A stretch of DNA of 64,000 bases from the NCBI GenBank assembly GCA_020353055.1, contig CP070686.1, forward strand, positions 2,475,244 through 2,539,243. Reading direction: 5' to 3'. Each line of letters starts with the position of its first letter. The first letter of the stretch is position 1. Shown piece by piece: positions 1 to 64,000 of this stretch. The position numbers were made by a program, and so were the translations under genes. A model generated the notes under the pieces. That model made no database searches, was not told the origin of the DNA, and saw only the letters and a program-made list of their open reading frames with translations. Origin of the DNA: Caldifarciminota bacterium (GTDB lineage: Bacteria > Hydrothermota > Tepidihabitantia > SM23-42).

Positions 1-1
1 A

Positions 2-1213
2 TTATTCGATTATTTTAGTGACGACGCCAGCGCCGACGGTGCGGCCGCCTTCGCGGATCGCGAACCGTAAGCCTTGCTCGATCGCCACCGGACTGATCAA
101 TTCGATCTCAAAATTCGCATTATCGCCAGGCATGACCATCTCAACCCCCTGCGGCAACTTGACAATCCCGGTGACATCGGTCGTCCGGACATAAAACTGC
201 GGCCGGTAACCATTGAAAAACGGCGTATGACGACCACCCTCCTCCTTCTTCAAAACATAAACCTCAGCATTGAAGCGATGATGCGGATTGATACTACCCG
301 GCTTACTCACCACCATCCCACGATAAACATCTTCCTTGGCCACACCACGCAACAAAATACCAACATTGTCACCCGCCTCACTCGACTCCAAAATCTTCCG
401 AAACATCTCTAAACTGGTCGCTACCGTCTTAAAACGCTTGCCAAAACCAACAATCTCAATCTCCTCACCCGGCTTTAAATGACCACGCTCAACCCGACCG
501 GTCACAACCGTCCCACGACCGGTAATCGAAAAAATATCCTCAATCGCTAACAAAAACGGCTTCTCAACATCCCGCACCGGCGTCGGAATATAACTGTCAA
601 CCGCCGCCAATAACTTCCAAATCGGCTCAAAAGCCGCATCATCAACACCACCAGCCGCCTGCATCGCCGCTAACGCACTACCCCGCACCACCGGAATATC
701 ATCCCCAGGAAACTCATACTTCGATAATAACTCCCGCACCTCCAACTCAACTAAATCCAAAATCTCCGGATCGGTCACTAAATCAACCTTGTTGATAAAA
801 ACAACAATCGCCGGCACATTAACCTGCCGCGCTAATAAAATATGCTCCCGCGTCTGCGGCATCGGCCCATCAACCGCACTCACTACCAAAATCGCCCCAT
901 CCATCTGCGCCGCACCCGTAATCATATTCTTGATATAATCCGCATGCCCCGGACAATCAATATGCGCATAATGCCGATTGTCCGTCTCATACTCAACATG
1001 ACTGATCGCAATCGTCAAAATCTTCGTCTCATCCCGCCGACCATGCGCCTCCGAAGCCTTCGCTACCTCATCATAACTCATAAAATGCGCTAAACCCTTC
1101 TTCTCCAACGCCTTCGTAATCGCCGCCGTCAACGCCGTCTTCCCATGATCAACATGCCCAATCGTCCCAATGTTAACATGCGGCTTCGTCCGCTCAAACT
1201 TCTGCTTCGCCAT
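2..1213 (-). CDS. tuf: Elongation factor Tu
   Basis: Translation elongation factor Tu, the GTPase that delivers aminoacyl-tRNA to the ribosome. At 403 residues it is complete, with the stop codon at bases 2-4. The P-loop GHVDHGKT (about residues 19-26), DCPGHADY and NKVDLV are intact, and the beta-barrel domains look normal. The ATG at 1213 follows GGAGG at good spacing. Two oddities are visible. The switch I region reads TKILTI instead of the canonical RGITI, with RRDE before it. The coding strand is strongly enriched in G- and T-ending codons compared with neighbouring genes, as expected for very high expression. The gene is monocistronic, far from rpsL/rpsG, and fusA is not in the window. 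A second tuf copy elsewhere cannot be excluded. Confidence 0.97.
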
Positions 1214-1254
1214 AATAATCCTCCTTAAGCCACCATATTTTTATGTAAACGTTA

Positions 1255-1282
1255 ATTATACATAAAATCAAAAAAAAGTCAA
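1255..1282 (-). promoter_or_regulatory. Proximal tuf promoter (P1)
   Basis: On the minus strand TTGACT (1277-1282) and TATAAT (1255-1260) are separated by 16 bp. The -10 box ends 41 bases before the tuf ATG, which leaves room for the GGAGG ribosome-binding site. The spacing matches the other promoters in this window. Confidence 0.75.
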
Positions 1283-1374
1283 CAGTCAAATAGGGATATA
1301 GCCTAGGCCGACAATGACCTTGGCTGTGCTGTAAGAGGCAGCCTTCGTATTTCTACTCACCAGATGTTCATCTA

Positions 1375-1402
1375 AATATAGTCAAAAAATGGAATTTGTC
1401 AA
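1375..1402 (-). promoter_or_regulatory. Distal tuf promoter (P2) with long leader
   Basis: TTGACA (1397-1402), a 16-bp spacer and TATATT (1375-1380) on the minus strand, about 120 bp upstream of P1. A transcript from here would have a leader of about 150 nt before tuf. The leader contains a GGCTG...CAGCC inverted repeat and a run of eight T just before P1. No known riboswitch or tRNA was recognised in it; it could instead be a small RNA. Confidence 0.5.
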
Positions 1403-1422
1403 TAGACAATTAATACATTTTA

Positions 1423-1456
1423 ATCATCCTACCCGCGCGGGTAATTGAGGGATGAT
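1423..1456 (-). terminator. Nested inverted repeat after the DUF4097-like gene
   Basis: Directly after the stop codon of the 1456 gene lie an outer repeat ATCATCC/GGATGAT (1423-1429 and 1450-1456) and an inner perfect 14-bp palindrome TACCCGCGCGGGTA (1430-1443). The position suits a transcription terminator, but no good T tract follows, so it may instead be a protein-binding or mRNA-stabilising site. Confidence 0.4.
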
Positions 1457-2238
1457 CAGCCGCGTTTTTTGATCGTTACATCGCCGGATTTGCTCATTAT
1501 TTCAATTTCTGCTGCTGCCTTATTGATAATACCTCTTAACTTGTTGCTGCTCTTCTCCTCGTCCTTTAGTTCGAAATCGCAAGAGATGCTGCCGGAACCG
1601 GTATCGACATCTAATTTCGCCTCTTCTTTCTTGTCCAGTCGAAGGGTCACGTCGCCACTGCGCGTTTTGATCCTTATTTTCGCGACCTTATCGTAATCAA
1701 GATCGACATCGCCCGATACGAATTCGCCGAGCATGCTGCCCGAAAGATTTTTGCCAGTGATGTCACCGGAAACCGATTCGATCCGGATTGTTCCGTTTAT
1801 GTCCGCAACATTGATGTTTCCTGATATCCCCGCAACTGAAATATCCGTGTTGGGTGGCAGGGAAATGCTGACATCGCCACTGAGAGTCTTGACATGCAGT
1901 GTTTCATCGTCTTGTTTGATTTTGGCGAAACCATCCCGCAGTATCTCGATCTTGTCCGTGTCTTTTCCGGCGATCGTGAGATCACCGCTTATGCCATTGA
2001 ATGACAGCTTCTTCTTCACCGCGTATTGCATTGATTCTTCGCCCTGCTGATCTTCGATCGCGTTACCGATCGCGGCGCTAATGAATTTCGGTATTCCTTC
2101 GAGTGAACTCAAGAGTTTGAACTTGCTCTTTCGTTCTCTTGAGTCTGACTGAGAGAGCGCCTCGAGGAGTCGTTCGGCTTCTTGAGCATTGATCTTTCCC
2201 TCTTCAAGCATCTTCAGTATCTGCATGCGTTCATTCAA
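1456..2238 (-). CDS. SHOCT-like plus DUF4097-like putative adhesin domain protein
   Basis: A 260-residue protein. The N-terminus (LNERMQILKMLEEGKINAQ) is the short helical SHOCT-like module seen in YvlB/DUF2089-associated proteins. The rest is a repetitive beta-strand domain of DUF4097 type, with recurring SGDV/SGDI motifs, probably a right-handed beta fold. The start is taken as TTG at 2238, because GGAGG of the upstream gene lies 6 bases before it and the TTG overlaps that gene's TGA. ATG 2226 is the alternative; an upstream ATG at 2268 would lie inside the preceding gene. It is the last gene of a four-gene operon beginning with a DUF2089 regulator. Function is unknown; an envelope-stress role, as for related Bacillus genes, is only an analogy. 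Confidence 0.75.
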   Translation of the reverse strand: MNERMQILKMLEEGKINAQEAERLLEALSQSDSRERKSKFKLLSSLEGIPKFISAAIGNAIEDQQGEESMQYAVKKKLSFNGISGDLTIAGKDTDKIEILRDGFAKIKQDDETLHVKTLSGDVSISLPPNTDISVAGISGNINVADINGTIRIESVSGDITGKNLSGSMLGEFVSGDVDLDYDKVAKIRIKTRSGDVTLRLDKKEEAKLDVDTGSGSISCDFELKDEEKSSNKLRGIINKAAAEIEIMSKSGDVTIKKRG

Positions 2239-2629
2239 TGTACACCTCCACATATTCTTCATCCTCATCGTCTGTCACCTCTGCCAGCACGAATTTTTCT
2301 TCGTCACCAAGATTTTCGATTATGTTGTCGATCATCTCGGGTGTAAATTCGTCGAGTGCGATCTCCTTACCATGCATGTTCATTTTTATTCCTTCCGGCA
2401 TGACGCCTTTGAAGGCGGCGCCAATTCGGGATGCGAGTTTCAATACGGCTATTGGAATGTTGATTCTGACCTTTGGCTTATCCCTGTTGTTCTTATCGTA
2501 GACTCTGATTCTAAAGAACCGTTTTCTTCCGCGCGCGTCTTTCACGGCGTCAAGCAGACGGTCTGCTTCTTCGGGCGTCAGTTTTCCTTCGGCGACCATC
2601 TGTAGGATCTTTTTCTTTTCTTCTGACAT
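2231..2629 (-). CDS. SHOCT-like domain protein, 132 aa
   Basis: The N-terminus (EEKKKILQMVAEGKLTPEEA) is the same short helical module as in the next gene, so the two are related. The middle is basic and hydrophobic (IRVYDKNNRDKPKVRINIPI). The C-terminus is strongly acidic (TDDEDEEYVEVYIE). The ATG is preceded by AAGGAGG. Its stop overlaps the downstream TTG start, which implies translational coupling. There is no enzymatic motif or signal peptide. Proteins of this kind usually accompany DUF2089 and DUF4097 genes, as here. The function is not known. Confidence 0.8.
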   Translation of the reverse strand: MSEEKKKILQMVAEGKLTPEEADRLLDAVKDARGRKRFFRIRVYDKNNRDKPKVRINIPIAVLKLASRIGAAFKGVMPEGIKMNMHGKEIALDEFTPEMIDNIIENLGDEEKFVLAEVTDDEDEEYVEVYIE

Positions 2630-2724
2630 AAAACCTCCTTAAAGAGCCGGCTACGGTCAGGCTAATATACCCGAACCAAGGAAATATCCGGCGTTATATC
2701 ATATCATTTCGAATTGCCTTTCAC

Positions 2725-2901
2725 CTAACGATACCGTCCAGGCAAATCGTATGCACGAAGACAATCGGTTATCCCATCTTCAGCAACGTAGGGGCAGTGG
2801 GGCAAGCCGAGTGGATAGGGTGAGCGATAGTCATCTGCGCTTTCCGTTAAGATGTTACCTCTTTGAATCTCGTTGATTATTTTCTCGATGTTGATTGACA
2901 T
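2725..2901 (-). CDS. Small hypothetical protein, 58 aa
   Basis: An open frame of 58 codons from ATG 2901 to TAG 2725. It starts 6 bases after a strong AGAGGAGG ribosome-binding site. The N-terminal half is helical (MSINIEKIINEIQRGNIL) and resembles the short helical modules of its neighbours. The C-terminal half is Pro/Tyr-rich with two cysteines (HCPYVAEDGITDC). It lies in the same direction between the DUF2089 gene and the two SHOCT-like genes, so it is probably part of that operon. The ribosome-binding site and placement are the main evidence that it is real. No family was recognised. Confidence 0.6.
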   Translation of the reverse strand: MSINIEKIINEIQRGNILTESADDYRSPYPLGLPHCPYVAEDGITDCLRAYDLPGRYR

Positions 2902-3045
2902 ACTACCTCCTCTAAGAGATTGTTATTTGGCTGCGGTTACAAAGCCCGTTCCGTTGTATGGAGTCACCTGTCAGTACATAAAACGCCGCCAGGGAACGTC
3001 GGATCATACGGGCATCCGTACTGTTGAAAGGTTGGCGAGCCATCG

Positions 3046-3411
3046 TTATTTCTTTTTCCTCTGTTTCAGAATTGCTACGGCTTCGTCGACTGATATCTTA
3101 CCTTCTGCGAGTGCCTCCAGCGGGTCGTGCTCTTCTTCGATGGTGATGGGGGAGAGATTCAGATTCTTCAAAAGGCTGTCGATCTTGGCTTTGATCGTTG
3201 GATAGGAAACACCGAGCAGCTTCTCCATTTCGGTGATACGGCCCTGAGTTCGCAAGAATATGAGTAGAAATTCGTGATCTTCCTCCGGCAGATTGCAGAA
3301 TTCACACGATTCGAAGTCCTTTCTGATTCTGAGATCGCATTTAGGGCACTTTAATTCACTTGTCACCATTTTTTCGCTGCATGATGGGCAATTAAATAAT
3401 TTAACTTTCAT
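3046..3411 (-). CDS. DUF2089 family zinc-ribbon/HTH regulator
   Basis: A 121-residue protein of the DUF2089 type. It has an N-terminal zinc ribbon with two CxxC pairs (CPSC, CPKC) and a third (CEFC). A helix-turn-helix-like segment follows (GRITEMEKLLGVSYPTIKAKID). The C-terminal module (DPLEALAEGKISVDEAVAIL) is the helical unit also found in the two downstream SHOCT-like proteins. It heads the operon and is a plausible transcriptional regulator of it. A promoter ends 5 bases before the ATG, and no Shine-Dalgarno is present, so the mRNA is predicted to be leaderless. Confidence 0.85.
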   Translation of the reverse strand: MKVKLFNCPSCSEKMVTSELKCPKCDLRIRKDFESCEFCNLPEEDHEFLLIFLRTQGRITEMEKLLGVSYPTIKAKIDSLLKNLNLSPITIEEEHDPLEALAEGKISVDEAVAILKQRKKK

Positions 3412-3416
3412 GTCAT

Positions 3417-3444
3417 ATTATAATCAAAAAATTCAATTTGTCAA
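3417..3444 (-). promoter_or_regulatory. Promoter of the DUF2089 operon (leaderless)
   Basis: TTGACA (3439-3444), a 16-bp spacer and TATAAT (3417-3422) on the minus strand. Only 5 bases separate the -10 box from the ATG at 3411, so transcription should start at or next to the start codon. Confidence 0.8.
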
Positions 3445-3778
3445 GGGGTAATATTGAAATATATTAATAAACGTTACTATCGTTGCGACCTTTAATCTCG
3501 TTGATACCGTTGGATAAAGACATTGCGAATTTCGAAATTTGCCTAAAATCCGTGAATATTGTTGTTCCACCATCATATCGGTTTATCAAATGCTGATAAT
3601 CTGCCGTTCTGTGGTACCGCTTACTGATATCCTGACAACCTGGTCAGCTTATGTTGTCATTTGAATTTCGGGTTTGTATTTGTCCCACGTCACGAGGATT
3701 CTCGTAAATGCGATCAAATCGCAGATTTGAGCATTTGCGGAATTTAGAATTCAGATATTAGTATCTAGATTTGATGTA
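3445..3778. repeat. Intergenic region with a dispersed repeat-like element
   Basis: No gene was found here. Bases 3493-3540 contain TAATCTCGTTGAT and, 20 bp on, the 15-mer CGAATTTCGAAATTT (3526-3540). The same two blocks occur in the same relative order, in inverted orientation, at 48648-48687. The rest is AT-rich and without recognisable features. Confidence 0.4.
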
Positions 3779-5068
3779 TCAGGGATACACCCTCTCCAGC
3801 ATTCTGGGGAAGGGGATGGTTTCCCTGACATGTTTTATCCCGCACACCCAGGCAATCATACGCTCAATACCCAGGCCAAATCCGCTGTGTGGGCAGGTGC
3901 CGTATTTTCTCAAGTCCAGATACCACTGATATGCGTCTTCCGGGAGTTTGTTCTCCCTGACACGTTTGAGGAGCACGTCGCAGTCATCTTCACGCTGGCC
4001 GCCGCCGATCAATTCACCAACGCCTTCAGGACCGATCATGTCCACGCTGAGTGAAAGCGTGTCGTCATCCGGATCGCGTTTCATATAGAATGCCTTGAGT
4101 CCTGTTGGATAATGGTGGACAAATACAGGGCAGTCAAAGTTTTCCGATATAATCGTTTCATGCGGCGCACCAAAATCGTCGCCGTATCTGAAATCTTTCT
4201 CTTTCGTTTTGATTATTTCGACCGCTTCTTTGTACGTTATGCGCGGGAACGGTTTTCTAATGTTTTCGAGTTTTTGGATGTCTCTCCCCAGCACTTCGAG
4301 TTCTTTGCGGCGGTTCTCTAATATGCGCTCGACAATGGATACGGTCATGTCTTCGGCCAGTTGTATCACACCGTCCAATTCAAGGAATGCAACTTCTGGT
4401 TCGAGCATCCAGAACTCGGTGAGGTGGCGTCTTGTTTTCGATTTCTCGGCACGGAATGTCGGACCGAAGCAGTACACTTTGCCTAATGCTCCGATCGTTG
4501 CCTCGTTGTATAGCTGCCCGCTCTGCGCGAGGTAAACCTTCTCTCCGTAATAGTCGACTGGGAACAAAGTTGTTGTGCCTTCAACCGAAGCAGGGGTGAG
4601 AATTGGAGTATCTGTGTTGATGAATCCGCGATCATCAAAGAAATCACGGCATGCTTTGATCAATTCGTGTCTTATGCGGAGGATCGCGTTTTGCTTTCTT
4701 GAACGCAGCCAGAGATGTCTGAGCGGTAGCAGGAATTCAATGGAATGCTCCTTGGGTGTTATCGGGTAATCCTGTGCAATCTGAAACGTCTGCAGGTCGT
4801 TTGCTACGATCTCATAGCCACCCGGTGCTCTCTCGTCCTTTCTGACCGTACCTTTCAAGATAAGAGATGATTCTTGAGTGATTTTGCCTGCTCCGTCGAA
4901 TATTTCGTCTTCCACTTCACCTTTGGTAACGACTGCCTGTATGATACCCGTACCGTCGCGAACCAGAATGAAGTGTATCTTACCGCTCGAGCGCTTGTTG
5001 TAAAGCCATCCCTTAATGACAACATCCTTGCCTTCATATTTGCCGATGTCTTCGATGTATACATGCAT
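3779..5068 (-). CDS. asnS: Asparaginyl-tRNA synthetase
   Basis: Class IIb aminoacyl-tRNA synthetase that charges tRNA-Asn; 429 residues, the usual length. An N-terminal OB-fold anticodon-binding domain spans about residues 1-105. Motif 2 ([16 protein letters not shown], around 200) has the AsnRS-specific form. Motif 3 ([12 protein letters not shown], near 399) is intact. The direct AsnRS suggests that the Asp-tRNA amidotransferase route is not needed for Asn, although that was not tested. The ATG at 5068 lies 5 bases after a -10 box with no Shine-Dalgarno, so a leaderless mRNA is predicted. It is transcribed divergently from rpsL, with the two promoters back to back. Confidence 0.96.
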
Positions 5069-5073
5069 TGGTT

Positions 5074-5101
5074 ATGATATACACATGGATGACGAAGTCA
5101 A
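5074..5101 (-). promoter_or_regulatory. asnS promoter (leaderless)
   Basis: TTGACT (5096-5101), a 16-bp spacer and TATCAT (5074-5079) on the minus strand. The asnS ATG begins 5 bases further on. Confidence 0.7.
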
Positions 5102-5111
5102 GTGTTGTGGG

Positions 5112-5139
5112 TTGACAGATATGCGTTTCTGGCTATAAT
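5112..5139 (+). promoter_or_regulatory. rpsL operon promoter
   Basis: TTGACA (5112-5117), a 16-bp spacer and TATAAT (5134-5139). The rpsL ATG is 39 bases after the -10 box and has its own AAGGAGG. The -35 box is 10 bp from the divergent asnS -35 box. Confidence 0.85.
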
Positions 5140-5178
5140 ATCAGGTTGTGATGGCAAAATGGCGAATCAAGGAGGCAA

Positions 5179-5568
5179 ATGCCAACAATTAATCAACTAA
5201 TTAGAAAGGGAAGAAAGAAGATCGGGTCGAAGAGCAAGGCACCGGCACTGCAAGGAAATCCCCAACGCCGTGGTGTGTGTACGCGCGTGTATACTACTAC
5301 ACCCAAGAAACCGAATTCTGCTCTGCGTAAGGTCTGTAAGGTTAGGTTGACGAACGGCTACGAGGTGACATCCTATATTCCGGGAGAAGGCCACAATCTG
5401 CAGGAGCATTCAATCGTACTGGTACGTGGTGGCAGGGTCAAGGATTTGCCCGGCGTTCGATATCATATTGTACGCGGCAAGTACGATACTGCGGGTGTTG
5501 AAGGAAGAAAGAAAAGTCGTTCTCTTTATGGCGTGAAGAGACCCAAAGAGACACCGGCGACATCATAA
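5179..5568 (+). CDS. rpsL: Small-subunit ribosomal protein uS12
   Basis: Ribosomal protein S12 of the decoding centre; 129 residues. The conserved blocks [23 protein letters not shown] and [14 protein letters not shown] are all present, with lysines at the usual streptomycin-determinant positions. The ATG follows AAGGAGG. rpsG starts 10 bp downstream. It leads a five-gene co-directional string that continues into envelope-assembly genes. Confidence 0.98.
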
Positions 5569-5578
5569 AGGCGGAAAT

Positions 5579-6049
5579 ATGGGAAGAAGACGAAGAGCTC
5601 AGATAAGAAAGGTCCAGCCGGACCCAAAATTCAATAGTATTGTGATCAGCAAGTTCATCAACAATCTTATGTGGGATGGTAAGAGAAGTGTTGCACAGAA
5701 ACTGCTCTACGGTGCACTTACGCGAATAGAGAAGCTGACAAATGAGGACGGGCTTGCTGTTTTTGAAAAAGCCTTGAGTAATGTTAAACCAGTGCTCGAG
5801 GTGAGACCGCGTCGTGTCGGAGGAGCAACTTATCAGATACCAATGGAAGTGCGACCAGCAAGGAAGGAGAGTCTTGCGATTAAATGGCTGATACAGTTTG
5901 CTCGCAACAGGTCTGAATACCGAATGGAAGACCGACTTGCGCAGGAGATCATCGCTGCTAGCCGCAACGAGGGCGGTGCAATAAAGAAGCGAGAAGAAGT
6001 ACACAGAATGGCTGAGGCGAATCGCGCGTTCGCCCATTTCCGTTGGTAA
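5579..6049 (+). CDS. rpsG: Small-subunit ribosomal protein uS7
   Basis: Ribosomal protein S7, 156 residues, which nucleates the head of the 30S subunit. Conserved features include FINNLMWDGKRSVAQKLLYGAL and VRPRRVGGATYQIPMEV. It follows rpsL by 10 bp. In most bacteria fusA and tuf come next; here an M29-type peptidase follows instead, so the str operon is broken. Confidence 0.98.
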   Translation: MGRRRRAQIRKVQPDPKFNSIVISKFINNLMWDGKRSVAQKLLYGALTRIEKLTNEDGLAVFEKALSNVKPVLEVRPRRVGGATYQIPMEVRPARKESLAIKWLIQFARNRSEYRMEDRLAQEIIAASRNEGGAIKKREEVHRMAEANRAFAHFRW

Positions 6050-6071
6050 CAATCCCTACTAACCATTCCAT

Positions 6072-7025
6072 ATGAAAGACCTTGAACGTGGGTTGCTCAG
6101 AGCGTCTAATATAGTCATTAGAAAGTGCCTGGCTGTAAAACCAGGTGAAAAAGTCGTTGTGGTAACCGACGAACCGTGCCGAGCAGTTGGTGTTTCTATT
6201 TGGACAGCCCTGCGAAAGAGAAACGATGCGATGTTGATCGAAATGATCCCTCGTAAAATACATGGCGAGGAGCCTCCATCTATCGTCGCCGATGCCATCA
6301 TCAAGTCCGATGTTTTCATCATACCGACCAGTCACTCACTGACTCACACGCAAGCAAGAATCAACGCGAACAGGAATGGAGCCAGAGGGGCAACGTTGCC
6401 CGGTATTACGGTTGAAATGATGCTACGGACACTGAATGCTGATTATAAGCGGATAGAACGCTTAACCAAAAGAGTTGGCAGGATTATGGACAATGCCGTC
6501 CGTGCACGTGTTGAGTCAGATAACGGGACACGATTGGAACTCGAACTGAATAAACGCAAATGCTGCCTCGATACCGGAATCGTCACGAAAAAAGGTGGGT
6601 TCTCGAATTTGCCTGCTGGCGAGGCTTACATTGCTCCGATCGAAGATCGTAGCAAGGGATCAATTGTCGTTGATGGTTCCTTTGCACCCATTGGTGCAGT
6701 TGCCGAGCCTGTTTATATCGAAGTCAAGAAAGGTAAGATAACCGGATTAAAGGGCAACCGACTGATGAGCACGATTTTCGGCAAGTATGGTAAAAGCGAG
6801 AAAACTCTTTGTGAATTTGGCATCGGAACCAACTACAGAGCGAAGATCACCGGTAACGTGCTCGAAGACGAAAAAGTTCTGGGCACAATACACGTTGCTT
6901 TCGGCAACAACCTGGCATTCGGGGGTAAGAACAAAGCAGGCATTCATCTTGATGCCGTCATCAGACGACCCAGTGTCTGGCTTGATGAAAAATTGATAAT
7001 CAGAAAAGGTAAGTTTTTGATCTAA
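6072..7025 (+). CDS. M29-type metalloaminopeptidase-like protein
   Basis: A 317-residue protein related to the M29 (AmpS/PepS, COG2309) aminopeptidases, probably cytoplasmic and metal-dependent. Likely metal ligands are visible: Glu in LPAGEAYIAP, Glu in CEFGIGTN, His in GTIHVAFG, and His/Asp in AGIHLDAVI. It is shorter than the roughly 400-residue characterised enzymes, mostly in the N-terminal half. No good Shine-Dalgarno precedes the ATG. It lies 22 bp after rpsG and 6 bp before the BamA-like gene, so it is probably co-transcribed with both. The physiological substrate cannot be inferred. Confidence 0.8.
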   Translation: MKDLERGLLRASNIVIRKCLAVKPGEKVVVVTDEPCRAVGVSIWTALRKRNDAMLIEMIPRKIHGEEPPSIVADAIIKSDVFIIPTSHSLTHTQARINANRNGARGATLPGITVEMMLRTLNADYKRIERLTKRVGRIMDNAVRARVESDNGTRLELELNKRKCCLDTGIVTKKGGFSNLPAGEAYIAPIEDRSKGSIVVDGSFAPIGAVAEPVYIEVKKGKITGLKGNRLMSTIFGKYGKSEKTLCEFGIGTNYRAKITGNVLEDEKVLGTIHVAFGNNLAFGGKNKAGIHLDAVIRRPSVWLDEKLIIRKGKFLI

Positions 7026-7031
7026 CTCCAC

Positions 7032-8699
7032 TTGTTTGGATTATTAGTTTCATTAGTAATCATCGGTTTCCCTGTCAAAGAAGTAGAATTCGTAGGTAAT
7101 ACGTCGATTTCATCGAGACATCTTCACGCAGAAATAATCTCCAAGAAGGGTGAAGAATACAGCGATCTGGATATAAATTATGATATCGGGCGCATCGTTC
7201 GTTTTTATCGTTCAAAAGGGTTTTTTAACACAAAGGTTACGCCCGAAGTATCGATACTCAGAGAAATTGTGACCATTGTATTTCACATCGAGGAAGGTGC
7301 CAGGCCGCTGATTGAAAAGATATTAGTTCATGGTGATAGCCTGCAAAATATTAAGAATTTAATGAAAATACGAGTTGGTGATCACTTCATACAGTCGAAG
7401 GTGTATGATACGGAGCGCGCTGTAGAAGATCATTACAAAGACAGAGGATATCCTTTCGCCGAAGTGAGTCATGAGGATCTGCCTGATTCCGGGCTTCTTA
7501 TTTTTGAAGTTGAAAAAGGGGTCGTGCACTATATCAGGAATATCGAAGTTTATGGTTTGACCAAAAGCCGACCTGGATTGGTGCAGAGGGAGATAGAACT
7601 GCAATCGGGTGATGTTTACAGTAAGTCCAAAGTATACGACAGTCAGCGGAGGATATATGCTCTCGGCTTTTTCAGCACTCTCAAAGTTGAAATGCTCAAG
7701 AAGCAACCAGACAGTCTTGATTTGATATTCAACGTTAAGGAATTGAAATCGCGCATCCTTAATTTTGGCGTCGGTGTGACTCTTCCTTTCAGCTTCCTCT
7801 TATCATTCGGCTTTGAGGAGTTGAATCTGGCCAATATCGGGCACCGTGTCAATATCAATCCACTTTTTAAGTTCAACATCGAAAAAGAATGGGAGGCAAG
7901 ATTAGAGGCAAGGTATACATTACCCTATATTACGCCTTTGGGTTTGAAGTTGTCGTTATTACCATTCGTTTGGTATGAGGAGAAAATTGAATTCACAAGA
8001 TACACAAGCGGTAATGAATTCCGTATTGCCAAGGTGTTTACCGAAGAGGTCGCTTTGACTGTCTCCCACAGGTACAAATACGTTCGGATCAGCCCGAAGG
8101 TGACGCTGCCGGATACTATTAAGGGTGTTACCAACAGCGTAAAGACGCAGTTCTTGCTGGATCTGAGGGATGAATTCTTCGACCCTCATCGGGGATTCTA
8201 TTTTACTCCTTCAATAGAATACGCGGGAGGAATTTTCGGAGGCGCGAATCACTTTCTACGATTGGAGAGCGAGGAGCGTATCTTTCTTCCTCTGCTAGCT
8301 AACACTATCGCACAGCGGTTCAAAGTAGGAGTACTTGTTCCGACAGATGGTGTTTCGATTTATGAAAAGTATTATTTGGGGGGACAATATTCTTTACGCG
8401 GGTATCCCGAGCGGTCGGTGGGTCCTGATTCGATAGGCGACGAGAAGTACGGGAATATTTTATTGAATTTCAACCTCGAATATCGCCTCCGATTGCCTAT
8501 GAATTTTGGCCTTGTAGGATTCTTTGATGCTGGATACATCGACAATGAAATCAATTTTGAAGATACCGAATATTTCAAGACGACTGCCGGAGTTGGGATA
8601 CGATATTTCACGCCCATCGGCCCGTTGCGTTTTGACCTTGGATTCCCACTGCAGGAAAAGGGAACCGAATTCTATTTTGGCATCTATCATACGTTCTGA
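7032..8699 (+). CDS. BamA/TamA-like outer-membrane assembly protein
   Basis: Omp85-superfamily protein of 555 residues. It has a short N-terminal hydrophobic signal, about three POTRA repeats (roughly 17-240; VKEVEFVGNTSISSRHLHAE, PLIEKILVHGD, IRNIEVYG) and a C-terminal 16-strand-type barrel. The conserved LRGYPE motif is near residue 455. The chain ends in a terminal Phe (FYFGIYHTF), the usual outer-membrane beta signal. The start is TTG at 7032, just after the previous stop; no better start or Shine-Dalgarno is seen. The small POTRA number and the TamB-like gene 5 bp downstream favour a TamA-like role, but it could be the cell's only BamA. Confidence 0.9.
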   Translation: MFGLLVSLVIIGFPVKEVEFVGNTSISSRHLHAEIISKKGEEYSDLDINYDIGRIVRFYRSKGFFNTKVTPEVSILREIVTIVFHIEEGARPLIEKILVHGDSLQNIKNLMKIRVGDHFIQSKVYDTERAVEDHYKDRGYPFAEVSHEDLPDSGLLIFEVEKGVVHYIRNIEVYGLTKSRPGLVQREIELQSGDVYSKSKVYDSQRRIYALGFFSTLKVEMLKKQPDSLDLIFNVKELKSRILNFGVGVTLPFSFLLSFGFEELNLANIGHRVNINPLFKFNIEKEWEARLEARYTLPYITPLGLKLSLLPFVWYEEKIEFTRYTSGNEFRIAKVFTEEVALTVSHRYKYVRISPKVTLPDTIKGVTNSVKTQFLLDLRDEFFDPHRGFYFTPSIEYAGGIFGGANHFLRLESEERIFLPLLANTIAQRFKVGVLVPTDGVSIYEKYYLGGQYSLRGYPERSVGPDSIGDEKYGNILLNFNLEYRLRLPMNFGLVGFFDAGYIDNEINFEDTEYFKTTAGVGIRYFTPIGPLRFDLGFPLQEKGTEFYFGIYHTF

Positions 8700-8704
8700 G
8701 TGAT

Positions 8705-11700
8705 ATGAAACGTTATATCAGGCACATAGTTGGCCCCATCGTTTTCGTGCTGATCCTCGGTGCTACGGTTCTATACGTGACAAGCGCCAAATTCGGTAGG
8801 CTGACAATCGATGTCCTGGAACTTGCCACTGGTTTGAATATTGAGTACCGTGCTATTACAGGGAACATATTACAGGGATTTCGAATTGACGACTACAGAG
8901 TGATATTCTCTGAAACTAATAGTGTCCGGGGTAAACGCGCGGAAATACACTACCGTTTCAATTTGTTCATGCTGCAATTGCCTAATCTCTTCGAGGTCAC
9001 GCTTTTCGAACCAGAGATCACGATAGAGGACCGGAAGGATGAAAAACAGAACGAGGAAAGATACTTCCCTGGTTTCCCGAAAATCAGACTGGGGTTGAGG
9101 GTCAATGTGAAGAACGGACAGATTAGTTACAGAAACGGGCAGACGTACGAAGCAGAAGGTATCTCTGGTATTGTTTTCATAGATTTCATCGGTTCGAGAG
9201 TCCGTCTGATTGCGAGGAATCTATCATTGTTTTCCGAAGATCTGTCGTTGAACGTCAGGGCGATGAATCTCGATGCCGACATCAGCGAAGAAGAAATACG
9301 ACTGAATTCATTCAGGCTAAACGGTACCGGTCTCCTGTTAAAAGGTACTGGATTCTATTCATTCGAACGTCAAGATGCCTCGTTCGATTTTGAAAAGGCG
9401 AAAATTGACATCGGTAAGTTCCGTGATCTCGAATGGAGGTTACGTTTCGCCACCGGAATCGAAATGGGTGGTCGGGTTGATTTTGTCGGCAGCATAACTT
9501 ACAGTAAGGGCAGGTTCGTGCCACAGATACGAGGTTCTGCTACCGGGTTTCATCCGCTTGAAAGATTTGGTTTTGAAACCAATGCTGCTTCAGATACGAT
9601 ATGGGTAAACCTATTCGACGCCGACGTGTTTGGTGGTACTCTTTTCGCTCAGCTCAAGGTTGTCAATCTCAGGGATGTCGAATTCATTTCGAACTTCAAG
9701 GATGTTGATATAAGTCAATTTGTGCGTTCGGCAGAACCCGTGCTTGTGAATGGGTACTTGGCTTACGAGACAAACAGTTTTGTCGGCTTCTTAAGTTCTC
9801 CAGGTGAGTACGGATTAGGATTGGATTCTGTTCTCTGCTATGGGTCGTTTTCAGAATCACGTTTATACTTGGATTCACTCTTTGTGATTGAGGATAGGAG
9901 AATTCTGCAAGCCCATGGGCAGATACTGCCTGCTCTCGATCTGATCGTTCGATTTTCGGATTTTGACGTTGCGCGTTTTGAGAGATATTTTCCTGTCGGT
10001 GGGCATTTGAATGGTTCAATCCAGGTATCTGGTGACCCAAGTGATTTAATGGGTTTAACCATCAACACCGACATGCTGGCAAAGGATTTTTCAGTACACG
10101 GATTTACCATTGATGATCTGGAAATAAAGAGCACTGATTTTCAGAAGGACAATAAGGAGCGAACCCTTTCGCTCATGTTACAACAACTGCAGTACAAGAA
10201 TTACCGATTCGAACGCACTCACCTTTCCGTTACGGATAGTTCCTTCAGGTTTACGGCAACCGACAAGACAGATACGATTTTTGTTGAAGGTATTTTACGT
10301 GATGGATTGCGCGGTACTATTTGCTCCCTGATAGTGAATTACAATAGGGTTCTCACCAGGAACACGCAGATGATAGATTTTGATATCATGGAAGGAATCG
10401 TAGGCAATGTGCATTTGGCATTGGCCAATGGCAGTCTTGAATTCTCGAGAACACCTTTCATGCTTCAACTCACGGGGGTCGATCTGTACAAACTCAGCAG
10501 ACTTCTGGGGTTACGGGAGGAATTGCGCGGAATACTCGATCTGAATTTTGCCCAGGATAGCATCACGATGAGTGCGCGGCATATCGACTTCATGGGTCTG
10601 CAAAACGGATTTCTGCAATTATCCGGCCGTTATGCAAGCAGGAGTATCATCGTGGATTCTCTGCACATCCATGATGACAACGCACAGGTGTTAGATGCAG
10701 CCGGTGTTGTTTCGATCGAGCATTCAGAGTTGACTGCAAAATTCCAGGACGTTGGCGTTTGGGTATTGGCTTTCTTGAAGAATTTTCTGGATAAGCCTAC
10801 TGGCTTGATGACCGGGCAGGTCAGTTTTCATGGTAACCTCGACCAGTTTGCTTTCAGCGGCGGCGGTAGAATTCACGATGGGTCATTTGGCGTTGGCATA
10901 ATTGCATCACAGTTCGATTCCGTCAATACGGATGTCGTATTTGAGGATGACCGAATAATTTTTTCTTCCGGTAAAGGTATCATGTCGCCAGCAAATGGAC
11001 GTGAAATGTCGGGTCAATGGATAAGTGGTGGTGGCGTAATAAAACTTGAAAAACGTTTCGGCGTAAGAAATCTTAATTTTGATTTTAGCTTTGTTAACGC
11101 ACCGATACAGTTTCCTCCTTTTGCATATGGCATAGGTAGTGGGAATTTCTCAATGAATATGCGTGATCGCGTAATGCATTATAACGGTAATATATCAGTG
11201 AAAGAAGCCGTCGTCCCTCTCGAATTCGGGATGGAGATCGAGGAGGAACAAGGGGTAACCGATGAAAGTTGGCGTCTTAATGTGAGGCTGAGGGGTGAGA
11301 GTGACATATGGCTCAGAAATCGCGACGCAGACATTGAATTTGCTGGTGAACTTTCCATCACCAAAGAGCGCGGGCCAGTTCATCTATCCGGAGTCTTGGA
11401 AACTGACCGCGGAAATTATTATTGGCTGAATCATATTCTTTCAATAACTCAGGGCAAAGTTACTTTCATTCCTGGAGACATCATAGATCCGGAGGTGGAT
11501 GTCTGGGCACAGCTGGATACCAGGGAGGGTATAAAAATTATTCTTCATTTATACGGGCCGATTTCAGAACCAATTTTTGAGTTTTATACAGATCCGCCTG
11601 GCGAGTACACTGAACAGGATATCGTAACCTACTTGAATCTTAACATCACATGGCAGGAACTTGAGCAGATAAAACGCGGTGATTACATGAGTAAGGTTAT

Positions 11701-11995
11701 ACCTCATAGCTTGCTTTCCTGGTTGGAAGGTGATGTCTCCCGCACGATCAGGCAGTATACTGGACTCGATTATTTCCGGATTGAAACCCCGTTCTTCGAA
11801 GCGGACGAAAAGACAAAATTGACCGTCGGCAAGTATATATCACGTAATCTCTTCGTCACCTACACCTATGACATAACCACATTTTCCAATGAATTCAATG
11901 TTGAATATTTCATAGACGACAAGAATAAGATCCACGTCGAGCGTGATGATACAGGTGAATACAGTTTGCAGTACCAGTATCGGCTTAGGTTTTGA
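8705..11995 (+). CDS. TamB-like translocation/assembly module protein
   Basis: A 1096-residue protein with one N-terminal membrane anchor (about residues 7-28), a long beta-rich AsmA/TamB-type body and a C-terminal DUF490 domain. Typical signatures near the end are GNYYWLNHILSITQGKVTF and DPEVDVWAQLDTREG. Such proteins span the periplasm and form a groove thought to carry lipids or to assist outer-membrane protein insertion. The pairing with the Omp85 protein 5 bp upstream gives a TamA-TamB-like unit. The length is typical for the family. Confidence 0.9.
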   Translation: MKRYIRHIVGPIVFVLILGATVLYVTSAKFGRLTIDVLELATGLNIEYRAITGNILQGFRIDDYRVIFSETNSVRGKRAEIHYRFNLFMLQLPNLFEVTLFEPEITIEDRKDEKQNEERYFPGFPKIRLGLRVNVKNGQISYRNGQTYEAEGISGIVFIDFIGSRVRLIARNLSLFSEDLSLNVRAMNLDADISEEEIRLNSFRLNGTGLLLKGTGFYSFERQDASFDFEKAKIDIGKFRDLEWRLRFATGIEMGGRVDFVGSITYSKGRFVPQIRGSATGFHPLERFGFETNAASDTIWVNLFDADVFGGTLFAQLKVVNLRDVEFISNFKDVDISQFVRSAEPVLVNGYLAYETNSFVGFLSSPGEYGLGLDSVLCYGSFSESRLYLDSLFVIEDRRILQAHGQILPALDLIVRFSDFDVARFERYFPVGGHLNGSIQVSGDPSDLMGLTINTDMLAKDFSVHGFTIDDLEIKSTDFQKDNKERTLSLMLQQLQYKNYRFERTHLSVTDSSFRFTATDKTDTIFVEGILRDGLRGTICSLIVNYNRVLTRNTQMIDFDIMEGIVGNVHLALANGSLEFSRTPFMLQLTGVDLYKLSRLLGLREELRGILDLNFAQDSITMSARHIDFMGLQNGFLQLSGRYASRSIIVDSLHIHDDNAQVLDAAGVVSIEHSELTAKFQDVGVWVLAFLKNFLDKPTGLMTGQVSFHGNLDQFAFSGGGRIHDGSFGVGIIASQFDSVNTDVVFEDDRIIFSSGKGIMSPANGREMSGQWISGGGVIKLEKRFGVRNLNFDFSFVNAPIQFPPFAYGIGSGNFSMNMRDRVMHYNGNISVKEAVVPLEFGMEIEEEQGVTDESWRLNVRLRGESDIWLRNRDADIEFAGELSITKERGPVHLSGVLETDRGNYYWLNHILSITQGKVTFIPGDIIDPEVDVWAQLDTREGIKIILHLYGPISEPIFEFYTDPPGEYTEQDIVTYLNLNITWQELEQIKRGDYMSKVIPHSLLSWLEGDVSRTIRQYTGLDYFRIETPFFEADEKTKLTVGKYISRNLFVTYTYDITTFSNEFNVEYFIDDKNKIHVERDDTGEYSLQYQYRLRF

Positions 11996-12043
11996 GCATT
12001 TCCTTGCATATGGGCTCATCTTCCGGTGCAGTCTGGCGTTGTC

Positions 12044-12071
12044 TTGACACTGAGATGTTAGTTGATATAAT
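12044..12071 (+). promoter_or_regulatory. Promoter of the M6 peptidase gene
   Basis: TTGACA (12044-12049), a 16-bp spacer and TATAAT (12066-12071). It lies in the gap after tamB and reads towards the TTG start at 12158. Confidence 0.8.
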
Positions 12072-12157
12072 AAAGCATCGAATAGTGTCGGGAAAGACGT
12101 TATGATTTGAAAGGAATGATTTATATCAATATTTTCCTCAAAAACACGGAGGTCATT

Positions 12158-15100
12158 TTGAAAAAAATAATGGCATTAGCGCTGCTCGCACTTTTGAGTC
12201 ATGCTGAGCAGATTACACTCGTCAAAGACCGGGTATCTCAAGTGCCCCCACCTACTCCTCCTATGGCGAATCTAACGGCCGAGTTGGCATCTGATGCCGG
12301 TATTCAGAGAATGCCAGTCAGGCAGTTCACGAATCTGAGGTTGTTCCAGAATTTCACATCGCCGTTGCCGGTAGACGGCAGGCAGGATCTCAATATTCTT
12401 GTTTTGAAGGTTGAATTCGTTGAAGACGACGAGGTGAGCACGACCGGTAATGGTAAGATGGACCTTACAGGTTATGGGACGCCTGATGATGGTTTGTTTT
12501 ATGACCCGCCGCACAGTGGTGTTTATTTCTCGCGGATGATGGAGTTCCTGAGTAATTACTACAAAGTAAATTCCTTCGGTAATTGCAATGTGACGTATAC
12601 GGTCAAACCGGATCATAATTTGGCAAGCTATCAGTTGCCCCACAAGATGCGATACTACAGTGGTTTTGTTGAATATGATGCCGACAATGGTTTTGTATAC
12701 TACAATACCTATGCAATGGAGATGGGACTGGTACGCATACTGGCTGATGCAGTTGCTGCGGCAGACCTTGATGAGACCGTTGATTTCTCTGACTATGATG
12801 CGATCATAATCTTCCATGCCGGCACTCAATGGCAAACAAGCATTAATTTCTTCAGATTTTGTGATATACCTTCGGCGACGATTCCTCCCGGTGCGCTCGA
12901 GTTCTATCTCGGTGTACCGCATATTCTCGCGAACGGCGGCAACGATACCATTGACTTTCCGGTTAGCGTAAATGCTGAGATGGCTCGGGTCGATCAATAT
13001 ATGATCGGCGCGGTTGGCACGGTTGTTCATGAATTTGGTCATATCCTCAACCTACCAGACCTTTACGACATTACTGGTTGGTCTAATGGGGTCGGCGCAT
13101 TCGATTTGATGGGTACTGGGGGCTGGGTCGGAAGCCCTGCTGCCGGTGCACCCGAAGGTTCTATTCCGGCGAATATGGGTGCTTGGACAAGGTATACGAT
13201 GGGTTGGGTTACACCTACGGTCGTGGCTTCTGCCGAAAGCGTAGTTACGATTAGGACATCCGCTATCGACACCACTCAGTATGGCGTTGCGAATCAGACA
13301 ATGATTAAGGTTCCAATATCGGAGACGGAATTTTTTCTAATTGAGAACCGCCAGCAGGATGTAGTGCAAAAAGATACAATTGTCATTGATGCAGAGGATG
13401 GAGTACCTATCTACGTTGACAATGGCGAGTTCGATTTCTTCTTGCCGGCAAGTGGCGTTGCCATTTGGCACATCGACGATAACATCGTAAATGCTTACTT
13501 CGCAAACAATACGATGCAGGTCGACCCTCAGCGCAAGGGAGTCGATCTCGAGGAGGCAGACGGTATCCAGCATTTTGATGCATACTACTATGGCGATTCT
13601 TTGGAATACTACGGCTCCAAGTATGACTTGTTCTTTATCGACGATAGCGGTAAGTCAAATCACCGGTTTGGCCCTTCAACAAATCCAAATTCGGATGCTT
13701 ATTTTGGCAAGTCATTAGTTGATGTTGATATCCTCTCACCGCTCGATACATTGATGGATATCTCGGTGGATTTCAATATGTATCAGGATGGTTTTCCGGT
13801 GGCGGTGCAGATCGGAGTCGGGGTGCAGGAAGTTAGCTATGGTGATCTGGACGGAGACGGCGACTGGGAAATCATCGTCGGCACGGACGGGGGGCGTATA
13901 TATACATTCCATCATGATGGTACTCCATTTGTTAGCAGTCTTGTGGGTACGATCAGTACTTTTCTTGCCGTCGGCGACATCAATGGAGACGGGGTAGATG
14001 ATATAGCCTATGGTTCCGGTTTGAACGTGATTTGTCTTAACGGAAACGATCTCGATACGCTGCCCGGATTTCCCTTTATGACCGGTGACGTCGTTGTGGG
14101 CGCACCGCTGATTTTTGATATCGACGGTGATTCACAAAACGAGATAATTTTCGGAAGCAAGGACCGTAATTTATATTGCCTCGGTAGCGACGGGCAGAAT
14201 ATAGCTGAATATCCGGTATATCTAAATACGGAGTTGCTTTCAACACCCTGTGTATTTGATGAAGCAGAACGTCAGGTGGGCGTGCTCGGTTCGGATGGTC
14301 GATTCTGGATCTTCAATGATCAGGGAATCGTTCGTGAATTCAGCGAGTCAATACACAATATGCTTACGTACGCAGCCCCGGTGGTGGGTGACCTCGACCG
14401 CGATGGTGAGAACGAAGCCGTGATCATAAACGGATACGGTACAATATACATATATAATAAGGATACACTGGAGACGAAGTTCGATATTCTCATCGATACG
14501 ATATTCTATTTCACTCCGGCACTGGCTGACGTCGACCATGATGGATATCTCGAAATAATAATGCCCAACAGCAGTAAGACATTATATGTTGCGAATAGAA
14601 ATGGCACCGCGGTAGAGAATTTCCCGATTCACTACGATGATTTTCTACTATATCCTTTGGTCGTCGGTGATCTTGACGGGAGCGGCACTGAGGAGATAGC
14701 ATTTGGGCTCGCGACGTCGGACTCTCTGGGCACGGGTTTTCTAAAGATAATCAATGATCGTAAAGTGGAATTCGATCTTTCACCATTATTTGGCGAAGGT
14801 GGTTTTTCCAGTCCGGGTGTGCTGTTCGATTTGGATGGTGACGGTGATGTAGAACTGGCGTCTGGTAGTGATTACGGTAAATTGTACGTCTGGGATTTCC
14901 CCGGTACAGAGGTTTCCTGGCAGGGTTATATGAATGCACCAAGCAATACGGGGTATTTCGTTGGTCAATTGTCAGACGTATTTGTTTCCGCGACGCTGCT
15001 CGGAAATCTTTATATGTACCCTTCGCCGGTGGAAAATCTCGGTCGCGCACGATTCTTTCTCAGTGATGCGGCGGATGTTACCGTTGAGATACTTGATATT

Positions 15101-15271
15101 ACGGGACGCACGATTGGTGAGGTAAGGTTAACTAGTGCGACACCCAACGAATATAATGAAGTTGAATTCGATTTCACGAGACAGTCAAATGGATTATACA
15201 TACTGCGTGTTAAAGCACAAAATGCGAGTAGGAGTGAGGTTAAGTTCAAGAAGTTTGCCGTCTTGAGGTAG
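12158..15271 (+). CDS. Secreted M6-family metalloprotease with FG-GAP repeats and Por-type sorting domain
   Basis: A 1037-residue exported protease. The start is TTG at 12158, preceded by GGAGG and followed directly by a signal peptide (LKKIMALALLALLSHA); an in-frame ATG at 12107 would bury the signal. The zinc motif HEFGHILNLPDLYD is near residue 290 (HExxH plus a downstream Asp), followed by an M6-typical GVGAFDLMGTGGW. From about residue 560 several FG-GAP/VCBS-like repeats (GDLDGDGDWEIIVGT, GDINGDGVDDIAYG) suggest a calcium-binding propeller. The last 90 residues resemble a type A Por/T9SS sorting domain and end in KFAVLR. No T9SS motor genes are in the window. Confidence 0.9.
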   Translation: MKKIMALALLALLSHAEQITLVKDRVSQVPPPTPPMANLTAELASDAGIQRMPVRQFTNLRLFQNFTSPLPVDGRQDLNILVLKVEFVEDDEVSTTGNGKMDLTGYGTPDDGLFYDPPHSGVYFSRMMEFLSNYYKVNSFGNCNVTYTVKPDHNLASYQLPHKMRYYSGFVEYDADNGFVYYNTYAMEMGLVRILADAVAAADLDETVDFSDYDAIIIFHAGTQWQTSINFFRFCDIPSATIPPGALEFYLGVPHILANGGNDTIDFPVSVNAEMARVDQYMIGAVGTVVHEFGHILNLPDLYDITGWSNGVGAFDLMGTGGWVGSPAAGAPEGSIPANMGAWTRYTMGWVTPTVVASAESVVTIRTSAIDTTQYGVANQTMIKVPISETEFFLIENRQQDVVQKDTIVIDAEDGVPIYVDNGEFDFFLPASGVAIWHIDDNIVNAYFANNTMQVDPQRKGVDLEEADGIQHFDAYYYGDSLEYYGSKYDLFFIDDSGKSNHRFGPSTNPNSDAYFGKSLVDVDILSPLDTLMDISVDFNMYQDGFPVAVQIGVGVQEVSYGDLDGDGDWEIIVGTDGGRIYTFHHDGTPFVSSLVGTISTFLAVGDINGDGVDDIAYGSGLNVICLNGNDLDTLPGFPFMTGDVVVGAPLIFDIDGDSQNEIIFGSKDRNLYCLGSDGQNIAEYPVYLNTELLSTPCVFDEAERQVGVLGSDGRFWIFNDQGIVREFSESIHNMLTYAAPVVGDLDRDGENEAVIINGYGTIYIYNKDTLETKFDILIDTIFYFTPALADVDHDGYLEIIMPNSSKTLYVANRNGTAVENFPIHYDDFLLYPLVVGDLDGSGTEEIAFGLATSDSLGTGFLKIINDRKVEFDLSPLFGEGGFSSPGVLFDLDGDGDVELASGSDYGKLYVWDFPGTEVSWQGYMNAPSNTGYFVGQLSDVFVSATLLGNLYMYPSPVENLGRARFFLSDAADVTVEILDITGRTIGEVRLTSATPNEYNEVEFDFTRQSNGLYILRVKAQNASRSEVKFKKFAVLR

Positions 15272-15279
15272 GAGGTTTT

Positions 15280-15873
15280 GTGGTTTTAGGTATTTCTCTC
15301 ATATTGGTCCAGGCTTTGAATCCCGTAATGGCATCGATCATGGTACCCGGGTTGGGGCAAATGATCCAGGGAGACAGATCGAAAGCCCAGACTTTTTTTG
15401 TTGTTGAAGGGGCAATATGGCTATCATATTTCGGTTTCAACTACTGGGGAAGCCGAATTGATGGCTCCGCGCGCGCGTTCGCTATTGACCATGCCGGGGC
15501 CAACCCTTTACGAAGTGATGATGCATATTTCGACGCCGTTGAGGATTTCCTGACTTCAGCGGAACACAATTTGATGATAGAGAGATATGCGAGTTTGTAC
15601 TTTCCGAACGACCCCGAACTCCAGCAGGAATACATCGATGCGAACGCCTATCTTGGAGAGGATGAATGGGCATGGGATAGCATTCCGAGCCGGAGTTATT
15701 ACTGGGAAAAGAGGAGGCAGGCGCGCGAACACCGGCGTCGTGCTTCTTTTATGCCCGGGTTCGCAATAATAAACCGTATCATATCTGTTGTTGACGTACT
15801 GCTTTTCACGAAAGAGGAGAGATTCGGTTTCGATACCAGTGAAGGAAGGATTGGTCTCTACTACAAATTCTAA
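15280..15873 (+). CDS. DUF5683-like membrane protein
   Basis: A 197-residue protein whose start codon is GTG at 15280, preceded by GGAGG and 8 bp after the protease stop. The N-terminus has a P-G-x-G-Q motif (MVPGLGQMIQGDRSKAQTF) followed by a hydrophobic segment, as in DUF5683 proteins. A second hydrophobic stretch (FAIINRIISVVDVLLF) lies near the C-terminus. The middle is hydrophilic and rich in Tyr, Trp and Arg. It is probably a small inner-membrane or envelope protein co-expressed with the secreted protease. The function is unknown. Confidence 0.7.
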   Translation: MVLGISLILVQALNPVMASIMVPGLGQMIQGDRSKAQTFFVVEGAIWLSYFGFNYWGSRIDGSARAFAIDHAGANPLRSDDAYFDAVEDFLTSAEHNLMIERYASLYFPNDPELQQEYIDANAYLGEDEWAWDSIPSRSYYWEKRRQAREHRRRASFMPGFAIINRIISVVDVLLFTKEERFGFDTSEGRIGLYYKF

Positions 15874-15910
15874 TACCAGTGAGTACTCAAGGAGAGAGCA
15901 AACACACTAG

Positions 15911-16693
15911 TTGTTCAACAACAAGTTCGTAGATTCAGTCTTGAACTCCAAAGAAGAATCGCGTCATAAGTGTGTTGACATATTGAAGGGTGCGACATCT
16001 GTTTTTGTCATGACCGGTGCCGGTGTATCCGCGGAAAGTGGTGTACCCACATTCCGCGGCAAGGACGGTTTGTGGAAGAATTATTCGGTGCAGGATCTGG
16101 CTACCCCAAATGCATTCAAGAGGAATCCTGGGCTCGTCTGGGATTGGTATCATTGGCGGCAGAGCATTATCCTGAAAGCTCAACCCAATGCCGCCCATTA
16201 CGCGCTCGTTGAGTTGGAGAATCGATTTGGGCGATTCCTACTGTTGACCCAGAACGTTGACAATCTGCACCGGCGGGCAGGGTCTAAGAGAGTGCTGGAG
16301 ATACACGGAAACATCTTCCGGACAAGGTGTTGTAAATGCGGTAAATTGCTGTCTTATACAGCTACTCAAGGTGCGCCTGTTCAGTTGCCGCAATGCGATT
16401 GCGGTGGCCTGTTGCGACCCGATGTGGTATGGTTTGGCGAGGCGATCCCACAAACAATTTGGACTGAGTCACTGGAATATTTGAATACTGCCCAGGTGGC
16501 AGTGTTTTGTGGAACGTCTGGTGTAGTATGGCCGGCGGCCGCGATACCAGGGATTGCGATAGAACGAGGCATCACAACTATAGAGATAAATCTCGAGCCG
16601 ACGCCGTTCAGCAGCATTGTCGACGTGTCGATAATTGCCAAGGCTGGCGATATCTTACCTGAAATTGTTCACGAGCTTTCTGTATCGAGATGA
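15911..16693 (+). CDS. Sir2-family NAD-dependent protein deacylase
   Basis: A 260-residue sirtuin. NAD-binding GAGVSAESGVPTFRG, TQNVDNLHRRAG, the catalytic His in EIHGN, two zinc CxxC-type pairs (CCKCGK and CDCGG) and VWFGE are all present. The segment WDWYHWRQ has the Tyr-x-x-Arg pair that in SIRT5/CobB-type enzymes recognises succinyl or malonyl lysine, so desuccinylase activity is plausible. A TAG lies directly before the TTG at 15911, so translation cannot start upstream. The nearest AAGGAG is 16 bases away, which makes the exact start uncertain. Confidence 0.92.
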   Translation: MFNNKFVDSVLNSKEESRHKCVDILKGATSVFVMTGAGVSAESGVPTFRGKDGLWKNYSVQDLATPNAFKRNPGLVWDWYHWRQSIILKAQPNAAHYALVELENRFGRFLLLTQNVDNLHRRAGSKRVLEIHGNIFRTRCCKCGKLLSYTATQGAPVQLPQCDCGGLLRPDVVWFGEAIPQTIWTESLEYLNTAQVAVFCGTSGVVWPAAAIPGIAIERGITTIEINLEPTPFSSIVDVSIIAKAGDILPEIVHELSVSR

Positions 16694-16705
16694 ATGCTGG
16701 TCGAT

Positions 16706-17986
16706 TTATCTGACGACAACTATCTTCTTGAGTTCCTTGTTTTCATTTTCAAAGAAGTATACACCTGGAATGATGCGGTCATTCGATATGCGCCTGCCCA
16801 GTATGTCATACAATTTTGCATTTCCGGTAATGTATTTCAGGAGTTGGCTACGTAATACCGGTATGCCTTCTATGGTTGTGTTCGTTTCGTTCTCACTGAT
16901 GCCGACGCTGACATCGGTATTGCCATAAATGTCAAAATCAGCGTGGAATTCATTCCATGACACGAGATAATAATCTGTCCCGGACACTACTGAAGGATAC
17001 TGGCGTTCGTAAGTGGTGTTGTCCGATACGGGGAACTCCATGCCTACTGGTGCGCCACTTTCTGTTACGAATCGGCCGCAGATGTCATTGTAACCCGCTA
17101 CCCATACCACAAGAAATTCACTGCCGGTAAAAGTAAGTGTTGGGGAGTTTTGATTCGTTGTTCCTTCAGCGATCAAGATTTTGTTGCCAACGAGGTTCCC
17201 ATCGGTTGAGATTAGTTGACCGTAGATGTCCTGATCAGTGCCGGCAGGACAGAAATCAGCCCACACGACTAGGTAGTACTCGCTTCCAAATTGTACGGAA
17301 GGGATGGTCGAAATCCCCTCGGTTGTTCCTATCTCAAAGCTTGGTCCTTCAGTTTGTCCGTCCGCGTTGACAAATCTACCCATTACGCCATGGAATTCCT
17401 CCGACCAGACAATGAGGCAGCGATTGCCGTCATAGGCAATTTCTGGATTGTAATCACCAGGACCGACGTTAGTACCGTCATCTAAGACAACTCCCTGGGG
17501 GCTGACCCGTTGTACTTTTACTATCCCGGCTCGGGTTTCAAACACAGCATCAAGATATGTTACAAAGTAATTCTGTCCCGCCCAAATCACGGATGGTTCA
17601 GTTTGCCCACCGGCATCGTTACAGACAATTATCAATGAATCGAGGATGTTCAACTCGGCCGTGACACGCACGCCGAATATGTCGGACATATTTCAACAAC
17701 TATCCTGAACGACAATCAGAAAATTAGTTCCATCGTATGCGGCGTCGACGCTGATTGTACGGTCTCTCATCATGGTGATACCGTTTGTGTCGAGGACGAT
17801 TCCGTCTTGAGTGATTCTTGCTGCAAAAGTTGACCGGTCGGACGGATAGAAACGAAGGTCCTGCCAGAAGACGTAGAATTGGTTGTTGGCGAATTCTAGC
17901 GCAGGACGATGCTGTGATTCTATTTCTGCTGAAATCGGGAAGTCGCTGCCCAAAAGAAATAAAATTACGATTAACATATCACCCAC
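16706..17986 (-). pseudogene. Secreted repeat protein interrupted by an in-frame TGA
   Basis: One reading frame runs from a GTG/ATG start near 17986 to 16706, with a single TGA at 17693-17695. The first part (97 codons) has a signal peptide (MLIVILFLLGSDFPISA). Both parts carry the same roughly 50-residue repeat (YDG.N.LIVW....DI.GR.V...G). The TGA falls inside a repeat, after FLIVVQDSC, and the repeat resumes as MSDIFGVRV without any frame change. The C-terminus is a Por-type sorting domain ending in KKIVVVR. This is most simply a pseudogene or a sequencing error. TGA recoding cannot be excluded; other genes here do use TGA as a stop. Confidence 0.7.
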
Positions 17987-18014
17987 TCAATTTCGATCAG
18001 GAGTTTTCATCTAT

Positions 18015-18233
18015 TTATGAATATTTTAATACTTCAATGATCATCTCTTCGGTTTCACGCGCGTCTTTCTCATCCATCAGGTTTATTGCGAAGCCGGCGT
18101 GTATCATAACGTAGTCACCGATCTTTGCCTCGGGGACAAGAACTATAGAGATATCGCGACGCACTCCTAATATTTCGGCGCTTGCCGTCTCGCCACGGAT
18201 CTCATCAATGCGCCCAACAACACCTAAACACAT
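18015..18233 (-). CDS. hypC: Hydrogenase maturation chaperone HypC
   Basis: A 72-residue HypC/HybG family chaperone. The N-terminal MCLGV provides the essential Cys2, and GDYVMIHAGFAINLMDE is the family signature. HypC binds HypD during synthesis of the Fe(CN)2CO group and delivers it to the hydrogenase large subunit. It has its own promoter and is separated from hypF, hypB and hypA by a glycosyltransferase gene. HypD and HypE are not in the window. Confidence 0.95.
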   Translation of the reverse strand: MCLGVVGRIDEIRGETASAEILGVRRDISIVLVPEAKIGDYVMIHAGFAINLMDEKDARETEEMIIEVLKYS

Positions 18234-18259
18234 ATTTCAGTTTCCATCCTTTCTTTTAT

Positions 18260-18287
18260 ATTATATTCAAGAATGACAGCAAATCAA
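18260..18287 (-). promoter_or_regulatory. hypC promoter
   Basis: TTGATT (18282-18287), a 16-bp spacer and TATAAT (18260-18265) on the minus strand, 26 bases before the hypC ATG, with a GGA-type ribosome-binding site between. Confidence 0.65.
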
Positions 18288-18296
18288 GCAGCGGGA

Positions 18297-19715
18297 CTAT
18301 TGAATTTCCAAAAATACCGCACCATATTCGTTCAGGTCGTATCCGTATACTTCAGTGGTGTACTCGCGGATTCTGTCAATATATTGTATTTTGAAACCTT
18401 TCTTTAGCAGCATACTCAGTTCATCAAGATCGATGAGGTACCTGTACCAGATGTTGTGCTGGAAATCCCACACACCTTGTCCTGATATGTTACTGTCATA
18501 CATTCTCTTCTCGCCCATCACCGACGAGACATTATCGTCAAGGTATGCTATGATCGGTAGCCATGGACCCGCAATGACCACGCTCCCTTGATCTAACTCT
18601 CTTTCGGAAAGCCTCATTATCGTAGTTATTTGTTCTCTGCGCTCTTTGATGTTGTTGAGCACCGCTCCCGAATCCACCGCTCTAACGCGGAATGAACCAG
18701 TACCGGTATTCTGTATACTTCCAACTGATAGAAATGAGTGTAGTAAGATGCAGCAGCAGAGAAGTATGAAAAGTGGTTTTTTGCCGATCCGGGACATGAG
18801 AACAAGTCCGAACGGAATCAGAGGAATTAGGTATTCGAAATGATAGGGCGTGATAGTGAACGATGCGCAGACCGTGACGACCGCTAGCAAGATAAACATG
18901 TCGTTCGTCTTGCGTTTTACCAGCATCATCGATAGAGCCTTTAATGAAGTAATACTCAGGGCGGCTAACAAGATGAGGCTGGGTAGCCCGAAATACTTTA
19001 TCGCCTGGTACACTATGTGGAGTACTGTCGTGCGCGGTGGATAATGGCGTATGAATGTGAATCCGTAGGTCAAGATTAATGGCAGGAAGATCATCCCTGA
19101 CACGGCGAGAAAGGATAAAGCGAACTTGAAGATATCTCCCTTCTTTACGTCATTGGCGATTAGCAGAAAAAAGAATGGTACCAGGAAAAATATTGCCTGC
19201 GGCCTTGAGCCGAGGGCTAGCCCCATCATTATTCCGCCGACGATATATTTCTTGTGCGTCAGAGAGAACCAGGAAAACATAATGAAGGACAGGGCCCACA
19301 TGTATTCCATGCTGTTGGTGCTGTTTATCCAGAGCAGGGGCGTGAATGCATATGTCGCCGTAAGCAATCCTTTGTTGTTCAATCCATTACTTCTTAGCAG
19401 GGAACCGAAGGTAAGCACGGACAACAGGGAAAGCAACATGGTAAGACTGTTCGTTGCTGTCCAGCCGAAATTGATGAGCAGCGAGTTTACTAATTCCGGT
19501 AGTGGGTAGCCGGGAAAGCGTGAGGCGTGATAAGTGAGATGGTATCTCAGGTCAAATGCGGAATTCGCAATACGCCAGGCATCTGGATCCAAGCCAAACC
19601 CCAGAAAGAGCATCGGTATACGGAGGAAGACAAACAACACAATGAGAAAAAAGATGTTGGGAGGCTTGAGCCAGTCGATCTCCGTCAATTTTTCTATTCT
19701 CTGGATTTTTAGCAT
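18297..19715 (-). CDS. GT-C type membrane glycosyltransferase
   Basis: A 472-residue polytopic membrane protein with about ten hydrophobic segments and a C-terminal soluble tail. The first loop carries GFGLDPDAWRIA, an acidic motif of the kind found in GT-C (ArnT/PMT/ALG-like) enzymes that use polyprenyl-phosphate sugars. The start is placed at ATG 19715, 7 bp after hypF; a longer reading frame would overlap hypF by about 100 bp. The polyprenol-phosphate mannosyltransferase at 25275 could supply its donor. It lies within the hyp gene string but has no known role in hydrogenase maturation. Confidence 0.7.
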   Translation of the reverse strand: MLKIQRIEKLTEIDWLKPPNIFFLIVLFVFLRIPMLFLGFGLDPDAWRIANSAFDLRYHLTYHASRFPGYPLPELVNSLLINFGWTATNSLTMLLSLLSVLTFGSLLRSNGLNNKGLLTATYAFTPLLWINSTNSMEYMWALSFIMFSWFSLTHKKYIVGGIMMGLALGSRPQAIFFLVPFFFLLIANDVKKGDIFKFALSFLAVSGMIFLPLILTYGFTFIRHYPPRTTVLHIVYQAIKYFGLPSLILLAALSITSLKALSMMLVKRKTNDMFILLAVVTVCASFTITPYHFEYLIPLIPFGLVLMSRIGKKPLFILLCCCILLHSFLSVGSIQNTGTGSFRVRAVDSGAVLNNIKERREQITTIMRLSERELDQGSVVIAGPWLPIIAYLDDNVSSVMGEKRMYDSNISGQGVWDFQHNIWYRYLIDLDELSMLLKKGFKIQYIDRIREYTTEVYGYDLNEYGAVFLEIQ

Positions 19716-19722
19716 ATTTATT

Positions 19723-21957
19723 TCATGAGTTATCTGTTGCGTTCGCGGCAATAACCTGTCCGTATGATATGCAGCCATCATTGTTCGGTAACTGCTTGTG
19801 AGTATATACTTTGAAGCCGCCACCTTCCAGGCGACGGATCATGAGAGTTAGTAGATGACGATTCTGAAAAACACCTCCTGAGAGGCAAACACTTCGCAAT
19901 CCGTCGATCTGTCTCAATTTGGCAGCCACGTCATAGGAAAATTCTGCAATTGTATTGTGGAATTTTGCTGATATGACCGCATTGGGTATTTTCGCCTCCA
20001 TGTCTTCAATTATCGCACGCAGTGTACTCTTAACTTCAATTATCATGGGTTCGTCATCTGTGATCGTATATGGATAGTGGTCGCATGTCTCGTGGTCAGC
20101 TGTGTACTCCAGATTTATCGCGGCTTCTGCTTCATAAGTTATTTCTCTCGTCACTCCAATCATTGCCGAGACACAATCAAAAAGCCGTCCCATGCTTGAT
20201 GTGTATACGACATTGCTGTTTTCATCGATCATTGTGTGGATTATTTTGGTCTCGCTATCATGCGTGATCTTCAGGTTCCTCTGTAGTAGTGAGTACGTAT
20301 AAGCAACCGCAATGCGATATGGCTTCCTGATGCTCGATTCGCCACCGGCCAGGGGCAAGTACTGCAGGTGGGCTCTTCTTCGCTGGTTCTTCATATCTCC
20401 GACGAAGAACTCGCATCCCCAGATATTGCCATCCAGACCATAGCCCGTACCGTCTAAGGCGATACCGATGGTCTTTTCCTCCACATGGTTCTCTCCAAGA
20501 CATGATACAAAGTGTGCAATATGATGCTGTACACCTTTCTTTTTCCCAACCAATCTGTTGGCGATCTTCGTCGAAAGATAGTCAGGGTGCAGGTCGTGCA
20601 CTACTAATGTTGGTTCGATTCTGAACCATCTCTTGTATTTTTCCAGCATTTCGTGGAAGAAATGGAGTGTTTCTAAATTGTCGAGGTCGCCAACGTGCGG
20701 TGAAACGTATGCTTCTCGATCATTTGCCAGCGTGAAGGTGTTCTTCAAATAAGGCCCGACGGCCAGGGTTGGTTTTACCCGAATCGGTAATTCGATCGGT
20801 ACGGGGATGTAACCGCGTGAGCGCCTTATGATCGAGAAACCACGGTTCGGCAGAAAATAGCCGACTGAATCGTCGCAACGGTTCTCAATATTACGGTTAT
20901 GGTCTAGGTAAAATGAAACCAGTGAATTGAGCTTTCGTTGAACTCCTCTTGCATTCTTGATGATTGGTTCGTCCTGGATATTGGCGCTGGTCATTATCAG
21001 ATAGGGTGTATGCTTAACAATAATGTGGTGGATAGGTGCGTATGGAAACATGATTCCTAAATATGGATTGTTGGGGGCAACTTCCGCGCATACCGCGTTT
21101 TCTCTTTTTCTGAGCAGAAGGATTGGTGCAGCCGGAGAATTCAGTATCATGTCTTCATCGGGCGTTAAATGAACAATGCTGGATACCAGGGAAGGCTTGA
21201 CCATTACTGCGAAGGGCTTTGAAGGGCGGTGCTTTAGCCGACGCAGCTTTCCTACGGCATCACAATTTTCGGCATCGCATGCTATGTGAAAGCCGCCGAT
21301 GCCTTTGATTGCCACGATCTTGCCTTTTTTCAGCAGTTCAATGGTGGAAAGGATCGGGTCATCAGTTCTGATCTTTTTCCCGGCTACCGAATACAATTCG
21401 TAATGAGGTCCGCATACTCGGCAACAGTCTGGCTGAGCATGGAATCGGCGGTCCGTCATTTCGTGGAATTCGCCGCTGCAACTTTCGCACATTTTGAATT
21501 TGCGCATCGAAGTTCGGGACCGGTCGTATGGAGTGTCGACGATTATTGAATAACGGGGGCCGCAGTTGGTACAGTTGATGAACGGAAACTCGTGGCGTCG
21601 ATTTTGCGGATCGTGCATCTCAGCAAGGCAGTCAGGACAGGTGGCGATATCCGGGCTTATCTGCGTGAACCCAGCCGTTACTTTGCTCTCCGATATTGCG
21701 AATCCGCCATAGCCAGCAGGGTTCAAGTTAGCTGTTACTACGCTGTCGATTCTTGCAGCGGGTGGTTTCTTTTCGGGTAAGACCTCGATGAATCGGCATA
21801 GATTTTCCTCGGGGCCTTCGATCTCAATCTCAACGCCGTCGGTGGTATTACGAACGAATCCGGTAAGGTGTAGATCGTTTGCCAGGCGATAAATAAAAGG
21901 ACGGAATCCTACACCCTGGACAATGCCCTTAACGCTTACTTTTTTTCTTCCTGGCAT
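19723..21957 (-). CDS. hypF: Carbamoyltransferase HypF
   Basis: A 744-residue HypF that makes the cyanide ligands of [NiFe]-hydrogenases from carbamoyl phosphate. The domains are in the usual order: acylphosphatase (1-90, GIVQGVGFRPFIYRLA), two zinc-finger motifs (CPDC...CTNC, CESC...CRVC), a YrdC-like domain (about 200-385), and a Kae1-like domain with HHIAH near 479. The start overlaps the end of hypB by 29 bp, so the two are translationally coupled. The length is normal and no key residue is missing. Confidence 0.97.
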   Translation of the reverse strand: MPGRKKVSVKGIVQGVGFRPFIYRLANDLHLTGFVRNTTDGVEIEIEGPEENLCRFIEVLPEKKPPAARIDSVVTANLNPAGYGGFAISESKVTAGFTQISPDIATCPDCLAEMHDPQNRRHEFPFINCTNCGPRYSIIVDTPYDRSRTSMRKFKMCESCSGEFHEMTDRRFHAQPDCCRVCGPHYELYSVAGKKIRTDDPILSTIELLKKGKIVAIKGIGGFHIACDAENCDAVGKLRRLKHRPSKPFAVMVKPSLVSSIVHLTPDEDMILNSPAAPILLLRKRENAVCAEVAPNNPYLGIMFPYAPIHHIIVKHTPYLIMTSANIQDEPIIKNARGVQRKLNSLVSFYLDHNRNIENRCDDSVGYFLPNRGFSIIRRSRGYIPVPIELPIRVKPTLAVGPYLKNTFTLANDREAYVSPHVGDLDNLETLHFFHEMLEKYKRWFRIEPTLVVHDLHPDYLSTKIANRLVGKKKGVQHHIAHFVSCLGENHVEEKTIGIALDGTGYGLDGNIWGCEFFVGDMKNQRRRAHLQYLPLAGGESSIRKPYRIAVAYTYSLLQRNLKITHDSETKIIHTMIDENSNVVYTSSMGRLFDCVSAMIGVTREITYEAEAAINLEYTADHETCDHYPYTITDDEPMIIEVKSTLRAIIEDMEAKIPNAVISAKFHNTIAEFSYDVAAKLRQIDGLRSVCLSGGVFQNRHLLTLMIRRLEGGGFKVYTHKQLPNNDGCISYGQVIAANATDNS

Positions 21958-22597
21958 TTAGTTCTTTGTGTATATACCGGAACACTTCTTCGAAACCTTC
22001 CCCCGTTTTTGCTGATACCTCGAATATTACTGCCTTTGGGTTTTCTTTCTGGATGTTCTTTATTGCTTCATCAGGCCGGAAGTCCACATATGGCAGAAGA
22101 TCACGTTTATTGATGACAATCACCTTGGCGAGGTGAAAGAGCAGGGGATATTTTAGAGGTTTGTCGTCACCTTCTGGTGTTGATAGTATTGCCAGTTTGA
22201 AATCTTCGCCAATTTCAAACTCAGCCGGGCATACTAGATTTCCAATATTCTCTACGAGAATTAGATCATAGTTCTTCTTGATTTTCGGCAGTACCTGGGC
22301 CGTCATGAAGGCATCCAGGTGGCATTCAGTGGCCGTGTTGATCTGTATTACATCTACGCCGAGTCTTGAAATGCTCTTGCTGTCGATTTGTCCCTTAATG
22401 TCTCCTTCTACTACAAGTATCTTGCATGTTTTTTTCATCACATTGACGAGATACTTGATGAATGATGTTTTTCCAGCACCCGGCGACGCGATTATGTTGA
22501 TCACGAGACTGTTCATACGATCGAACACACCTCGATTTTCTCTTGCTCGCTGTTGATTCGAAACGAGCACAGGCTTCAATATTCTTATTTTCTTCAT
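21929..22597 (-). CDS. hypB: Nickel-insertion GTPase HypB
   Basis: A 222-residue GTPase that drives nickel insertion with HypA. The P-loop ASPGAGKTSF (about 37-46), the GDIKGQIDS region and the metal-site segment INTATECHLDA are present. The N-terminal CxxCGC and His-rich nickel-storage segments of some HypB proteins are absent, so this is the short form. It is followed by hypF with an overlap and preceded by hypA after a 113-bp gap that holds no obvious promoter. Confidence 0.95.
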   Translation of the reverse strand: MKKIRILKPVLVSNQQRARENRGVFDRMNSLVINIIASPGAGKTSFIKYLVNVMKKTCKILVVEGDIKGQIDSKSISRLGVDVIQINTATECHLDAFMTAQVLPKIKKNYDLILVENIGNLVCPAEFEIGEDFKLAILSTPEGDDKPLKYPLLFHLAKVIVINKRDLLPYVDFRPDEAIKNIQKENPKAVIFEVSAKTGEGFEEVFRYIHKELNARKKKSKR

Positions 22598-22710
22598 TAA
22601 AGTGGATTCCTTTCAGGCAATTCGCACCATCTCGTTGCTGCAATTCGGCCAGTTTTTTTGTCAAGCACTTTATTCACGTTTACTTCTTGGCCGATACGAT
22701 GTTTTTGTAT

Positions 22711-23052
22711 TCATTCTCCCTCGATCGATGCGACAGAGAATTCCCTGCCGGATATGAGGTCGATTGCATTACTGCCACAGTACGGACATAACAATATAGG
22801 TTCGTCGATAGTGCTATGCTTGTGACAATCGCAGCACTTTATCTTGATCGGCACCTCTTCGAAGACGATGGAAGCAGTAGCACATCTGGTGTTTGTCTTG
22901 AGGTGCTCGAAATAGAATCTGATAGAATCGGGTGAGAATCCTGTGAACCGCCCGACCTTCAAGTTTATTATGCGTACTTCTTTCATGTCATTCCTTACCG
23001 CTTCTTGGTTACAGAGGTCAACCAGTGATTTAGTCACACTGAATTCATGCAT
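22711..23052 (-). CDS. hypA: Nickel metallochaperone HypA
   Basis: A 113-residue protein beginning MHEFSV, with the nickel-binding His2. The zinc site is formed by CCDC and CPYC pairs. It hands nickel to the hydrogenase large subunit together with HypB. It lies 47 bp downstream of the propeller gene on the same strand, so it may be read from the promoter at 26014-26041. Confidence 0.96.
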   Translation of the reverse strand: MHEFSVTKSLVDLCNQEAVRNDMKEVRIINLKVGRFTGFSPDSIRFYFEHLKTNTRCATASIVFEEVPIKIKCCDCHKHSTIDEPILLCPYCGSNAIDLISGREFSVASIEGE

Positions 23053-23099
23053 ACCGGTGTTCTTTCAGTAGATTACGCGTCGAGTGTCTAAGGATACTA

Positions 23100-25259
23100 C
23101 TAACGCACGATGGCGAATTTGTATGTTTTGTCACCTTGCTGAGATTTTACCACTGCAAAATACATACCACTACCGATGTCTTCGGGGATCTGCCATACGA
23201 TTTCGCCGAAGACGCTATCGGGAATGAGATCGTTGGCAACCCGTCGACCCGATATCGTGAATATATCAACCCGCGCGTCAAGTGGTATGTCCTTAATACG
23301 GACCGTGTTCAGTGTTACTGGATTTGGAAAGATAGTTGCGGCGCCAACCTCGACTTCCGGGTCATATTGGACAGTTAACTTAAGCAATCCATTCTCACCA
23401 CCAACCCAGAAACAGTGTCTGACCGGATCGAATTCGAAACCCTGCACCTGTATCATTTCACCTATTGATTCAAGAAAGTGAATATCAATGTTGTTGTCGG
23501 CGAATCTGTAGTGATAGGTGTTCCCTGATGACGGGTCGAGATAGTGGATGCCGTCACGCGCGAGCACCCATATCCTTTCCTGAGAATCGATCTCAACATC
23601 CATTAATTCGGATTCGGAGATATCCGTTCGGTTGGTGAATTGCGTACCATCGTAGATTATCAGACCTGCATCGGTCGCTGCGTAAAGAATATTGTGTCGG
23701 TCAACAACACAACCACGCGTGTAGTTAGAAATCAAACCATCCGTGGTTGTATAATTGCGGTATGCGTCGTCGGTACGGTCAAAAAGAGTGCCGTTGGTAT
23801 TGGTCATCAGTAGCCCGGCATCGGTGAGTGTACGCCATATTCTGCCTTCGGTATCGATGGCAATCTCGACATTGAAAGGACTGAATTGCGGATCTAGGTA
23901 GTAGACAACGTCAAGGGTTGAATCGATAAGCCATAATCTGTCAGCCGATGGGGCAAGAGTAAGATACATAGTATTGTGTTCGTCAAAGGTTATGTCCCAA
24001 ACCGCAACGGTGTTGTCCATACCGTTGTAACCGTCCGGTATATAGAGCCATGTGTTGTTTGATGGATCGAAACCGAATGCGACAATGCTGTCTACACTGA
24101 GGAGATAATTTATGCCGAACCAGACCTTACCATCGGGTGCGGTCGTGCAACGATGTATATAATTAGAGGGAATCACTGAATCGGTAGTGAAGTTTGTCCA
24201 TTGGTCCTGAACGGTCAGCCAACCGAGCCCTCTGGATTCCGCACCCCGGTTGCCGCACGCCACGAAGACGCCGTTTTCGTTGGCTGTTATCTCGTTGATA
24301 TGGTTTGACGGTAAGCAGTTGTTTCTGGTGAGTAACCATATATTGTTTGAAGTATCATAGCGGCCTATGCCGTCGCCGAAATAGTTGCGTGTGAAACGGT
24401 TGCCGAGTCCAGAAAATAACTCACCCTGCAGATTGAGCAAACATTCTACCCTGCTGTTGTAAGGCAGTCCATTTTGCATAATGGATACGTTACCGTCATA
24501 CAATATGCCGATCTGTTGTGTCTGATTAAGTCCAAGGATCAGAGAATCACCCAGGAAACTCAAGTCATTGACTTGATAGTTCGTGAGCAGCGTATCGAAG
24601 TGGTCTGTACCGAACCGATTCACCCCCTGATCGGTAGCGACGTACAATTGACCATCAATTATTTTCAACACGTTGATTTCGTTATCCAGTAGTCCATCAT
24701 TAACTGTGTATGTCGCTTGATGCAGTAGACCATCCTTCGAATAGCGTATGACACCATCTGCTGCTGTACCTACCCAGATTGAAGTATCATCGATGGCAAT
24801 GGAACTTACGTCGATATCGAATATTTTGGTCTGGGTATCGTCAAGAAAATCCAGAGGTGTTCCTTTAGTATCGATGAACAAGATTCCGTTTGAAGAGCCG
24901 ACATATACACTATCCGTCAAGCATGCTATCGTCTGTGTTCTTGTACAGGTTAGGCACTCGATTGGATAGGTAAGTGTGTTGCGTAAATCACTCTCTACTA
25001 GTGCCAGTCCCAGCGAATTACCTGTCCAAATGTGGCCTGAGCTGTCCACACCCACGCAGCTCTGCTCGTTCTTCTGCAGCCCATCGGTATTCGTTACTGT
25101 TGTAAAGACATCTGTCAATCTGTTGTAAGCGATGAAACCGCCATTGGTCGCACAATAGATCATACTGTCGCGACCGGCAATATCATAGATGTAATTGGTA
25201 TTGGTGTAATACTCGGGTTGTATATCGATCGCCAATACCATGAGTATAAGTTGTATCAA
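23100..25259 (-). CDS. Exported beta-propeller protein with Por-type sorting domain
   Basis: A 719-residue protein made mainly of propeller blades of the two-component-regulator type (DSSGHIWTGNSLGLA, AIDTEGRIWRTLTDAGLL, VDRHNILYAATDAGLII), with no kinase domain. The start is TTG 25259, preceded by GGAGG at 7-base spacing, and followed by a short hydrophobic signal (LILMVLAIDI). The last 85 residues form a Por/T9SS-like sorting domain (ATIFPNPVTLNTVRI ... YKFAIVR). It is probably a cell-surface or secreted protein; the ligand is unknown. Confidence 0.8.
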   Translation of the reverse strand: MIQLILMVLAIDIQPEYYTNTNYIYDIAGRDSMIYCATNGGFIAYNRLTDVFTTVTNTDGLQKNEQSCVGVDSSGHIWTGNSLGLALVESDLRNTLTYPIECLTCTRTQTIACLTDSVYVGSSNGILFIDTKGTPLDFLDDTQTKIFDIDVSSIAIDDTSIWVGTAADGVIRYSKDGLLHQATYTVNDGLLDNEINVLKIIDGQLYVATDQGVNRFGTDHFDTLLTNYQVNDLSFLGDSLILGLNQTQQIGILYDGNVSIMQNGLPYNSRVECLLNLQGELFSGLGNRFTRNYFGDGIGRYDTSNNIWLLTRNNCLPSNHINEITANENGVFVACGNRGAESRGLGWLTVQDQWTNFTTDSVIPSNYIHRCTTAPDGKVWFGINYLLSVDSIVAFGFDPSNNTWLYIPDGYNGMDNTVAVWDITFDEHNTMYLTLAPSADRLWLIDSTLDVVYYLDPQFSPFNVEIAIDTEGRIWRTLTDAGLLMTNTNGTLFDRTDDAYRNYTTTDGLISNYTRGCVVDRHNILYAATDAGLIIYDGTQFTNRTDISESELMDVEIDSQERIWVLARDGIHYLDPSSGNTYHYRFADNNIDIHFLESIGEMIQVQGFEFDPVRHCFWVGGENGLLKLTVQYDPEVEVGAATIFPNPVTLNTVRIKDIPLDARVDIFTISGRRVANDLIPDSVFGEIVWQIPEDIGSGMYFAVVKSQQGDKTYKFAIVR

Positions 25260-25274
25260 AGAATTACCTCCAGT

Positions 25275-26006
25275 TTATTTTTTCGTGAATCGTTTGCCAT
25301 TAAATATTGAAAGTAACCGGAGTTTCCACACAAGCCACCAGGCTTCCCATATTATCCTCTTGGACATTTTTGATTCTCCAGCCCTACGTTCAACGAATAT
25401 GATGGGAATTTCCTTCAAGTGCAATCCGGCCATGTGTACTGAATATACACTTTGTATCTGAAAACCGTAACCGTCGACTTTGAATTTCTGCCAGTCGATG
25501 CACGACAAGGCTTTTCTTGAATAACATTTGAAACCACTGGTCAAGTCCCGCACCGGAACTCCCGTTACGACTCTTGCAAAGACGCATGCGGAATAGGAGA
25601 GTAGCAACCGCTTCATCGGCCAGTTCACGACGCTTATGCCTTGGACATAGCGCGAGCCGATGATAAGGTCGTAACTATCAAGGAGGTTAATGAAATTCGG
25701 TAGTTCGATCGGGTCGTGCGAAAAATCGGCATCCATTTCAAAGGCGAAATCGTATTTATTCTTCAGCGCATATTCGAAACCCATCACGTATGCTGTACCC
25801 AATCCCAGTTTTCTCGGTCTGGTCTTTAGGTGGATACGACCGTTCTTCTTTTTCATCTTCCTGATGATATTCGCGGTATTATCGGGTGAATTGTCATCGA
25901 TTACGAGAATTTCCAGTTTCTGTGAGACGGCTAAAATGATGTTGATTATTCTTTCTATATTCGCCGATTCGTTGTAGGTCGGGATAATAACCAGCCCCTT
26001 CTGCAT
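25275..26006 (-). CDS. Polyprenol-phosphate mannosyltransferase-like GT2 enzyme
   Basis: A 243-residue GT-A glycosyltransferase of the DPM1 type. It has the N-terminal strand LVIIPTYNES, DDNSPDNT (about 35-42), the DxD-type EMDADFSHDP near residue 90, and TSGFKCYSR. It should move a sugar from a nucleotide donor to polyprenyl phosphate on the cytoplasmic face. A promoter -10 box ends 7 bases before ATG 26006, so this ATG, not the GTG at 26024 inside the promoter, is the start. A leaderless mRNA is predicted. It may feed the GT-C enzyme at 18297. Confidence 0.88.
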   Translation of the reverse strand: MQKGLVIIPTYNESANIERIINIILAVSQKLEILVIDDNSPDNTANIIRKMKKKNGRIHLKTRPRKLGLGTAYVMGFEYALKNKYDFAFEMDADFSHDPIELPNFINLLDSYDLIIGSRYVQGISVVNWPMKRLLLSYSACVFARVVTGVPVRDLTSGFKCYSRKALSCIDWQKFKVDGYGFQIQSVYSVHMAGLHLKEIPIIFVERRAGESKMSKRIIWEAWWLVWKLRLLSIFNGKRFTKK

Positions 26007-26013
26007 ACAAGTT

Positions 26014-26041
26014 ATTATACCCACAGTTCGAGTGTTGTCAA
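26014..26041 (-). promoter_or_regulatory. Promoter of the mannosyltransferase gene string (leaderless)
   Basis: TTGACA (26036-26041), a 16-bp spacer and TATAAT (26014-26019) on the minus strand, 7 bases before ATG 26006. It may also serve the downstream propeller and hypA-hypB-hypF genes. Confidence 0.8.
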
Positions 26042-26348
26042 TCTCTTGGTGATATGTCCGAAAGAATACAGGTAATACTATTGTATACAGGCTACCATTA
26101 TGGTGCTGCGGGCTAATGGCCAGGTTACGGTGTTGGCGTGCAGCGTAGTTTCAACGGTAGCAGAAGACTTTTGTTCTTCATTGCTGATGTACTCTAGTAC
26201 ATCCTTGACAATCGGTATGGCCGAATTGCAGTTTCGTATCTATTATCTAGTATGTAAAAAAATCATGTGTTTGTTACTAATCCGGCTGTCATTGTTATCA
26301 TGCCTTTCGTCACCCGCAAGCAGATTTTGGTGTTGATTTTTCAGATGC
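26042..26348. other. Intergenic region without a supported gene
   Basis: About 300 bp between two divergent promoters. Short open frames exist on both strands, but none has a ribosome-binding site or a recognisable family. It could hold decayed coding sequence. Confidence 0.4.
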
Positions 26349-26394
26349 TGGTTGACAATAAAATTTACAGATAGGTTGACAATAGGTTGACAAT
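26349..26394 (+). repeat. Upstream iterons (AGGTTGACAAT)
   Basis: Two perfect tandem 11-mers AGGTTGACAAT (26373-26383 and 26384-26394) and a third copy, TGGTTGACAAT (26349-26359). They overlap the promoter of the HTH-ATPase gene. The same tandem pair recurs just after that gene. Confidence 0.75.
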
Positions 26395-26403
26395 AGATAT
26401 AAT
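26376..26403 (+). promoter_or_regulatory. Promoter of the HTH-ATPase gene, within iterons
   Basis: TTGACA (26376-26381), a 16-bp spacer and TATAAT (26398-26403). The -35 box is the core of one iteron and a second iteron fills the spacer, so a protein bound to the iterons would block RNA polymerase. Confidence 0.75.
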
Positions 26404-26427
26404 TATGAGGATTGAGGTAAATCGAAC

Positions 26428-27444
26428 ATGAAGACAATGGAAGAAATACTCAGATTGATCAAGCAAGAACGAGCTGTATCTGGAAAAGAAATACAGGAAC
26501 ATCTCGGTATCTCACGACAGGCAATGAATAAGCATCTCAAGAAACTGATTCAAAAAGGTGAGGTACTGAAGATCGGTTCGACGAAAGGTGCAATGTATAG
26601 AATAGCCGGTAAGATCATTGCGCCTGAGCATTTCAGAAAGGTATATCTTCTTAAGGGCTTAGAGGAAGACAAGGCATTTTCAGAAATTGTAACATGCTTC
26701 AACTTGCGAAAAAAACTTAGAAAAAACGTATTTGATTTAATAAATCATGCCTTTACAGAGATTCTAAATAATGCTATTGAACATTCGCTGTCAAGCAAGT
26801 GCAGGGTTGAAATCCTTGTTGATCAATATGTGTGTAAATTTCTAATAAGGGATTTTGGTATTGGGATTTTCCATTCGATCCGTGATAAATTCGGCCTCAA
26901 AGATGAATACGCTGCGGTTGGTGAGTTAATCAAAGGCAAGACTACTACAATGAAAGAAAGACATACTGGTGAAGGAGTCTTTTTCACATCAAAATCGGGT
27001 GACCGTGTTGTTTTCAGATCACATAAGACTAATCTTATCTTCGATAATTTGAAAGGTGACATAATTGTCGAAGAGAAAAAATTCGTCAAGGGTACGGAAG
27101 TTGAGTTTGGCATAAGTAGAAAATCAAGAAGAGACATTACAGGAATTTTCAGATTCTATGCTCCCGAAGAATTCGATTATGGTTTTGAGAAAACGAAAGT
27201 ATTCGTAAAACTTTTCCAAAGGGAATATGTATCAAGATCAGAGGCAAAAAGAATGCTGTTTGGTCTTGATAAGTTCAGAGAAATTATTTTGAACTTCAAA
27301 GGTGTACGGTCACTTGGACAAGGATTTGTAGACGAAATATTCAGAGTATTTCAGAAACAACATCCTGAGATAAAGATAAGCGTTGAGAACGTGAATCCCA
27401 GTATTGCGCCGATTCTAATGCATACGGTTGACTATAAAAATTAA
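26428..27444 (+). CDS. HTH / HATPase / STAS-like (DUF4325) regulator
   Basis: A 338-residue three-domain protein. It has a winged-HTH N-terminus (about 1-60; VSGKEIQEHLGISRQAMNKHLKKL), a GHKL-type ATPase domain (about 90-230; N-box FTEILNNAIEHS, G1 box IRDFGIGIF, GEGVFF), and a C-terminal STAS-like domain of DUF4325 type (about 250-335; VRSLGQGFVDEIFRVF). It lacks a His phosphoacceptor. The layout resembles anti-sigma-factor/antagonist modules fused to DNA binding. The gene is clearly more AT-rich than its neighbours and uses many AGA and AAA codons, which suggests transfer. Iterons on both sides point to autoregulation. Confidence 0.8.
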   Translation: MKTMEEILRLIKQERAVSGKEIQEHLGISRQAMNKHLKKLIQKGEVLKIGSTKGAMYRIAGKIIAPEHFRKVYLLKGLEEDKAFSEIVTCFNLRKKLRKNVFDLINHAFTEILNNAIEHSLSSKCRVEILVDQYVCKFLIRDFGIGIFHSIRDKFGLKDEYAAVGELIKGKTTTMKERHTGEGVFFTSKSGDRVVFRSHKTNLIFDNLKGDIIVEEKKFVKGTEVEFGISRKSRRDITGIFRFYAPEEFDYGFEKTKVFVKLFQREYVSRSEAKRMLFGLDKFREIILNFKGVRSLGQGFVDEIFRVFQKQHPEIKISVENVNPSIAPILMHTVDYKN

Positions 27445-27448
27445 CAAA

Positions 27449-27470
27449 AGGTTGACAATAAGTTGACAAA
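27449..27470 (+). repeat. Downstream iterons (AGGTTGACAAT, AAGTTGACAAA)
   Basis: One perfect (27449-27459) and one near-perfect (27460-27470) copy of the 11-mer found in the promoter of the same gene, again in tandem with an 11-bp period. No -10 box is placed to make these a promoter. Confidence 0.7.
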
Positions 27471-27539
27471 AATGTTTTTGGTCTCTTGATTTATTCTGTA
27501 GAAACAGACGTTTAGACGTGGATTATCATCAAATTATTC

Positions 27540-28535
27540 TCAAATGATCAACATCGCATCGCCATATGATAGGAATCGGTATTTGAGCTTTTTGGCTTCT
27601 TCGTACGCGCTGAATGTCAAGTCCTTACCCGCAAAGGCGCATACCAGCAGCAGTGGAGTAGAGCCAGGTAAATGAAAGTTAGTGACGAGGCAGTCGACAA
27701 CCTGGAATTCGTATCCGGGGAAAATAAACAGATCTGCCCAGCCATGATTTTTGTCGGTCCTGGCGTATGTTTCGAGTGCACGGCATACGGACGTTCCCAC
27801 GGCAAAGACCCGCTGGGCGTTTTTCAATGCCGCTGCCGCGGTTTCAGATATTTCAAAAAACTCCGCATCCATGCGGTGTTGTTCTACGAGTTCGGCCCGG
27901 ATCGGCTTGAACGTACCCGGACCGATATGTAGGGTGATTTCAGATACGGTGATACTTCTCGCCCGGATATCATTAAGCAGTTCTTCCGTAAAATGCAGTC
28001 CTGCGGTCGGGGCGGCGATGGAGCCGGTATTTTTGGCGAATACTGTCTGATAGTCCTCTTCATCTCTTTCAGTGGCATTGCGTTTTATGTAGTGGGGCAG
28101 AGGTACTGTGCCGTACTCTTCAGCAAATTCCATAGCATCATCATTGAATTTTAGGATTACCCTGGCCCCGGTCATTTTCTCCTCGATCGTCGCACTCATG
28201 GTTTTGCCGAAACTAATAAGAGTTCCTGTACGTACCCGCTTCGCAGGGGATAACATGGCTTCCCACTGCCCTCCGCCTTTTTCTCTGATCAGGAGGATTT
28301 CAACTTTCCCGCCGGTTGGTTTGGAACCTTTTAGTCGTGCTTTGAATACCTTGGTATTGTTCAGAATGAGGGCATCACCTTCTCTGAGAAAATCAGTGAT
28401 ATGTACAAACCGGGAGTGTGAGATTTCGCCACTCTTGCGATTTAGAATCAGGATACGAGATGCGCTGCGGTTGACTAGAGGATGCTGGGCGATCAACTCC
28501 TTTGGTAAATGGTAATCGAAATCACTTAATTTCAT
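27540..28535 (-). CDS. queA: tRNA preQ1(34) S-adenosylmethionine ribosyltransferase-isomerase
   Basis: A 331-residue QueA, which converts preQ1-tRNA to epoxyqueuosine-tRNA. Family signatures include MKLSDFDYHLPKELIAQHP, NNTKVFKARL, TAGLHFTEELL and NFHLPGSTPLLLVCAFAG. The start overlaps the methyltransferase stop by four bases (ATGA). It is the last gene of a minus-strand string that begins at the cupin gene. Confidence 0.97.
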   Translation of the reverse strand: MKLSDFDYHLPKELIAQHPLVNRSASRILILNRKSGEISHSRFVHITDFLREGDALILNNTKVFKARLKGSKPTGGKVEILLIREKGGGQWEAMLSPAKRVRTGTLISFGKTMSATIEEKMTGARVILKFNDDAMEFAEEYGTVPLPHYIKRNATERDEEDYQTVFAKNTGSIAAPTAGLHFTEELLNDIRARSITVSEITLHIGPGTFKPIRAELVEQHRMDAEFFEISETAAAALKNAQRVFAVGTSVCRALETYARTDKNHGWADLFIFPGYEFQVVDCLVTNFHLPGSTPLLLVCAFAGKDLTFSAYEEAKKLKYRFLSYGDAMLII

Positions 28536-29350
28536 TTTTCCGCCACGATATATGACCTGCGTCCTTCGTTGAATAATTTCTTTAATAGCCAGCTAAAATT
28601 GAACGTATCCAAGATAAGGAAGAGGTTTATTTCAAGTTTGTTGAAACTGCTTTCGATCAGATAAGATATTCGTGACCTCTTTATGAGAGTCATGGTGAGT
28701 CTATTAAGGAATAGCCGTAACACCGTGATCGGCTTCATCCATCCACGTAATTCGAACTCAAAACTTCCTTGCTCAAGGACTCGATAGCCGACCCTTTCCG
28801 CCATTGCCGCAAGTTCGTGGGGTCTGTATGCGGTGTGGAGGTATTTGTCGCCCTCTGTGCCTTGGCTGATACCGAAGCTGCGCAGGATGCCGAGCGGAAT
28901 TTTCTCAGGCCGTGAAGAAGTAAAATTTGGCGAGGTGACCAGAAGACGGCCGCCGTTCTTCATTGCGCGGTACAGATTTTCAAAGAAGGAATCTGTTCTA
29001 TCCAGATGTTCTATGACCTCGCATGCCATGGCGTTATTAATGGATTCACTGTCAAACATGCTCATATCGCGTAGATCGACCTGTATAAAATTGATGTCTG
29101 GTGAGAGCTCTCTTCCTTGCTCCAGGACCGCATATGCAATATCAATCCCGAACACACTTCCTTTGCGCCAGTATCTCGAGAGGGTGCCTATGTTGCAACC
29201 ACAATCCAGCAAATTGCCTTCCGGGAACTCCTGCAGTTTGCGTGTGATCCATTTTTTTCGCAGGTGACCACTTAAGGTTTGATAGACAATTCTATCCTCG
29301 GGATATTTCTGGCCAACTGATTCATAGAATTCCTGGAACCGATCTTTCAT
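28532..29350 (-). CDS. Class I SAM-dependent methyltransferase
   Basis: A 272-residue Rossmann methyltransferase. Motif I (LLDCGCNIGTLSRYW) lies about 46-60, the acidic ribose-binding strand is SVFGIDIA, and motif IV/post-I is NAMACEVIEHLDRTDSF. It resembles UbiG/Methyltransf_11 proteins with a basic, hydrophobic C-terminal tail (residues about 200-272) that may bind membranes. The substrate is not predictable. The start shares one base with the stop region of the outer-membrane protein gene, and the end overlaps queA. Confidence 0.85.
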   Translation of the reverse strand: MKDRFQEFYESVGQKYPEDRIVYQTLSGHLRKKWITRKLQEFPEGNLLDCGCNIGTLSRYWRKGSVFGIDIAYAVLEQGRELSPDINFIQVDLRDMSMFDSESINNAMACEVIEHLDRTDSFFENLYRAMKNGGRLLVTSPNFTSSRPEKIPLGILRSFGISQGTEGDKYLHTAYRPHELAAMAERVGYRVLEQGSFEFELRGWMKPITVLRLFLNRLTMTLIKRSRISYLIESSFNKLEINLFLILDTFNFSWLLKKLFNEGRRSYIVAEK

Positions 29351-32067
29351 CAGAACCTTATCCTTGATTGAAGTCTTAAATTCTGACTCGGATCCTCATC
29401 GGGGCGGAATTCTACACGGTAGATCAAGTTGAATAGGGTATTCGCTCCGACACCGAAACTCGCTATGCCAGTCAGGGCCGTAGTCAGTCCCTTTGGTTCA
29501 TTGGCTGCGAAGAAAAAAGGAATATCGTCTATATTGTATATACGATAGACAAAATCTGCATTGGTCTCGATCTTTCCCTTCAAACTCTTGAGCGGAAAAC
29601 TGAACAGAATTCCAGATTTGGCTGCGTGTTGTCTGATATCCAGTTGTGTGAAATATTGTGAACGCATTGAACTGTATGCATAGCCAGCTTTTGGACGTAA
29701 TATCGGTTGTTGAATGACGTCATAGGATATCTCGGTAAGGTAGGTGGTTCTATGTTCATTCTCAGCTTCTCCAGTCTTATCGGTTGTTGTTTGAATTTCA
29801 AACCGGCCCGAGAGAGTTTTGAATGAGGGTATGATGATGGCCACCCGTTCGTGGGTTGAATTTACACCCAGTGCGTATCGTGCATCTTCCTGTATGCTCT
29901 GGCGTAGATGCAGGGCGACATCATAACTCGCAGCACCGAAATTCAGGGCTACGTCTTCGCTATGATTCCGGAAATCTTCTTCATCTATGTAGTAGAAACG
30001 ACCGTTCACATCGTAGAAATCTTTTGCGTATCCCAGTTCTATACCGAAATTTCTGGTGATAACACGTGTGAAATCAGGCAGCAGAAATATCCTGCGTATG
30101 TAGTCACCGCCTTCTTTTTTTATATACGTGTCGGTAACGGAGTCATAGACATAGTCACCTTCGCCGTCATCGACTTTAATGTAAGTTTCATCGCGTTTTT
30201 GCGAATATCGCTGGGTCTGCTGTAGGTCACCGAACAATGAAAATCCTTTTGAAGCGTAGTTGATGCTGGCATTACCAAAATAGAAGGAAGTATCATTGAG
30301 CGATCTGTGCCCGAGGGATACTCTGAATGGCAGCGTGCTTAGATTAACGGTATTCGTTACTCCGGAAGATATGCTGTCTCGGTCGAATCCGCCACTCACG
30401 CCGATGTTGATGTTCTTTCTAATTTCGTACTGTGCTCCGTAATTTATGATTTGAACAGATCCATACTTCTCGTAGCGACTCGTCAGTAGCAGCCTCGAGA
30501 ATTTCTTTGTTGCACCAGCTGAATACCGTTTCAAGCCATCGATGTTTTCGTAACCGAAGACAAAGAAAAAGGGACGAAAATTAATGAATCGCCGTTTGTG
30601 TTTGCGGTTCAGCAATCCATACCCAATGTCCGCTTTGATGTAATCCTTGGGTGCTATTCCCAATGAGAAATCAGCCAACTCCTCAAGTGGATCGTTGGTA
30701 TTCCAAACATGTGCATAGTCAATATTCTCACGGCTTGTGGGAGAAAAAAAATCGTCATCATATCGTTGGTATTCACCTCCGATCGTCACAAAACCGATCG
30801 TTTTATCGAAACGAGCGCCATATCCAAATCCATCGTTATCTTCATCATCGATCGAAGAGAAAGTATTCTGATCGAGTCTTGATCCGTAGGCGCGTAATGT
30901 CAGCGCATCATAAATGTCGGTGCTGAACGCGTAGAATTCCTCGCGGCGGGGCAGGGGTAGGTTCTTAGTCGGGGTGTAGTTTCCGAGGCCGGCACCCTCG
31001 TAGGAGAAGGCGCTCAGTACCGGATCGTATATGTAGTCGCCATTTCCTTCACCGACGTAGAAAAATGTGACATCATATTCACCATTGCCCTGGCCAACAT
31101 AGACAAATCGATCGTTCTGGATAACGTAACTTCCTTCCGAAGAAGTGTCGGCATAGATATGCATTACTCTTGCGCTGTCTCCAGCCAGAGCGAGACTGTC
31201 AGTTTCTTCCGGGCTTAGTACAAACGTCAAAGGATTATGCTTGTCGTCGACGCTCGCCCGATACAGCCCACTGATCTCCACTCCGCCGATCGTGAACATG
31301 CCGTCCGTTTGCTGGTAGGTGTTAAGATAATCTTCAATGGCTTTTTGATATTCGACTTCGATTCTAGTACGACTAGTAATGACATAATTGTTTGTAAATG
31401 ATACTATTCCGCTTTCGTAATCTATGTAATAATCAGTGTCACGGGAGAGTAAGACAGGTTGTGCAATGCCCTGGGCAATGAAAACCCGTTCGCTCCCCGC
31501 GATTACGGCACCCTCGAGAAAATAGGGGCTTTGTTTACCTTCTTCACCGGAGAATTGGACGCGAGCATATGCCCCTCGGTTGACAGCGTACGATGCGTTG
31601 ATATTTCGTTTTTTGTCTTCGGTGTGTATGCCGATTCGCGCTCCTCGAATCTCGTCTTTGATCCCGAATGGTAAATTAAGCGTCAAATTACCGATGCCAC
31701 CTGAAAAATTCTTCGCAAATGCCCTCAAACTGATCCTTTCGATTTCCGATAATCGTACGGTCGAACTTGGTGTCGCCTTGTCCGAGAGGTTACCTTCTAT
31801 TTTCACGCCTTCCACTTCCCCCGTGATGTTAACTTTCAATCCCTGGTCGAAACCCTGTTGCGCGTCGAAAGAGAAATCCTTTGCGCCACTTATTCTGAGA
31901 GTGCTCATATCTTGTTTGAGGGTATCATAACTTAATGTTGTTTCTATTTCACCAACGGACGTGTCATAGTCCACAACCTCATAAACGTAATATGCCGAAT
32001 CGAGTTTGAGCGGAACCGTATCAGAAATCGTTCCGGTCAAAAACGCGCAGAGTAGTGCCAAGTCCAT
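29350..32067 (-). CDS. Large outer-membrane beta-barrel protein, SprA-like features
   Basis: A 905-residue exported protein. After a short signal (MDLALLCAFLTGTIS) come soluble beta domains including DTDYYIDYESGIVSF followed by V.YQ, a motif type also seen in SprA and related FCB surface proteins. A triple Gly-rich repeat (YVGQGNGEYD, YVGEGNGDYIYD, YEGAGLGNYTP) follows at about 320-365. From about 375 to the end, alternating beta strands look like a barrel, and the chain ends in RLQSRIRF with a terminal Phe. It overlaps the preceding gene by 47 bp. A transport or secretion-channel role is possible; it is far shorter than true SprA. Confidence 0.65.
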   Translation of the reverse strand: MDLALLCAFLTGTISDTVPLKLDSAYYVYEVVDYDTSVGEIETTLSYDTLKQDMSTLRISGAKDFSFDAQQGFDQGLKVNITGEVEGVKIEGNLSDKATPSSTVRLSEIERISLRAFAKNFSGGIGNLTLNLPFGIKDEIRGARIGIHTEDKKRNINASYAVNRGAYARVQFSGEEGKQSPYFLEGAVIAGSERVFIAQGIAQPVLLSRDTDYYIDYESGIVSFTNNYVITSRTRIEVEYQKAIEDYLNTYQQTDGMFTIGGVEISGLYRASVDDKHNPLTFVLSPEETDSLALAGDSARVMHIYADTSSEGSYVIQNDRFVYVGQGNGEYDVTFFYVGEGNGDYIYDPVLSAFSYEGAGLGNYTPTKNLPLPRREEFYAFSTDIYDALTLRAYGSRLDQNTFSSIDDEDNDGFGYGARFDKTIGFVTIGGEYQRYDDDFFSPTSRENIDYAHVWNTNDPLEELADFSLGIAPKDYIKADIGYGLLNRKHKRRFINFRPFFFVFGYENIDGLKRYSAGATKKFSRLLLTSRYEKYGSVQIINYGAQYEIRKNINIGVSGGFDRDSISSGVTNTVNLSTLPFRVSLGHRSLNDTSFYFGNASINYASKGFSLFGDLQQTQRYSQKRDETYIKVDDGEGDYVYDSVTDTYIKKEGGDYIRRIFLLPDFTRVITRNFGIELGYAKDFYDVNGRFYYIDEEDFRNHSEDVALNFGAASYDVALHLRQSIQEDARYALGVNSTHERVAIIIPSFKTLSGRFEIQTTTDKTGEAENEHRTTYLTEISYDVIQQPILRPKAGYAYSSMRSQYFTQLDIRQHAAKSGILFSFPLKSLKGKIETNADFVYRIYNIDDIPFFFAANEPKGLTTALTGIASFGVGANTLFNLIYRVEFRPDEDPSQNLRLQSRIRF

Positions 32068-32758
32068 CCAGAATTATGACAGATTGTTCTTTTTCACAAA
32101 CATCCAGAATGGTAAAAGGGAATTCCTTTTTCATCCATGGTTTGTCAGCAATGTAGAGGTAATTTGATTTTTCTGTAAATATCAGTATCTTGTGATTTAC
32201 CACTTTGATTCTGTTGCAGAATTCCGGTGTCAATTTTTTTTCGACAAGATTTCCGTGTTCGTCATAGATATGAACACTATTTTTTGTCAGTACATACACC
32301 TGGTCTTCGTACCACCTTAGATCTTCGATGAGTATGTTTTCGATCTTGAATCTGATCGTGTAGGTGAAATCGAGAAACAGGAGTTCGTGTTTCTGGCGGT
32401 CGGCCAGGATTATTTCTTCGGGAGGTGAGAGATCGAATGAAGAGATATCTCTTGATGTGAAAACGGTTTCTCTCTTGCCTGAGGTGAGATAGTATTTCTC
32501 AAGAATGCCTCCGCGGTTTATGTAAATCGCAAACGGGGTCAATCTAAAATTTCTCATTCGATAATTAACTTCATCGGTGATTGATATTGTCGTAAGACTA
32601 TCATGGTCATGTAAACGTAAGATACTTCTACCGATAAGGGGTCCTAAATACAACGCATTTTGATAACATTCGAGGTGTTCAAAATTTCTGCTGAATACCA
32701 CGGAATCGCCTGGCTGTGAAGATATTGTGAGTAATATGTAGAGAATTCCTAAGTTCAT
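32021..32758 (-). CDS. Exported propeller-like hypothetical protein
   Basis: A 245-residue protein with a short N-terminal hydrophobic segment (MNLGILYILLTIS) and repeated beta-strand units of about 40 residues (YQNALYLGPL, PPEEIILADRQKHELLFLD, YEDQVYVLTKNSVHIYD, VVNHKILIFTEKSNYLYIAD, EQSVIILDGLGTTLRVFD). This suggests a small beta-propeller in the periplasm or outer membrane. It overlaps the start of the large outer-membrane protein gene by 47 bp, so the two are probably co-expressed and may interact. No ribosome-binding site is evident. No family was recognised. Confidence 0.6.
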   Translation of the reverse strand: MNLGILYILLTISSQPGDSVVFSRNFEHLECYQNALYLGPLIGRSILRLHDHDSLTTISITDEVNYRMRNFRLTPFAIYINRGGILEKYYLTSGKRETVFTSRDISSFDLSPPEEIILADRQKHELLFLDFTYTIRFKIENILIEDLRWYEDQVYVLTKNSVHIYDEHGNLVEKKLTPEFCNRIKVVNHKILIFTEKSNYLYIADKPWMKKEFPFTILDVCEKEQSVIILDGLGTTLRVFDRNDF

Positions 32759-32908
32759 GAATGGGTATCCAGACTGATTCTTACCGTCTTGTCTCTTCTA
32801 TTGTGCATTGCTTGCTTATTGTTGCGCCTGACGGGTTCTTGTTGTTGTGCACCATGCGATGAAAAACACAAGCCTTTCATGGAATAGAGCCGTCCGCCCA
32901 CCGAAATA

Positions 32909-33277
32909 TCAGATATCTTCTGCCGGTCGTTCGATTTCAGCTTGCCAGGCTGGGTCAACGATGCATAGGAATTCTAGATTGTCTTCCCCGGTATTCTTGA
33001 TGAATTGAACCGCTCCTGGTGGTATGTATATGGTATCGTTTTTCGCTACAAGCTTAACTTCCTTATCTATATGCATATCACCTTCACCTTTGAGAATGTA
33101 GTAGACTTCGGCATGAAGCAGTGTATGAGCCAGGGTTTTTTGTTTTGGCTCCACTTTTGCCCAGGCGAGACTGTAGCGAATATCGACAGCGTGTTTGCTC
33201 GGATGCAATATTTCTCTCAATAGTGAGCCATCCCCTGCTGTTAAACAACTGCATTCTTGTAGCCTGATAACAAACAT
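32909..33277 (-). CDS. Small cupin domain protein
   Basis: A 122-residue single-domain cupin. Motif 1 contains HTLLHAEVYYILKGEGDMHIDKE and motif 2 NDTIYIPPGAVQFIKNTG; the end FLCIVDPAWQAE is typical of a common bacterial cupin family. ATG 33277 is chosen because a TTGACA-N16-TATATT promoter ends 7 bases before it, and a longer reading frame (to 33454) would run through that promoter and into the divergent protease gene. Metal-binding His/Glu residues are present; the substrate is unknown. Confidence 0.85.
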   Translation of the reverse strand: MFVIRLQECSCLTAGDGSLLREILHPSKHAVDIRYSLAWAKVEPKQKTLAHTLLHAEVYYILKGEGDMHIDKEVKLVAKNDTIYIPPGAVQFIKNTGEDNLEFLCIVDPAWQAEIERPAEDI

Positions 33278-33284
33278 CCCTTCA

Positions 33285-33312
33285 AATATAGCTATTTCAC
33301 AAAGCGTGTCAA
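33285..33312 (-). promoter_or_regulatory. Cupin promoter (leaderless)
   Basis: TTGACA (33307-33312), a 16-bp spacer and TATATT (33285-33290) on the minus strand, 7 bases before ATG 33277. Confidence 0.7.
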
Positions 33313-33345
33313 TATCCAGCGGGAAAAGACGTACGATCGTGTTGA

Positions 33346-33373
33346 TTGACATTCGTACTTCAGAGGATATAAT
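33346..33373 (+). promoter_or_regulatory. Promoter of the hydrogenase maturation protease (leaderless)
   Basis: TTGACA (33346-33351), a 16-bp spacer and TATAAT (33368-33373). The ATG at 33380 is 6 bases after the -10 box and no Shine-Dalgarno is present. Confidence 0.8.
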
Positions 33374-33379
33374 AGATAA

Positions 33380-33856
33380 ATGCGTATTGTAGTATGCGGA
33401 ATTGGTAATGCCGAGCGGGGAGACGACGCTTTTGGTCCGTATATCATTGCTCACCTGCGCGAAACTGATGTACTAAAGAAGTATGACTGTGGCTTATATC
33501 CTGAGAACTACTTGAATAAATTGCTGGCATTGTCGCCCGATCTGGTGATTTTTCTTGACACCATAAGTGCAGATTCACCTGATTGTGTTCTCTTAAAGAA
33601 CGAGCAGATATTGGAGCGGAGTCCGGTATCGGTGTCCACACATAGTCTATCGCTTGCGGCAATGTATGAATTTCTAATAGAAGGTGGTGTTAAGGACGTT
33701 TTTTTTCTGGGGGTACCCGTGTATTCTTATCGAAGCAGTACCGTGGAGGTGCAGGTCATCGCGGACCGGATTGTTGAGGTTCTGAATGATATTGACAAAA
33801 GTCACCATCTTGGTATAATACATATCTATGAGGCATTATCTGAACAAATCAGATAA
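33380..33856 (+). CDS. Hydrogenase maturation endopeptidase (HycI/HyaD type, M52)
   Basis: A 158-residue M52-family protease that removes the C-terminal peptide of a [NiFe]-hydrogenase large subunit after nickel insertion. The nickel-sensing residues correspond to Asp16 (GIGNAERGDDAFGP), Asp60 (VIFLD) and His88 (VSTHSL). It lies 156 bp upstream of the hydrogenase operon on the same strand, and the large subunit at 39673 has a removable C-terminal tail. That makes it the probable partner. A leaderless mRNA is predicted. Confidence 0.92.
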   Translation: MRIVVCGIGNAERGDDAFGPYIIAHLRETDVLKKYDCGLYPENYLNKLLALSPDLVIFLDTISADSPDCVLLKNEQILERSPVSVSTHSLSLAAMYEFLIEGGVKDVFFLGVPVYSYRSSTVEVQVIADRIVEVLNDIDKSHHLGIIHIYEALSEQIR

Positions 33857-33976
33857 TCTCCCAAAATCCATCTACAAGATCACCCGGAATTTGTCCTTTT
33901 TTACAACCTTCATGACTTTCACGAATTCAACTGGCCGTCCACATATGATGGTCAATGCTTCTGGCAGCGCAAAGTG

Positions 33977-34004
33977 TTGACAGGGTATACAAAATTATTA
34001 TAAT
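33977..34004 (+). promoter_or_regulatory. Hydrogenase operon promoter (leaderless)
   Basis: TTGACA (33977-33982), a 16-bp spacer and TATAAT (33999-34004). The first ATG of the 18-gene operon is only 8 bases after the -10 box. An AAGG lies between, but it would be at or before the transcription start. Confidence 0.8.
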
Positions 34005-34012
34005 AAGGTTCT

Positions 34013-35017
34013 ATGAAATCCTATCTACTGTCCCCAGATAAAATATTGACTTTTGTGAAAGAACTGTCAAGGGATGGGTCGCTGTATTATCCGGTGTTCG
34101 AGGAGGGCAAGACGCATCTCGTGGGGTTTGATGACGGTGATGAATTCAAGCCTAACTTCGCGAAGATAAGGACTGCGGAGAACATCAAAGGATTCTTTTT
34201 CCCGAGTCGGGATACGGTGGCAAAGTTCCCCAAGGATGAGGTAAGACCAGTCGAGAAGCGGTATCTCTTCGGCGTAAAGAATTGTGATCTAAGGGGGATT
34301 GACGTCTACGACCGTGTTTTTATGGGGTGGGAACCAGTTGACCCATTTTACAAAGAGCGCAGGGATAAGACAATTGTTATTTCAGCGGACTGCCCGGAAC
34401 CGGAAGATTCTTGTTTCTGTAATCTGTTAGGTTTCAATCCGTATGGTGATTCCGTTAGTGATCTGAATTTTACTGAATTACCCAATGGATTGTTGTTCGA
34501 GGCATATACAAAAAGGGGTGAGGAAATAATAGATGCCTACAAGAACATATTTACAGAAGCAAAGGATGCAGACGAAAAAGAGCGTAAGGCCCTACGGGAT
34601 GAGGCGATCAAGAAACTCAACAAAATAAATAGTAAACCGTTCAGAAAAGATTTACCAGCACGCGTCGAGGCGGCGGACAAGGAAAAGATTCGCAATGCGC
34701 GTGATGAATGTGTAGAATGCCACGCATGTTTGCATGCTTGCCCGACATGCTACTGCTTTCTCTTGAGTGATTACCAGAAAGGGAAGGATGTTGAGCGCGT
34801 GAGGATTTGGGATGCGTGCTACTATGCTGCGTACGCCCGTGTAGGTGGTGGGGCTAATCCGCGCAGCCGAATTGATGAACGTTTCTGGAACCGTTTCCAG
34901 TGCAAGTTTGACTTCTTCGTCAAGTATGAAAATATATTTGCCTGTTCAGGCTGTGGGAGATGTCTATTGGGTTGTTCGTCCAAGATTGATATAAGGGAGA
35001 TTCTATGGAACGTATAA
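34013..35017 (+). CDS. Iron-sulfur subunit, HydB/AsrA-like (sulfhydrogenase beta type)
   Basis: A 334-residue iron-sulfur protein of the family of sulfhydrogenase beta and anaerobic sulfite reductase subunit A. A unique N-terminal domain carries cysteines in KNCDLRG and DCPEPEDSCFCN. Two C-terminal [4Fe-4S] motifs follow near 232 (CVECHACLHACPTC) and 310 (CSGCGRCLLGC). It should pass electrons between the flavin subunit encoded next (13-bp overlap) and the downstream ferredoxin-like subunits. It is the first gene of the operon. Confidence 0.88.
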   Translation: MKSYLLSPDKILTFVKELSRDGSLYYPVFEEGKTHLVGFDDGDEFKPNFAKIRTAENIKGFFFPSRDTVAKFPKDEVRPVEKRYLFGVKNCDLRGIDVYDRVFMGWEPVDPFYKERRDKTIVISADCPEPEDSCFCNLLGFNPYGDSVSDLNFTELPNGLLFEAYTKRGEEIIDAYKNIFTEAKDADEKERKALRDEAIKKLNKINSKPFRKDLPARVEAADKEKIRNARDECVECHACLHACPTCYCFLLSDYQKGKDVERVRIWDACYYAAYARVGGGANPRSRIDERFWNRFQCKFDFFVKYENIFACSGCGRCLLGCSSKIDIREILWNV

Positions 35018-35820
35018 ATCCATATTATCCAATCCCGGTCAAGATAAAGAAAATAATCCCCGAAACGCCGAACATTACTACTTTCATATTGGATGGCAAG
35101 CCGATCGATTTCGAGGCTGGTCAGTTTGCTGAGTTAACCATTCCAAACATCGGTGAAGCACCTTTCACGCCTTCCTCATCACCTTACGATGATGATATGG
35201 AATTCACTATAATGAAGGTCGGGCGCGTTACCGACGCACTATTCAATATGAAGGAGGGTGATCTTGTCGGAGTCAGGGGTCCTTTCGGGAAGCCTTATCC
35301 GCTGCAGAATTTCAAGGGTAAGGAAATATTCATTGTAGGTGGTGGCGTTGGTTTTGCTCCATTGCGATCGCTATTTCTGGCATTGCTGCACGATCTGAAA
35401 AGTTATAAGAAGATCTACATACGTTACGGTGCGAGGACACCGCAGGATTTAGTCTACAAACGCCTAATACCCGAATGGCAGAAGATTGACCGTGTCGATT
35501 TGCTATTAACCGTCGATGTTGGTGATGAATCGTGGCAGGGGCGAGTCGGCGTGGTGACTGTCATCCTCGACAAGGTCCCTGTGGATGTCAAAAGTTCGCC
35601 TACCGTCGTCTGCGGACCGCCACTCATGATGAAATTCTCAACCCAGAGGCTGGTGGAAGCTGGTTTCAAACACGAGAATATATATCTATCAATGGAGAAG
35701 AATATGTCCTGTGGTTTGGGCAAGTGTAATCACTGTCGCGTCGGGAGATTCTATGTTTGTAAGGACGGTCCGGTTCTTACATGGGAAGAAGTGAAGGATA
35801 TCGAGGAGCCGTTTCTATGA
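35005..35820 (+). CDS. FAD/NAD(P)-binding diaphorase subunit, HydG/AsrB-like
   Basis: A 271-residue ferredoxin-NADP reductase-like protein of the sulfhydrogenase gamma/AsrB family. It has an FAD-binding barrel (about 1-95, ending GVRGPFGKPYPL), an NAD(P)-binding domain (IFIVGGGVGFAPLRS, then VVCGPPLMM), and a C-terminal [2Fe-2S] motif from residue 234 (CGLGKCNHC ... C). It should exchange electrons with NAD(P)H. Its place at the head of a membrane-bound hydrogenase operon implies a soluble NAD(P)H-linked arm on that hydrogenase. The stop overlaps the next ATG (ATGA). Confidence 0.9.
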   Translation: MERINPYYPIPVKIKKIIPETPNITTFILDGKPIDFEAGQFAELTIPNIGEAPFTPSSSPYDDDMEFTIMKVGRVTDALFNMKEGDLVGVRGPFGKPYPLQNFKGKEIFIVGGGVGFAPLRSLFLALLHDLKSYKKIYIRYGARTPQDLVYKRLIPEWQKIDRVDLLLTVDVGDESWQGRVGVVTVILDKVPVDVKSSPTVVCGPPLMMKFSTQRLVEAGFKHENIYLSMEKNMSCGLGKCNHCRVGRFYVCKDGPVLTWEEVKDIEEPFL

Positions 35821-37391
35821 AGAATATTGATCCTAAGACGATAACTATCAAGCGGGCACTTTGTCCATTTTGTAGTTTTGGCTGCGAATTCGGCATAATA
35901 TTTAACGATTTTGGAATAAAGGGTGTCGAGTACGTTAAGGATGGAAATAGTAATGGAAGACTCTGTCCCAGGGGAAGTGCTGCGGCGATGTATCTGGACC
36001 ATCCACGTCGATCAACAATGCCTCTGAAAAGTGGTAAAGCTGTTGTTTGGTCAAAAATGGCCAAGGAACTGCGTAAGGTGGTTGGTAGCCCGAAGAGCGT
36101 TGCGGTAACATTTGACCGGAATGTCACACCTGAGGAGTACGCTGCGATCGTTGGCTTCTGCGACAGTGTGGGTATCGGATATACTGCATCAACGTATTTT
36201 GAGCCCGAACACAACCTGCGTCCATTCTTGGAAAAGCCTTTTGCGCCAGCCGATCTTGATAAGGCAAAGATCGCATTTGTGCTGGGTGATATATTCAATC
36301 AGGCACCGATGTCATCGCGTGCTATTATTGAATGGAAGATGAAGGATAAGAAGAATGAACTCATTGCTATCGATTCTTTGAATACCCACACCGCTGGTTT
36401 CGCAAGTCAGTTTCTGAGAGTGAATATCGGTACCGAACCCTTATTGCTTTTGGCTCTGGCGCAGGAAAATTTGGATGGTGTCGATATTGCCAAGGTTACG
36501 GGGATTGATGCAAGGGTAGTGAAGGAATTATCTAACAAGATCAAAAATAGTAGTAAGGGTGTTATTTTTGCTTCTTTACCGTTCGGGCACACATATGACC
36601 CGGGACTGTATGCGGAAAGTCTTGATCGAATGCATGAATTCAGTGGTATGAAGGTCGTACCATTCGTGGAGTTCGCGGGTTATGAAGGCAGTCAGCCCTT
36701 TGTATCTATCATGGAGATGGTGAAGAGAAAGAAGATCAAGAATTTGATCAACTTTGGTGAACTTTTTCCGTTCTACTATCCGCAATTGGCAGGTAGTTTG
36801 AAAGGACTGAATATCTACGCGACGTCAACGTTGAAACACACCGACCACACTCTGCTTCCCGTGCCACTCAGTCTAGAAAAAGAAGGTACCGTCGTCACAA
36901 CATTCGGAAAAAGGAAATTAACAGGTAATATCGAACCTCCCAGTGGTGCAAAATCTGTAGAGGCAATATTGTCGATGTTATCCAGCGGATCAAGCACAGG
37001 CAAAATGCCGCATGCCGTTGAGAAGAAAATAGATGTTAAGGAACGGGCGCGCAGAATTGCTGAGATAACTGAGACAAAGAAGAAATCATTCAAGTTAGTC
37101 GGCGAGAAAGTAGCCTATAATTTCCTGGGTTTTTTGGAAGGAGAAATCCTGAAGATTAATCCGTACGATGCTACGGAACTGGGTATCGGTGCTGATGATA
37201 TTGTTACGATTAAGTCGAAATACGACGCTGCAGATCTACCGGTGAGAATAACCGAAGACGTTGACCAGGGATTACTGGCGGCACCGGCCGAAACTCCAGC
37301 TGTACGTGGTCTTTTTGAGTATGAAATCGATAGTGAACTCCAGGCAGTCAATTTTATTCCAACCGAGGTGAAAATATGCAGAAAAGGATAG
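35817..37391 (+). CDS. Molybdopterin oxidoreductase-like (FdhA/NuoG-type) subunit, probably non-catalytic
   Basis: A 524-residue protein starting at ATG 35817, which overlaps the preceding stop. An N-terminal [4Fe-4S] motif (Cys16, 19, 23, 50) leads into a truncated molybdopterin-oxidoreductase fold and a C-terminal aspartate-decarboxylase-like domain (NPYDATELGIGADDIVTIKS). Formate dehydrogenases have a Cys or Sec molybdenum ligand near residue 140; here that region (TASTYFEPEHNLRPF) has none, and the protein is about 150 residues shorter. It probably works as an electron-transfer scaffold, as in NuoG, rather than as a formate dehydrogenase. The HydB/HydG/FdhA/HydN gene order recalls archaeal formate-NAD(P)H modules. 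Confidence 0.75.
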   Translation: MKNIDPKTITIKRALCPFCSFGCEFGIIFNDFGIKGVEYVKDGNSNGRLCPRGSAAAMYLDHPRRSTMPLKSGKAVVWSKMAKELRKVVGSPKSVAVTFDRNVTPEEYAAIVGFCDSVGIGYTASTYFEPEHNLRPFLEKPFAPADLDKAKIAFVLGDIFNQAPMSSRAIIEWKMKDKKNELIAIDSLNTHTAGFASQFLRVNIGTEPLLLLALAQENLDGVDIAKVTGIDARVVKELSNKIKNSSKGVIFASLPFGHTYDPGLYAESLDRMHEFSGMKVVPFVEFAGYEGSQPFVSIMEMVKRKKIKNLINFGELFPFYYPQLAGSLKGLNIYATSTLKHTDHTLLPVPLSLEKEGTVVTTFGKRKLTGNIEPPSGAKSVEAILSMLSSGSSTGKMPHAVEKKIDVKERARRIAEITETKKKSFKLVGEKVAYNFLGFLEGEILKINPYDATELGIGADDIVTIKSKYDAADLPVRITEDVDQGLLAAPAETPAVRGLFEYEIDSELQAVNFIPTEVKICRKG

Positions 37392-37846
37392 TGCTGGACC
37401 TTGATTTGTGTTGTGGATGTCGGTCCTGTGAGGCAGCCTGTAAGGCAGCATTCAAAGGTGAAGCGCGAATTCGGCACGGAGATATTGCTGGAGTTGCTTA
37501 CCTGCCGCTTGCATGCAAGCACTGCAAACAGCCGCTCTGTCTTGCATCTTGCCCTGTCGAGGCAATTACGAAGGACGATAATACTGGACTTGTTACCCGC
37601 TCGGCAATGGTCTGCATAGGATGCAAGAGCTGTGCTTTTGCCTGCCCGTTTGGTGTCATAGATGCGCCTTTGGTCAGACACATTTCGCAAAAATGTAGCT
37701 TGTGCGCTGACCGTGATGAAGGCCCGAGATGTGTTGCCGCTTGTTCGTCCGGCGCCCTGCAGTGGCTATCTGATGAGGAAATCGAGCAACATGAGGTTGG
37801 CATGAGAATGGTATCGAAGGATCTATTTTTCAGGAGAAAGGCATGA
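37376..37846 (+). CDS. Four-cluster ferredoxin subunit, HydN/HycB-like
   Basis: A 156-residue polyferredoxin. It contains four [4Fe-4S] motifs: CCGCRSCEAAC, CKHCKQPLCLASCP, CIGCKSCAFACPFG, and CSLCADRDEGPRCVAAC. Proteins of this type link formate dehydrogenase or diaphorase modules to hydrogenases. The ATG is preceded by GAGGTG and overlaps the previous gene by 16 bp. The stop overlaps the next ATG. Confidence 0.9.
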   Translation: MQKRIVLDLDLCCGCRSCEAACKAAFKGEARIRHGDIAGVAYLPLACKHCKQPLCLASCPVEAITKDDNTGLVTRSAMVCIGCKSCAFACPFGVIDAPLVRHISQKCSLCADRDEGPRCVAACSSGALQWLSDEEIEQHEVGMRMVSKDLFFRRKA

Positions 37847-38763
37847 GTGTAGTCAGAGTACTTTTTTCATATCTTATATTTCCAGGTTTTGTTTTTACTG
37901 CGGTGATCGGTTTATTTCTCACCTGGATTGACCGTAAGGTTACGGCGCGCATTCATTGGCGCGTAGGTCCACCATGGTATCAGCCATATGCTGATTTTCT
38001 TAAACTGCTCCTCAAGGAAACCATAATACCCGAAGGAAGCTCGAAGATACTATTTCTGCTCGGCCCGGTTCTCGGACTTGTGGCGATGACTATTCTCGCA
38101 GTGATGCTTTTTTCCATGAACATGAATCCGAGCGGTACTTTTGTCGGCGATTTGATTGTCATTGTGTACTTGCTTGCGCTGCCTCCGCTTGGTCTAATGA
38201 TCGGCGGATCCGCTTCAAAGAATCCTCTGGCGAGCGTCGGGGTGTCTCGGGAAATGACTCAATACTTTGCCTATGAGTTGCCTTTTTTGATTGCAATCGC
38301 CACCATTATCCTGAAGGCCGGGGGAAGTATCAGATTCGGCGATATCATTCTGGCACAGCAAGCTAATGGGCCATTCCTCTATTCCATTTCCGGCGTCATA
38401 GGAGCGATTGTAATCCTATTGTCAACGCAGGCGAAACTTGGTTTCGTGCCCTTTGATATTCCAGAAGCAGAACAGGAAATAATGGCTGGTGTTTATATCG
38501 AATATTCAGGCGTGGCTCTCGCTATGTACCGCGTTGTACGAGGCATGATGTTGTTTATTCTACCTCTATTTCTTATTTCAGTGCTGTGGGGAGGTTTTGG
38601 TGATTGGTGGGCGATACTTAAATTCCTGCTAATTGTTGTTCTCATAATACTCATAAAGAATACTAATCCGAGGATACGTATCGACCAATCACTCAGATTT
38701 TTCTGGCTCGGGATAGGTGTTCTGTCTATCATCGGATTAGTTTTAGCAGTTTACGGTTTGTAA
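37843..38763 (+). CDS. mbhM: Membrane subunit of group 4 hydrogenase, NuoH/MbhM-like
   Basis: A 306-residue membrane protein of the NuoH/EchB/MbhM family with about eight transmembrane helices. The conserved loops are ERK-like WIDRKVTARIHWRVGP, VGVSREMTQYFAYELP and VPFDIPEAEQEIMAGVYIEYSG. It anchors the hydrogenase and couples it to ion translocation. It marks the change from the soluble diaphorase module to the membrane hydrogenase in the operon. Confidence 0.93.
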   Translation: MSVVRVLFSYLIFPGFVFTAVIGLFLTWIDRKVTARIHWRVGPPWYQPYADFLKLLLKETIIPEGSSKILFLLGPVLGLVAMTILAVMLFSMNMNPSGTFVGDLIVIVYLLALPPLGLMIGGSASKNPLASVGVSREMTQYFAYELPFLIAIATIILKAGGSIRFGDIILAQQANGPFLYSISGVIGAIVILLSTQAKLGFVPFDIPEAEQEIMAGVYIEYSGVALAMYRVVRGMMLFILPLFLISVLWGGFGDWWAILKFLLIVVLIILIKNTNPRIRIDQSLRFFWLGIGVLSIIGLVLAVYGL

Positions 38764-38774
38764 AGGAGAATGAT

Positions 38775-39191
38775 ATGGCGAATGCGAAACTTTGGGGACT
38801 GAAAAAATCTCCCTGGGTATTTCACGTGGCTGCGGCTTCATGCAATAATTGCGACATTGAGATATTGGATGTTTTAACACCGCGTTGGGATGTCGAAAGG
38901 TTTGGAATAGTATTGGTTGGTTCACCCAGACATGCCGATGCCTTGCTTGTGACGGGTGTTCTTAATCGCAAATCGCTGTCCCGGGTGCTGCGTGTATATG
39001 AACAGACTCCCAAACCGTGCCTGGTTATCGGTGTCGGCACATGCACGTGTGACAATCACATGTTTGCACCATCATACAACGTTGTGGGTCCTTATGACAA
39101 GCATATTCCAATGGATGTCTATATTCCTGGGTGTCCTCCTAAGCCCGAGGCGATCATTAGTGGTGTTGTAAAGGCATTAAAGAGGTTATGA
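38775..39191 (+). CDS. mbhJ: [NiFe]-hydrogenase small subunit, NuoB/MbhJ-like
   Basis: A 138-residue NuoB-type subunit with a single proximal [4Fe-4S] cluster, ligated by Cys23 and Cys26 (SCNNCD), a Cys of GTCTCDN and the Cys of PGCPPKPE. It passes electrons directly to the nickel site. Its small size, without a twin-arginine signal, is typical of group 4 cytoplasmic-facing hydrogenases. The stop overlaps the next gene's ATG. Confidence 0.94.
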   Translation: MANAKLWGLKKSPWVFHVAAASCNNCDIEILDVLTPRWDVERFGIVLVGSPRHADALLVTGVLNRKSLSRVLRVYEQTPKPCLVIGVGTCTCDNHMFAPSYNVVGPYDKHIPMDVYIPGCPPKPEAIISGVVKALKRL

Positions 39192-39676
39192 TGAAAAAAG
39201 AATATTCGCAGGCAGTACTCGATGAAATCGGTGCAAAATTCCCGCGTGCATCGGTGAAGATTCACGCACCACGTCGCACCTACGTAAGCGTGCCCAGAGA
39301 TGACGTATACGAATTTGCCAAATTTCTGTTCGAAGAAAAGAAATGCAGGTTGTCAATTGCGACCGGTATTGATAAGCGCGATGGAATAGAGATACTTTAT
39401 CATTTCTCACACGATCCGAGTGGCACGTACTACAACATCAAGACATTGGTGCCGAAAGACGATTTGAAGATAAGGAGTCTGGCTGATTTTCTGCCGGCCG
39501 CCAACTGGATTGAACGGGAGATACATGAACTGCTAGGTGTTGATTTCACGGGTCACCCGAACCTCGTCCCTCTGTTGACGGCGGAGACCTGGCCTGCTGA
39601 TCTTTATCCATTAAGGCGTGACTATGCGGATGAACACAAGGAACTCAAAATCGAAAAAACCAAGGAGGACCATTGA
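39188..39676 (+). CDS. mbhK: NuoC/MbhK-like 30-kDa subunit
   Basis: A 162-residue subunit of the complex I 30-kDa family. The conserved C-terminal block WIEREIHELLGVDFTGHPNL and the final LYPLRRDY segment are present. It packs against the large subunit and has no cofactor. It is fused to the large subunit in some hydrogenases (HycE) but separate here. The TGA overlaps the TTG start of the large subunit. Confidence 0.92.
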   Translation: MMKKEYSQAVLDEIGAKFPRASVKIHAPRRTYVSVPRDDVYEFAKFLFEEKKCRLSIATGIDKRDGIEILYHFSHDPSGTYYNIKTLVPKDDLKIRSLADFLPAANWIEREIHELLGVDFTGHPNLVPLLTAETWPADLYPLRRDYADEHKELKIEKTKEDH

Positions 39677-40848
39677 AGAGAATAGTACCGATTGGTCCTT
39701 ACCACCCACTTCAAGAGGAACCCGAATTCTTCAAACTCATCGTTGAAGGAGAAAAGGTTGTCGACCTCGAAATCAACATCGGCTACAATCATCGGGGGCA
39801 CGAATTTATTGCGCAAAAGATGACCTATGACCAGGTTCCTTTTTTAGTAGAGAGAATATGCGGTATCTGCTCTGATTCTCACCCTTATGCCTATGTTATG
39901 GCGGTTGAGGATGCAGCTCATATTGAAGCGCCGCCGCGTGCCCAGTATATCAGAACGATTATCGGTGAGTTAGAGCGTATTCACTCTCACTATTTATGGG
40001 TTGGTCTTGCCGGACATTTCATAGGCTATAATACGGTATGGATGTGGGTCTGGCGCTATCGTGAGCCGCTGCTTGATATTTTTGAATTGATTATGGGTAA
40101 TCGTAACCATTATGCGATCAATAAGATCGGCGGTGCACGCCGTGATATACTCCCCGAGCATTATGGAACGATCGAGAAGTATTTGGACCTGGTGGAGAAA
40201 AAAACCACCATGTTCACAAAAGCAGTACTCGATGATCCGGTCATCCGTGCACGGCTCGAGAATGTTGGAATCCTTACCAAGGAAGATGCAATTGGTTTTG
40301 GGGTTCTCGGTCCCACGGCACGTGGCTCTGGTTATGCGATCGATGTACGAAAGGATGATCCTTACGATGCATACGACAAAGTTGACTGGGACATGATCGT
40401 TTTTGACGAGGGGGATATTCTCGCCAAGGCAAAGGTGCGACTGTTGGAGTGCTACGAATCGATAAAGATCGTTAGGCAATGCCTTAGAGATATGCCTGAT
40501 GGTCCGATCGAGACCAGGGTGGATGAGATTCCTCCCGGTGAGGGTATCGGCAGGCATGAAGCGCCGCGTGGGGAAGTCTTCCACTACGTGCGCTCCGACG
40601 GCTCGAACATGCCGGCCAGACATAAAATAAGGGCGCCCAGCTTTATGAACATACCATCTAACGTGGTCGCGGTCAGGGGTTATTCGATTGCTGACGCCGC
40701 ATTGGTTCTTGCTGCCGTTGACCCGTGCTACTGTTGCACAGAGCGTACGGTTGTTTTAGAAAATGGAAAGAAAAAACTGACAGGGCATGATTTACTACGA
40801 CTTTCGCGACAAAAGACCGAAGCAATAAGAAGGAGATATCGACGATGA
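39673..40848 (+). CDS. mbhL: Group 4 [NiFe]-hydrogenase large subunit
   Basis: A 391-residue catalytic subunit. Nickel ligands are complete: Cys63 and Cys66 (RICGIC) and Cys352 and Cys355 (DPCYCC); HRGHE (40-44) is also conserved. It is therefore a hydrogenase and not NuoD. After CCTER there is a 33-residue tail, which fits cleavage after Arg358 by the HycI-like protease at 33380, as known for HycE. The start is TTG 39673, preceded by AAGGAGG and overlapping the previous stop. Hyp proteins at 18-23 kb would build its metal centre. Confidence 0.95.
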   Translation: MKRIVPIGPYHPLQEEPEFFKLIVEGEKVVDLEINIGYNHRGHEFIAQKMTYDQVPFLVERICGICSDSHPYAYVMAVEDAAHIEAPPRAQYIRTIIGELERIHSHYLWVGLAGHFIGYNTVWMWVWRYREPLLDIFELIMGNRNHYAINKIGGARRDILPEHYGTIEKYLDLVEKKTTMFTKAVLDDPVIRARLENVGILTKEDAIGFGVLGPTARGSGYAIDVRKDDPYDAYDKVDWDMIVFDEGDILAKAKVRLLECYESIKIVRQCLRDMPDGPIETRVDEIPPGEGIGRHEAPRGEVFHYVRSDGSNMPARHKIRAPSFMNIPSNVVAVRGYSIADAALVLAAVDPCYCCTERTVVLENGKKKLTGHDLLRLSRQKTEAIRRRYRR

Positions 40849-42053
40849 TTGGATTTGATTTTTTCGTTGATCATTATGGTATTTTCCTGAGTGCCATATT
40901 TGTTTTTATTGGTCTCATGTCTCTGATATACGGTCTTGCCACGAACCGAGAAAAAGGACATCGCCTCGAATTCTATTTTATGCTTTTGTTCATTGTTGGA
41001 TCCGGTGTTGGTGTCGCGCTATCATACAATCTCTTGTTGATGTACATACTCTGGGAGATCTCGACATTTGCGGTATGGAGAGCAGTCGCCTATTATCGAG
41101 GAGACGGCGAGATATCCGCTGGTAGTCTTACGTTTCTTGTCAATTTTGCGGCTGCGACGCTGATGCTAATCGGATTTTCGGTTCTGTATATAGACAACGG
41201 CACTTTTAATTTGTCAGGTATCAGCGTCGTAAATGATACGGCAGCGATATTGATATTGATAGGCATACTGACCAAATCAGTTACGATCCCTCTTCACATA
41301 TGGCTGGCACCTGCATACAATGCCATACCTTCGGCGATCGGAGCTTGTCTGGCGGGTATAGCAGAGAATCTCGGTGCAATCCTGTTCCTTCGCCTTTTTA
41401 CGATGGGTAATTACGCAGCCCCTGGTTTCTTTAACACTGTTGCGTGGATTGCGATCATATCCAGTATAATCGGAGGGGGTGTTGCTCTGCGTGTGAACAA
41501 ACTCCGGAGTCTTCTGGCGTTTTCGACAATCAGTCAGCTCGGATTTGTGATGCTCGCATTCGCCGTAGGAGGAACCTACGGGATTCTTGGCGGTGTTCTT
41601 TATATCGCTGCGCACGCCCTGGCAAAATCCGGATTATTTTATGGCGTCGGTGTTATTGAAGATGCGACGGGTGAAGATGATATGCGGAATGTTGCCTGTC
41701 TACTAAGATTATCGCCGGTCCTTGGAGTATCAATGGCGATGTTGGTGGGTTCGATCATCGGATTCTTTCCAATGATAGGGTTCTTTTCGAAATTGACAGT
41801 GGTGATCGGGGCGGTTGAAAAGACTGCATATTTTGGCATCGGAGCAATAGTTGCGGCGATTTTCACGCTTCTTTACAACACTAGATTCTACCACGAGCTC
41901 TTCTTTGGAGATAGGTGCGATATCTATAAATTACGCGCTAAACGTCCGAGTTATGCAGGTGTAGCGGTAGCCCTTATCCTTGCCATGGTTTCATTGCTAC
42001 TTGGTATATTCTTTTATCAGCCAGTGCAATATCTGACCACAGGGGGAATGTAG
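40845..42053 (+). CDS. Antiporter-like membrane subunit 1 (NuoL/M/N family)
   Basis: A 402-residue protein with about 12 transmembrane helices of the proton-conducting transporter family. The TM5 glutamate (YILWEISTF) and the lysines of ILTKSVTIPLHIWL and HALAKSGLF are retained, so it should be able to move ions. It lies directly after the large subunit with an ATGA overlap. It lacks the C-terminal lateral helix of NuoL. Confidence 0.9.
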   Translation: MIGFDFFVDHYGIFLSAIFVFIGLMSLIYGLATNREKGHRLEFYFMLLFIVGSGVGVALSYNLLLMYILWEISTFAVWRAVAYYRGDGEISAGSLTFLVNFAAATLMLIGFSVLYIDNGTFNLSGISVVNDTAAILILIGILTKSVTIPLHIWLAPAYNAIPSAIGACLAGIAENLGAILFLRLFTMGNYAAPGFFNTVAWIAIISSIIGGGVALRVNKLRSLLAFSTISQLGFVMLAFAVGGTYGILGGVLYIAAHALAKSGLFYGVGVIEDATGEDDMRNVACLLRLSPVLGVSMAMLVGSIIGFFPMIGFFSKLTVVIGAVEKTAYFGIGAIVAAIFTLLYNTRFYHELFFGDRCDIYKLRAKRPSYAGVAVALILAMVSLLLGIFFYQPVQYLTTGGM

Positions 42054-42055
42054 AA

Positions 42056-43960
42056 ATGAATGAGATATATTATGTCATAGTTGCGCCAATATTTTTTGGC
42101 CTGCTCGGTTTTGTCATCAATCGTCTTCGAACTGAATTCGACCTTGTGGCATTTCTGCTAACGCTCTTTTATGCAATAAAAATCTTTATCGCGACGCGGA
42201 CGCAAATTATATCATACAATGTTGCTTCGGTGATCGGTATTGACTTCAGATTCTACGCCGATAGCCTGGCCGGATTTATAGTTCTTTTCAACGCCATTTT
42301 TGCCATTCTGATATGGCTTTATTCCTTAAGGTCGATGTCTAAAATGCCGCGTGAGAGAGCATATTATTTGTACGTTGCCCTTACCCTATCTGCGGCGAAT
42401 GGTGTTGTTCTCAGCGGTAATATGATATTTCTACTACTATTCTGGAACGTTCTCGTATTCTCGCTATACGGTATGCTACAGGTGGGGAAGGTGTATAGTT
42501 CACCTGCCGCACGCAAGGCAATAACGATCATCGGTGTTTCTGATTACTTGATGATGCTTGGTATTGTCATATTTTTGGTCAAAACCGGTAACTTGAATTT
42601 CCCCCTGGAGACGACGATCCTATTCACCGATGCCTGGTTGGTTGTATCGTATGTGATGATCCTTGCCGGTGTATTGGCGAAGCTCGGTACAGTTCCATTG
42701 CACACGTGGATTCCTGAGGCCGCGAAGGTCGTTCCGGCGTCGACACTAGCATTCATCCCAGGTAGTCTGGACAAACTTCTTGGTTTTTATCTACTGATGA
42801 GGATTTCCTATCACATTTTTGATATTACTGCTTATATCCCGCTGCAATTGACACTGATGATTATCGGTTCGGTTACGATCATTTTCATGGCACTGATGGC
42901 ACTGTTGCAGAAGGATACACAGCGGTTACTGGCGTTCTCAACCGTATCGCAGGCAGGATACATGGTGCTTGGGGTTGGCACGGGGATACCCATAGCAATT
43001 GCCGGCGCCCTTTTCCATATGTTGAATAATGTACTCTACAAATCTGCGTTGTTCCTTTCGAGCGGTTCTGTTGAGTATAGGACGAAGACGACGGACATGG
43101 ACGCTCTCGGTGGTTTGGGTGTGAAGATGCCGCTTACACTCTTCACTTTCGTGGTCGCTGCTCTTGCGCTGTCCGGTGTACCACCATTCAATGGATTCTA
43201 TTCCAAGTGGATGATTTATCAGGGCATTATCGAGATGGGCGGCAGGATAAATATCTGGTTTATCTTCCTGATTTGTGCCATGTTTGGCAGCATTCTAACG
43301 CTTGCTTATAACCTTAAATTGATCCATTCGATATTCCTTGGGGCAAGACCGAAAGAATTGAACAAGGTTCGTGAGGCGCGTTTTGAAATGGTCGTGCCGG
43401 CGTTGTTCCTTGCCCTTGGATGTATCGCATTCGGTATTTTTGCGCAGTCTCTACCGCTGAGGTACCTTATCTTGCCGAGCCTGGGATATGAAATAGGTGA
43501 AATAGGTGAAATAGGCTTCTGGTCGCCCACACTTGCCACCGCCTTAATCATTGTGGGCATAATCATAGGAATCATTGTTTATCTCATGGGTACGGTTATG
43601 AAACCGAGGAGAACGCGTGTATTTGTCGGCGGGGAGATTATGGATGAGGAAGAAGCAAGAATAACCGGACCGAATTTCTATTCTTCCATCAATAGCGTAG
43701 AAATGCTCAGGAAGACATATGAATTTGGTGAAGGCGGAGCATTTGATTTTTATAATTACCTGCGCGGTGCAGCGGAGGGTGTAGCAATACTCTCGAGAGA
43801 TGTCATCGACCGCATAATTGCTTCTTTATACAGAGTTGTTGGACGAATTACAGGAATGATCGGGAAGCTGACTTCTTTACTACACACTGGTGAGTTATAC
43901 ACATACGTCGGGTGGATTTTCCTCGGTGGTATTGCGATTCTGCTTATTTTGGTTTTTTGA
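42056..43960 (+). CDS. Antiporter-like membrane subunit 2 (NuoL-type) with lateral helix extension
   Basis: A 634-residue NuoL/HycC/MbhI-like membrane protein. The helix-7/8 motifs (KLGTVPLHTWIPEA, HMLNNVLYKSALF) are present, but the key TM5 glutamate position reads Asn (LLFWNVLVFSLY). After about residue 500 a long hydrophilic/amphipathic extension ends in a last helix, as in the lateral arm of complex I. A 9-bp tandem repeat encodes EIGEIGEIG near residue 480. It starts 2 bp after the previous gene. Confidence 0.88.
   Translation: MNEIYYVIVAPIFFGLLGFVINRLRTEFDLVAFLLTLFYAIKIFIATRTQIISYNVASVIGIDFRFYADSLAGFIVLFNAIFAILIWLYSLRSMSKMPRERAYYLYVALTLSAANGVVLSGNMIFLLLFWNVLVFSLYGMLQVGKVYSSPAARKAITIIGVSDYLMMLGIVIFLVKTGNLNFPLETTILFTDAWLVVSYVMILAGVLAKLGTVPLHTWIPEAAKVVPASTLAFIPGSLDKLLGFYLLMRISYHIFDITAYIPLQLTLMIIGSVTIIFMALMALLQKDTQRLLAFSTVSQAGYMVLGVGTGIPIAIAGALFHMLNNVLYKSALFLSSGSVEYRTKTTDMDALGGLGVKMPLTLFTFVVAALALSGVPPFNGFYSKWMIYQGIIEMGGRINIWFIFLICAMFGSILTLAYNLKLIHSIFLGARPKELNKVREARFEMVVPALFLALGCIAFGIFAQSLPLRYLILPSLGYEIGEIGEIGFWSPTLATALIIVGIIIGIIVYLMGTVMKPRRTRVFVGGEIMDEEEARITGPNFYSSINSVEMLRKTYEFGEGGAFDFYNYLRGAAEGVAILSRDVIDRIIASLYRVVGRITGMIGKLTSLLHTGELYTYVGWIFLGGIAILLILVF
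43490..43516 (+). repeat. 9-bp tandem repeat inside the NuoL-type gene
   Basis: Three consecutive copies of GAAATAGGT (the last ends in C) encode Glu-Ile-Gly three times. The unit is a multiple of three, so changes in copy number would keep the frame. Confidence 0.8.
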
Positions 43961-43972
43961 CGGGAGGCGTGA

Positions 43973-44506
43973 ATGATTGAACTCTATCTATTTCTTGCTT
44001 TCATGATAATAGCGGCTTTTATTGCCACTGAGATCAAGGATCTTCTTGCCGCGGTGATTTCACTTGGTGCGGTTGGTTTCGCAGTTGCCATTATGTTCAT
44101 ACTCGTTCAGGCTCCAGATCTGGCCATTGTGCAGATCGTCGTTGAGGTTGTGACGATCGTCATATTCGTTGCGGTGATCTTCCGAACAACGCACATCGAT
44201 GAGACAATTGGTAAGAAATTGACGGGTCCTCATGTTTTTTCGATTGTCAGTTTCTCGTTCTTTGCACTTCTTTTCCTAATTGCCGTCATTAATGCTCTTC
44301 AGGAATTGCCGGCATTCGGTAACGCGACGATGAAGGTGGCAAGCGAATATATAAGGCTCGGACTACCAGGAACGGGCGGTGCTAATCTCGTTGCAGATGT
44401 AATATTAGATTTCCGGGCCCTCGATACACTCGGCGAGGCAACTGTCCTCTTCACATCGGTGATTGGCGTCGTTGCTTTAATTCGCAGCGTTGGGAGGAAG
44501 AAATGA
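43973..44506 (+). CDS. MrpA C-terminal-like subunit (MbhD/MbhE fusion)
   Basis: A 177-residue membrane protein. The N-terminal half matches the MbhD/DUF4040 region (IKDLLAAVISLGAVGFAVAIMFILVQAPDLAIVQIVVEVVT), with the charged residues conserved in Mrp antiporters. The C-terminal half matches MbhE (DFRALDTLGEATVLFTSVIGVVALI). In Pyrococcus these are two genes; here they form one. It belongs to the Na+/H+ antiporter arm. The stop overlaps the next ATG. Confidence 0.87.
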   Translation: MIELYLFLAFMIIAAFIATEIKDLLAAVISLGAVGFAVAIMFILVQAPDLAIVQIVVEVVTIVIFVAVIFRTTHIDETIGKKLTGPHVFSIVSFSFFALLFLIAVINALQELPAFGNATMKVASEYIRLGLPGTGGANLVADVILDFRALDTLGEATVLFTSVIGVVALIRSVGRKK

Positions 44507-44937
44507 AGGGTATGAGCCTGATAGTTAGAACGATTACTACCGTCATCATTGGGTTCATTTTCATCTACGGCATCTATATTACACTACACGGGCATTTGAC
44601 GCCTGGTGGTGGATTCGCTGGTGGGGTAATTGTCGCCGGTGCTCTAATACTCAGAATACTGGTTTTCGGGAGTGAGCCTGCCGATGAGAAGAAGTCAGAA
44701 ATCAGAACTTCTATTTTCGAGAGTGTTGGTGCTCTGTTGTTCATAGGTATAGCACTTGCGGGACTGGTTATTGCAGGGACATTCTTCCTAAACTTTTTAC
44801 CAAAGGGCATTCCCTTCAACTTGTTGAGCGCCGGGATCATTCCATTCTGTAACATCGCGATCGGGATTAAGGTTGGCGCGGGACTTTTCTCAATTTTCCT
44901 TGCCCTCGCGGCAGTTAAGTATGTGGTGAAGGACTGA
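44503..44937 (+). CDS. mrpB: MrpB/MbhF-like antiporter subunit
   Basis: A 144-residue membrane protein of the MnhB family. The signature GHLTPGGGFAGGVIVAGALIL lies in the first third, followed by three more hydrophobic helices. It is part of the Mrp-type Na+/H+ antiporter module, between the MbhD/E-like and MrpC-like genes as in archaeal Mbh operons. Confidence 0.92.
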   Translation: MKGMSLIVRTITTVIIGFIFIYGIYITLHGHLTPGGGFAGGVIVAGALILRILVFGSEPADEKKSEIRTSIFESVGALLFIGIALAGLVIAGTFFLNFLPKGIPFNLLSAGIIPFCNIAIGIKVGAGLFSIFLALAAVKYVVKD

Positions 44938-44950
44938 GGAGAGGTATTAT

Positions 44951-45289
44951 ATGATTATTTTCCTAAGCTGTATCATTCTGTTCTTGATAGGTTTGTACGC
45001 GATTGTGACCAAGCGCAACTTAATAAAGATCGTGATTGGGTTCGCCCTTATTGAGTATGCGATTAACCTTCTCTTCGCATTAGTTGGTTTCCGGCGCGGT
45101 ATGCTGGCACCGATCATTACCAGGGTTGACATGGCGCACAAGTTTGTTGACCCGATTCCACAAGCTCTGGTGCTAACCGCGATCGTGATCGCCCTTGGAA
45201 CAACTGCCCTCATGCTGACTGTTGCGCTGCGAATCTACAGCCGATATAAGACGTTTGATATTGCAGAGATCAGAAAATTGAAAGGATAA
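44951..45289 (+). CDS. mrpC: MrpC/MbhG-like antiporter subunit (NuoK family)
   Basis: A 112-residue, three-helix NuoK-like protein. The conserved acidic residue lies in GFALIEYAINLLFALVG and the C-terminal PIPQALVLTAIVIALGTTALML is typical of MnhC. It is probably part of the ion channel of the antiporter arm. Confidence 0.93.
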   Translation: MIIFLSCIILFLIGLYAIVTKRNLIKIVIGFALIEYAINLLFALVGFRRGMLAPIITRVDMAHKFVDPIPQALVLTAIVIALGTTALMLTVALRIYSRYKTFDIAEIRKLKG

Positions 45290-45299
45290 GGAGGCGAGT

Positions 45300-46802
45300 G
45301 TGACATTCATTCCGTTATTTTTTGCCTTACCATTGGCTGCTGCGTTTATTATCCCTATTTTGGGTAAAATCGCCAAATCTATCATCTGGATTTTCGTGAC
45401 GCTGGTTTCTTTTACTCTTTTCATTCTCGCTCTGTATGGTGTCGCAGTGACCCAGCAATTTCCTATGATCGTCTACGAAATGGGCAATTGGCCACCTCCG
45501 TTGGGGATCGTTATGGCCTTTGATTCCTTGTCTGCTTTCATGGTTCTCGTAATATCGATATTGGTCTTTTCCGGAAGTATTTTTTCGTGGCGTTACATGT
45601 CGCACTATACAGGAACTTGGAAATTCTACACATTATACATGTTGATAACCGCCGGGATGATGGGCGTTTCAATAACCGGTGACCTCTTCAATATGTTCGT
45701 ATTTCTTGAAATAGCGGCGATATCATCATACGCTCTCGTTGCCTTCGGCGTGGATGCCGAAGAACTGGAGGCATCCTTCAAATACATGGTGATGGGTGAG
45801 GTCGGCGGATTGACATTTCTACTCTCCATTGCTTTGCTCTATGCAAAGACGTCGACACTCAATCTTGCCGATATGGCGAATACTCTGCAAGTTGTAGGAC
45901 AGACACCATTTTTCTGGTTGGTTTTGGGCATGATGCTTCTGGCGTTTTCGATCAAGGCTGCTTTTGTTCCGTTCCATTCCTGGTTACCTGACGCACATCC
46001 TGCAGCGCCGGCTCCGATCTCAAGTCTACTTTCCGGAATATTCATCAAGGTGCTCGGAATGTACACAACGGCACGCTTGGTATTCAATGTTTTTGGGTTG
46101 AGTCGCGGAAATGCGCCGGTTTTCTTCAATGTTCTGATCGGATTAGGGTTATTATCGATCGCCTTTGCCGGTATAACCGCGCTGAATCAGAAGGATTACA
46201 AAAGGTTACTGGGCTATTCCAGCGTATCGCAGGTAGGATATATCATGCTGGGTTTCGGCATCGGTAACTTCTATGGTGTAGCGGGGGCGATTTTCTACAT
46301 ACTTGCTCATGCGCTTGGTAAGGGTTTGCTATTTTTAACCTCAGGCTCGGTTGTCAATGCCACAGGGACGCGTGATATTACCAAGCTCGCAGGAGTTGGC
46401 GAAAATATGTCGACGACCGCGTGGAGTTTCCGGTTTGGCAGTATGTCTTTGATCGGCTTGCCGCCATTGGTCGGTTTCTTTGCAAAATACTTTATTGTAC
46501 TGGGTGCCTTGAAGGCGGGTTTTTGGTGGCTGGCGATCGTCGCTATTGGTTTGAGCGTTCTGACTTTGGGTTACCTGCTAAAAATAGAGAATAATGTTTT
46601 TATGAAAAAAGGACGAACAAAAGCGAACAAAGCACCATTCACGATGCGCGTGGCAATGGTTTTCCTTGTGGTTTTGATCGTGCTATTCGGGGTCGGGTTT
46701 CAACAGATCATAGATTTTCTCGTCGGTCCAGCTGCAAACGCATTGCTCAGAGGTGTCGAATATGCGAATCTCGTGTTTGGTTCCGTTGGTGTGAGTTTTT
46801 AA
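45300..46802 (+). CDS. mrpD: MrpD/MbhH-like antiporter subunit
   Basis: A 500-residue protein with about 14 transmembrane helices of the NuoN/MrpD family. The TM5 glutamate (FVFLEIAAISSYALVAFG), the lysine of FSIKAAFVPFHSWLPDAHPAAP and HALGKGLLF are retained. The start is GTG 45300, preceded by AAGGAGG. It is the third antiporter-like subunit of this operon and, by analogy with Mrp, probably pairs with the MrpC-like subunit. Confidence 0.93.
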   Translation: MTFIPLFFALPLAAAFIIPILGKIAKSIIWIFVTLVSFTLFILALYGVAVTQQFPMIVYEMGNWPPPLGIVMAFDSLSAFMVLVISILVFSGSIFSWRYMSHYTGTWKFYTLYMLITAGMMGVSITGDLFNMFVFLEIAAISSYALVAFGVDAEELEASFKYMVMGEVGGLTFLLSIALLYAKTSTLNLADMANTLQVVGQTPFFWLVLGMMLLAFSIKAAFVPFHSWLPDAHPAAPAPISSLLSGIFIKVLGMYTTARLVFNVFGLSRGNAPVFFNVLIGLGLLSIAFAGITALNQKDYKRLLGYSSVSQVGYIMLGFGIGNFYGVAGAIFYILAHALGKGLLFLTSGSVVNATGTRDITKLAGVGENMSTTAWSFRFGSMSLIGLPPLVGFFAKYFIVLGALKAGFWWLAIVAIGLSVLTLGYLLKIENNVFMKKGRTKANKAPFTMRVAMVFLVVLIVLFGVGFQQIIDFLVGPAANALLRGVEYANLVFGSVGVSF

Positions 46803-46811
46803 GGAGGTCGG

Positions 46812-47297
46812 ATGAGATACGTCATCTATTTTATCATTGCGTTCTGTTTTTGGCTACTCCTAACCTTGAGTGTGAACATTGACCATTTGATTGCCGGAGT
46901 TATTGTTGTCTTGCTCGCGACCATCATCTTCGGTGGGTATTTCACTGACAGACCTGCCAAGTTTCTGCAACCTCACAGGATATTCTGGTTTGTCATATAC
47001 ATACCCATCTTCCTCTGGTATATGGTGAAGGCAAATATCGACGTAGCCTATCGTGCGTTACATCCGGAAAGACCGATCAAACCCGGTATCGTGAAGATAA
47101 AAACCGTATTGAAGACTAACATCGCGAAGGTATTTCTGGCCAATTCGATAACATTGACACCCGGTACCATGACATGCGAAATAGACGGGGATTATTTGTA
47201 TATTCACTGGATCTGGGTACAATCGCCCGAGGTAGACAAAGCATCGAAAATCATCGCTTCACATTTTGAGAGGTATTTAAGGAGGATATTCGAATGA
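46812..47297 (+). CDS. mrpE: MrpE/MbhA-like antiporter subunit
   Basis: A 161-residue MnhE-family protein with two or three N-terminal helices and a cytoplasmic C-terminal domain that includes the signature LANSITLTPGTMTCEIDGDYLYIHWI. AAGGAGG precedes the ATG. The stop overlaps the next ATG (ATGA). Confidence 0.94.
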   Translation: MRYVIYFIIAFCFWLLLTLSVNIDHLIAGVIVVLLATIIFGGYFTDRPAKFLQPHRIFWFVIYIPIFLWYMVKANIDVAYRALHPERPIKPGIVKIKTVLKTNIAKVFLANSITLTPGTMTCEIDGDYLYIHWIWVQSPEVDKASKIIASHFERYLRRIFE

Positions 47298-47548
47298 GCG
47301 TGTTGGTGAGTATTCTGGCAATTGGTGGATTTCTTTGTCTTTTCAGGATCTACCAGGGTCCTTCAATTTCAGACCGGGCAGTTGGTGTAGATATAATGGG
47401 TATTCTTTTCGTAGGTATCACCGGATTGAGCGCGCTATTCTATGATCTCCCATACTTGATCGATCTTTCTATTTCGCTTGCTCTCTTCAGTTTTATCGGC
47501 ACTATCGCTCTCGCCAAGTATTTAGAGAAAAGGAGTCTCGATGATTAG
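47294..47548 (+). CDS. mrpF: MrpF/MbhB-like antiporter subunit
   Basis: An 84-residue, three-helix MnhF protein. Conserved GPSISDRAVGVDIMG and DLPYLIDLSISLALFSFIGTIALAKYLE are present. It overlaps both neighbours, mrpE and mrpG, by a few bases. Confidence 0.93.
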   Translation: MSVLVSILAIGGFLCLFRIYQGPSISDRAVGVDIMGILFVGITGLSALFYDLPYLIDLSISLALFSFIGTIALAKYLEKRSLDD

Positions 47549-47897
47549 CACGATTGGATGGATAGTCATTTGGGTCGGTGTATTGTTTGATCTATTGGGT
47601 GCAATAGGTCTGATTCGCTTTCCTGATGTTTATAACCGTCTTCAGGCATCTACGAAATGTGTAACACTCGGCACACTTGGTATTATGATCGGTATTTTTC
47701 TTATCAAGGGGTTCAGTCCGATGGGCATAAAGGCCTTGATATGTGGTGCGGTACTTCTGCTCACGAGTCCGGTAGCTGCTCACGCATTGATGAAAGGGTC
47801 ACTTCATTTTGGAACCAAAATGTGGAAAGGTACGATTCTCGACCAATACGGCAAAGACAAACTCGGCGGTGAACAGATTGAAGAGGAGGGAAAGTAA
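47541..47897 (+). CDS. mrpG: MrpG/MbhC-like antiporter subunit
   Basis: A 118-residue MnhG-family protein with three helices. The signature GLIRFPDVYNRLQASTKCVTLGTLGIMIG is intact. It ends directly before the ferredoxin-like subunit, which follows without a gap. Confidence 0.93.
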   Translation: MISTIGWIVIWVGVLFDLLGAIGLIRFPDVYNRLQASTKCVTLGTLGIMIGIFLIKGFSPMGIKALICGAVLLLTSPVAAHALMKGSLHFGTKMWKGTILDQYGKDKLGGEQIEEEGK

Positions 47898-48503
47898 ATG
47901 CGCAAACCAAAGTTGAGAGAGCTCGGCGAGGCAATAAGGGCAATATTCAAAGGCCCATTTACATCAAAATTCCCATTCAAACCGTCCCCTGCAGCACCCG
48001 CCTACCGAGGCAAGATAGAATTCAATCTCGAAAAATGCGTGCTTTGCGGTGCTTGCGTGGAGGTATGTCCGGCAAATGCGCGCGCGCAGAAGGATGATCT
48101 AACAAAAGGTATGAGGCACGAGATTTACTATCCGGAGAAATGTATCTACTGTGGCCAATGCGTTTCCTACTGCACCACCAAAGAAGGCATAAAGCACACC
48201 CAGGAGTATGACCTTGCCGAGATTACTAGAGACAACTACGAGGTCTCAATCGAGGAAGAACTTGTTTTCTGTGAACGGTGCGGAGAAGTCATCACGACGA
48301 AGTCCCATCTGCTCTGGATTGCTAGGCGTGTCGGTGAATTGGCGTATGCAAACCCCAATCTGTTTCTGGTTTTATCTCAAGAGTACGGGGAAGAATCAAT
48401 ACCGAAGAGCGCGGACGTTCCGCCCTATCGCAGCGAGCACCTGAGGTATCTTTGCCCGCAGTGCCGGAGATCCGTCTACCTGCAAGAAATCTGGGGATAC
48501 TGA
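47898..48503 (+). CDS. mbhN: NuoI/MbhN-like ferredoxin subunit
   Basis: A 201-residue subunit with two [4Fe-4S] motifs (CVLCGACVEVCP and CIYCGQCVSYC) that connects the soluble electron input to the hydrogenase small subunit. An unusual C-terminal half of about 85 residues carries two further CxxC pairs (CERC and CPQC), possibly a zinc or rubredoxin-like site that docks the diaphorase module. It is the last gene of the operon and starts one base after the mrpG stop. Confidence 0.9.
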   Translation: MRKPKLRELGEAIRAIFKGPFTSKFPFKPSPAAPAYRGKIEFNLEKCVLCGACVEVCPANARAQKDDLTKGMRHEIYYPEKCIYCGQCVSYCTTKEGIKHTQEYDLAEITRDNYEVSIEEELVFCERCGEVITTKSHLLWIARRVGELAYANPNLFLVLSQEYGEESIPKSADVPPYRSEHLRYLCPQCRRSVYLQEIWGY

Positions 48504-48700
48504 CAAAAAGATCGTTTGGCGGTTGACGGTTTCGAAATCCGTATCGTCAAAAACATCGGAAGTTGAGAAGATAAGAAGTTAAGAAGCTAGGAAACAGAAC
48601 GATACTACCGAACCGATCGTTTTTTAGTAATTTCGCATTTCGCAATTCGAATTTCGAAATTTCTTGTTAGCGATATTAACGAGATTAGCGATCTAAACGG
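48504..48700. repeat. Intergenic region with repeat-like element
   Basis: Convergent spacer between the hydrogenase operon and the EamA gene. It holds a purine-rich direct repeat (GTTGAGAAG/GTTAAGAAG near 48560-48590) and blocks CGAATTTCGAAATTT (48648-48662) and ATTAACGAGATTA (48675-48687), which match the element at 3493-3540 in opposite orientation. No gene or clear intrinsic terminator was found. Confidence 0.4.
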
Positions 48701-49594
48701 TCATAGTAGAAATATCAACGCTACCCCGATCATCGCAAGGACGGTTCCGAGGATGGCCCCGATGCTGATCCTCTCTTTGAAAATCCAGTGTGACAGAGGG
48801 ATAAGAAATACGGGGGGCAGTGCGATCAGGGTCGATGCTATGCCCACATAGGTATTTTGCACTGCCACCAGCGACAGCCATACGCCCAAAAACGGCCCAA
48901 AGAATGCACCTCCTATCATTGCCGCTGCACCCTTTCTATCTGAAAGCTTGATCAAAGTCTGGGGTACCCTGCCGCGAACCAGCGTTATGATCCAGAGCAG
49001 GCAGGCAGCGACGAATACCCTTATTATGTTGCCGGAGAGTGCAGAATAATTGTCGGCGAGACCCTTCTTTGACAGGATCAGACCGAGCGCCTGTCCCATC
49101 GCGCCGCCAATGCCGCACAGGATACCGATTATGTAATGATTTCTTTGGTGGTCGTAATTTTGACGTTCTGCTACCACCCACACAATACCAGCAATCACAA
49201 TCGTAATGGCGAGGAGTTGGGTAAGAGCGAGTAACTCGCCCAGGAATAGCCAGGCAATGAATGTTCCAAAGACCGGTACAAGGGCCATAAGCAGCATGCT
49301 TATTCTTGCACCAAGTAGGACAAATGCCCTGAAAAGTAGCATATCACCTATGGCAAAGCCTATAATCCCGGATAATCCAAACCAGAACCATTGGTATTGG
49401 TCGGCGCCGACCGGAAAGAATTGACCGTATGTTATGAAATGAGTGATCATGAGTAGAAACAACGCCACGACCAATCGTAGACGGTTCACCGTGTTATGAC
49501 CGAGCCGTCGAGATGATACAGTAAAAAGCATTGAACCAAAGGACCAGCACAACGCCGTACCGATGGCTGCGAATTCGCCGAGATAACTGTTCAC
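48701..49594 (-). CDS. EamA/DMT-family permease
   Basis: A 297-residue inner-membrane protein with ten predicted helices arranged as two EamA repeats (first repeat ends LFLGELLALTQLLAITIVIAGIVWV; second ends FKERISIGAILGTVLAMIGVALIF). Such permeases export or import amino acids, nucleotides or other metabolites; the substrate is not predictable. The start is GTG 49594, with AAAGGA five bases upstream. It is a single gene with its own promoter. Confidence 0.9.
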   Translation of the reverse strand: MNSYLGEFAAIGTALCWSFGSMLFTVSSRRLGHNTVNRLRLVVALFLLMITHFITYGQFFPVGADQYQWFWFGLSGIIGFAIGDMLLFRAFVLLGARISMLLMALVPVFGTFIAWLFLGELLALTQLLAITIVIAGIVWVVAERQNYDHQRNHYIIGILCGIGGAMGQALGLILSKKGLADNYSALSGNIIRVFVAACLLWIITLVRGRVPQTLIKLSDRKGAAAMIGGAFFGPFLGVWLSLVAVQNTYVGIASTLIALPPVFLIPLSHWIFKERISIGAILGTVLAMIGVALIFLL

Positions 49595-49663
49595 TGATAT
49601 CCTTTAAGAGATACTAATTTTTCATTCAATTTGGTCATCATCCTTTCATCCAGTGTGATTGGT

Positions 49664-49691
49664 AGTATACTCTTCTATCGGTCTCTGTCAA
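49664..49691 (-). promoter_or_regulatory. EamA permease promoter
   Basis: TTGACA (49686-49691), a 16-bp spacer and TATACT (49664-49669) on the minus strand, 69 bases before the GTG start. Confidence 0.65.
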
Positions 49692-49807
49692 CAAACATAG
49701 GCTCATGTACCAATGCGTAGTTAGCATTGATCTTCACAATGTGATTTACACCGCGGTTTTTCTTACGCGGTAGCATTTATGCCAGTATTTTTCGGTATGC
49801 TTGGTGA

Positions 49808-49835
49808 TTGACATCACATGTCAGTGTAATATAAT
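49808..49835 (+). promoter_or_regulatory. Promoter of the sigma-54 activator, with operator-like palindrome
   Basis: TTGACA (49808-49813), a 16-bp spacer and TATAAT (49830-49835). A perfect inverted repeat TGACAT-CAC-ATGTCA (49809-49823) covers the -35 box and could be an operator. A second inverted repeat, ACCGCG/CGCGGT (49750-49771), lies upstream. Confidence 0.75.
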
Positions 49836-49915
49836 ACTGATAGACATGAACATACATCGTGCGACATATACGTACTGTTCTTATCTTGATGTTACATATA
49901 GTCAGAAGGTGCGTT

Positions 49916-51307
49916 GTGCATGAAACGAAGATATTGATCGCCGACGATGATGAGAATATTAGGAAATCACTGTCGGAACTGTTGAGGGGTGATGGATATC
50001 GTGTTCTTGCTGTGGGGGATGGTTATGCAGCAATTGACGCCGTCGTTCACGATCAGTGGGACCTCGTGATTCTGGATGTAAGGATGCCAAAGATCGACGG
50101 GCTAGAAGCACTGAGAAGAATAAAGGAATCTGATCCTGGACTGGATGTGATAATTATTACTGGATATTCCACCGTCGAAAATGCTGTTGCTGCTATGAAA
50201 ACGGGCGCTGCAGATTATGTTGTGAAGCCATTTACGCCCGATGAGATACGCATTCGTATATGTAACATCATTGAGAGGAGAATAATCAGAGCAGAGAACA
50301 TATATCTGCGGCGGGAATTGGAGGAGCGATGCAAATTCGACAATATCATCGGCATGAGCGATGCGATGCAAGAAATTTTCAGACTCATCGAAAAGGTTGC
50401 ACCGACCGATTCAACTATTCTAATTCGCGGTCAGAGCGGAACAGGGAAGGAATTAATCGCACGGGCTATTCATCAACATTCACGTAGAAAAGACGGGAAG
50501 TTCATTGCCGTAGATTGTGGTGCTCTACCAGAGACTCTTCTTGAGAGTGAGTTGTTCGGCCATGTGAAGGGTTCATTTACTGGTGCAATAGTCTCAAAGA
50601 GCGGCCTTCTGGAAGTCGCAAGTGGCGGAACATTCTTTTTGGATGAAGTTGGAGACTTGAGCCTTGGCATGCAATCCAAGCTGCTGCGGGTACTACAGGA
50701 AAAAGAATTCAGGCAAGTCGGTGGTGTAAAGAACATCAAGGTTGACGTTCGGTTGGTTGCGGCAACCAATCAGGATTTGGAACTGATGATCAAAAAAGGA
50801 CGGTTTCGGGAGGACCTATTCTACAGGATCAATATCGTCCCGATTCATCTCCCGCCATTAAGAGAACGGCAGGAAGATATACCCCTCTTGGTAGAACATT
50901 TTCTTAAGGTGTATAACGAAAGACGGAATAAACAAATAAAGAGTTTTACTCCTGAAGCGCTGGGGATGCTTGTAGATTTTCAATGGCCAGGGAATGTTCG
51001 TGAGTTGGAGAACATCATTGATCGTATGGTAATAATGAGTGATAGCGAAATTATCGACGTCGAACATGTACCAATATATATTGTCGGCAATAGGGTTTGT
51101 TTCAACATAACCGCTGCACGAACAGCCGCCGAGCTCAAGGAATTGAAAAAAAGAATAAGAGTGCAGGCAGTCGAGAACGTCGAAAAGGCATTTCTGATGG
51201 AAGCACTTAAACGAAATAAGTGGAATGTCAGCAAGGCTGCTCGTGATGTAGGCATGCAACGGCAGAATTTCCAGGCAATGATGAGAAAGTACGATATTCG
51301 TCCCTAG
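49916..51307 (+). CDS. Sigma-54-dependent response regulator (NtrC family)
   Basis: A 463-residue transcription activator. It contains a receiver domain (DDDEN acidic pocket, phospho-Asp in VILDVRMP, Lys in VVKPF), an AAA+ domain with GQSGTGKE (Walker A), the sigma-54-contact loop as GSFTGA in place of the usual GAFTGA, and a C-terminal Fis-type HTH (WNVSKAARDVGMQRQNFQAMM). The start is GTG 49916, preceded by AGAAGG; an in-frame ATG at 49859 lacks a ribosome-binding site. The sigma-54 promoter directly downstream at 51563 is its obvious target. The His-kinase partner is not clear because the neighbouring sensor is degenerate. Confidence 0.93.
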   Translation: MHETKILIADDDENIRKSLSELLRGDGYRVLAVGDGYAAIDAVVHDQWDLVILDVRMPKIDGLEALRRIKESDPGLDVIIITGYSTVENAVAAMKTGAADYVVKPFTPDEIRIRICNIIERRIIRAENIYLRRELEERCKFDNIIGMSDAMQEIFRLIEKVAPTDSTILIRGQSGTGKELIARAIHQHSRRKDGKFIAVDCGALPETLLESELFGHVKGSFTGAIVSKSGLLEVASGGTFFLDEVGDLSLGMQSKLLRVLQEKEFRQVGGVKNIKVDVRLVAATNQDLELMIKKGRFREDLFYRINIVPIHLPPLRERQEDIPLLVEHFLKVYNERRNKQIKSFTPEALGMLVDFQWPGNVRELENIIDRMVIMSDSEIIDVEHVPIYIVGNRVCFNITAARTAAELKELKKRIRVQAVENVEKAFLMEALKRNKWNVSKAARDVGMQRQNFQAMMRKYDIRP

Positions 51308-51363
51308 TCGCCAATGGCGAAGTAGAGTTTTCCCGCTATTCATAGCTGCATATTCATTTGATT

Positions 51364-51388
51364 CATGCATATTGTTTATATGCATGAC
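51364..51388. promoter_or_regulatory. Perfect 10-bp inverted repeat, candidate activator-binding site
   Basis: TCATGCATAT, a 5-base spacer and ATATGCATGA form a perfect inverted repeat centred about 190 bp upstream of the sigma-54 -24 element, the usual distance for an NtrC-type enhancer. Half-site-like TGCATAT copies occur near 51349 and 51431. The lack of a T tract speaks against a terminator. Confidence 0.6.
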
Positions 51389-51562
51389 AAACAAAATATT
51401 CTCATCAAATTACAGCACATTTCAGAACGGGTGCATATTTTCTTTGTGTTGGTTAAGATAAAACTTTGGTTGAGAAAAAACGCAAGAACAGGATGCTTAC
51501 AAAAGGAATGAAAAATCAATCTAAATTAATGACTTGAATGCCGTATCGCATTTGGTGAGTGG

Positions 51563-51579
51563 TTGGCACACGTTTTGCA
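51563..51579 (+). promoter_or_regulatory. Sigma-54 promoter (-24/-12)
   Basis: TTGGCACACGTTTTGCA matches the -24/-12 consensus TTGGCAC-N5-TTGCW. GG is at 51565-51566 and GC at 51577-51578, with exactly 10 bases between them. The predicted transcription start is about 51590. It reads into the degenerate sensor gene and on towards the Hdr cluster. Confidence 0.8.
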
Positions 51580-51592
51580 AGTAAAACGTAAT

Positions 51593-53368
51593 ATGCGACC
51601 AGGAGATGCGAGGTCATCACGCAAGCACGCTCATGTTGCCATCATGGATAGTGATCGAGAAACTGTTGAACAATTGCTGAAAGAGTTGAGAAAATTGGGT
51701 TACAAAGCAGAGGCAATTGAGCAGACCAAGACACTATTACGAAAGGTCAAAAATGATCTCATCGATGTCTTGATCCTCGCGGTTGATGCATGGGGGGGAG
51801 GACGTTTTGAGCTGATCCCGTTGATAAAGAGATTAAACAGATCGCTTCCTATTATAGCAACTTCAGGGGATGATTCGTTAGAGACGGCCGGTAAGGTAAG
51901 GGAACAAGGTGTCTTGTTCTATGCCATGAAACCACTGGATATGCGTGAGATTGACATAGTTTTGAAGAATGCTTTAGCACGAGGGCCAAAGTATCAAAGG
52001 CCGATTACGTTCGTAAAACCAACACGAGCAGAAAACGATCGTGAAAATGAGATTCTGGACATCAATGAGGCCAGCAGGACGCTAAAACTGAGCAAGAATA
52101 CTCTGGCAAGATTAGCTAAGCAAGGTGAGATACCAGCTTGCAGGATTGGGAATCGGTGGTGTTTTATCAGGAATCAGATCTACGAGTGGTTGAGGATCAG
52201 AGCAGCAGGGAACCAATGCAACTACAACACACTTATTCTGGAGACAATGGATGAAGGTGTGGCTGTTGTTGACAGGCGACTCAAAATCATAAGCTGCAAC
52301 AGTGCTTATCTTAAAGCGCTGGACATTCCACGTGACCGTGTTATTGGAGAACCATGCTATCGAGTTAGCCACCGTTCAGTAGCACCCTGCGATGAGCCAA
52401 TATGTCCTGTCCGGAAAGCCTTCAAAACACGGCAGGCCGTTAAAGTCTTACATGTCAACTACGATAATGAAGGTAAGGAGCGCTACTGTGATGTGGTTGC
52501 GCTGCCGATCAAGGATGCGCATGGTGATATCACTAGTGTACTTGAAATTATCAGAGATAACACAGAGATATATAATCTTAATAGACATCTCAATGGCGTA
52601 ATGCGATTTTTTGCACGCGAGTCAAAAGCGACACTGGGTACAGTTATGATGAATATCAGTGCGCTTGCTGATGAGAATTTGTCCGCAACAATTGATAAAT
52701 CAAAACGGAGTGAGATGCTCGTAAGCTCATTGTGCAGCCTTAAGCTTATGCACGATATGATAAGGAATTATATAGTATCCTATCAAGTGGAGAACGGAAG
52801 ACTGCAGTGTAACAAAAGCATCGTCCATATTGCTGATAACATAATTTATCCTGTTATATTCGAAACAGCTCCACTTCTTCGCAAGAAGGCAATTTCCATT
52901 GATACTTTCATCGGAAACTTGAAACCAACCTATTGTGACGTTGACCTGATGAAGGTTGCATTCACTGATATGATCAATAGCATGGCAAAATATGCAATGA
53001 ACGGATCTAAGATTCGGTGTTCGGTTGAAACGGATGGCGATTTCGTTATGGTGGTTTCAGGTGTTGGAGCCGGAGTCCCACATGAGAAATTCCAGAATCT
53101 TTCAGATGGCAGTTTGGATGTTGAACATCAGGAAATGAGCGATGCGGAGATGGGTCTGTACATCGCAAGAAGGATTGCCGAGATACATGATGGCGGGTTG
53201 AATATTGAAACAGGCTATATTGTAGGCGATCAGCATGTCTCTTATGATGAATTTCGGGCAACTCGACAATATAGCCATTTAGAAGTAGTTAGCAATACAG
53301 AATTTATCAGATTGCAGTTAAGAATCCCACATATTGATGTACATTGGGACGATGGAGGTGACAAGTGA
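51593..53368 (+). CDS. Degenerate sensor: receiver-like, excisionase-type HTH, PAS and pseudo-histidine-kinase
   Basis: A protein of about 591 residues. An upstream TTG at 51563 lies inside the sigma-54 promoter, so ATG 51593 is preferred; this puts the start within a few bases of the predicted transcript end, and ATG 51644 is an alternative. In order it has a receiver-like domain lacking the phospho-Asp (LILAVDAW), a MerR/excisionase-type HTH (LDINEASRTLKLSKNTLARLA), a PAS domain with a Cys/His motif (CYRVSHRSVAPCDEPICP), and a kinase-like region where the H-box reads FARESKATLG with no His. The ATPase G boxes are also eroded (SGVGAGVP). It probably senses redox state or binds metal without phosphorylating. 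Confidence 0.75.
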   Translation: MRPGDARSSRKHAHVAIMDSDRETVEQLLKELRKLGYKAEAIEQTKTLLRKVKNDLIDVLILAVDAWGGGRFELIPLIKRLNRSLPIIATSGDDSLETAGKVREQGVLFYAMKPLDMREIDIVLKNALARGPKYQRPITFVKPTRAENDRENEILDINEASRTLKLSKNTLARLAKQGEIPACRIGNRWCFIRNQIYEWLRIRAAGNQCNYNTLILETMDEGVAVVDRRLKIISCNSAYLKALDIPRDRVIGEPCYRVSHRSVAPCDEPICPVRKAFKTRQAVKVLHVNYDNEGKERYCDVVALPIKDAHGDITSVLEIIRDNTEIYNLNRHLNGVMRFFARESKATLGTVMMNISALADENLSATIDKSKRSEMLVSSLCSLKLMHDMIRNYIVSYQVENGRLQCNKSIVHIADNIIYPVIFETAPLLRKKAISIDTFIGNLKPTYCDVDLMKVAFTDMINSMAKYAMNGSKIRCSVETDGDFVMVVSGVGAGVPHEKFQNLSDGSLDVEHQEMSDAEMGLYIARRIAEIHDGGLNIETGYIVGDQHVSYDEFRATRQYSHLEVVSNTEFIRLQLRIPHIDVHWDDGGDK

Positions 53369-53757
53369 AGTCCATGAAAAAAATTCTGATAGTGGATGAT
53401 GACGTTGATTTCGTAGAAGCCACGAAAATCGTTTTGGAGGAAAGTGGCTACGATGTTGAGGCGTGTCTGTCTGCAGAAGCATGTCTTGAACAATTGAAGG
53501 CCAATGTGCCCGATTTGATTATATTGGACGTCATGATGGAAACCGATCACTCCGGATTTGATCTTTGCAGGGAAATCAAGCGAAATTTGAAGACCAAAGA
53601 GATTCCGATTCTTATGTTGACAGCTGTGGAGCAAAAATATCCCATGAATTTCAATAGAGCTGCCGGTGACGAAACATGGCTGCCAGTCGACGTCTATATT
53701 GACAAACCAGTTGAAGCCAGTGTGCTGCTGGAGCGCATCAATAAATTACTGAGGTGA
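53365..53757 (+). CDS. CheY-like single-domain response regulator
   Basis: A 130-residue receiver domain with all catalytic positions: acidic pocket VDDDVD, phospho-Asp in IILDVMM, Thr in LMLTAV and Lys in YIDKPVE. There is a short insertion after the Thr ([19 protein letters not shown]). There is no output domain. The start is GTG 53365 after GGAGG, overlapping the TGA of the degenerate sensor. It is followed 10 bp later by the Hdr-type cluster. Confidence 0.9.
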
Positions 53758-53767
53758 ATGTAACGTT

Positions 53768-54661
53768 ATGAAAGACAACGGCAAGACGGGTGCTACCCTT
53801 GTGGTAGGCGGGGGTATAGGGGGTATCCAGGCTGCACTGGATCTTGCGGATTCGGGGTTTCGAGTTTATTTACTAGAGAAAAACCCCAGCATTGGTGGGA
53901 TCATGGCTCAGTTAGACAAGACATTTCCCACTAATGATTGTTCAATGTGTATACTTGCACCAAAACTTGTTGGTGTTGCCAGGCATCCAAATATTACGAT
54001 TATTACAGATGGAGATATTGAGCAGTTGTCCGGTGACGCAGGTAATTTCGTTGTTACGATAAGAAAAGAACCACGCTATGTTGATGAAGAAAGATGTACG
54101 GGGTGTGGACTTTGCATGCAGAACTGTCCTGTACACCAAATTATGTATGATGAGTCTCCACCAGAAGAGTTACACCTTGAGTCTGCTGAAGTCGCGCAGA
54201 TCGAAACAATACTCCATGATTATCGAGATAAGAAAGGTGCTCTTATGCCCGTTTTGCAGGCAATCAATAATGCTTACAACTATTTCCCTGGGGAATTGCT
54301 AAGATATATGGCCCGTGAGTTAAAGATTCCTTTGAGTCTTATCTATAACGTTGCTACGTTCTATAAGGCATTCAGTCTGAAAAAACGAGGTAAGCACGTT
54401 ATCAGAGTATGCCAGGGAACAGCGTGCCATGTTCGAGGTGCAAAGCGCGTTTTGGAGGAATTCGAGCGCATTTTGGGTATTGAGGCCGGTAATAACACGG
54501 ACGACCTTCTATTCACTCTGGAAACTGTAAATTGTGTTGGTGCTTGTGCACTCGCACCAGTCATAATGATCGGCGGCGAGTATTTTGGCCAAATGACAAC
54601 GGGAAAAGTAGAGGCCGTAGTAGACAGATACTACAAAGAAGGAAATGACAATGCAGGATAA
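53768..54661 (+). CDS. HdrA N-terminal fragment fused to NuoE
   Basis: A 297-residue chimera. Residues 1 to about 125 match the N-terminus of HdrA: FAD Rossmann motif GGGIGG (14-19), [23 protein letters not shown], and one [4Fe-4S] motif from about 109 ([12 protein letters not shown]). Residues about 140-297 form a complete NuoE/HndA-type thioredoxin-like [2Fe-2S] subunit ([11 protein letters not shown] near 215, then [10 protein letters not shown]). The HdrA part stops exactly where the HdrA part of the 56513 gene begins. The stop overlaps the NuoF-like gene. It is probably a subunit of an NADH-linked flavin-based electron-bifurcating complex. Confidence 0.88.
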
Positions 54662-56516
54662 TATCGCTCACGATCACAGTACTGGAGGAGAGGCATCGTC
54701 GCAAGCAAGGCGTTACTGTATTAGTATTTGTGGCGGCACAGGCTGCCACGCATACAAGTGTGAAAAAGTGAGTGAGGCGTTCGTCGAGGAAATATGCAGG
54801 AGGCATGTAGAATCAGATATTGAAGTTAAGACTACGGGGTGTCACGGTTTTTGTGAGAGGGGTCCGATTGTCGTTATTTATCCTGACCACATTTTCTATC
54901 AGAGGGTAAAGCCCGAAGATGCGTCGGTTGTCATTGACAATCTTCTGAACGGGACGAAAGTCGTCGAGAATTTACTGTATGTTGATCCAAATACACAACA
55001 GAAGGTGATTAATATCGATGAGGTGTCATTCTACAAGAAACAGTGTCGATTAATTCTTGGTAATAACGGAAAGGTTGATCCGGAAAAAATCGATGATTAC
55101 CTTGCCCTTGATGGTTACAAAGCGCTTAGATTGGTGCTGTTCGGTAAGACACCCAAGGCTGTAGTTGATGAGATAAAGAGATCTGGTTTGCGCGGGCGTG
55201 GTGGTGCCGGCTTCTTGACCGGCCAGAAATGGGAGATATGCAGGCGTGCGGAGGGAGAAACAAAATATATTGTATGCAATGCAGACGAAGGGGATCCCGG
55301 TGCCTATATGGACCGAAGCGTTTTGGAAGGCAACCCTCACAGCGTATTGGAAGGTATGGCAATAGGTGCCTATGCAATCGGTGCCCACGAAGGGATTGTT
55401 TATGTGCGTACCGAATACCCGTTGGCGATAAAAAATCTGCGAACCGCGATTGAACAGGCGGAGCAGTTCAATTTCCTTGGTCAAGAAGTACTCGGCTCTG
55501 GATTTGATTTTTCAGTACGAATATGTCAAGGCGCTGGTGCGTTTGTCTGCGGTGAAGAAACAGCCCTGATAGCCTCTGTCGAAGGTGAACGTTCACCCGA
55601 ACCGAGGATCAGGCCGCCATATCCTGCGGAAAGCGGTCTTTGGCGTTGTCCAACGAATATCAACAATGTCGAGACATGGGCCAGCGTGCCGCTTATCATC
55701 AACAAAGGGGCAGATTGGTACGCCGCTATCGGAACTGAAAAGAGCAAAGGTACCAAGATATTTTCACTAGTAGGAAAGGTAAACAACACTGGCTTGGTCG
55801 AAGTTCCAATGGGCATTACATTGAGGGAGATCATTTATGAGATAGGTGGCGGAATTTCCAATCACAAGAAATTCAAAGCCGTGCAGACGGGTGGCCCCTC
55901 GGGTGGATGTGTACCGGCGAGTCTTCTTGACCTGCCCGTTGACTACGAAAGCCTGACTGAGGCGGGTTCGATGATGGGTTCGGGGGGGATGGTCGTGATG
56001 GACGAAGATACGTGCATGGTGGATGTAGCAAAATACTTCCTCAATTTTCTGAAGGACGAATCGTGTGGCAAATGCACTTCCTGCAGGGAAGGCATAGCAC
56101 AGATGTACGACACAGTACTTCGCATAACCCAGGGCAAGGGTCAAAATGAGGACATTGGATTGCTGGAGAATCTTGGTCAGGTGGTACAGGCCGCTTCGAT
56201 GTGCGGGTTCGGCCAGACGGCGGCGAATCCTGTGATTTCTACGATCAGGTATTTCAGAGACGAATACACCGCTCATATTGAAGAAAAATGCTGCCCGGCA
56301 CTGGTATGCAAGGATTTGATCTCGTATACAATCGAACCAGAAAAGTGTGGAGGCTGCACTGTATGCGCGAAGGCCTGTCCCTGCGGTGCCATAATGGGAG
56401 AGCCAAAGAAAGTACACGAAATAGATCAGAAAAAATGCATAAAGTGCGGCATTTGTCTTAGCAGTTGTCCACCAAAGTTCAGGGCAGTAAGCATTGTCTC
56501 GCCGGTGATATCATGA
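54651..56516 (+). CDS. nuoF: NADH-binding NuoF/HndC-like subunit
   Basis: A 621-residue protein. It has an N-terminal thioredoxin-like [2Fe-2S] domain ([11 protein letters not shown], then [12 protein letters not shown]), a NuoF core with [16 protein letters not shown] (FMN/NADH site) and [10 protein letters not shown] (N3-type cluster), and two C-terminal [4Fe-4S] motifs ([24 protein letters not shown]). This is the layout of HndC/HydB of NAD-linked iron hydrogenases. ATG 54651 has GAAGG at good spacing; ATG 54645 is possible. It lies between two halves of a split HdrA. Confidence 0.93.
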
Positions 56517-59500
56517 AAAACCGTGGGAGTACGAAGAAGGAAATGAAAAGCAGACCGCGAGCCACCAGGCAAAAAGAAGGTTCTACGTCCCTGACCATCG
56601 ACGGCATTCCGGTAAAGGTTGAACGTGGTACGACCATACTCCAAGCCGCAAGTACTGTCAATATCAAAATACCGACACTATGTTATAACGAAGCCCTGAG
56701 TCCCTATGGCGCCTGTCGTCTATGTGTTGTTGAAATTACGAAAAATGGGTGGCGCAAAATTCAGGCTTCCTGTATTTGCCGTGCCGAAGACGGTTATGAC
56801 GTGCAAACGTCGACGCCCGAGTTGGAAAATATTCGAAAGACGATGATTGAACTCATGATAGCTCGGGCCCCTGAATCCAAGGGAGTACTTGAAATGGCGG
56901 AGAGACTTGGTGTGAAGCGGACGCGATTCACACCAAGGAACGATGATTGCATACTCTGTGGGTTATGCGTAAGAATGTGCGCCGAGCGTATGGGACAGAG
57001 CGTGATCGGATTTGCCGGCCGTGGCGACGAAAGAAAGATCTCAACTCCTTTTGATATTCAATCGGAAAAATGCTTGGTGTGCGGTGCTTGTTTCTCAATA
57101 TGCCCTTGTGCTTCGGATAACCTTAGGAAATTGAGCAAAAAACCGCCGCGTCCCTTGAATGACGAATTCGACCAAGGACTAAGGCAAAGGTCGGTGATAC
57201 ATATACCTTTTCCACAAGCCGTCCCCAACGCGGCGATTATTGATAAAAGACATTGTGTACACTTCCTTGGTGATAGGTGCGGCATCTGTCAGGATTTGTG
57301 CGAGGCAAAAGCGATTGATTTCGACCAGAATGACAGGCTGATTGATGTCCGTGTGGGGTCGATCATTGTGTCAAGTGGTTCCGATGTCTACAAGGGGAAG
57401 ATGAGGCGTGAATTCGGTTATGGCAGATATGACAATGTAGTAACCTCTATCGAATTTGAAAGAATCCTATCGGCGTCAGGACCATTCTACGGTCATGTTC
57501 TAAGACCTGGGGACAGGACAGAACCCAGACGAATTGCATTTGTGCAGTGCGTAGGTTCTAGGGAAGAGGCGCATGATTACTGTTCGTCAGTGTGTTGCAT
57601 GTATGCTACAAAAGAAGCAATCATTGCCAAGGATCATGCGCCTCTCCTCGATTGCACGATATTCTGTATGGATATCAGGGCGTTCGGCAAAGGTTTTGAT
57701 GAATACTATGAGAAAGCAATGAAGAGTGGTATTCACTATATTCGCTGTCGCCCAGCATCAATCGACGAAGTGCCGGATACGAAGAATATAGTCATTAAAT
57801 ACTCTGATGAAAATGAGAGAGCAGTGCTTGAAGAGTATGATATGGTTGTGTTGTCATGTGGTTTGGAACCTTCACAGCATCTGGCGAATTTGGCAGGACG
57901 ACTTGGTCTTGATCTGAACAAGAGAGGTTTTCTCAGAACCACCGCGTTCAGTTCTATGGAATCGAGTAGAAACGGCATATTTGTTTGTGGCCCATGTACC
58001 GAGCCTAAAGACATACCCGAGACTGTTACTCAATCGTCGGCCGCTGCGGCAAAGGCAATGGAATTATTGAAGGACGTGCGCGGTACCCAGATAACGGCAA
58101 AGCAGTATCCGCCGGAATTGCCCGCGTATGATCAGGAACCAAGGATTGGAGTATTCGTCTGTCATTGTGGCATTAACATTGGGGGATATGTTGATGTGCC
58201 GCAGGTTGTGGAGTACACGAAGAATCTGCCTGGGGTAGTGTATGCTGAAAGTAACCTCTATACATGCTCGCAGGACAGCCAGAAGAGAATTGTTGAGCTA
58301 ATCGGGAAACATAAGTTGAATCGTGTGGTCGTTGCTTCCTGTACACCGCGAACCCACGAACCGCTGTTCCGGGAAACCGTACGGGAGGCAGGGTTGAATC
58401 CGTATCTTTTTGAGATGGCAAACATCCGTGACCAATGTTCGTGGATTCATATGAACGATCCGCTGGCCGCTACCCGGAAAGCCAGGGATCTCGTTAGGAT
58501 GGCAGTTGCCAAAGCGGGTGCGCTTGCAGCACTCAAGCGCGTTGAGATCAAGGTCAAACAGAAGGCCATGGTGATAGGCGGCGGAGTTGCCGGCATGGCT
58601 GCAAGCCTGTCTCTCGCAAGGCAAGGCTTCGAGGTCATCTTGGTGGAAAAAGAACATGAACTTGGTGGCAATACCAGGTATATCTATTATACGATTGATG
58701 AGAACGGTGTTCAGAATTTTCTTGAGAATATGGTGAGAGAAGTCTACGACAACAAATTGATCACTGTGTACACGAATGCAAATGTTGAAGGGGTGTCAGG
58801 TTTTGTTGGTAATTATGTCAGCGAAATCAGTATCGACACTAAGTCAAGAGTGAAATGCGAACATGGTGTAATTATCGTAGCAACGGGCGCACAGGAATTT
58901 GTGCCGGATGAGTATCTGTACGGTCAAGACGAAAGAGTCGTTACACAACGTGAATTGGAGCAAATGCTCGTCCAGCGTGATCCGACTGTATCAGGGGTTA
59001 AATCTGTTGTGATGATACAATGCGTTGGTTCAAGGGATGATGATCATGTCTATTGCAGTAGAAGGTGTTGTTCACAGGCCATTAAGAACTCACTTAGACT
59101 TCTCGAGATGAACCCGATGGTCAAGATCTATGTTCTTTATCGGGATATTCGGACCTATGGTTTCAAAGAGGAATTCTATACAGAAGCCCGCGAGAAAGGC
59201 GTTTTGTTCATACGCTACGATAGTTCGAATCGGCCTGCGGTTCACAGCGACAATGGTTCTCTGAGCGTAATGGCATTTGAGGCATTGATGCAAGAAAATA
59301 TTGAGATCAAACCCGATCTTCTCGTTCTTTCAGCGGGTATTGTGCCCAGTGTAGACAACAGGAGAATCGCCAAAATGCTTAAGGTACCATTGAACAGTGA
59401 CGGGTACTTCCTTGAAGCGCACGTTAAGTTGAGACCGGTAGATTTCGCAACGGAAGGCATTTTCGTTGCCGGGCTCGCTCATAGTCCTAAGTTCATAGAT

Positions 59501-59815
59501 GAGGCAATAGCGCAAGCCTTTGCTACTGCAGCACGTGCTGCAACGATACTTTCAAAAGACAAGTATTATGCCGAGGCAACGATTGCACATGTTAACGAAG
59601 AACTTTGCGTGGGTTGTGGTCTGTGCAGCAACCTGTGTCCGTACGAGGCAGTTGAGATACAAGTCAAGGAAGGCAAACGTGTCTCACAGGTCAACGAGGC
59701 ACTCTGCAAAGGGTGCGGTACCTGTGTCGCCGCCTGCGCCTCCGGTGCTATGGATCAATACGGATTTACCAAGAGACAAATATTGGGCATGATAGGTACA
59801 TTGCGGGAGTGGTAG
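56513..59815 (+). CDS. NuoG-like N-terminus fused to HdrA lacking its N-terminal part
   Basis: A 1100-residue chimera starting at ATG 56513, which overlaps the nuoF stop. Residues about 25-100 are a [2Fe-2S] ferredoxin domain (CYNEALSPYGACRLC ... C). Two [4Fe-4S] motifs follow (CILCGLCVRMC and CLVCGACFSICP, about 145-200); the His-ligated cluster typical of NuoG is not seen. From about 225 (HIPFPQAVPNAAIIDKRHC) it is HdrA, but without the first FAD-binding half, which is encoded in the 53768 gene. A second FAD motif (VIGGGVAGMAA) lies near 684, and two C-terminal ferredoxin motifs (CVGCGLCSNLCP, CKGCGTCVAAC) close the protein. Confidence 0.88.
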   Translation: MKNRGSTKKEMKSRPRATRQKEGSTSLTIDGIPVKVERGTTILQAASTVNIKIPTLCYNEALSPYGACRLCVVEITKNGWRKIQASCICRAEDGYDVQTSTPELENIRKTMIELMIARAPESKGVLEMAERLGVKRTRFTPRNDDCILCGLCVRMCAERMGQSVIGFAGRGDERKISTPFDIQSEKCLVCGACFSICPCASDNLRKLSKKPPRPLNDEFDQGLRQRSVIHIPFPQAVPNAAIIDKRHCVHFLGDRCGICQDLCEAKAIDFDQNDRLIDVRVGSIIVSSGSDVYKGKMRREFGYGRYDNVVTSIEFERILSASGPFYGHVLRPGDRTEPRRIAFVQCVGSREEAHDYCSSVCCMYATKEAIIAKDHAPLLDCTIFCMDIRAFGKGFDEYYEKAMKSGIHYIRCRPASIDEVPDTKNIVIKYSDENERAVLEEYDMVVLSCGLEPSQHLANLAGRLGLDLNKRGFLRTTAFSSMESSRNGIFVCGPCTEPKDIPETVTQSSAAAAKAMELLKDVRGTQITAKQYPPELPAYDQEPRIGVFVCHCGINIGGYVDVPQVVEYTKNLPGVVYAESNLYTCSQDSQKRIVELIGKHKLNRVVVASCTPRTHEPLFRETVREAGLNPYLFEMANIRDQCSWIHMNDPLAATRKARDLVRMAVAKAGALAALKRVEIKVKQKAMVIGGGVAGMAASLSLARQGFEVILVEKEHELGGNTRYIYYTIDENGVQNFLENMVREVYDNKLITVYTNANVEGVSGFVGNYVSEISIDTKSRVKCEHGVIIVATGAQEFVPDEYLYGQDERVVTQRELEQMLVQRDPTVSGVKSVVMIQCVGSRDDDHVYCSRRCCSQAIKNSLRLLEMNPMVKIYVLYRDIRTYGFKEEFYTEAREKGVLFIRYDSSNRPAVHSDNGSLSVMAFEALMQENIEIKPDLLVLSAGIVPSVDNRRIAKMLKVPLNSDGYFLEAHVKLRPVDFATEGIFVAGLAHSPKFIDEAIAQAFATAARAATILSKDKYYAEATIAHVNEELCVGCGLCSNLCPYEAVEIQVKEGKRVSQVNEALCKGCGTCVAACASGAMDQYGFTKRQILGMIGTLREW

Positions 59816-60231
59816 TGAAAGAATTTCAACCCAAAATAGTAGTATTTTGCTGCAACTGGTGTTCGTATGCCGGTGCAGATCTGGCGGGAGTGTCACGTTT
59901 GCAGATAGATCCCAACTTCCGAATAATAAGAACGATGTGTTCAGGGCGAATCGAACCAGAGTTTGTTTTGAGCGCATTTGAAAAAGGAGCGGATGGTGTT
60001 ATGATAACCGGTTGCCATCCCGGAGATTGTCACTACATCAGTGGTAACTACAAAACCCTCAGAAGGTATCATTTCATGAAAGTGCTTCTGGAAGAATTGG
60101 GCATCGATACAAGACGAATCGGCTTGAAATTCATCTCAGCAGGCGAGGGCATTGAGTTTCAGAATACGGTCAACAGTTTTGTCGAGCAAGTGAGGATATT
60201 GGGTCCGAGCAATGGCGCGTATAAGGAGTAG
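59815..60231 (+). CDS. mvhD: MvhD-like [2Fe-2S] electron-transfer subunit
   Basis: A 138-residue MvhD family protein, which in methanogens links hydrogenase or formate dehydrogenase to HdrA. Conserved cysteines appear in [25 protein letters not shown] and GCHPGDCHYISGN. The start is GTG 59815, preceded by GGGAG and overlapping the previous TAG. A second MvhD-like gene follows at 63775. Confidence 0.92.
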   Translation: MKEFQPKIVVFCCNWCSYAGADLAGVSRLQIDPNFRIIRTMCSGRIEPEFVLSAFEKGADGVMITGCHPGDCHYISGNYKTLRRYHFMKVLLEELGIDTRRIGLKFISAGEGIEFQNTVNSFVEQVRILGPSNGAYKE

Positions 60232-60235
60232 TAAA

Positions 60236-60664
60236 ATGAACGAGAATCAGGTTATAAATGTCAGTGAGTTGGATTCGAAATTCGCCGATGAAGTAATTTC
60301 GTATCCAGGCGGCGAACACTTGAGGAAGTGCTTTGCGTGCGGGACGTGCACAGCAGGATGTCCGGTCAGCGAGATAGATGAGAGTTACAGTCCAAGGCGT
60401 TTAATAAGACAGATTCTCTTCGGCATGCGTGTGGAAGTATTGACTTCCGCCGCAATCTGGTACTGTCTCGTATGTTATCGGTGCTTCGCGCATTGTCCTC
60501 AGAGCGTGAACTTTCCTGATTTGATGCGGGTCCTTCGCTACATTGCGATTCGAGAGAAATATGTGACGCCGGATATTGTGCAACGGATAAGCGAGATCGA
60601 CAAGCGCGTTCAGATATTACGACATGATCTAATAAAATACGATGTAACGAAACAGAAAGATTGA
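60236..60664 (+). CDS. hdrC: HdrC-like iron-sulfur subunit
   Basis: A 142-residue HdrC with two [4Fe-4S] motifs, CFACGTCTAGCP and CLVCYRCFAHCP. It normally connects HdrA to the CCG-domain subunit HdrB, but no HdrB gene is present up to the window end. ATG 60236 follows AAGGAG at 7-base spacing; an upstream ATG overlapping mvhD is less likely. Confidence 0.93.
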   Translation: MNENQVINVSELDSKFADEVISYPGGEHLRKCFACGTCTAGCPVSEIDESYSPRRLIRQILFGMRVEVLTSAAIWYCLVCYRCFAHCPQSVNFPDLMRVLRYIAIREKYVTPDIVQRISEIDKRVQILRHDLIKYDVTKQKD

Positions 60665-63600
60665 TTTTGGAACGTCTTGATATGGATGATCAGAATAGAA
60701 TCATGAGCAAGAACGATGTCCACAAGAAGGCAATGGTGATCGGTGGTGGGATTGCAGGTGTACAGGCAGCGCTGGATCTGGCAGATAGCGGAGTTGAAGT
60801 ATTTCTCGTGGAACGGGCGCCGAGTATCGGAGGCCGGATGGCTCAGCTCGATAAGACGTTTCCCACTAATGACTGTTCACTTTGCATTCTTTCGCCTAAA
60901 CTTGTGGAATCTGCAAATCATCCGAATATCAATATTATCACTAATGCGGAGATCGAAAAGGTCGAGGGTTTTGCACCGCGTTTTAAAGTAAGAGTCCGTA
61001 AAAAGCCGCGCTATGTTGATGAAGAGAAGTGTACTGGTTGTGGTATATGTATGACAAAATGCCCGGTCAAGATACCTGACGCTTTCAATGTGGGTTTGTG
61101 CGATACGAAGTGTATTCGAATTCCATTCCCGCAGGCGGTACCAGCAGTGGCAATTATCGATAGGGTACATTGCATATACTTCAAGCGAGGTAAGTGCCGT
61201 ACTTGTGAAAGGTTCTGCGAACCGCAGGCGATTGATTTCGACCAGAAAGAAGAATTCGTTGATATTGAAGTAGGCAGCATCATCGTTGCCGCCGGGCTAA
61301 CAGAATTCAGTGCAGTTTCAAAGGACGAATATGGATACAAGATCTTTCCGAACGTTGTTACCAGCATGGAGTTTGAGCGTATACTCAGTGCGTCTGGACC
61401 TACGCAGGGACATGTGCTCAGGCCATCGGATAAGAAGGAACCAAGGAAAATCGCTTTCATTCAGTGTGTCGGCTCGCGTGATTCGACAACAGGCAATGAA
61501 TATTGCTCGGCAATATGTTGCATGCAAGCGGCCAAGGACGCAATAATAATAACCGAGCATCTGCAGAATGTAGAGATATGCGTTTTTGGTATGGACGTTA
61601 GAGCGCATGGCAAGAATTTCGACAAATTCATTGAGCGCGCCCAAACTGAACACCGAACTAAATTTGTCAGGGCTCGTGTTGCGTCGGTCGATGTCAACCC
61701 AGCGAATGATGATCTTATTCTGCATTACGATTCTGACGGGCATACAAGAAGGGAAGATTTCGAACTGCTGATACTCTCCGTTGGCCTCAAGGCTTCACCC
61801 TTTTTGAGGCGGCTTGCTGCTCTGCTTGATGTCCGTTTAGACGACCTCGGGTTCGTCCACACCACGACATTCACGCCGGTCGCGACGTCGAGGCCTGGCA
61901 TATTTGTTTGTGGTAGTATTTCAGGACCCAAAGATATACCGGAATCTGTTATCGAGGCGAGTGGCGCAGCATCATCGGCGGGTGCGGTGCTGAAGAGTTT
62001 TCCACGGAGGGCCATCGTTGTCGATTATCCGCCCGAAGTACCGGTTGATGACGGGGATCGGCCCAGGATTGGTGTTTTTGTTTGTCACTGTGGAATTAAT
62101 ATTGCAGGGTGTGTCGATGTGGCAAAAGTTGTCGAGCACGCAGCCAGCCAGCCTTATGTTGTCTACAGTCAGGAGTTTATGTTCGCTTGCTCCCAGGATT
62201 CGCAGAAGTTGATAGATGATAAGATCAGGGAGATGGGGATCAATCGTGTTGTGGTTGCGGCATGCACGCCCCGGACGCACGAACCACTTTTTCAAAATAC
62301 ACTTAGGAATTCCGGATTGAATCCATATCTGTTCGAATTCGCCAACATTCGCGAGCAGTGTTCTTGGGTTCACCAGAAGGAACCTGATAAAGCAACGGAA
62401 AAAGCCAAGGAACTTGTAGAAATGTCAATCCGTAAAGCTGCATACCTTGAGTCGTTGTTCAAGACGAAATTGAGTGTTAACAAGAACGTCCTCGTCATTG
62501 GCGGAGGGTTGGCAGGCATGAGCGCGGCTTTGGATCTGGCGCAGCAGGATTTTCATGTTGATATTGTTGAGAAGAACGATCACCTAGGCGGTAACCTCCT
62601 GCGCCTTAATTATACCCTAGATGGCTACGAGACGAAGACCTTTCGTGAGCATCTAATAGACCAAGTTCAAACACATCCTCTGATAAAGGTGCACAGGAAT
62701 GCGGAAATCGATTCAATAACCGGTTTCATTGGAAACTATAGAACTGTTGTCAGATATACTAATGGTAGGAATATTGAATTTAACAGAGCTGACATGCACG
62801 ACGAGCGCGTCGAGATCGATCATGGTGTGGTAATAATTGCATCCGGCGCGAAAGAATACGAACCGAATGAATACCTCTACGGCAAGAATCAAAATGTGAT
62901 ATCGCAGCGTGAGTTAGAGGTTAGAATAGCGGAAAGTGATTCTTCTTTGCAGGGCATTGATTCGGTTATCATGATTCAATGTGTTGGTTCGCGCAATGAC
63001 AAAAATCCCTATTGCAGCAGGGTTTGTTGCAGTACGGCAATAAAGAATGGAATAAGATTAAAGCAATTGAACCCATTCGTGCATATATATGTTTTGTACA
63101 GGGACGTGAGGACATATGGATTGAAAGAGATGTACTACAAAAAAGCTCGTGAGGCAGGGATTATTTTCATACAGTATGATGAAGAATCAGAACCAGTAGT
63201 GGAAGAGTTCAATTCGCATCTTACCGTGCGTGTTAAAGAGAAGATAATCGGCAAGATACTCAGATTCAGTCCCGATTTCGTTGTTTTGAGTAACGGGATA
63301 GTACCGAGTGAAGATAACAAATCGTTGTCACAAGCACTGAAGGTTCCATTGGGAGCCGATGGTTTCTTTCTTGAAGCACATGTGAAACTAAGGCCGGTTG
63401 ACTTCGCTACGGATGGTGTTTTTGTCTGCGGGCTTGCCCATTATCCAAAAGATATCAGTGAGACGATTGCGCAGGCAAAGGCAGCAGCATCGAGGGCAAT
63501 AACCGTGTTGAGTAGAGAGGAGATCGAATCAGAGGCAAAAGTGGCATACATTCACGAGAATCGGTGTAATGGTTGCGGTCTATGCGTTGATATTTGCGCT

Positions 63601-63774
63601 TATAAGGCACTGGAGATTGATCCCCAGAGAAAAGTCGTGACGCTAAATTCGGCATTATGTAAGGGGTGTGGTACCTGTGCTGCTTCCTGTCGATCGTGTG
63701 CGATCGATATCAGAGGTTTTAGGGATGAACAAGTCCTGGCGGCACTGGATGTGCTGCGTTGGGATAGGAAATAA
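60661..63774 (+). CDS. hdrA: HdrA, long form with two FAD-binding regions
   Basis: A protein of up to 1037 residues, much longer than the roughly 650-residue methanogen HdrA. The first Rossmann motif ([19 protein letters not shown]) lies near residue 22, PTNDCSLCILSPKLV follows, and then a ferredoxin motif (CTGCGICMTKCP) that runs straight into IRIPFPQAVPAVAIIDRVHC. A second Rossmann motif (VIGGGLAGMSAALDLAQ) lies near 610, and two C-terminal [4Fe-4S] motifs end the protein (CNGCGLCVDIC, CKGCGTCAASC). The start is TTG 60661, overlapping the HdrC stop, or ATG 60682. Side by side with the 53768 and 56513 products, it shows how they derive from one HdrA. Confidence 0.93.
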   Translation: MILERLDMDDQNRIMSKNDVHKKAMVIGGGIAGVQAALDLADSGVEVFLVERAPSIGGRMAQLDKTFPTNDCSLCILSPKLVESANHPNINIITNAEIEKVEGFAPRFKVRVRKKPRYVDEEKCTGCGICMTKCPVKIPDAFNVGLCDTKCIRIPFPQAVPAVAIIDRVHCIYFKRGKCRTCERFCEPQAIDFDQKEEFVDIEVGSIIVAAGLTEFSAVSKDEYGYKIFPNVVTSMEFERILSASGPTQGHVLRPSDKKEPRKIAFIQCVGSRDSTTGNEYCSAICCMQAAKDAIIITEHLQNVEICVFGMDVRAHGKNFDKFIERAQTEHRTKFVRARVASVDVNPANDDLILHYDSDGHTRREDFELLILSVGLKASPFLRRLAALLDVRLDDLGFVHTTTFTPVATSRPGIFVCGSISGPKDIPESVIEASGAASSAGAVLKSFPRRAIVVDYPPEVPVDDGDRPRIGVFVCHCGINIAGCVDVAKVVEHAASQPYVVYSQEFMFACSQDSQKLIDDKIREMGINRVVVAACTPRTHEPLFQNTLRNSGLNPYLFEFANIREQCSWVHQKEPDKATEKAKELVEMSIRKAAYLESLFKTKLSVNKNVLVIGGGLAGMSAALDLAQQDFHVDIVEKNDHLGGNLLRLNYTLDGYETKTFREHLIDQVQTHPLIKVHRNAEIDSITGFIGNYRTVVRYTNGRNIEFNRADMHDERVEIDHGVVIIASGAKEYEPNEYLYGKNQNVISQRELEVRIAESDSSLQGIDSVIMIQCVGSRNDKNPYCSRVCCSTAIKNGIRLKQLNPFVHIYVLYRDVRTYGLKEMYYKKAREAGIIFIQYDEESEPVVEEFNSHLTVRVKEKIIGKILRFSPDFVVLSNGIVPSEDNKSLSQALKVPLGADGFFLEAHVKLRPVDFATDGVFVCGLAHYPKDISETIAQAKAAASRAITVLSREEIESEAKVAYIHENRCNGCGLCVDICAYKALEIDPQRKVVTLNSALCKGCGTCAASCRSCAIDIRGFRDEQVLAALDVLRWDRK

Positions 63775-64000
63775 ATGAAACACGAGAGCAATGAGCGAAC
63801 CAGTTTTGACAAAAGCAAGTCTTTTGAGCCAAAGATTGTCGCTTTCCTATGTAATTGGTGTTCTTACGCCGGCGCGGACCTTGCTGGGGTGAGTAGATTC
63901 CAGTACCCAGCCAACATACGCATAATTAAAGTTCCTTGTTCCGGCCGGATCAATCCTCTTTACATAGTGAAGGCACTCTACAACGGCGTTGACGGAGTAT
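63775..64000 (+). CDS. Second MvhD-like subunit (partial, cut by window end)
   Basis: The ATG at 63775 begins directly after the hdrA stop. The first 75 codons are visible. After an N-terminal extension of about 20 hydrophilic residues the MvhD signature [20 protein letters not shown] and the second cysteine block PCSGRINP follow. It is similar to, but clearly diverged from, the copy at 59815. The gene continues beyond base 64000. Confidence 0.9.

Follow-up and report, generated by a model that had tools for sequence, protein, structure and literature searches.

A conserved enhancer and a sigma-54 promoter very probably switch on a 15-kb Hdr electron-transfer operon in uncultured WOR-3 bacteria. 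The locus was examined in a window of 64,000 nucleotides (the whole stretch of DNA analyzed) and by comparison with relatives: orthologous sensors are present in nine of 27 genomes of the order, namely the window's own and those designated G003, G005, G009, G010, G011, G013, G018, and G021, all WOR-3 (Stahlbacteria). The order activator, sensor, CheY, HdrA/NuoE is the same in all nine, with the caveats that the G011 contig stops within the HdrA/NuoE gene and that G005 matches the HdrA part only. The regulatory part of the window contains the following features:

49808–49835, forward strand: predicted sigma-70 promoter of the activator gene, TTGACA-N16-TATAAT, matching the consensus at 12 of 12 positions.
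49916–51307, forward strand: sigma-54-dependent response regulator (the activator), with a GTG start and AGAAGG upstream; receiver (REC), AAA+, and Fis-type helix-turn-helix (HTH) domains by Pfam.
51347–51365, forward strand: putative imperfect enhancer dyad TGCATATTCATTTGATTCA, overlapping the distal dyad; 10 of 12 positions match, with its center 209 bp from the -24 GG.
51363–51387, forward strand: putative distal enhancer dyad TCATGCATAT-tgttt-ATATGCATGA, with perfect 10-bp arms, an N5 spacer, and a conserved position.
51432–51450, forward strand: putative proximal, degenerate enhancer site TGCATATTTTCTTTGTGTT; 9 of 12 positions match, 124 bp from the -24 GG.
51563–51579, forward strand: predicted sigma-54 promoter, -24/-12 element TTGGCACACGTTTTGCA, matching the consensus at 13 of 13 positions and conserved in nine genomes.

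An initial annotation, made from the window alone, had described the promoter, the distal palindrome, and the activator, but overlooked the activator's sigma-70 promoter, the proximal enhancer site, the sensor's loss of kinase motifs, and the fact that the operon runs on past the window's end. Its designation of the gene upstream of the palindrome as a sigma-54 activator is borne out by Pfam matches to REC, Sigma54_activat (E 8e-72), and Fis HTH domains, and the protein has Walker A (GQSGTGKE) and loop (GSFTGA) motifs. Orthologues in the eight other genomes are 60–88% identical; the Walker A motif and the phosphoacceptor Asp are invariant among them, and the loop reads GSFTGA in all nine but G011, where it is GSFTDA. 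The start codon was picked from the sequence and an alignment with G003, which has the same sigma-70 element 5′ of its activator gene. With a promoter of this type, expression is probably constitutive for the activator and conditional for its target operon.

In TTGGCACACGTTTTGCA, the GG (51565–51566) and GC (51577–51578) are separated by 10 bases, the exact spacing the initial annotation had given. Scored on the 13 defined positions of YTGGCACRN4TTGCW, it matches at all of them, with the runner-up in the window at 11, and the exact sequence TGGCACN5TTGCW occurs once in the 64 kb. Genome-wide (2.69 Mb, one contig), there are five exact YTGGCACN5TTGCW sites, against about 1.3 expected by chance by our own arithmetic, and four of these, TTGGCACACGTTTTGCA among them, are non-coding and directly 5′ of an ORF. 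If one mismatch is allowed, however, the count is near background, with 51 sites in the genome versus 47 for a reversed control. The consensus match by itself, near chance genome-wide, is therefore only weak evidence, and comparative support is needed for the site.

The genome does encode a complete RpoN, the presence of which the initial annotation had proposed as a check: 460 amino acids, with the RpoN box SRRTVSKYR and a match to PF04552 (E 1.9e-45). It also encodes seven strong sigma-54 activators. Since the exact -24/-12 sites are mostly non-coding and 5′ of ORFs, and some follow activator genes, sigma-54 appears to be in use in this organism. Further probable sigma-54 promoters in the same genome (L002, L003, L005, L021, and L024) precede genes for glutamate dehydrogenase and for outer-membrane-like, HD-domain, lipoprotein-like, and pilin-like proteins; those of the glutamate dehydrogenase and pilin-like genes each come after an activator gene, the latter as a one-mismatch site between the 3′ end of the activator gene and the pilin-like gene. 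Transcription from sigma-54 promoters is RpoN-dependent and starts about 12 nt after the -12 GC; for TTGGCACACGTTTTGCA the start is predicted near 51590.

Comparison supplies much stronger grounds. A -24/-12 element scoring 11–13 of 13 is found within the last 110 bp 5′ of the sensor gene in all nine genomes, with GG and TGC invariant; scores as high within 110 bp arise in dinucleotide shuffles at a frequency of 0 to 0.0055 per locus. The palindrome is conserved as well. It is, as the initial annotation had it, a perfect 10-bp inverted repeat with a 5-base spacer some 190 bp upstream (center to -24 GG), although it starts one base earlier, at 51363. Its core, TGCATA-N7-TATGCA, is found as a pair of sites in all nine genomes, the window included, with the proximal center 114–129 bp and the distal center 182–197 bp from the -24 GG and a spacing of 66–69 bp. 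Agreement is 10–12 of 12 positions at most sites and lowest, 9 of 12, at the proximal sites of the window and G003 and the distal sites of G005 and G013. The degenerate site TGCATATTTTCTTTGTGTT is thus located where seven other genomes carry good sites (10–12 of 12). Several genomes have a double distal site, with overlapping dyads 19 bp apart: in the window, at 51347–51365 and 51363–51387, with TGCATATTCATTTGATTCA also present in G003 and comparable double sites in G018 and G021. G013 has an extra perfect dyad at 201 bp from the -24 GG.

Paired dyads arise in shuffles of the nine loci at a frequency of 0 to 0.0005, a value that is partly circular for the window itself, since the dyad consensus was derived from the window and then refined after viewing the relatives. 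Promoter and dyads together are more than chance at the nine loci, and far above shuffles. A genome-wide scan for the inverted repeat, also proposed in the initial annotation, finds no second copy of TCATGCATAT-N5-ATATGCATGA in the window's own genome at three or fewer mismatches. Among the nine whole genomes eight of 12 perfect dyads are at this locus, with three occurrences of a reversed control pattern. At two mismatches a genome-wide scan for the dyad is uninformative (at least 131 matches versus at least 92 for the control). Because perfect dyads are concentrated here, the enhancer appears to serve one local target, and the dyad pair is probably a conserved enhancer with a single target.

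The promoter could conceivably be real and the palindrome bound by some other regulator, either another of the seven strong sigma-54 activators or the sensor itself, which in seven of nine genomes contains an HTH_17 region. This is improbable: the activator gene and the dyads occur together in nine of nine genomes, and the G018 and G021 sensors are without the HTH and PAS part, yet the dyads are kept. Somewhat less probable again is that the -24/-12 sequence and the palindrome both match by chance and that the sensor and Hdr genes are transcribed from elsewhere, such as by read-through from the sigma-70 promoter of the activator. That promoter is a strong one, a search between the activator and sensor genes found no terminator, and the genome-wide counts given above are close to expectation; against this, all nine genomes keep both elements, in place as well as in sequence and far above shuffles, and the perfect dyads cluster at this one locus. 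The idea that the palindrome, which lies 56 bp past the activator stop codon, is that gene's terminator was rejected as scarcely credible: it is A+T-rich, has no T run after it, and is not called as a terminator; moreover, in each of the nine genomes the intergenic region contains its core twice, at a nearly constant distance from the promoter. Activator-driven transcription of the sensor and Hdr genes from TTGGCACACGTTTTGCA is thus the preferred reading, and the suggestion in the initial annotation that the Hdr complex may be under sigma-54 control is supported by rpoN and by the nine-genome conservation of promoter, enhancer, and gene order. The predicted target genes within the window are:

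51593–53368, forward strand: sensor, with a degenerate REC domain, HTH_17, PAS, and a kinase core lacking His, N-box, G1, and G2 (from Pfam, alignment, and dN/dS).
53365–53757, forward strand: CheY-like stand-alone receiver (PF00072), syntenic in nine genomes.
53768–54661, forward strand: N-terminal part of HdrA fused to a NuoE-like domain (from Pfam and synteny).
54645–56516, forward strand: NuoF-like subunit (PF01512, PF10589).
56510–59815, forward strand: HdrA with an N-terminal 2Fe-2S domain (Pfam), start uncertain (first in-frame start 56465).
59713–60231, forward strand: MvhD/FlpD subunit (PF02662), start uncertain and probably later.
60212–60664, forward strand: HdrC-like subunit (Fer4_8; the best NCBIfam matches, HdrC and QmoC, are below cut-off).
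60661–63774, forward strand: second HdrA.

As described initially, the sensor, CheY-like, and split Hdr genes are co-directional, with overlaps or gaps of about 10 bp. The operon continues past the window to about 67107, with genes for MvhD, two Fe-S proteins, and an FAD/NAD subunit; its last two products resemble AsrA/AsrB and sulfhydrogenase subunits. It resembles Hdr-Flox, an operon type with HdrA, HdrB, and HdrC plus MvhD and FAD/NAD and Fe-S Flox subunits, and is at most a candidate member: HdrA, HdrC, MvhD, and FAD/NAD and Fer4_22 proteins are present, the NCBIfam hits fall short of the cut-offs, and a search of the products identified no HdrB. Several HdrA-like proteins of the order (G000:C1:1083535–1083879 and many relatives) have reading frames that extend across a single in-frame TGA, possibly a selenocysteine codon.

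The sensor reading frame could be extended upstream to a TTG at 51563, which the initial annotation took to be promoter DNA rather than a start. The orthologues agree: in G010 and G009 a stop closes the sensor frame until past the -24/-12 element, and in G005 the first start codon comes only after the predicted transcription start. TTG 51563 is thus very unlikely as a start, and ATG 51593 is the predicted one. This ATG is about 3 nt past the predicted transcription start (51590), and a usable sensor ATG is found 3–7 nt past the corresponding predicted start in seven of nine genomes; in the other two it is 15–19 nt past, with GGAG-type ribosome sites. At such a short distance the sigma-54 transcript is probably almost leaderless. 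The next in-frame ATG is residue 18, and its use would cut into strand 1 of the receiver (predicted residues 14–18). The AlphaFold model of the sensor is moderate (mean pLDDT 65.8) and was used only for this strand and for the ATPase fold.

Tested as a histidine kinase in an alignment of the nine orthologues, the window's sensor lacks the phosphoacceptor His and the N, G1, and G2 boxes. At these kinase motifs it has FARE, SMAKYA, SGVG, and DAEMGL, and G003 has FARE, GVAKYA, SGVG, and DADMGL; PF02518 is still matched in the window. The loss is restricted to these two: the other seven keep the H-box His, an N-box (N.A.KYG), and GTGLGL, with NEG in place of the usual DxG of G1 in all of them. The phosphoacceptor position of the sensor's own receiver is Ala in the window, G003, G005, G010, and G011. 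Nevertheless, comparison between the window's own genome and G003 gives a low sensor dN/dS (0.15 overall; 0.035 for the PAS, 0.14 for the dimerization, and 0.32 for the ATPase part; 0.10 for the activator) and zero indels across 591 codons, which fits a maintained pseudokinase better than a decaying gene. Constraint is relaxed in the ATPase part, most of which, the lid excepted, is predicted to fold. The window's sensor is, then, a probable pseudokinase under purifying selection.

A degenerate sensor kinase makes the usual phosphorelay doubtful, but the activator keeps the Asp, Thr, and Lys of its receiver and may therefore be phosphorylated by another kinase; the genome has 18 HATPase_c matches. 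A more specific proposal, to which we give about an even chance, is that the operon-encoded sensor of this clade is a selected pseudokinase acting as a non-catalytic PAS sensor within an otherwise intact circuit and enhancer, tuning the activator or another kinase by binding, its level tracking operon output through the near-leaderless transcript. A related kinase core is encoded in G051 (L082:9078–11198, reverse strand), fused to FrhB/FdhB and ferredoxin domains and located beside CheY and HdrA/NuoE genes, an arrangement that hints at direct redox sensing.

From the elements, their conservation, the protein domains, and rpoN, all observed, we infer the binding, the transcription start, the reliance of the Hdr genes on this promoter, and the signal, as follows. 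The activator gene would be expressed from its housekeeping sigma-70 promoter, and the activated protein would bind the TGCATA-N7-TATGCA dyads about 190 and 124 bp 5′ of the -24 GG. By DNA looping it would meet RNA polymerase-sigma54 parked on TTGGCAC-N5-TTGCA, and its ATPase would open the promoter. The transcript, from near 51590, would cover the sensor, CheY, HdrA/NuoE, NuoF, HdrA, MvhD, HdrC, HdrA, MvhD, and Flox-like genes, and the sensor, being itself encoded in the operon, would rise and fall with operon output. In the window species and G003, whose sensors have probably lost the kinase chemistry, the activator would probably be phosphorylated by another kinase or controlled via protein binding.

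The closest known system is that of DVU2394 in Desulfovibrio vulgaris Hildenborough, which targets the operon DVU2405-2397, encoding alcohol dehydrogenase and heterodisulfide reductase (PMC3333781, PMC4641369). Both regulators are sigma-54 two-component response regulators with a GSFTGA loop, controlling (here by prediction) an operon with heterodisulfide reductase genes. The DVU2394 motif, however, is a direct repeat (PMC3333781), whereas WOR-3 has inverted repeats in pairs; the WOR-3 operon has no identified alcohol dehydrogenase gene; and in WOR-3 the sensor and CheY genes are the first of the target operon. The WOR-3 case thus appears to be of the same kind, in another phylum and with an enhancer sequence of its own. 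Here the predicted elements are conserved across the lineage, and in the window's species the sensor is, by alignment, without catalytic residues. With NtrC-type systems the locus shares a -24/-12 promoter, paired dyads 100–220 bp upstream, and a response regulator that carries AAA+ and Fis HTH domains. What sets it apart from such systems in general is that the transcript is predicted to be near-leaderless in seven of the nine genomes and that the sensor kinase, degenerate in two of nine, is encoded inside the target operon. A literature search on the Geobacter BamVW system found no closer parallel.

For the sensor, DivL of Caulobacter, a repurposed kinase (PMC4211667, PMC5361649), and ChrS of Corynebacterium, which has a pseudokinase form (PMC9491836), are comparable histidine pseudokinases, in that a kinase fold is kept and catalytic function lost or repurposed (in the present case by prediction). 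The difference is that here two sister species have changes in all of His, N-box, G1, and G2, whereas His, N-box, and G2 are retained by the orthologues from other genera. With motif loss among such close relatives, predicted active and inactive versions of the sensor can be compared naturally within the same circuit. Hdr genes are reported in a 2025 survey of WOR-3, in which a text search for sigma factors or two-component systems turned up neither (PMC12542636). For this uncultured phylum the present analysis predicts an activator together with its binding site, promoter, and target operon, and it suggests that Desulfovibrio is not alone in placing Hdr-type electron transfer under sigma-54/two-component control.

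Promoters are mixed at another Hdr locus, a paralogous one found in relatives. In G025 and G009 an activator gene and a -24/-12 element (13/13 and 10/13, respectively) precede the kinase region, and G024 has a 12/13 site (the sigma-54-type loci being L204, L208, and L125); in G005, G003, and G018 there is, by eye, a sigma-70-like promoter instead (contrasting loci L206, L207, and L126). Sigma-54 control thus seems recurrent, but not universal, for the Hdr loci of this group. At the G025 locus, a short Cys-rich ORF follows the -24/-12 element.
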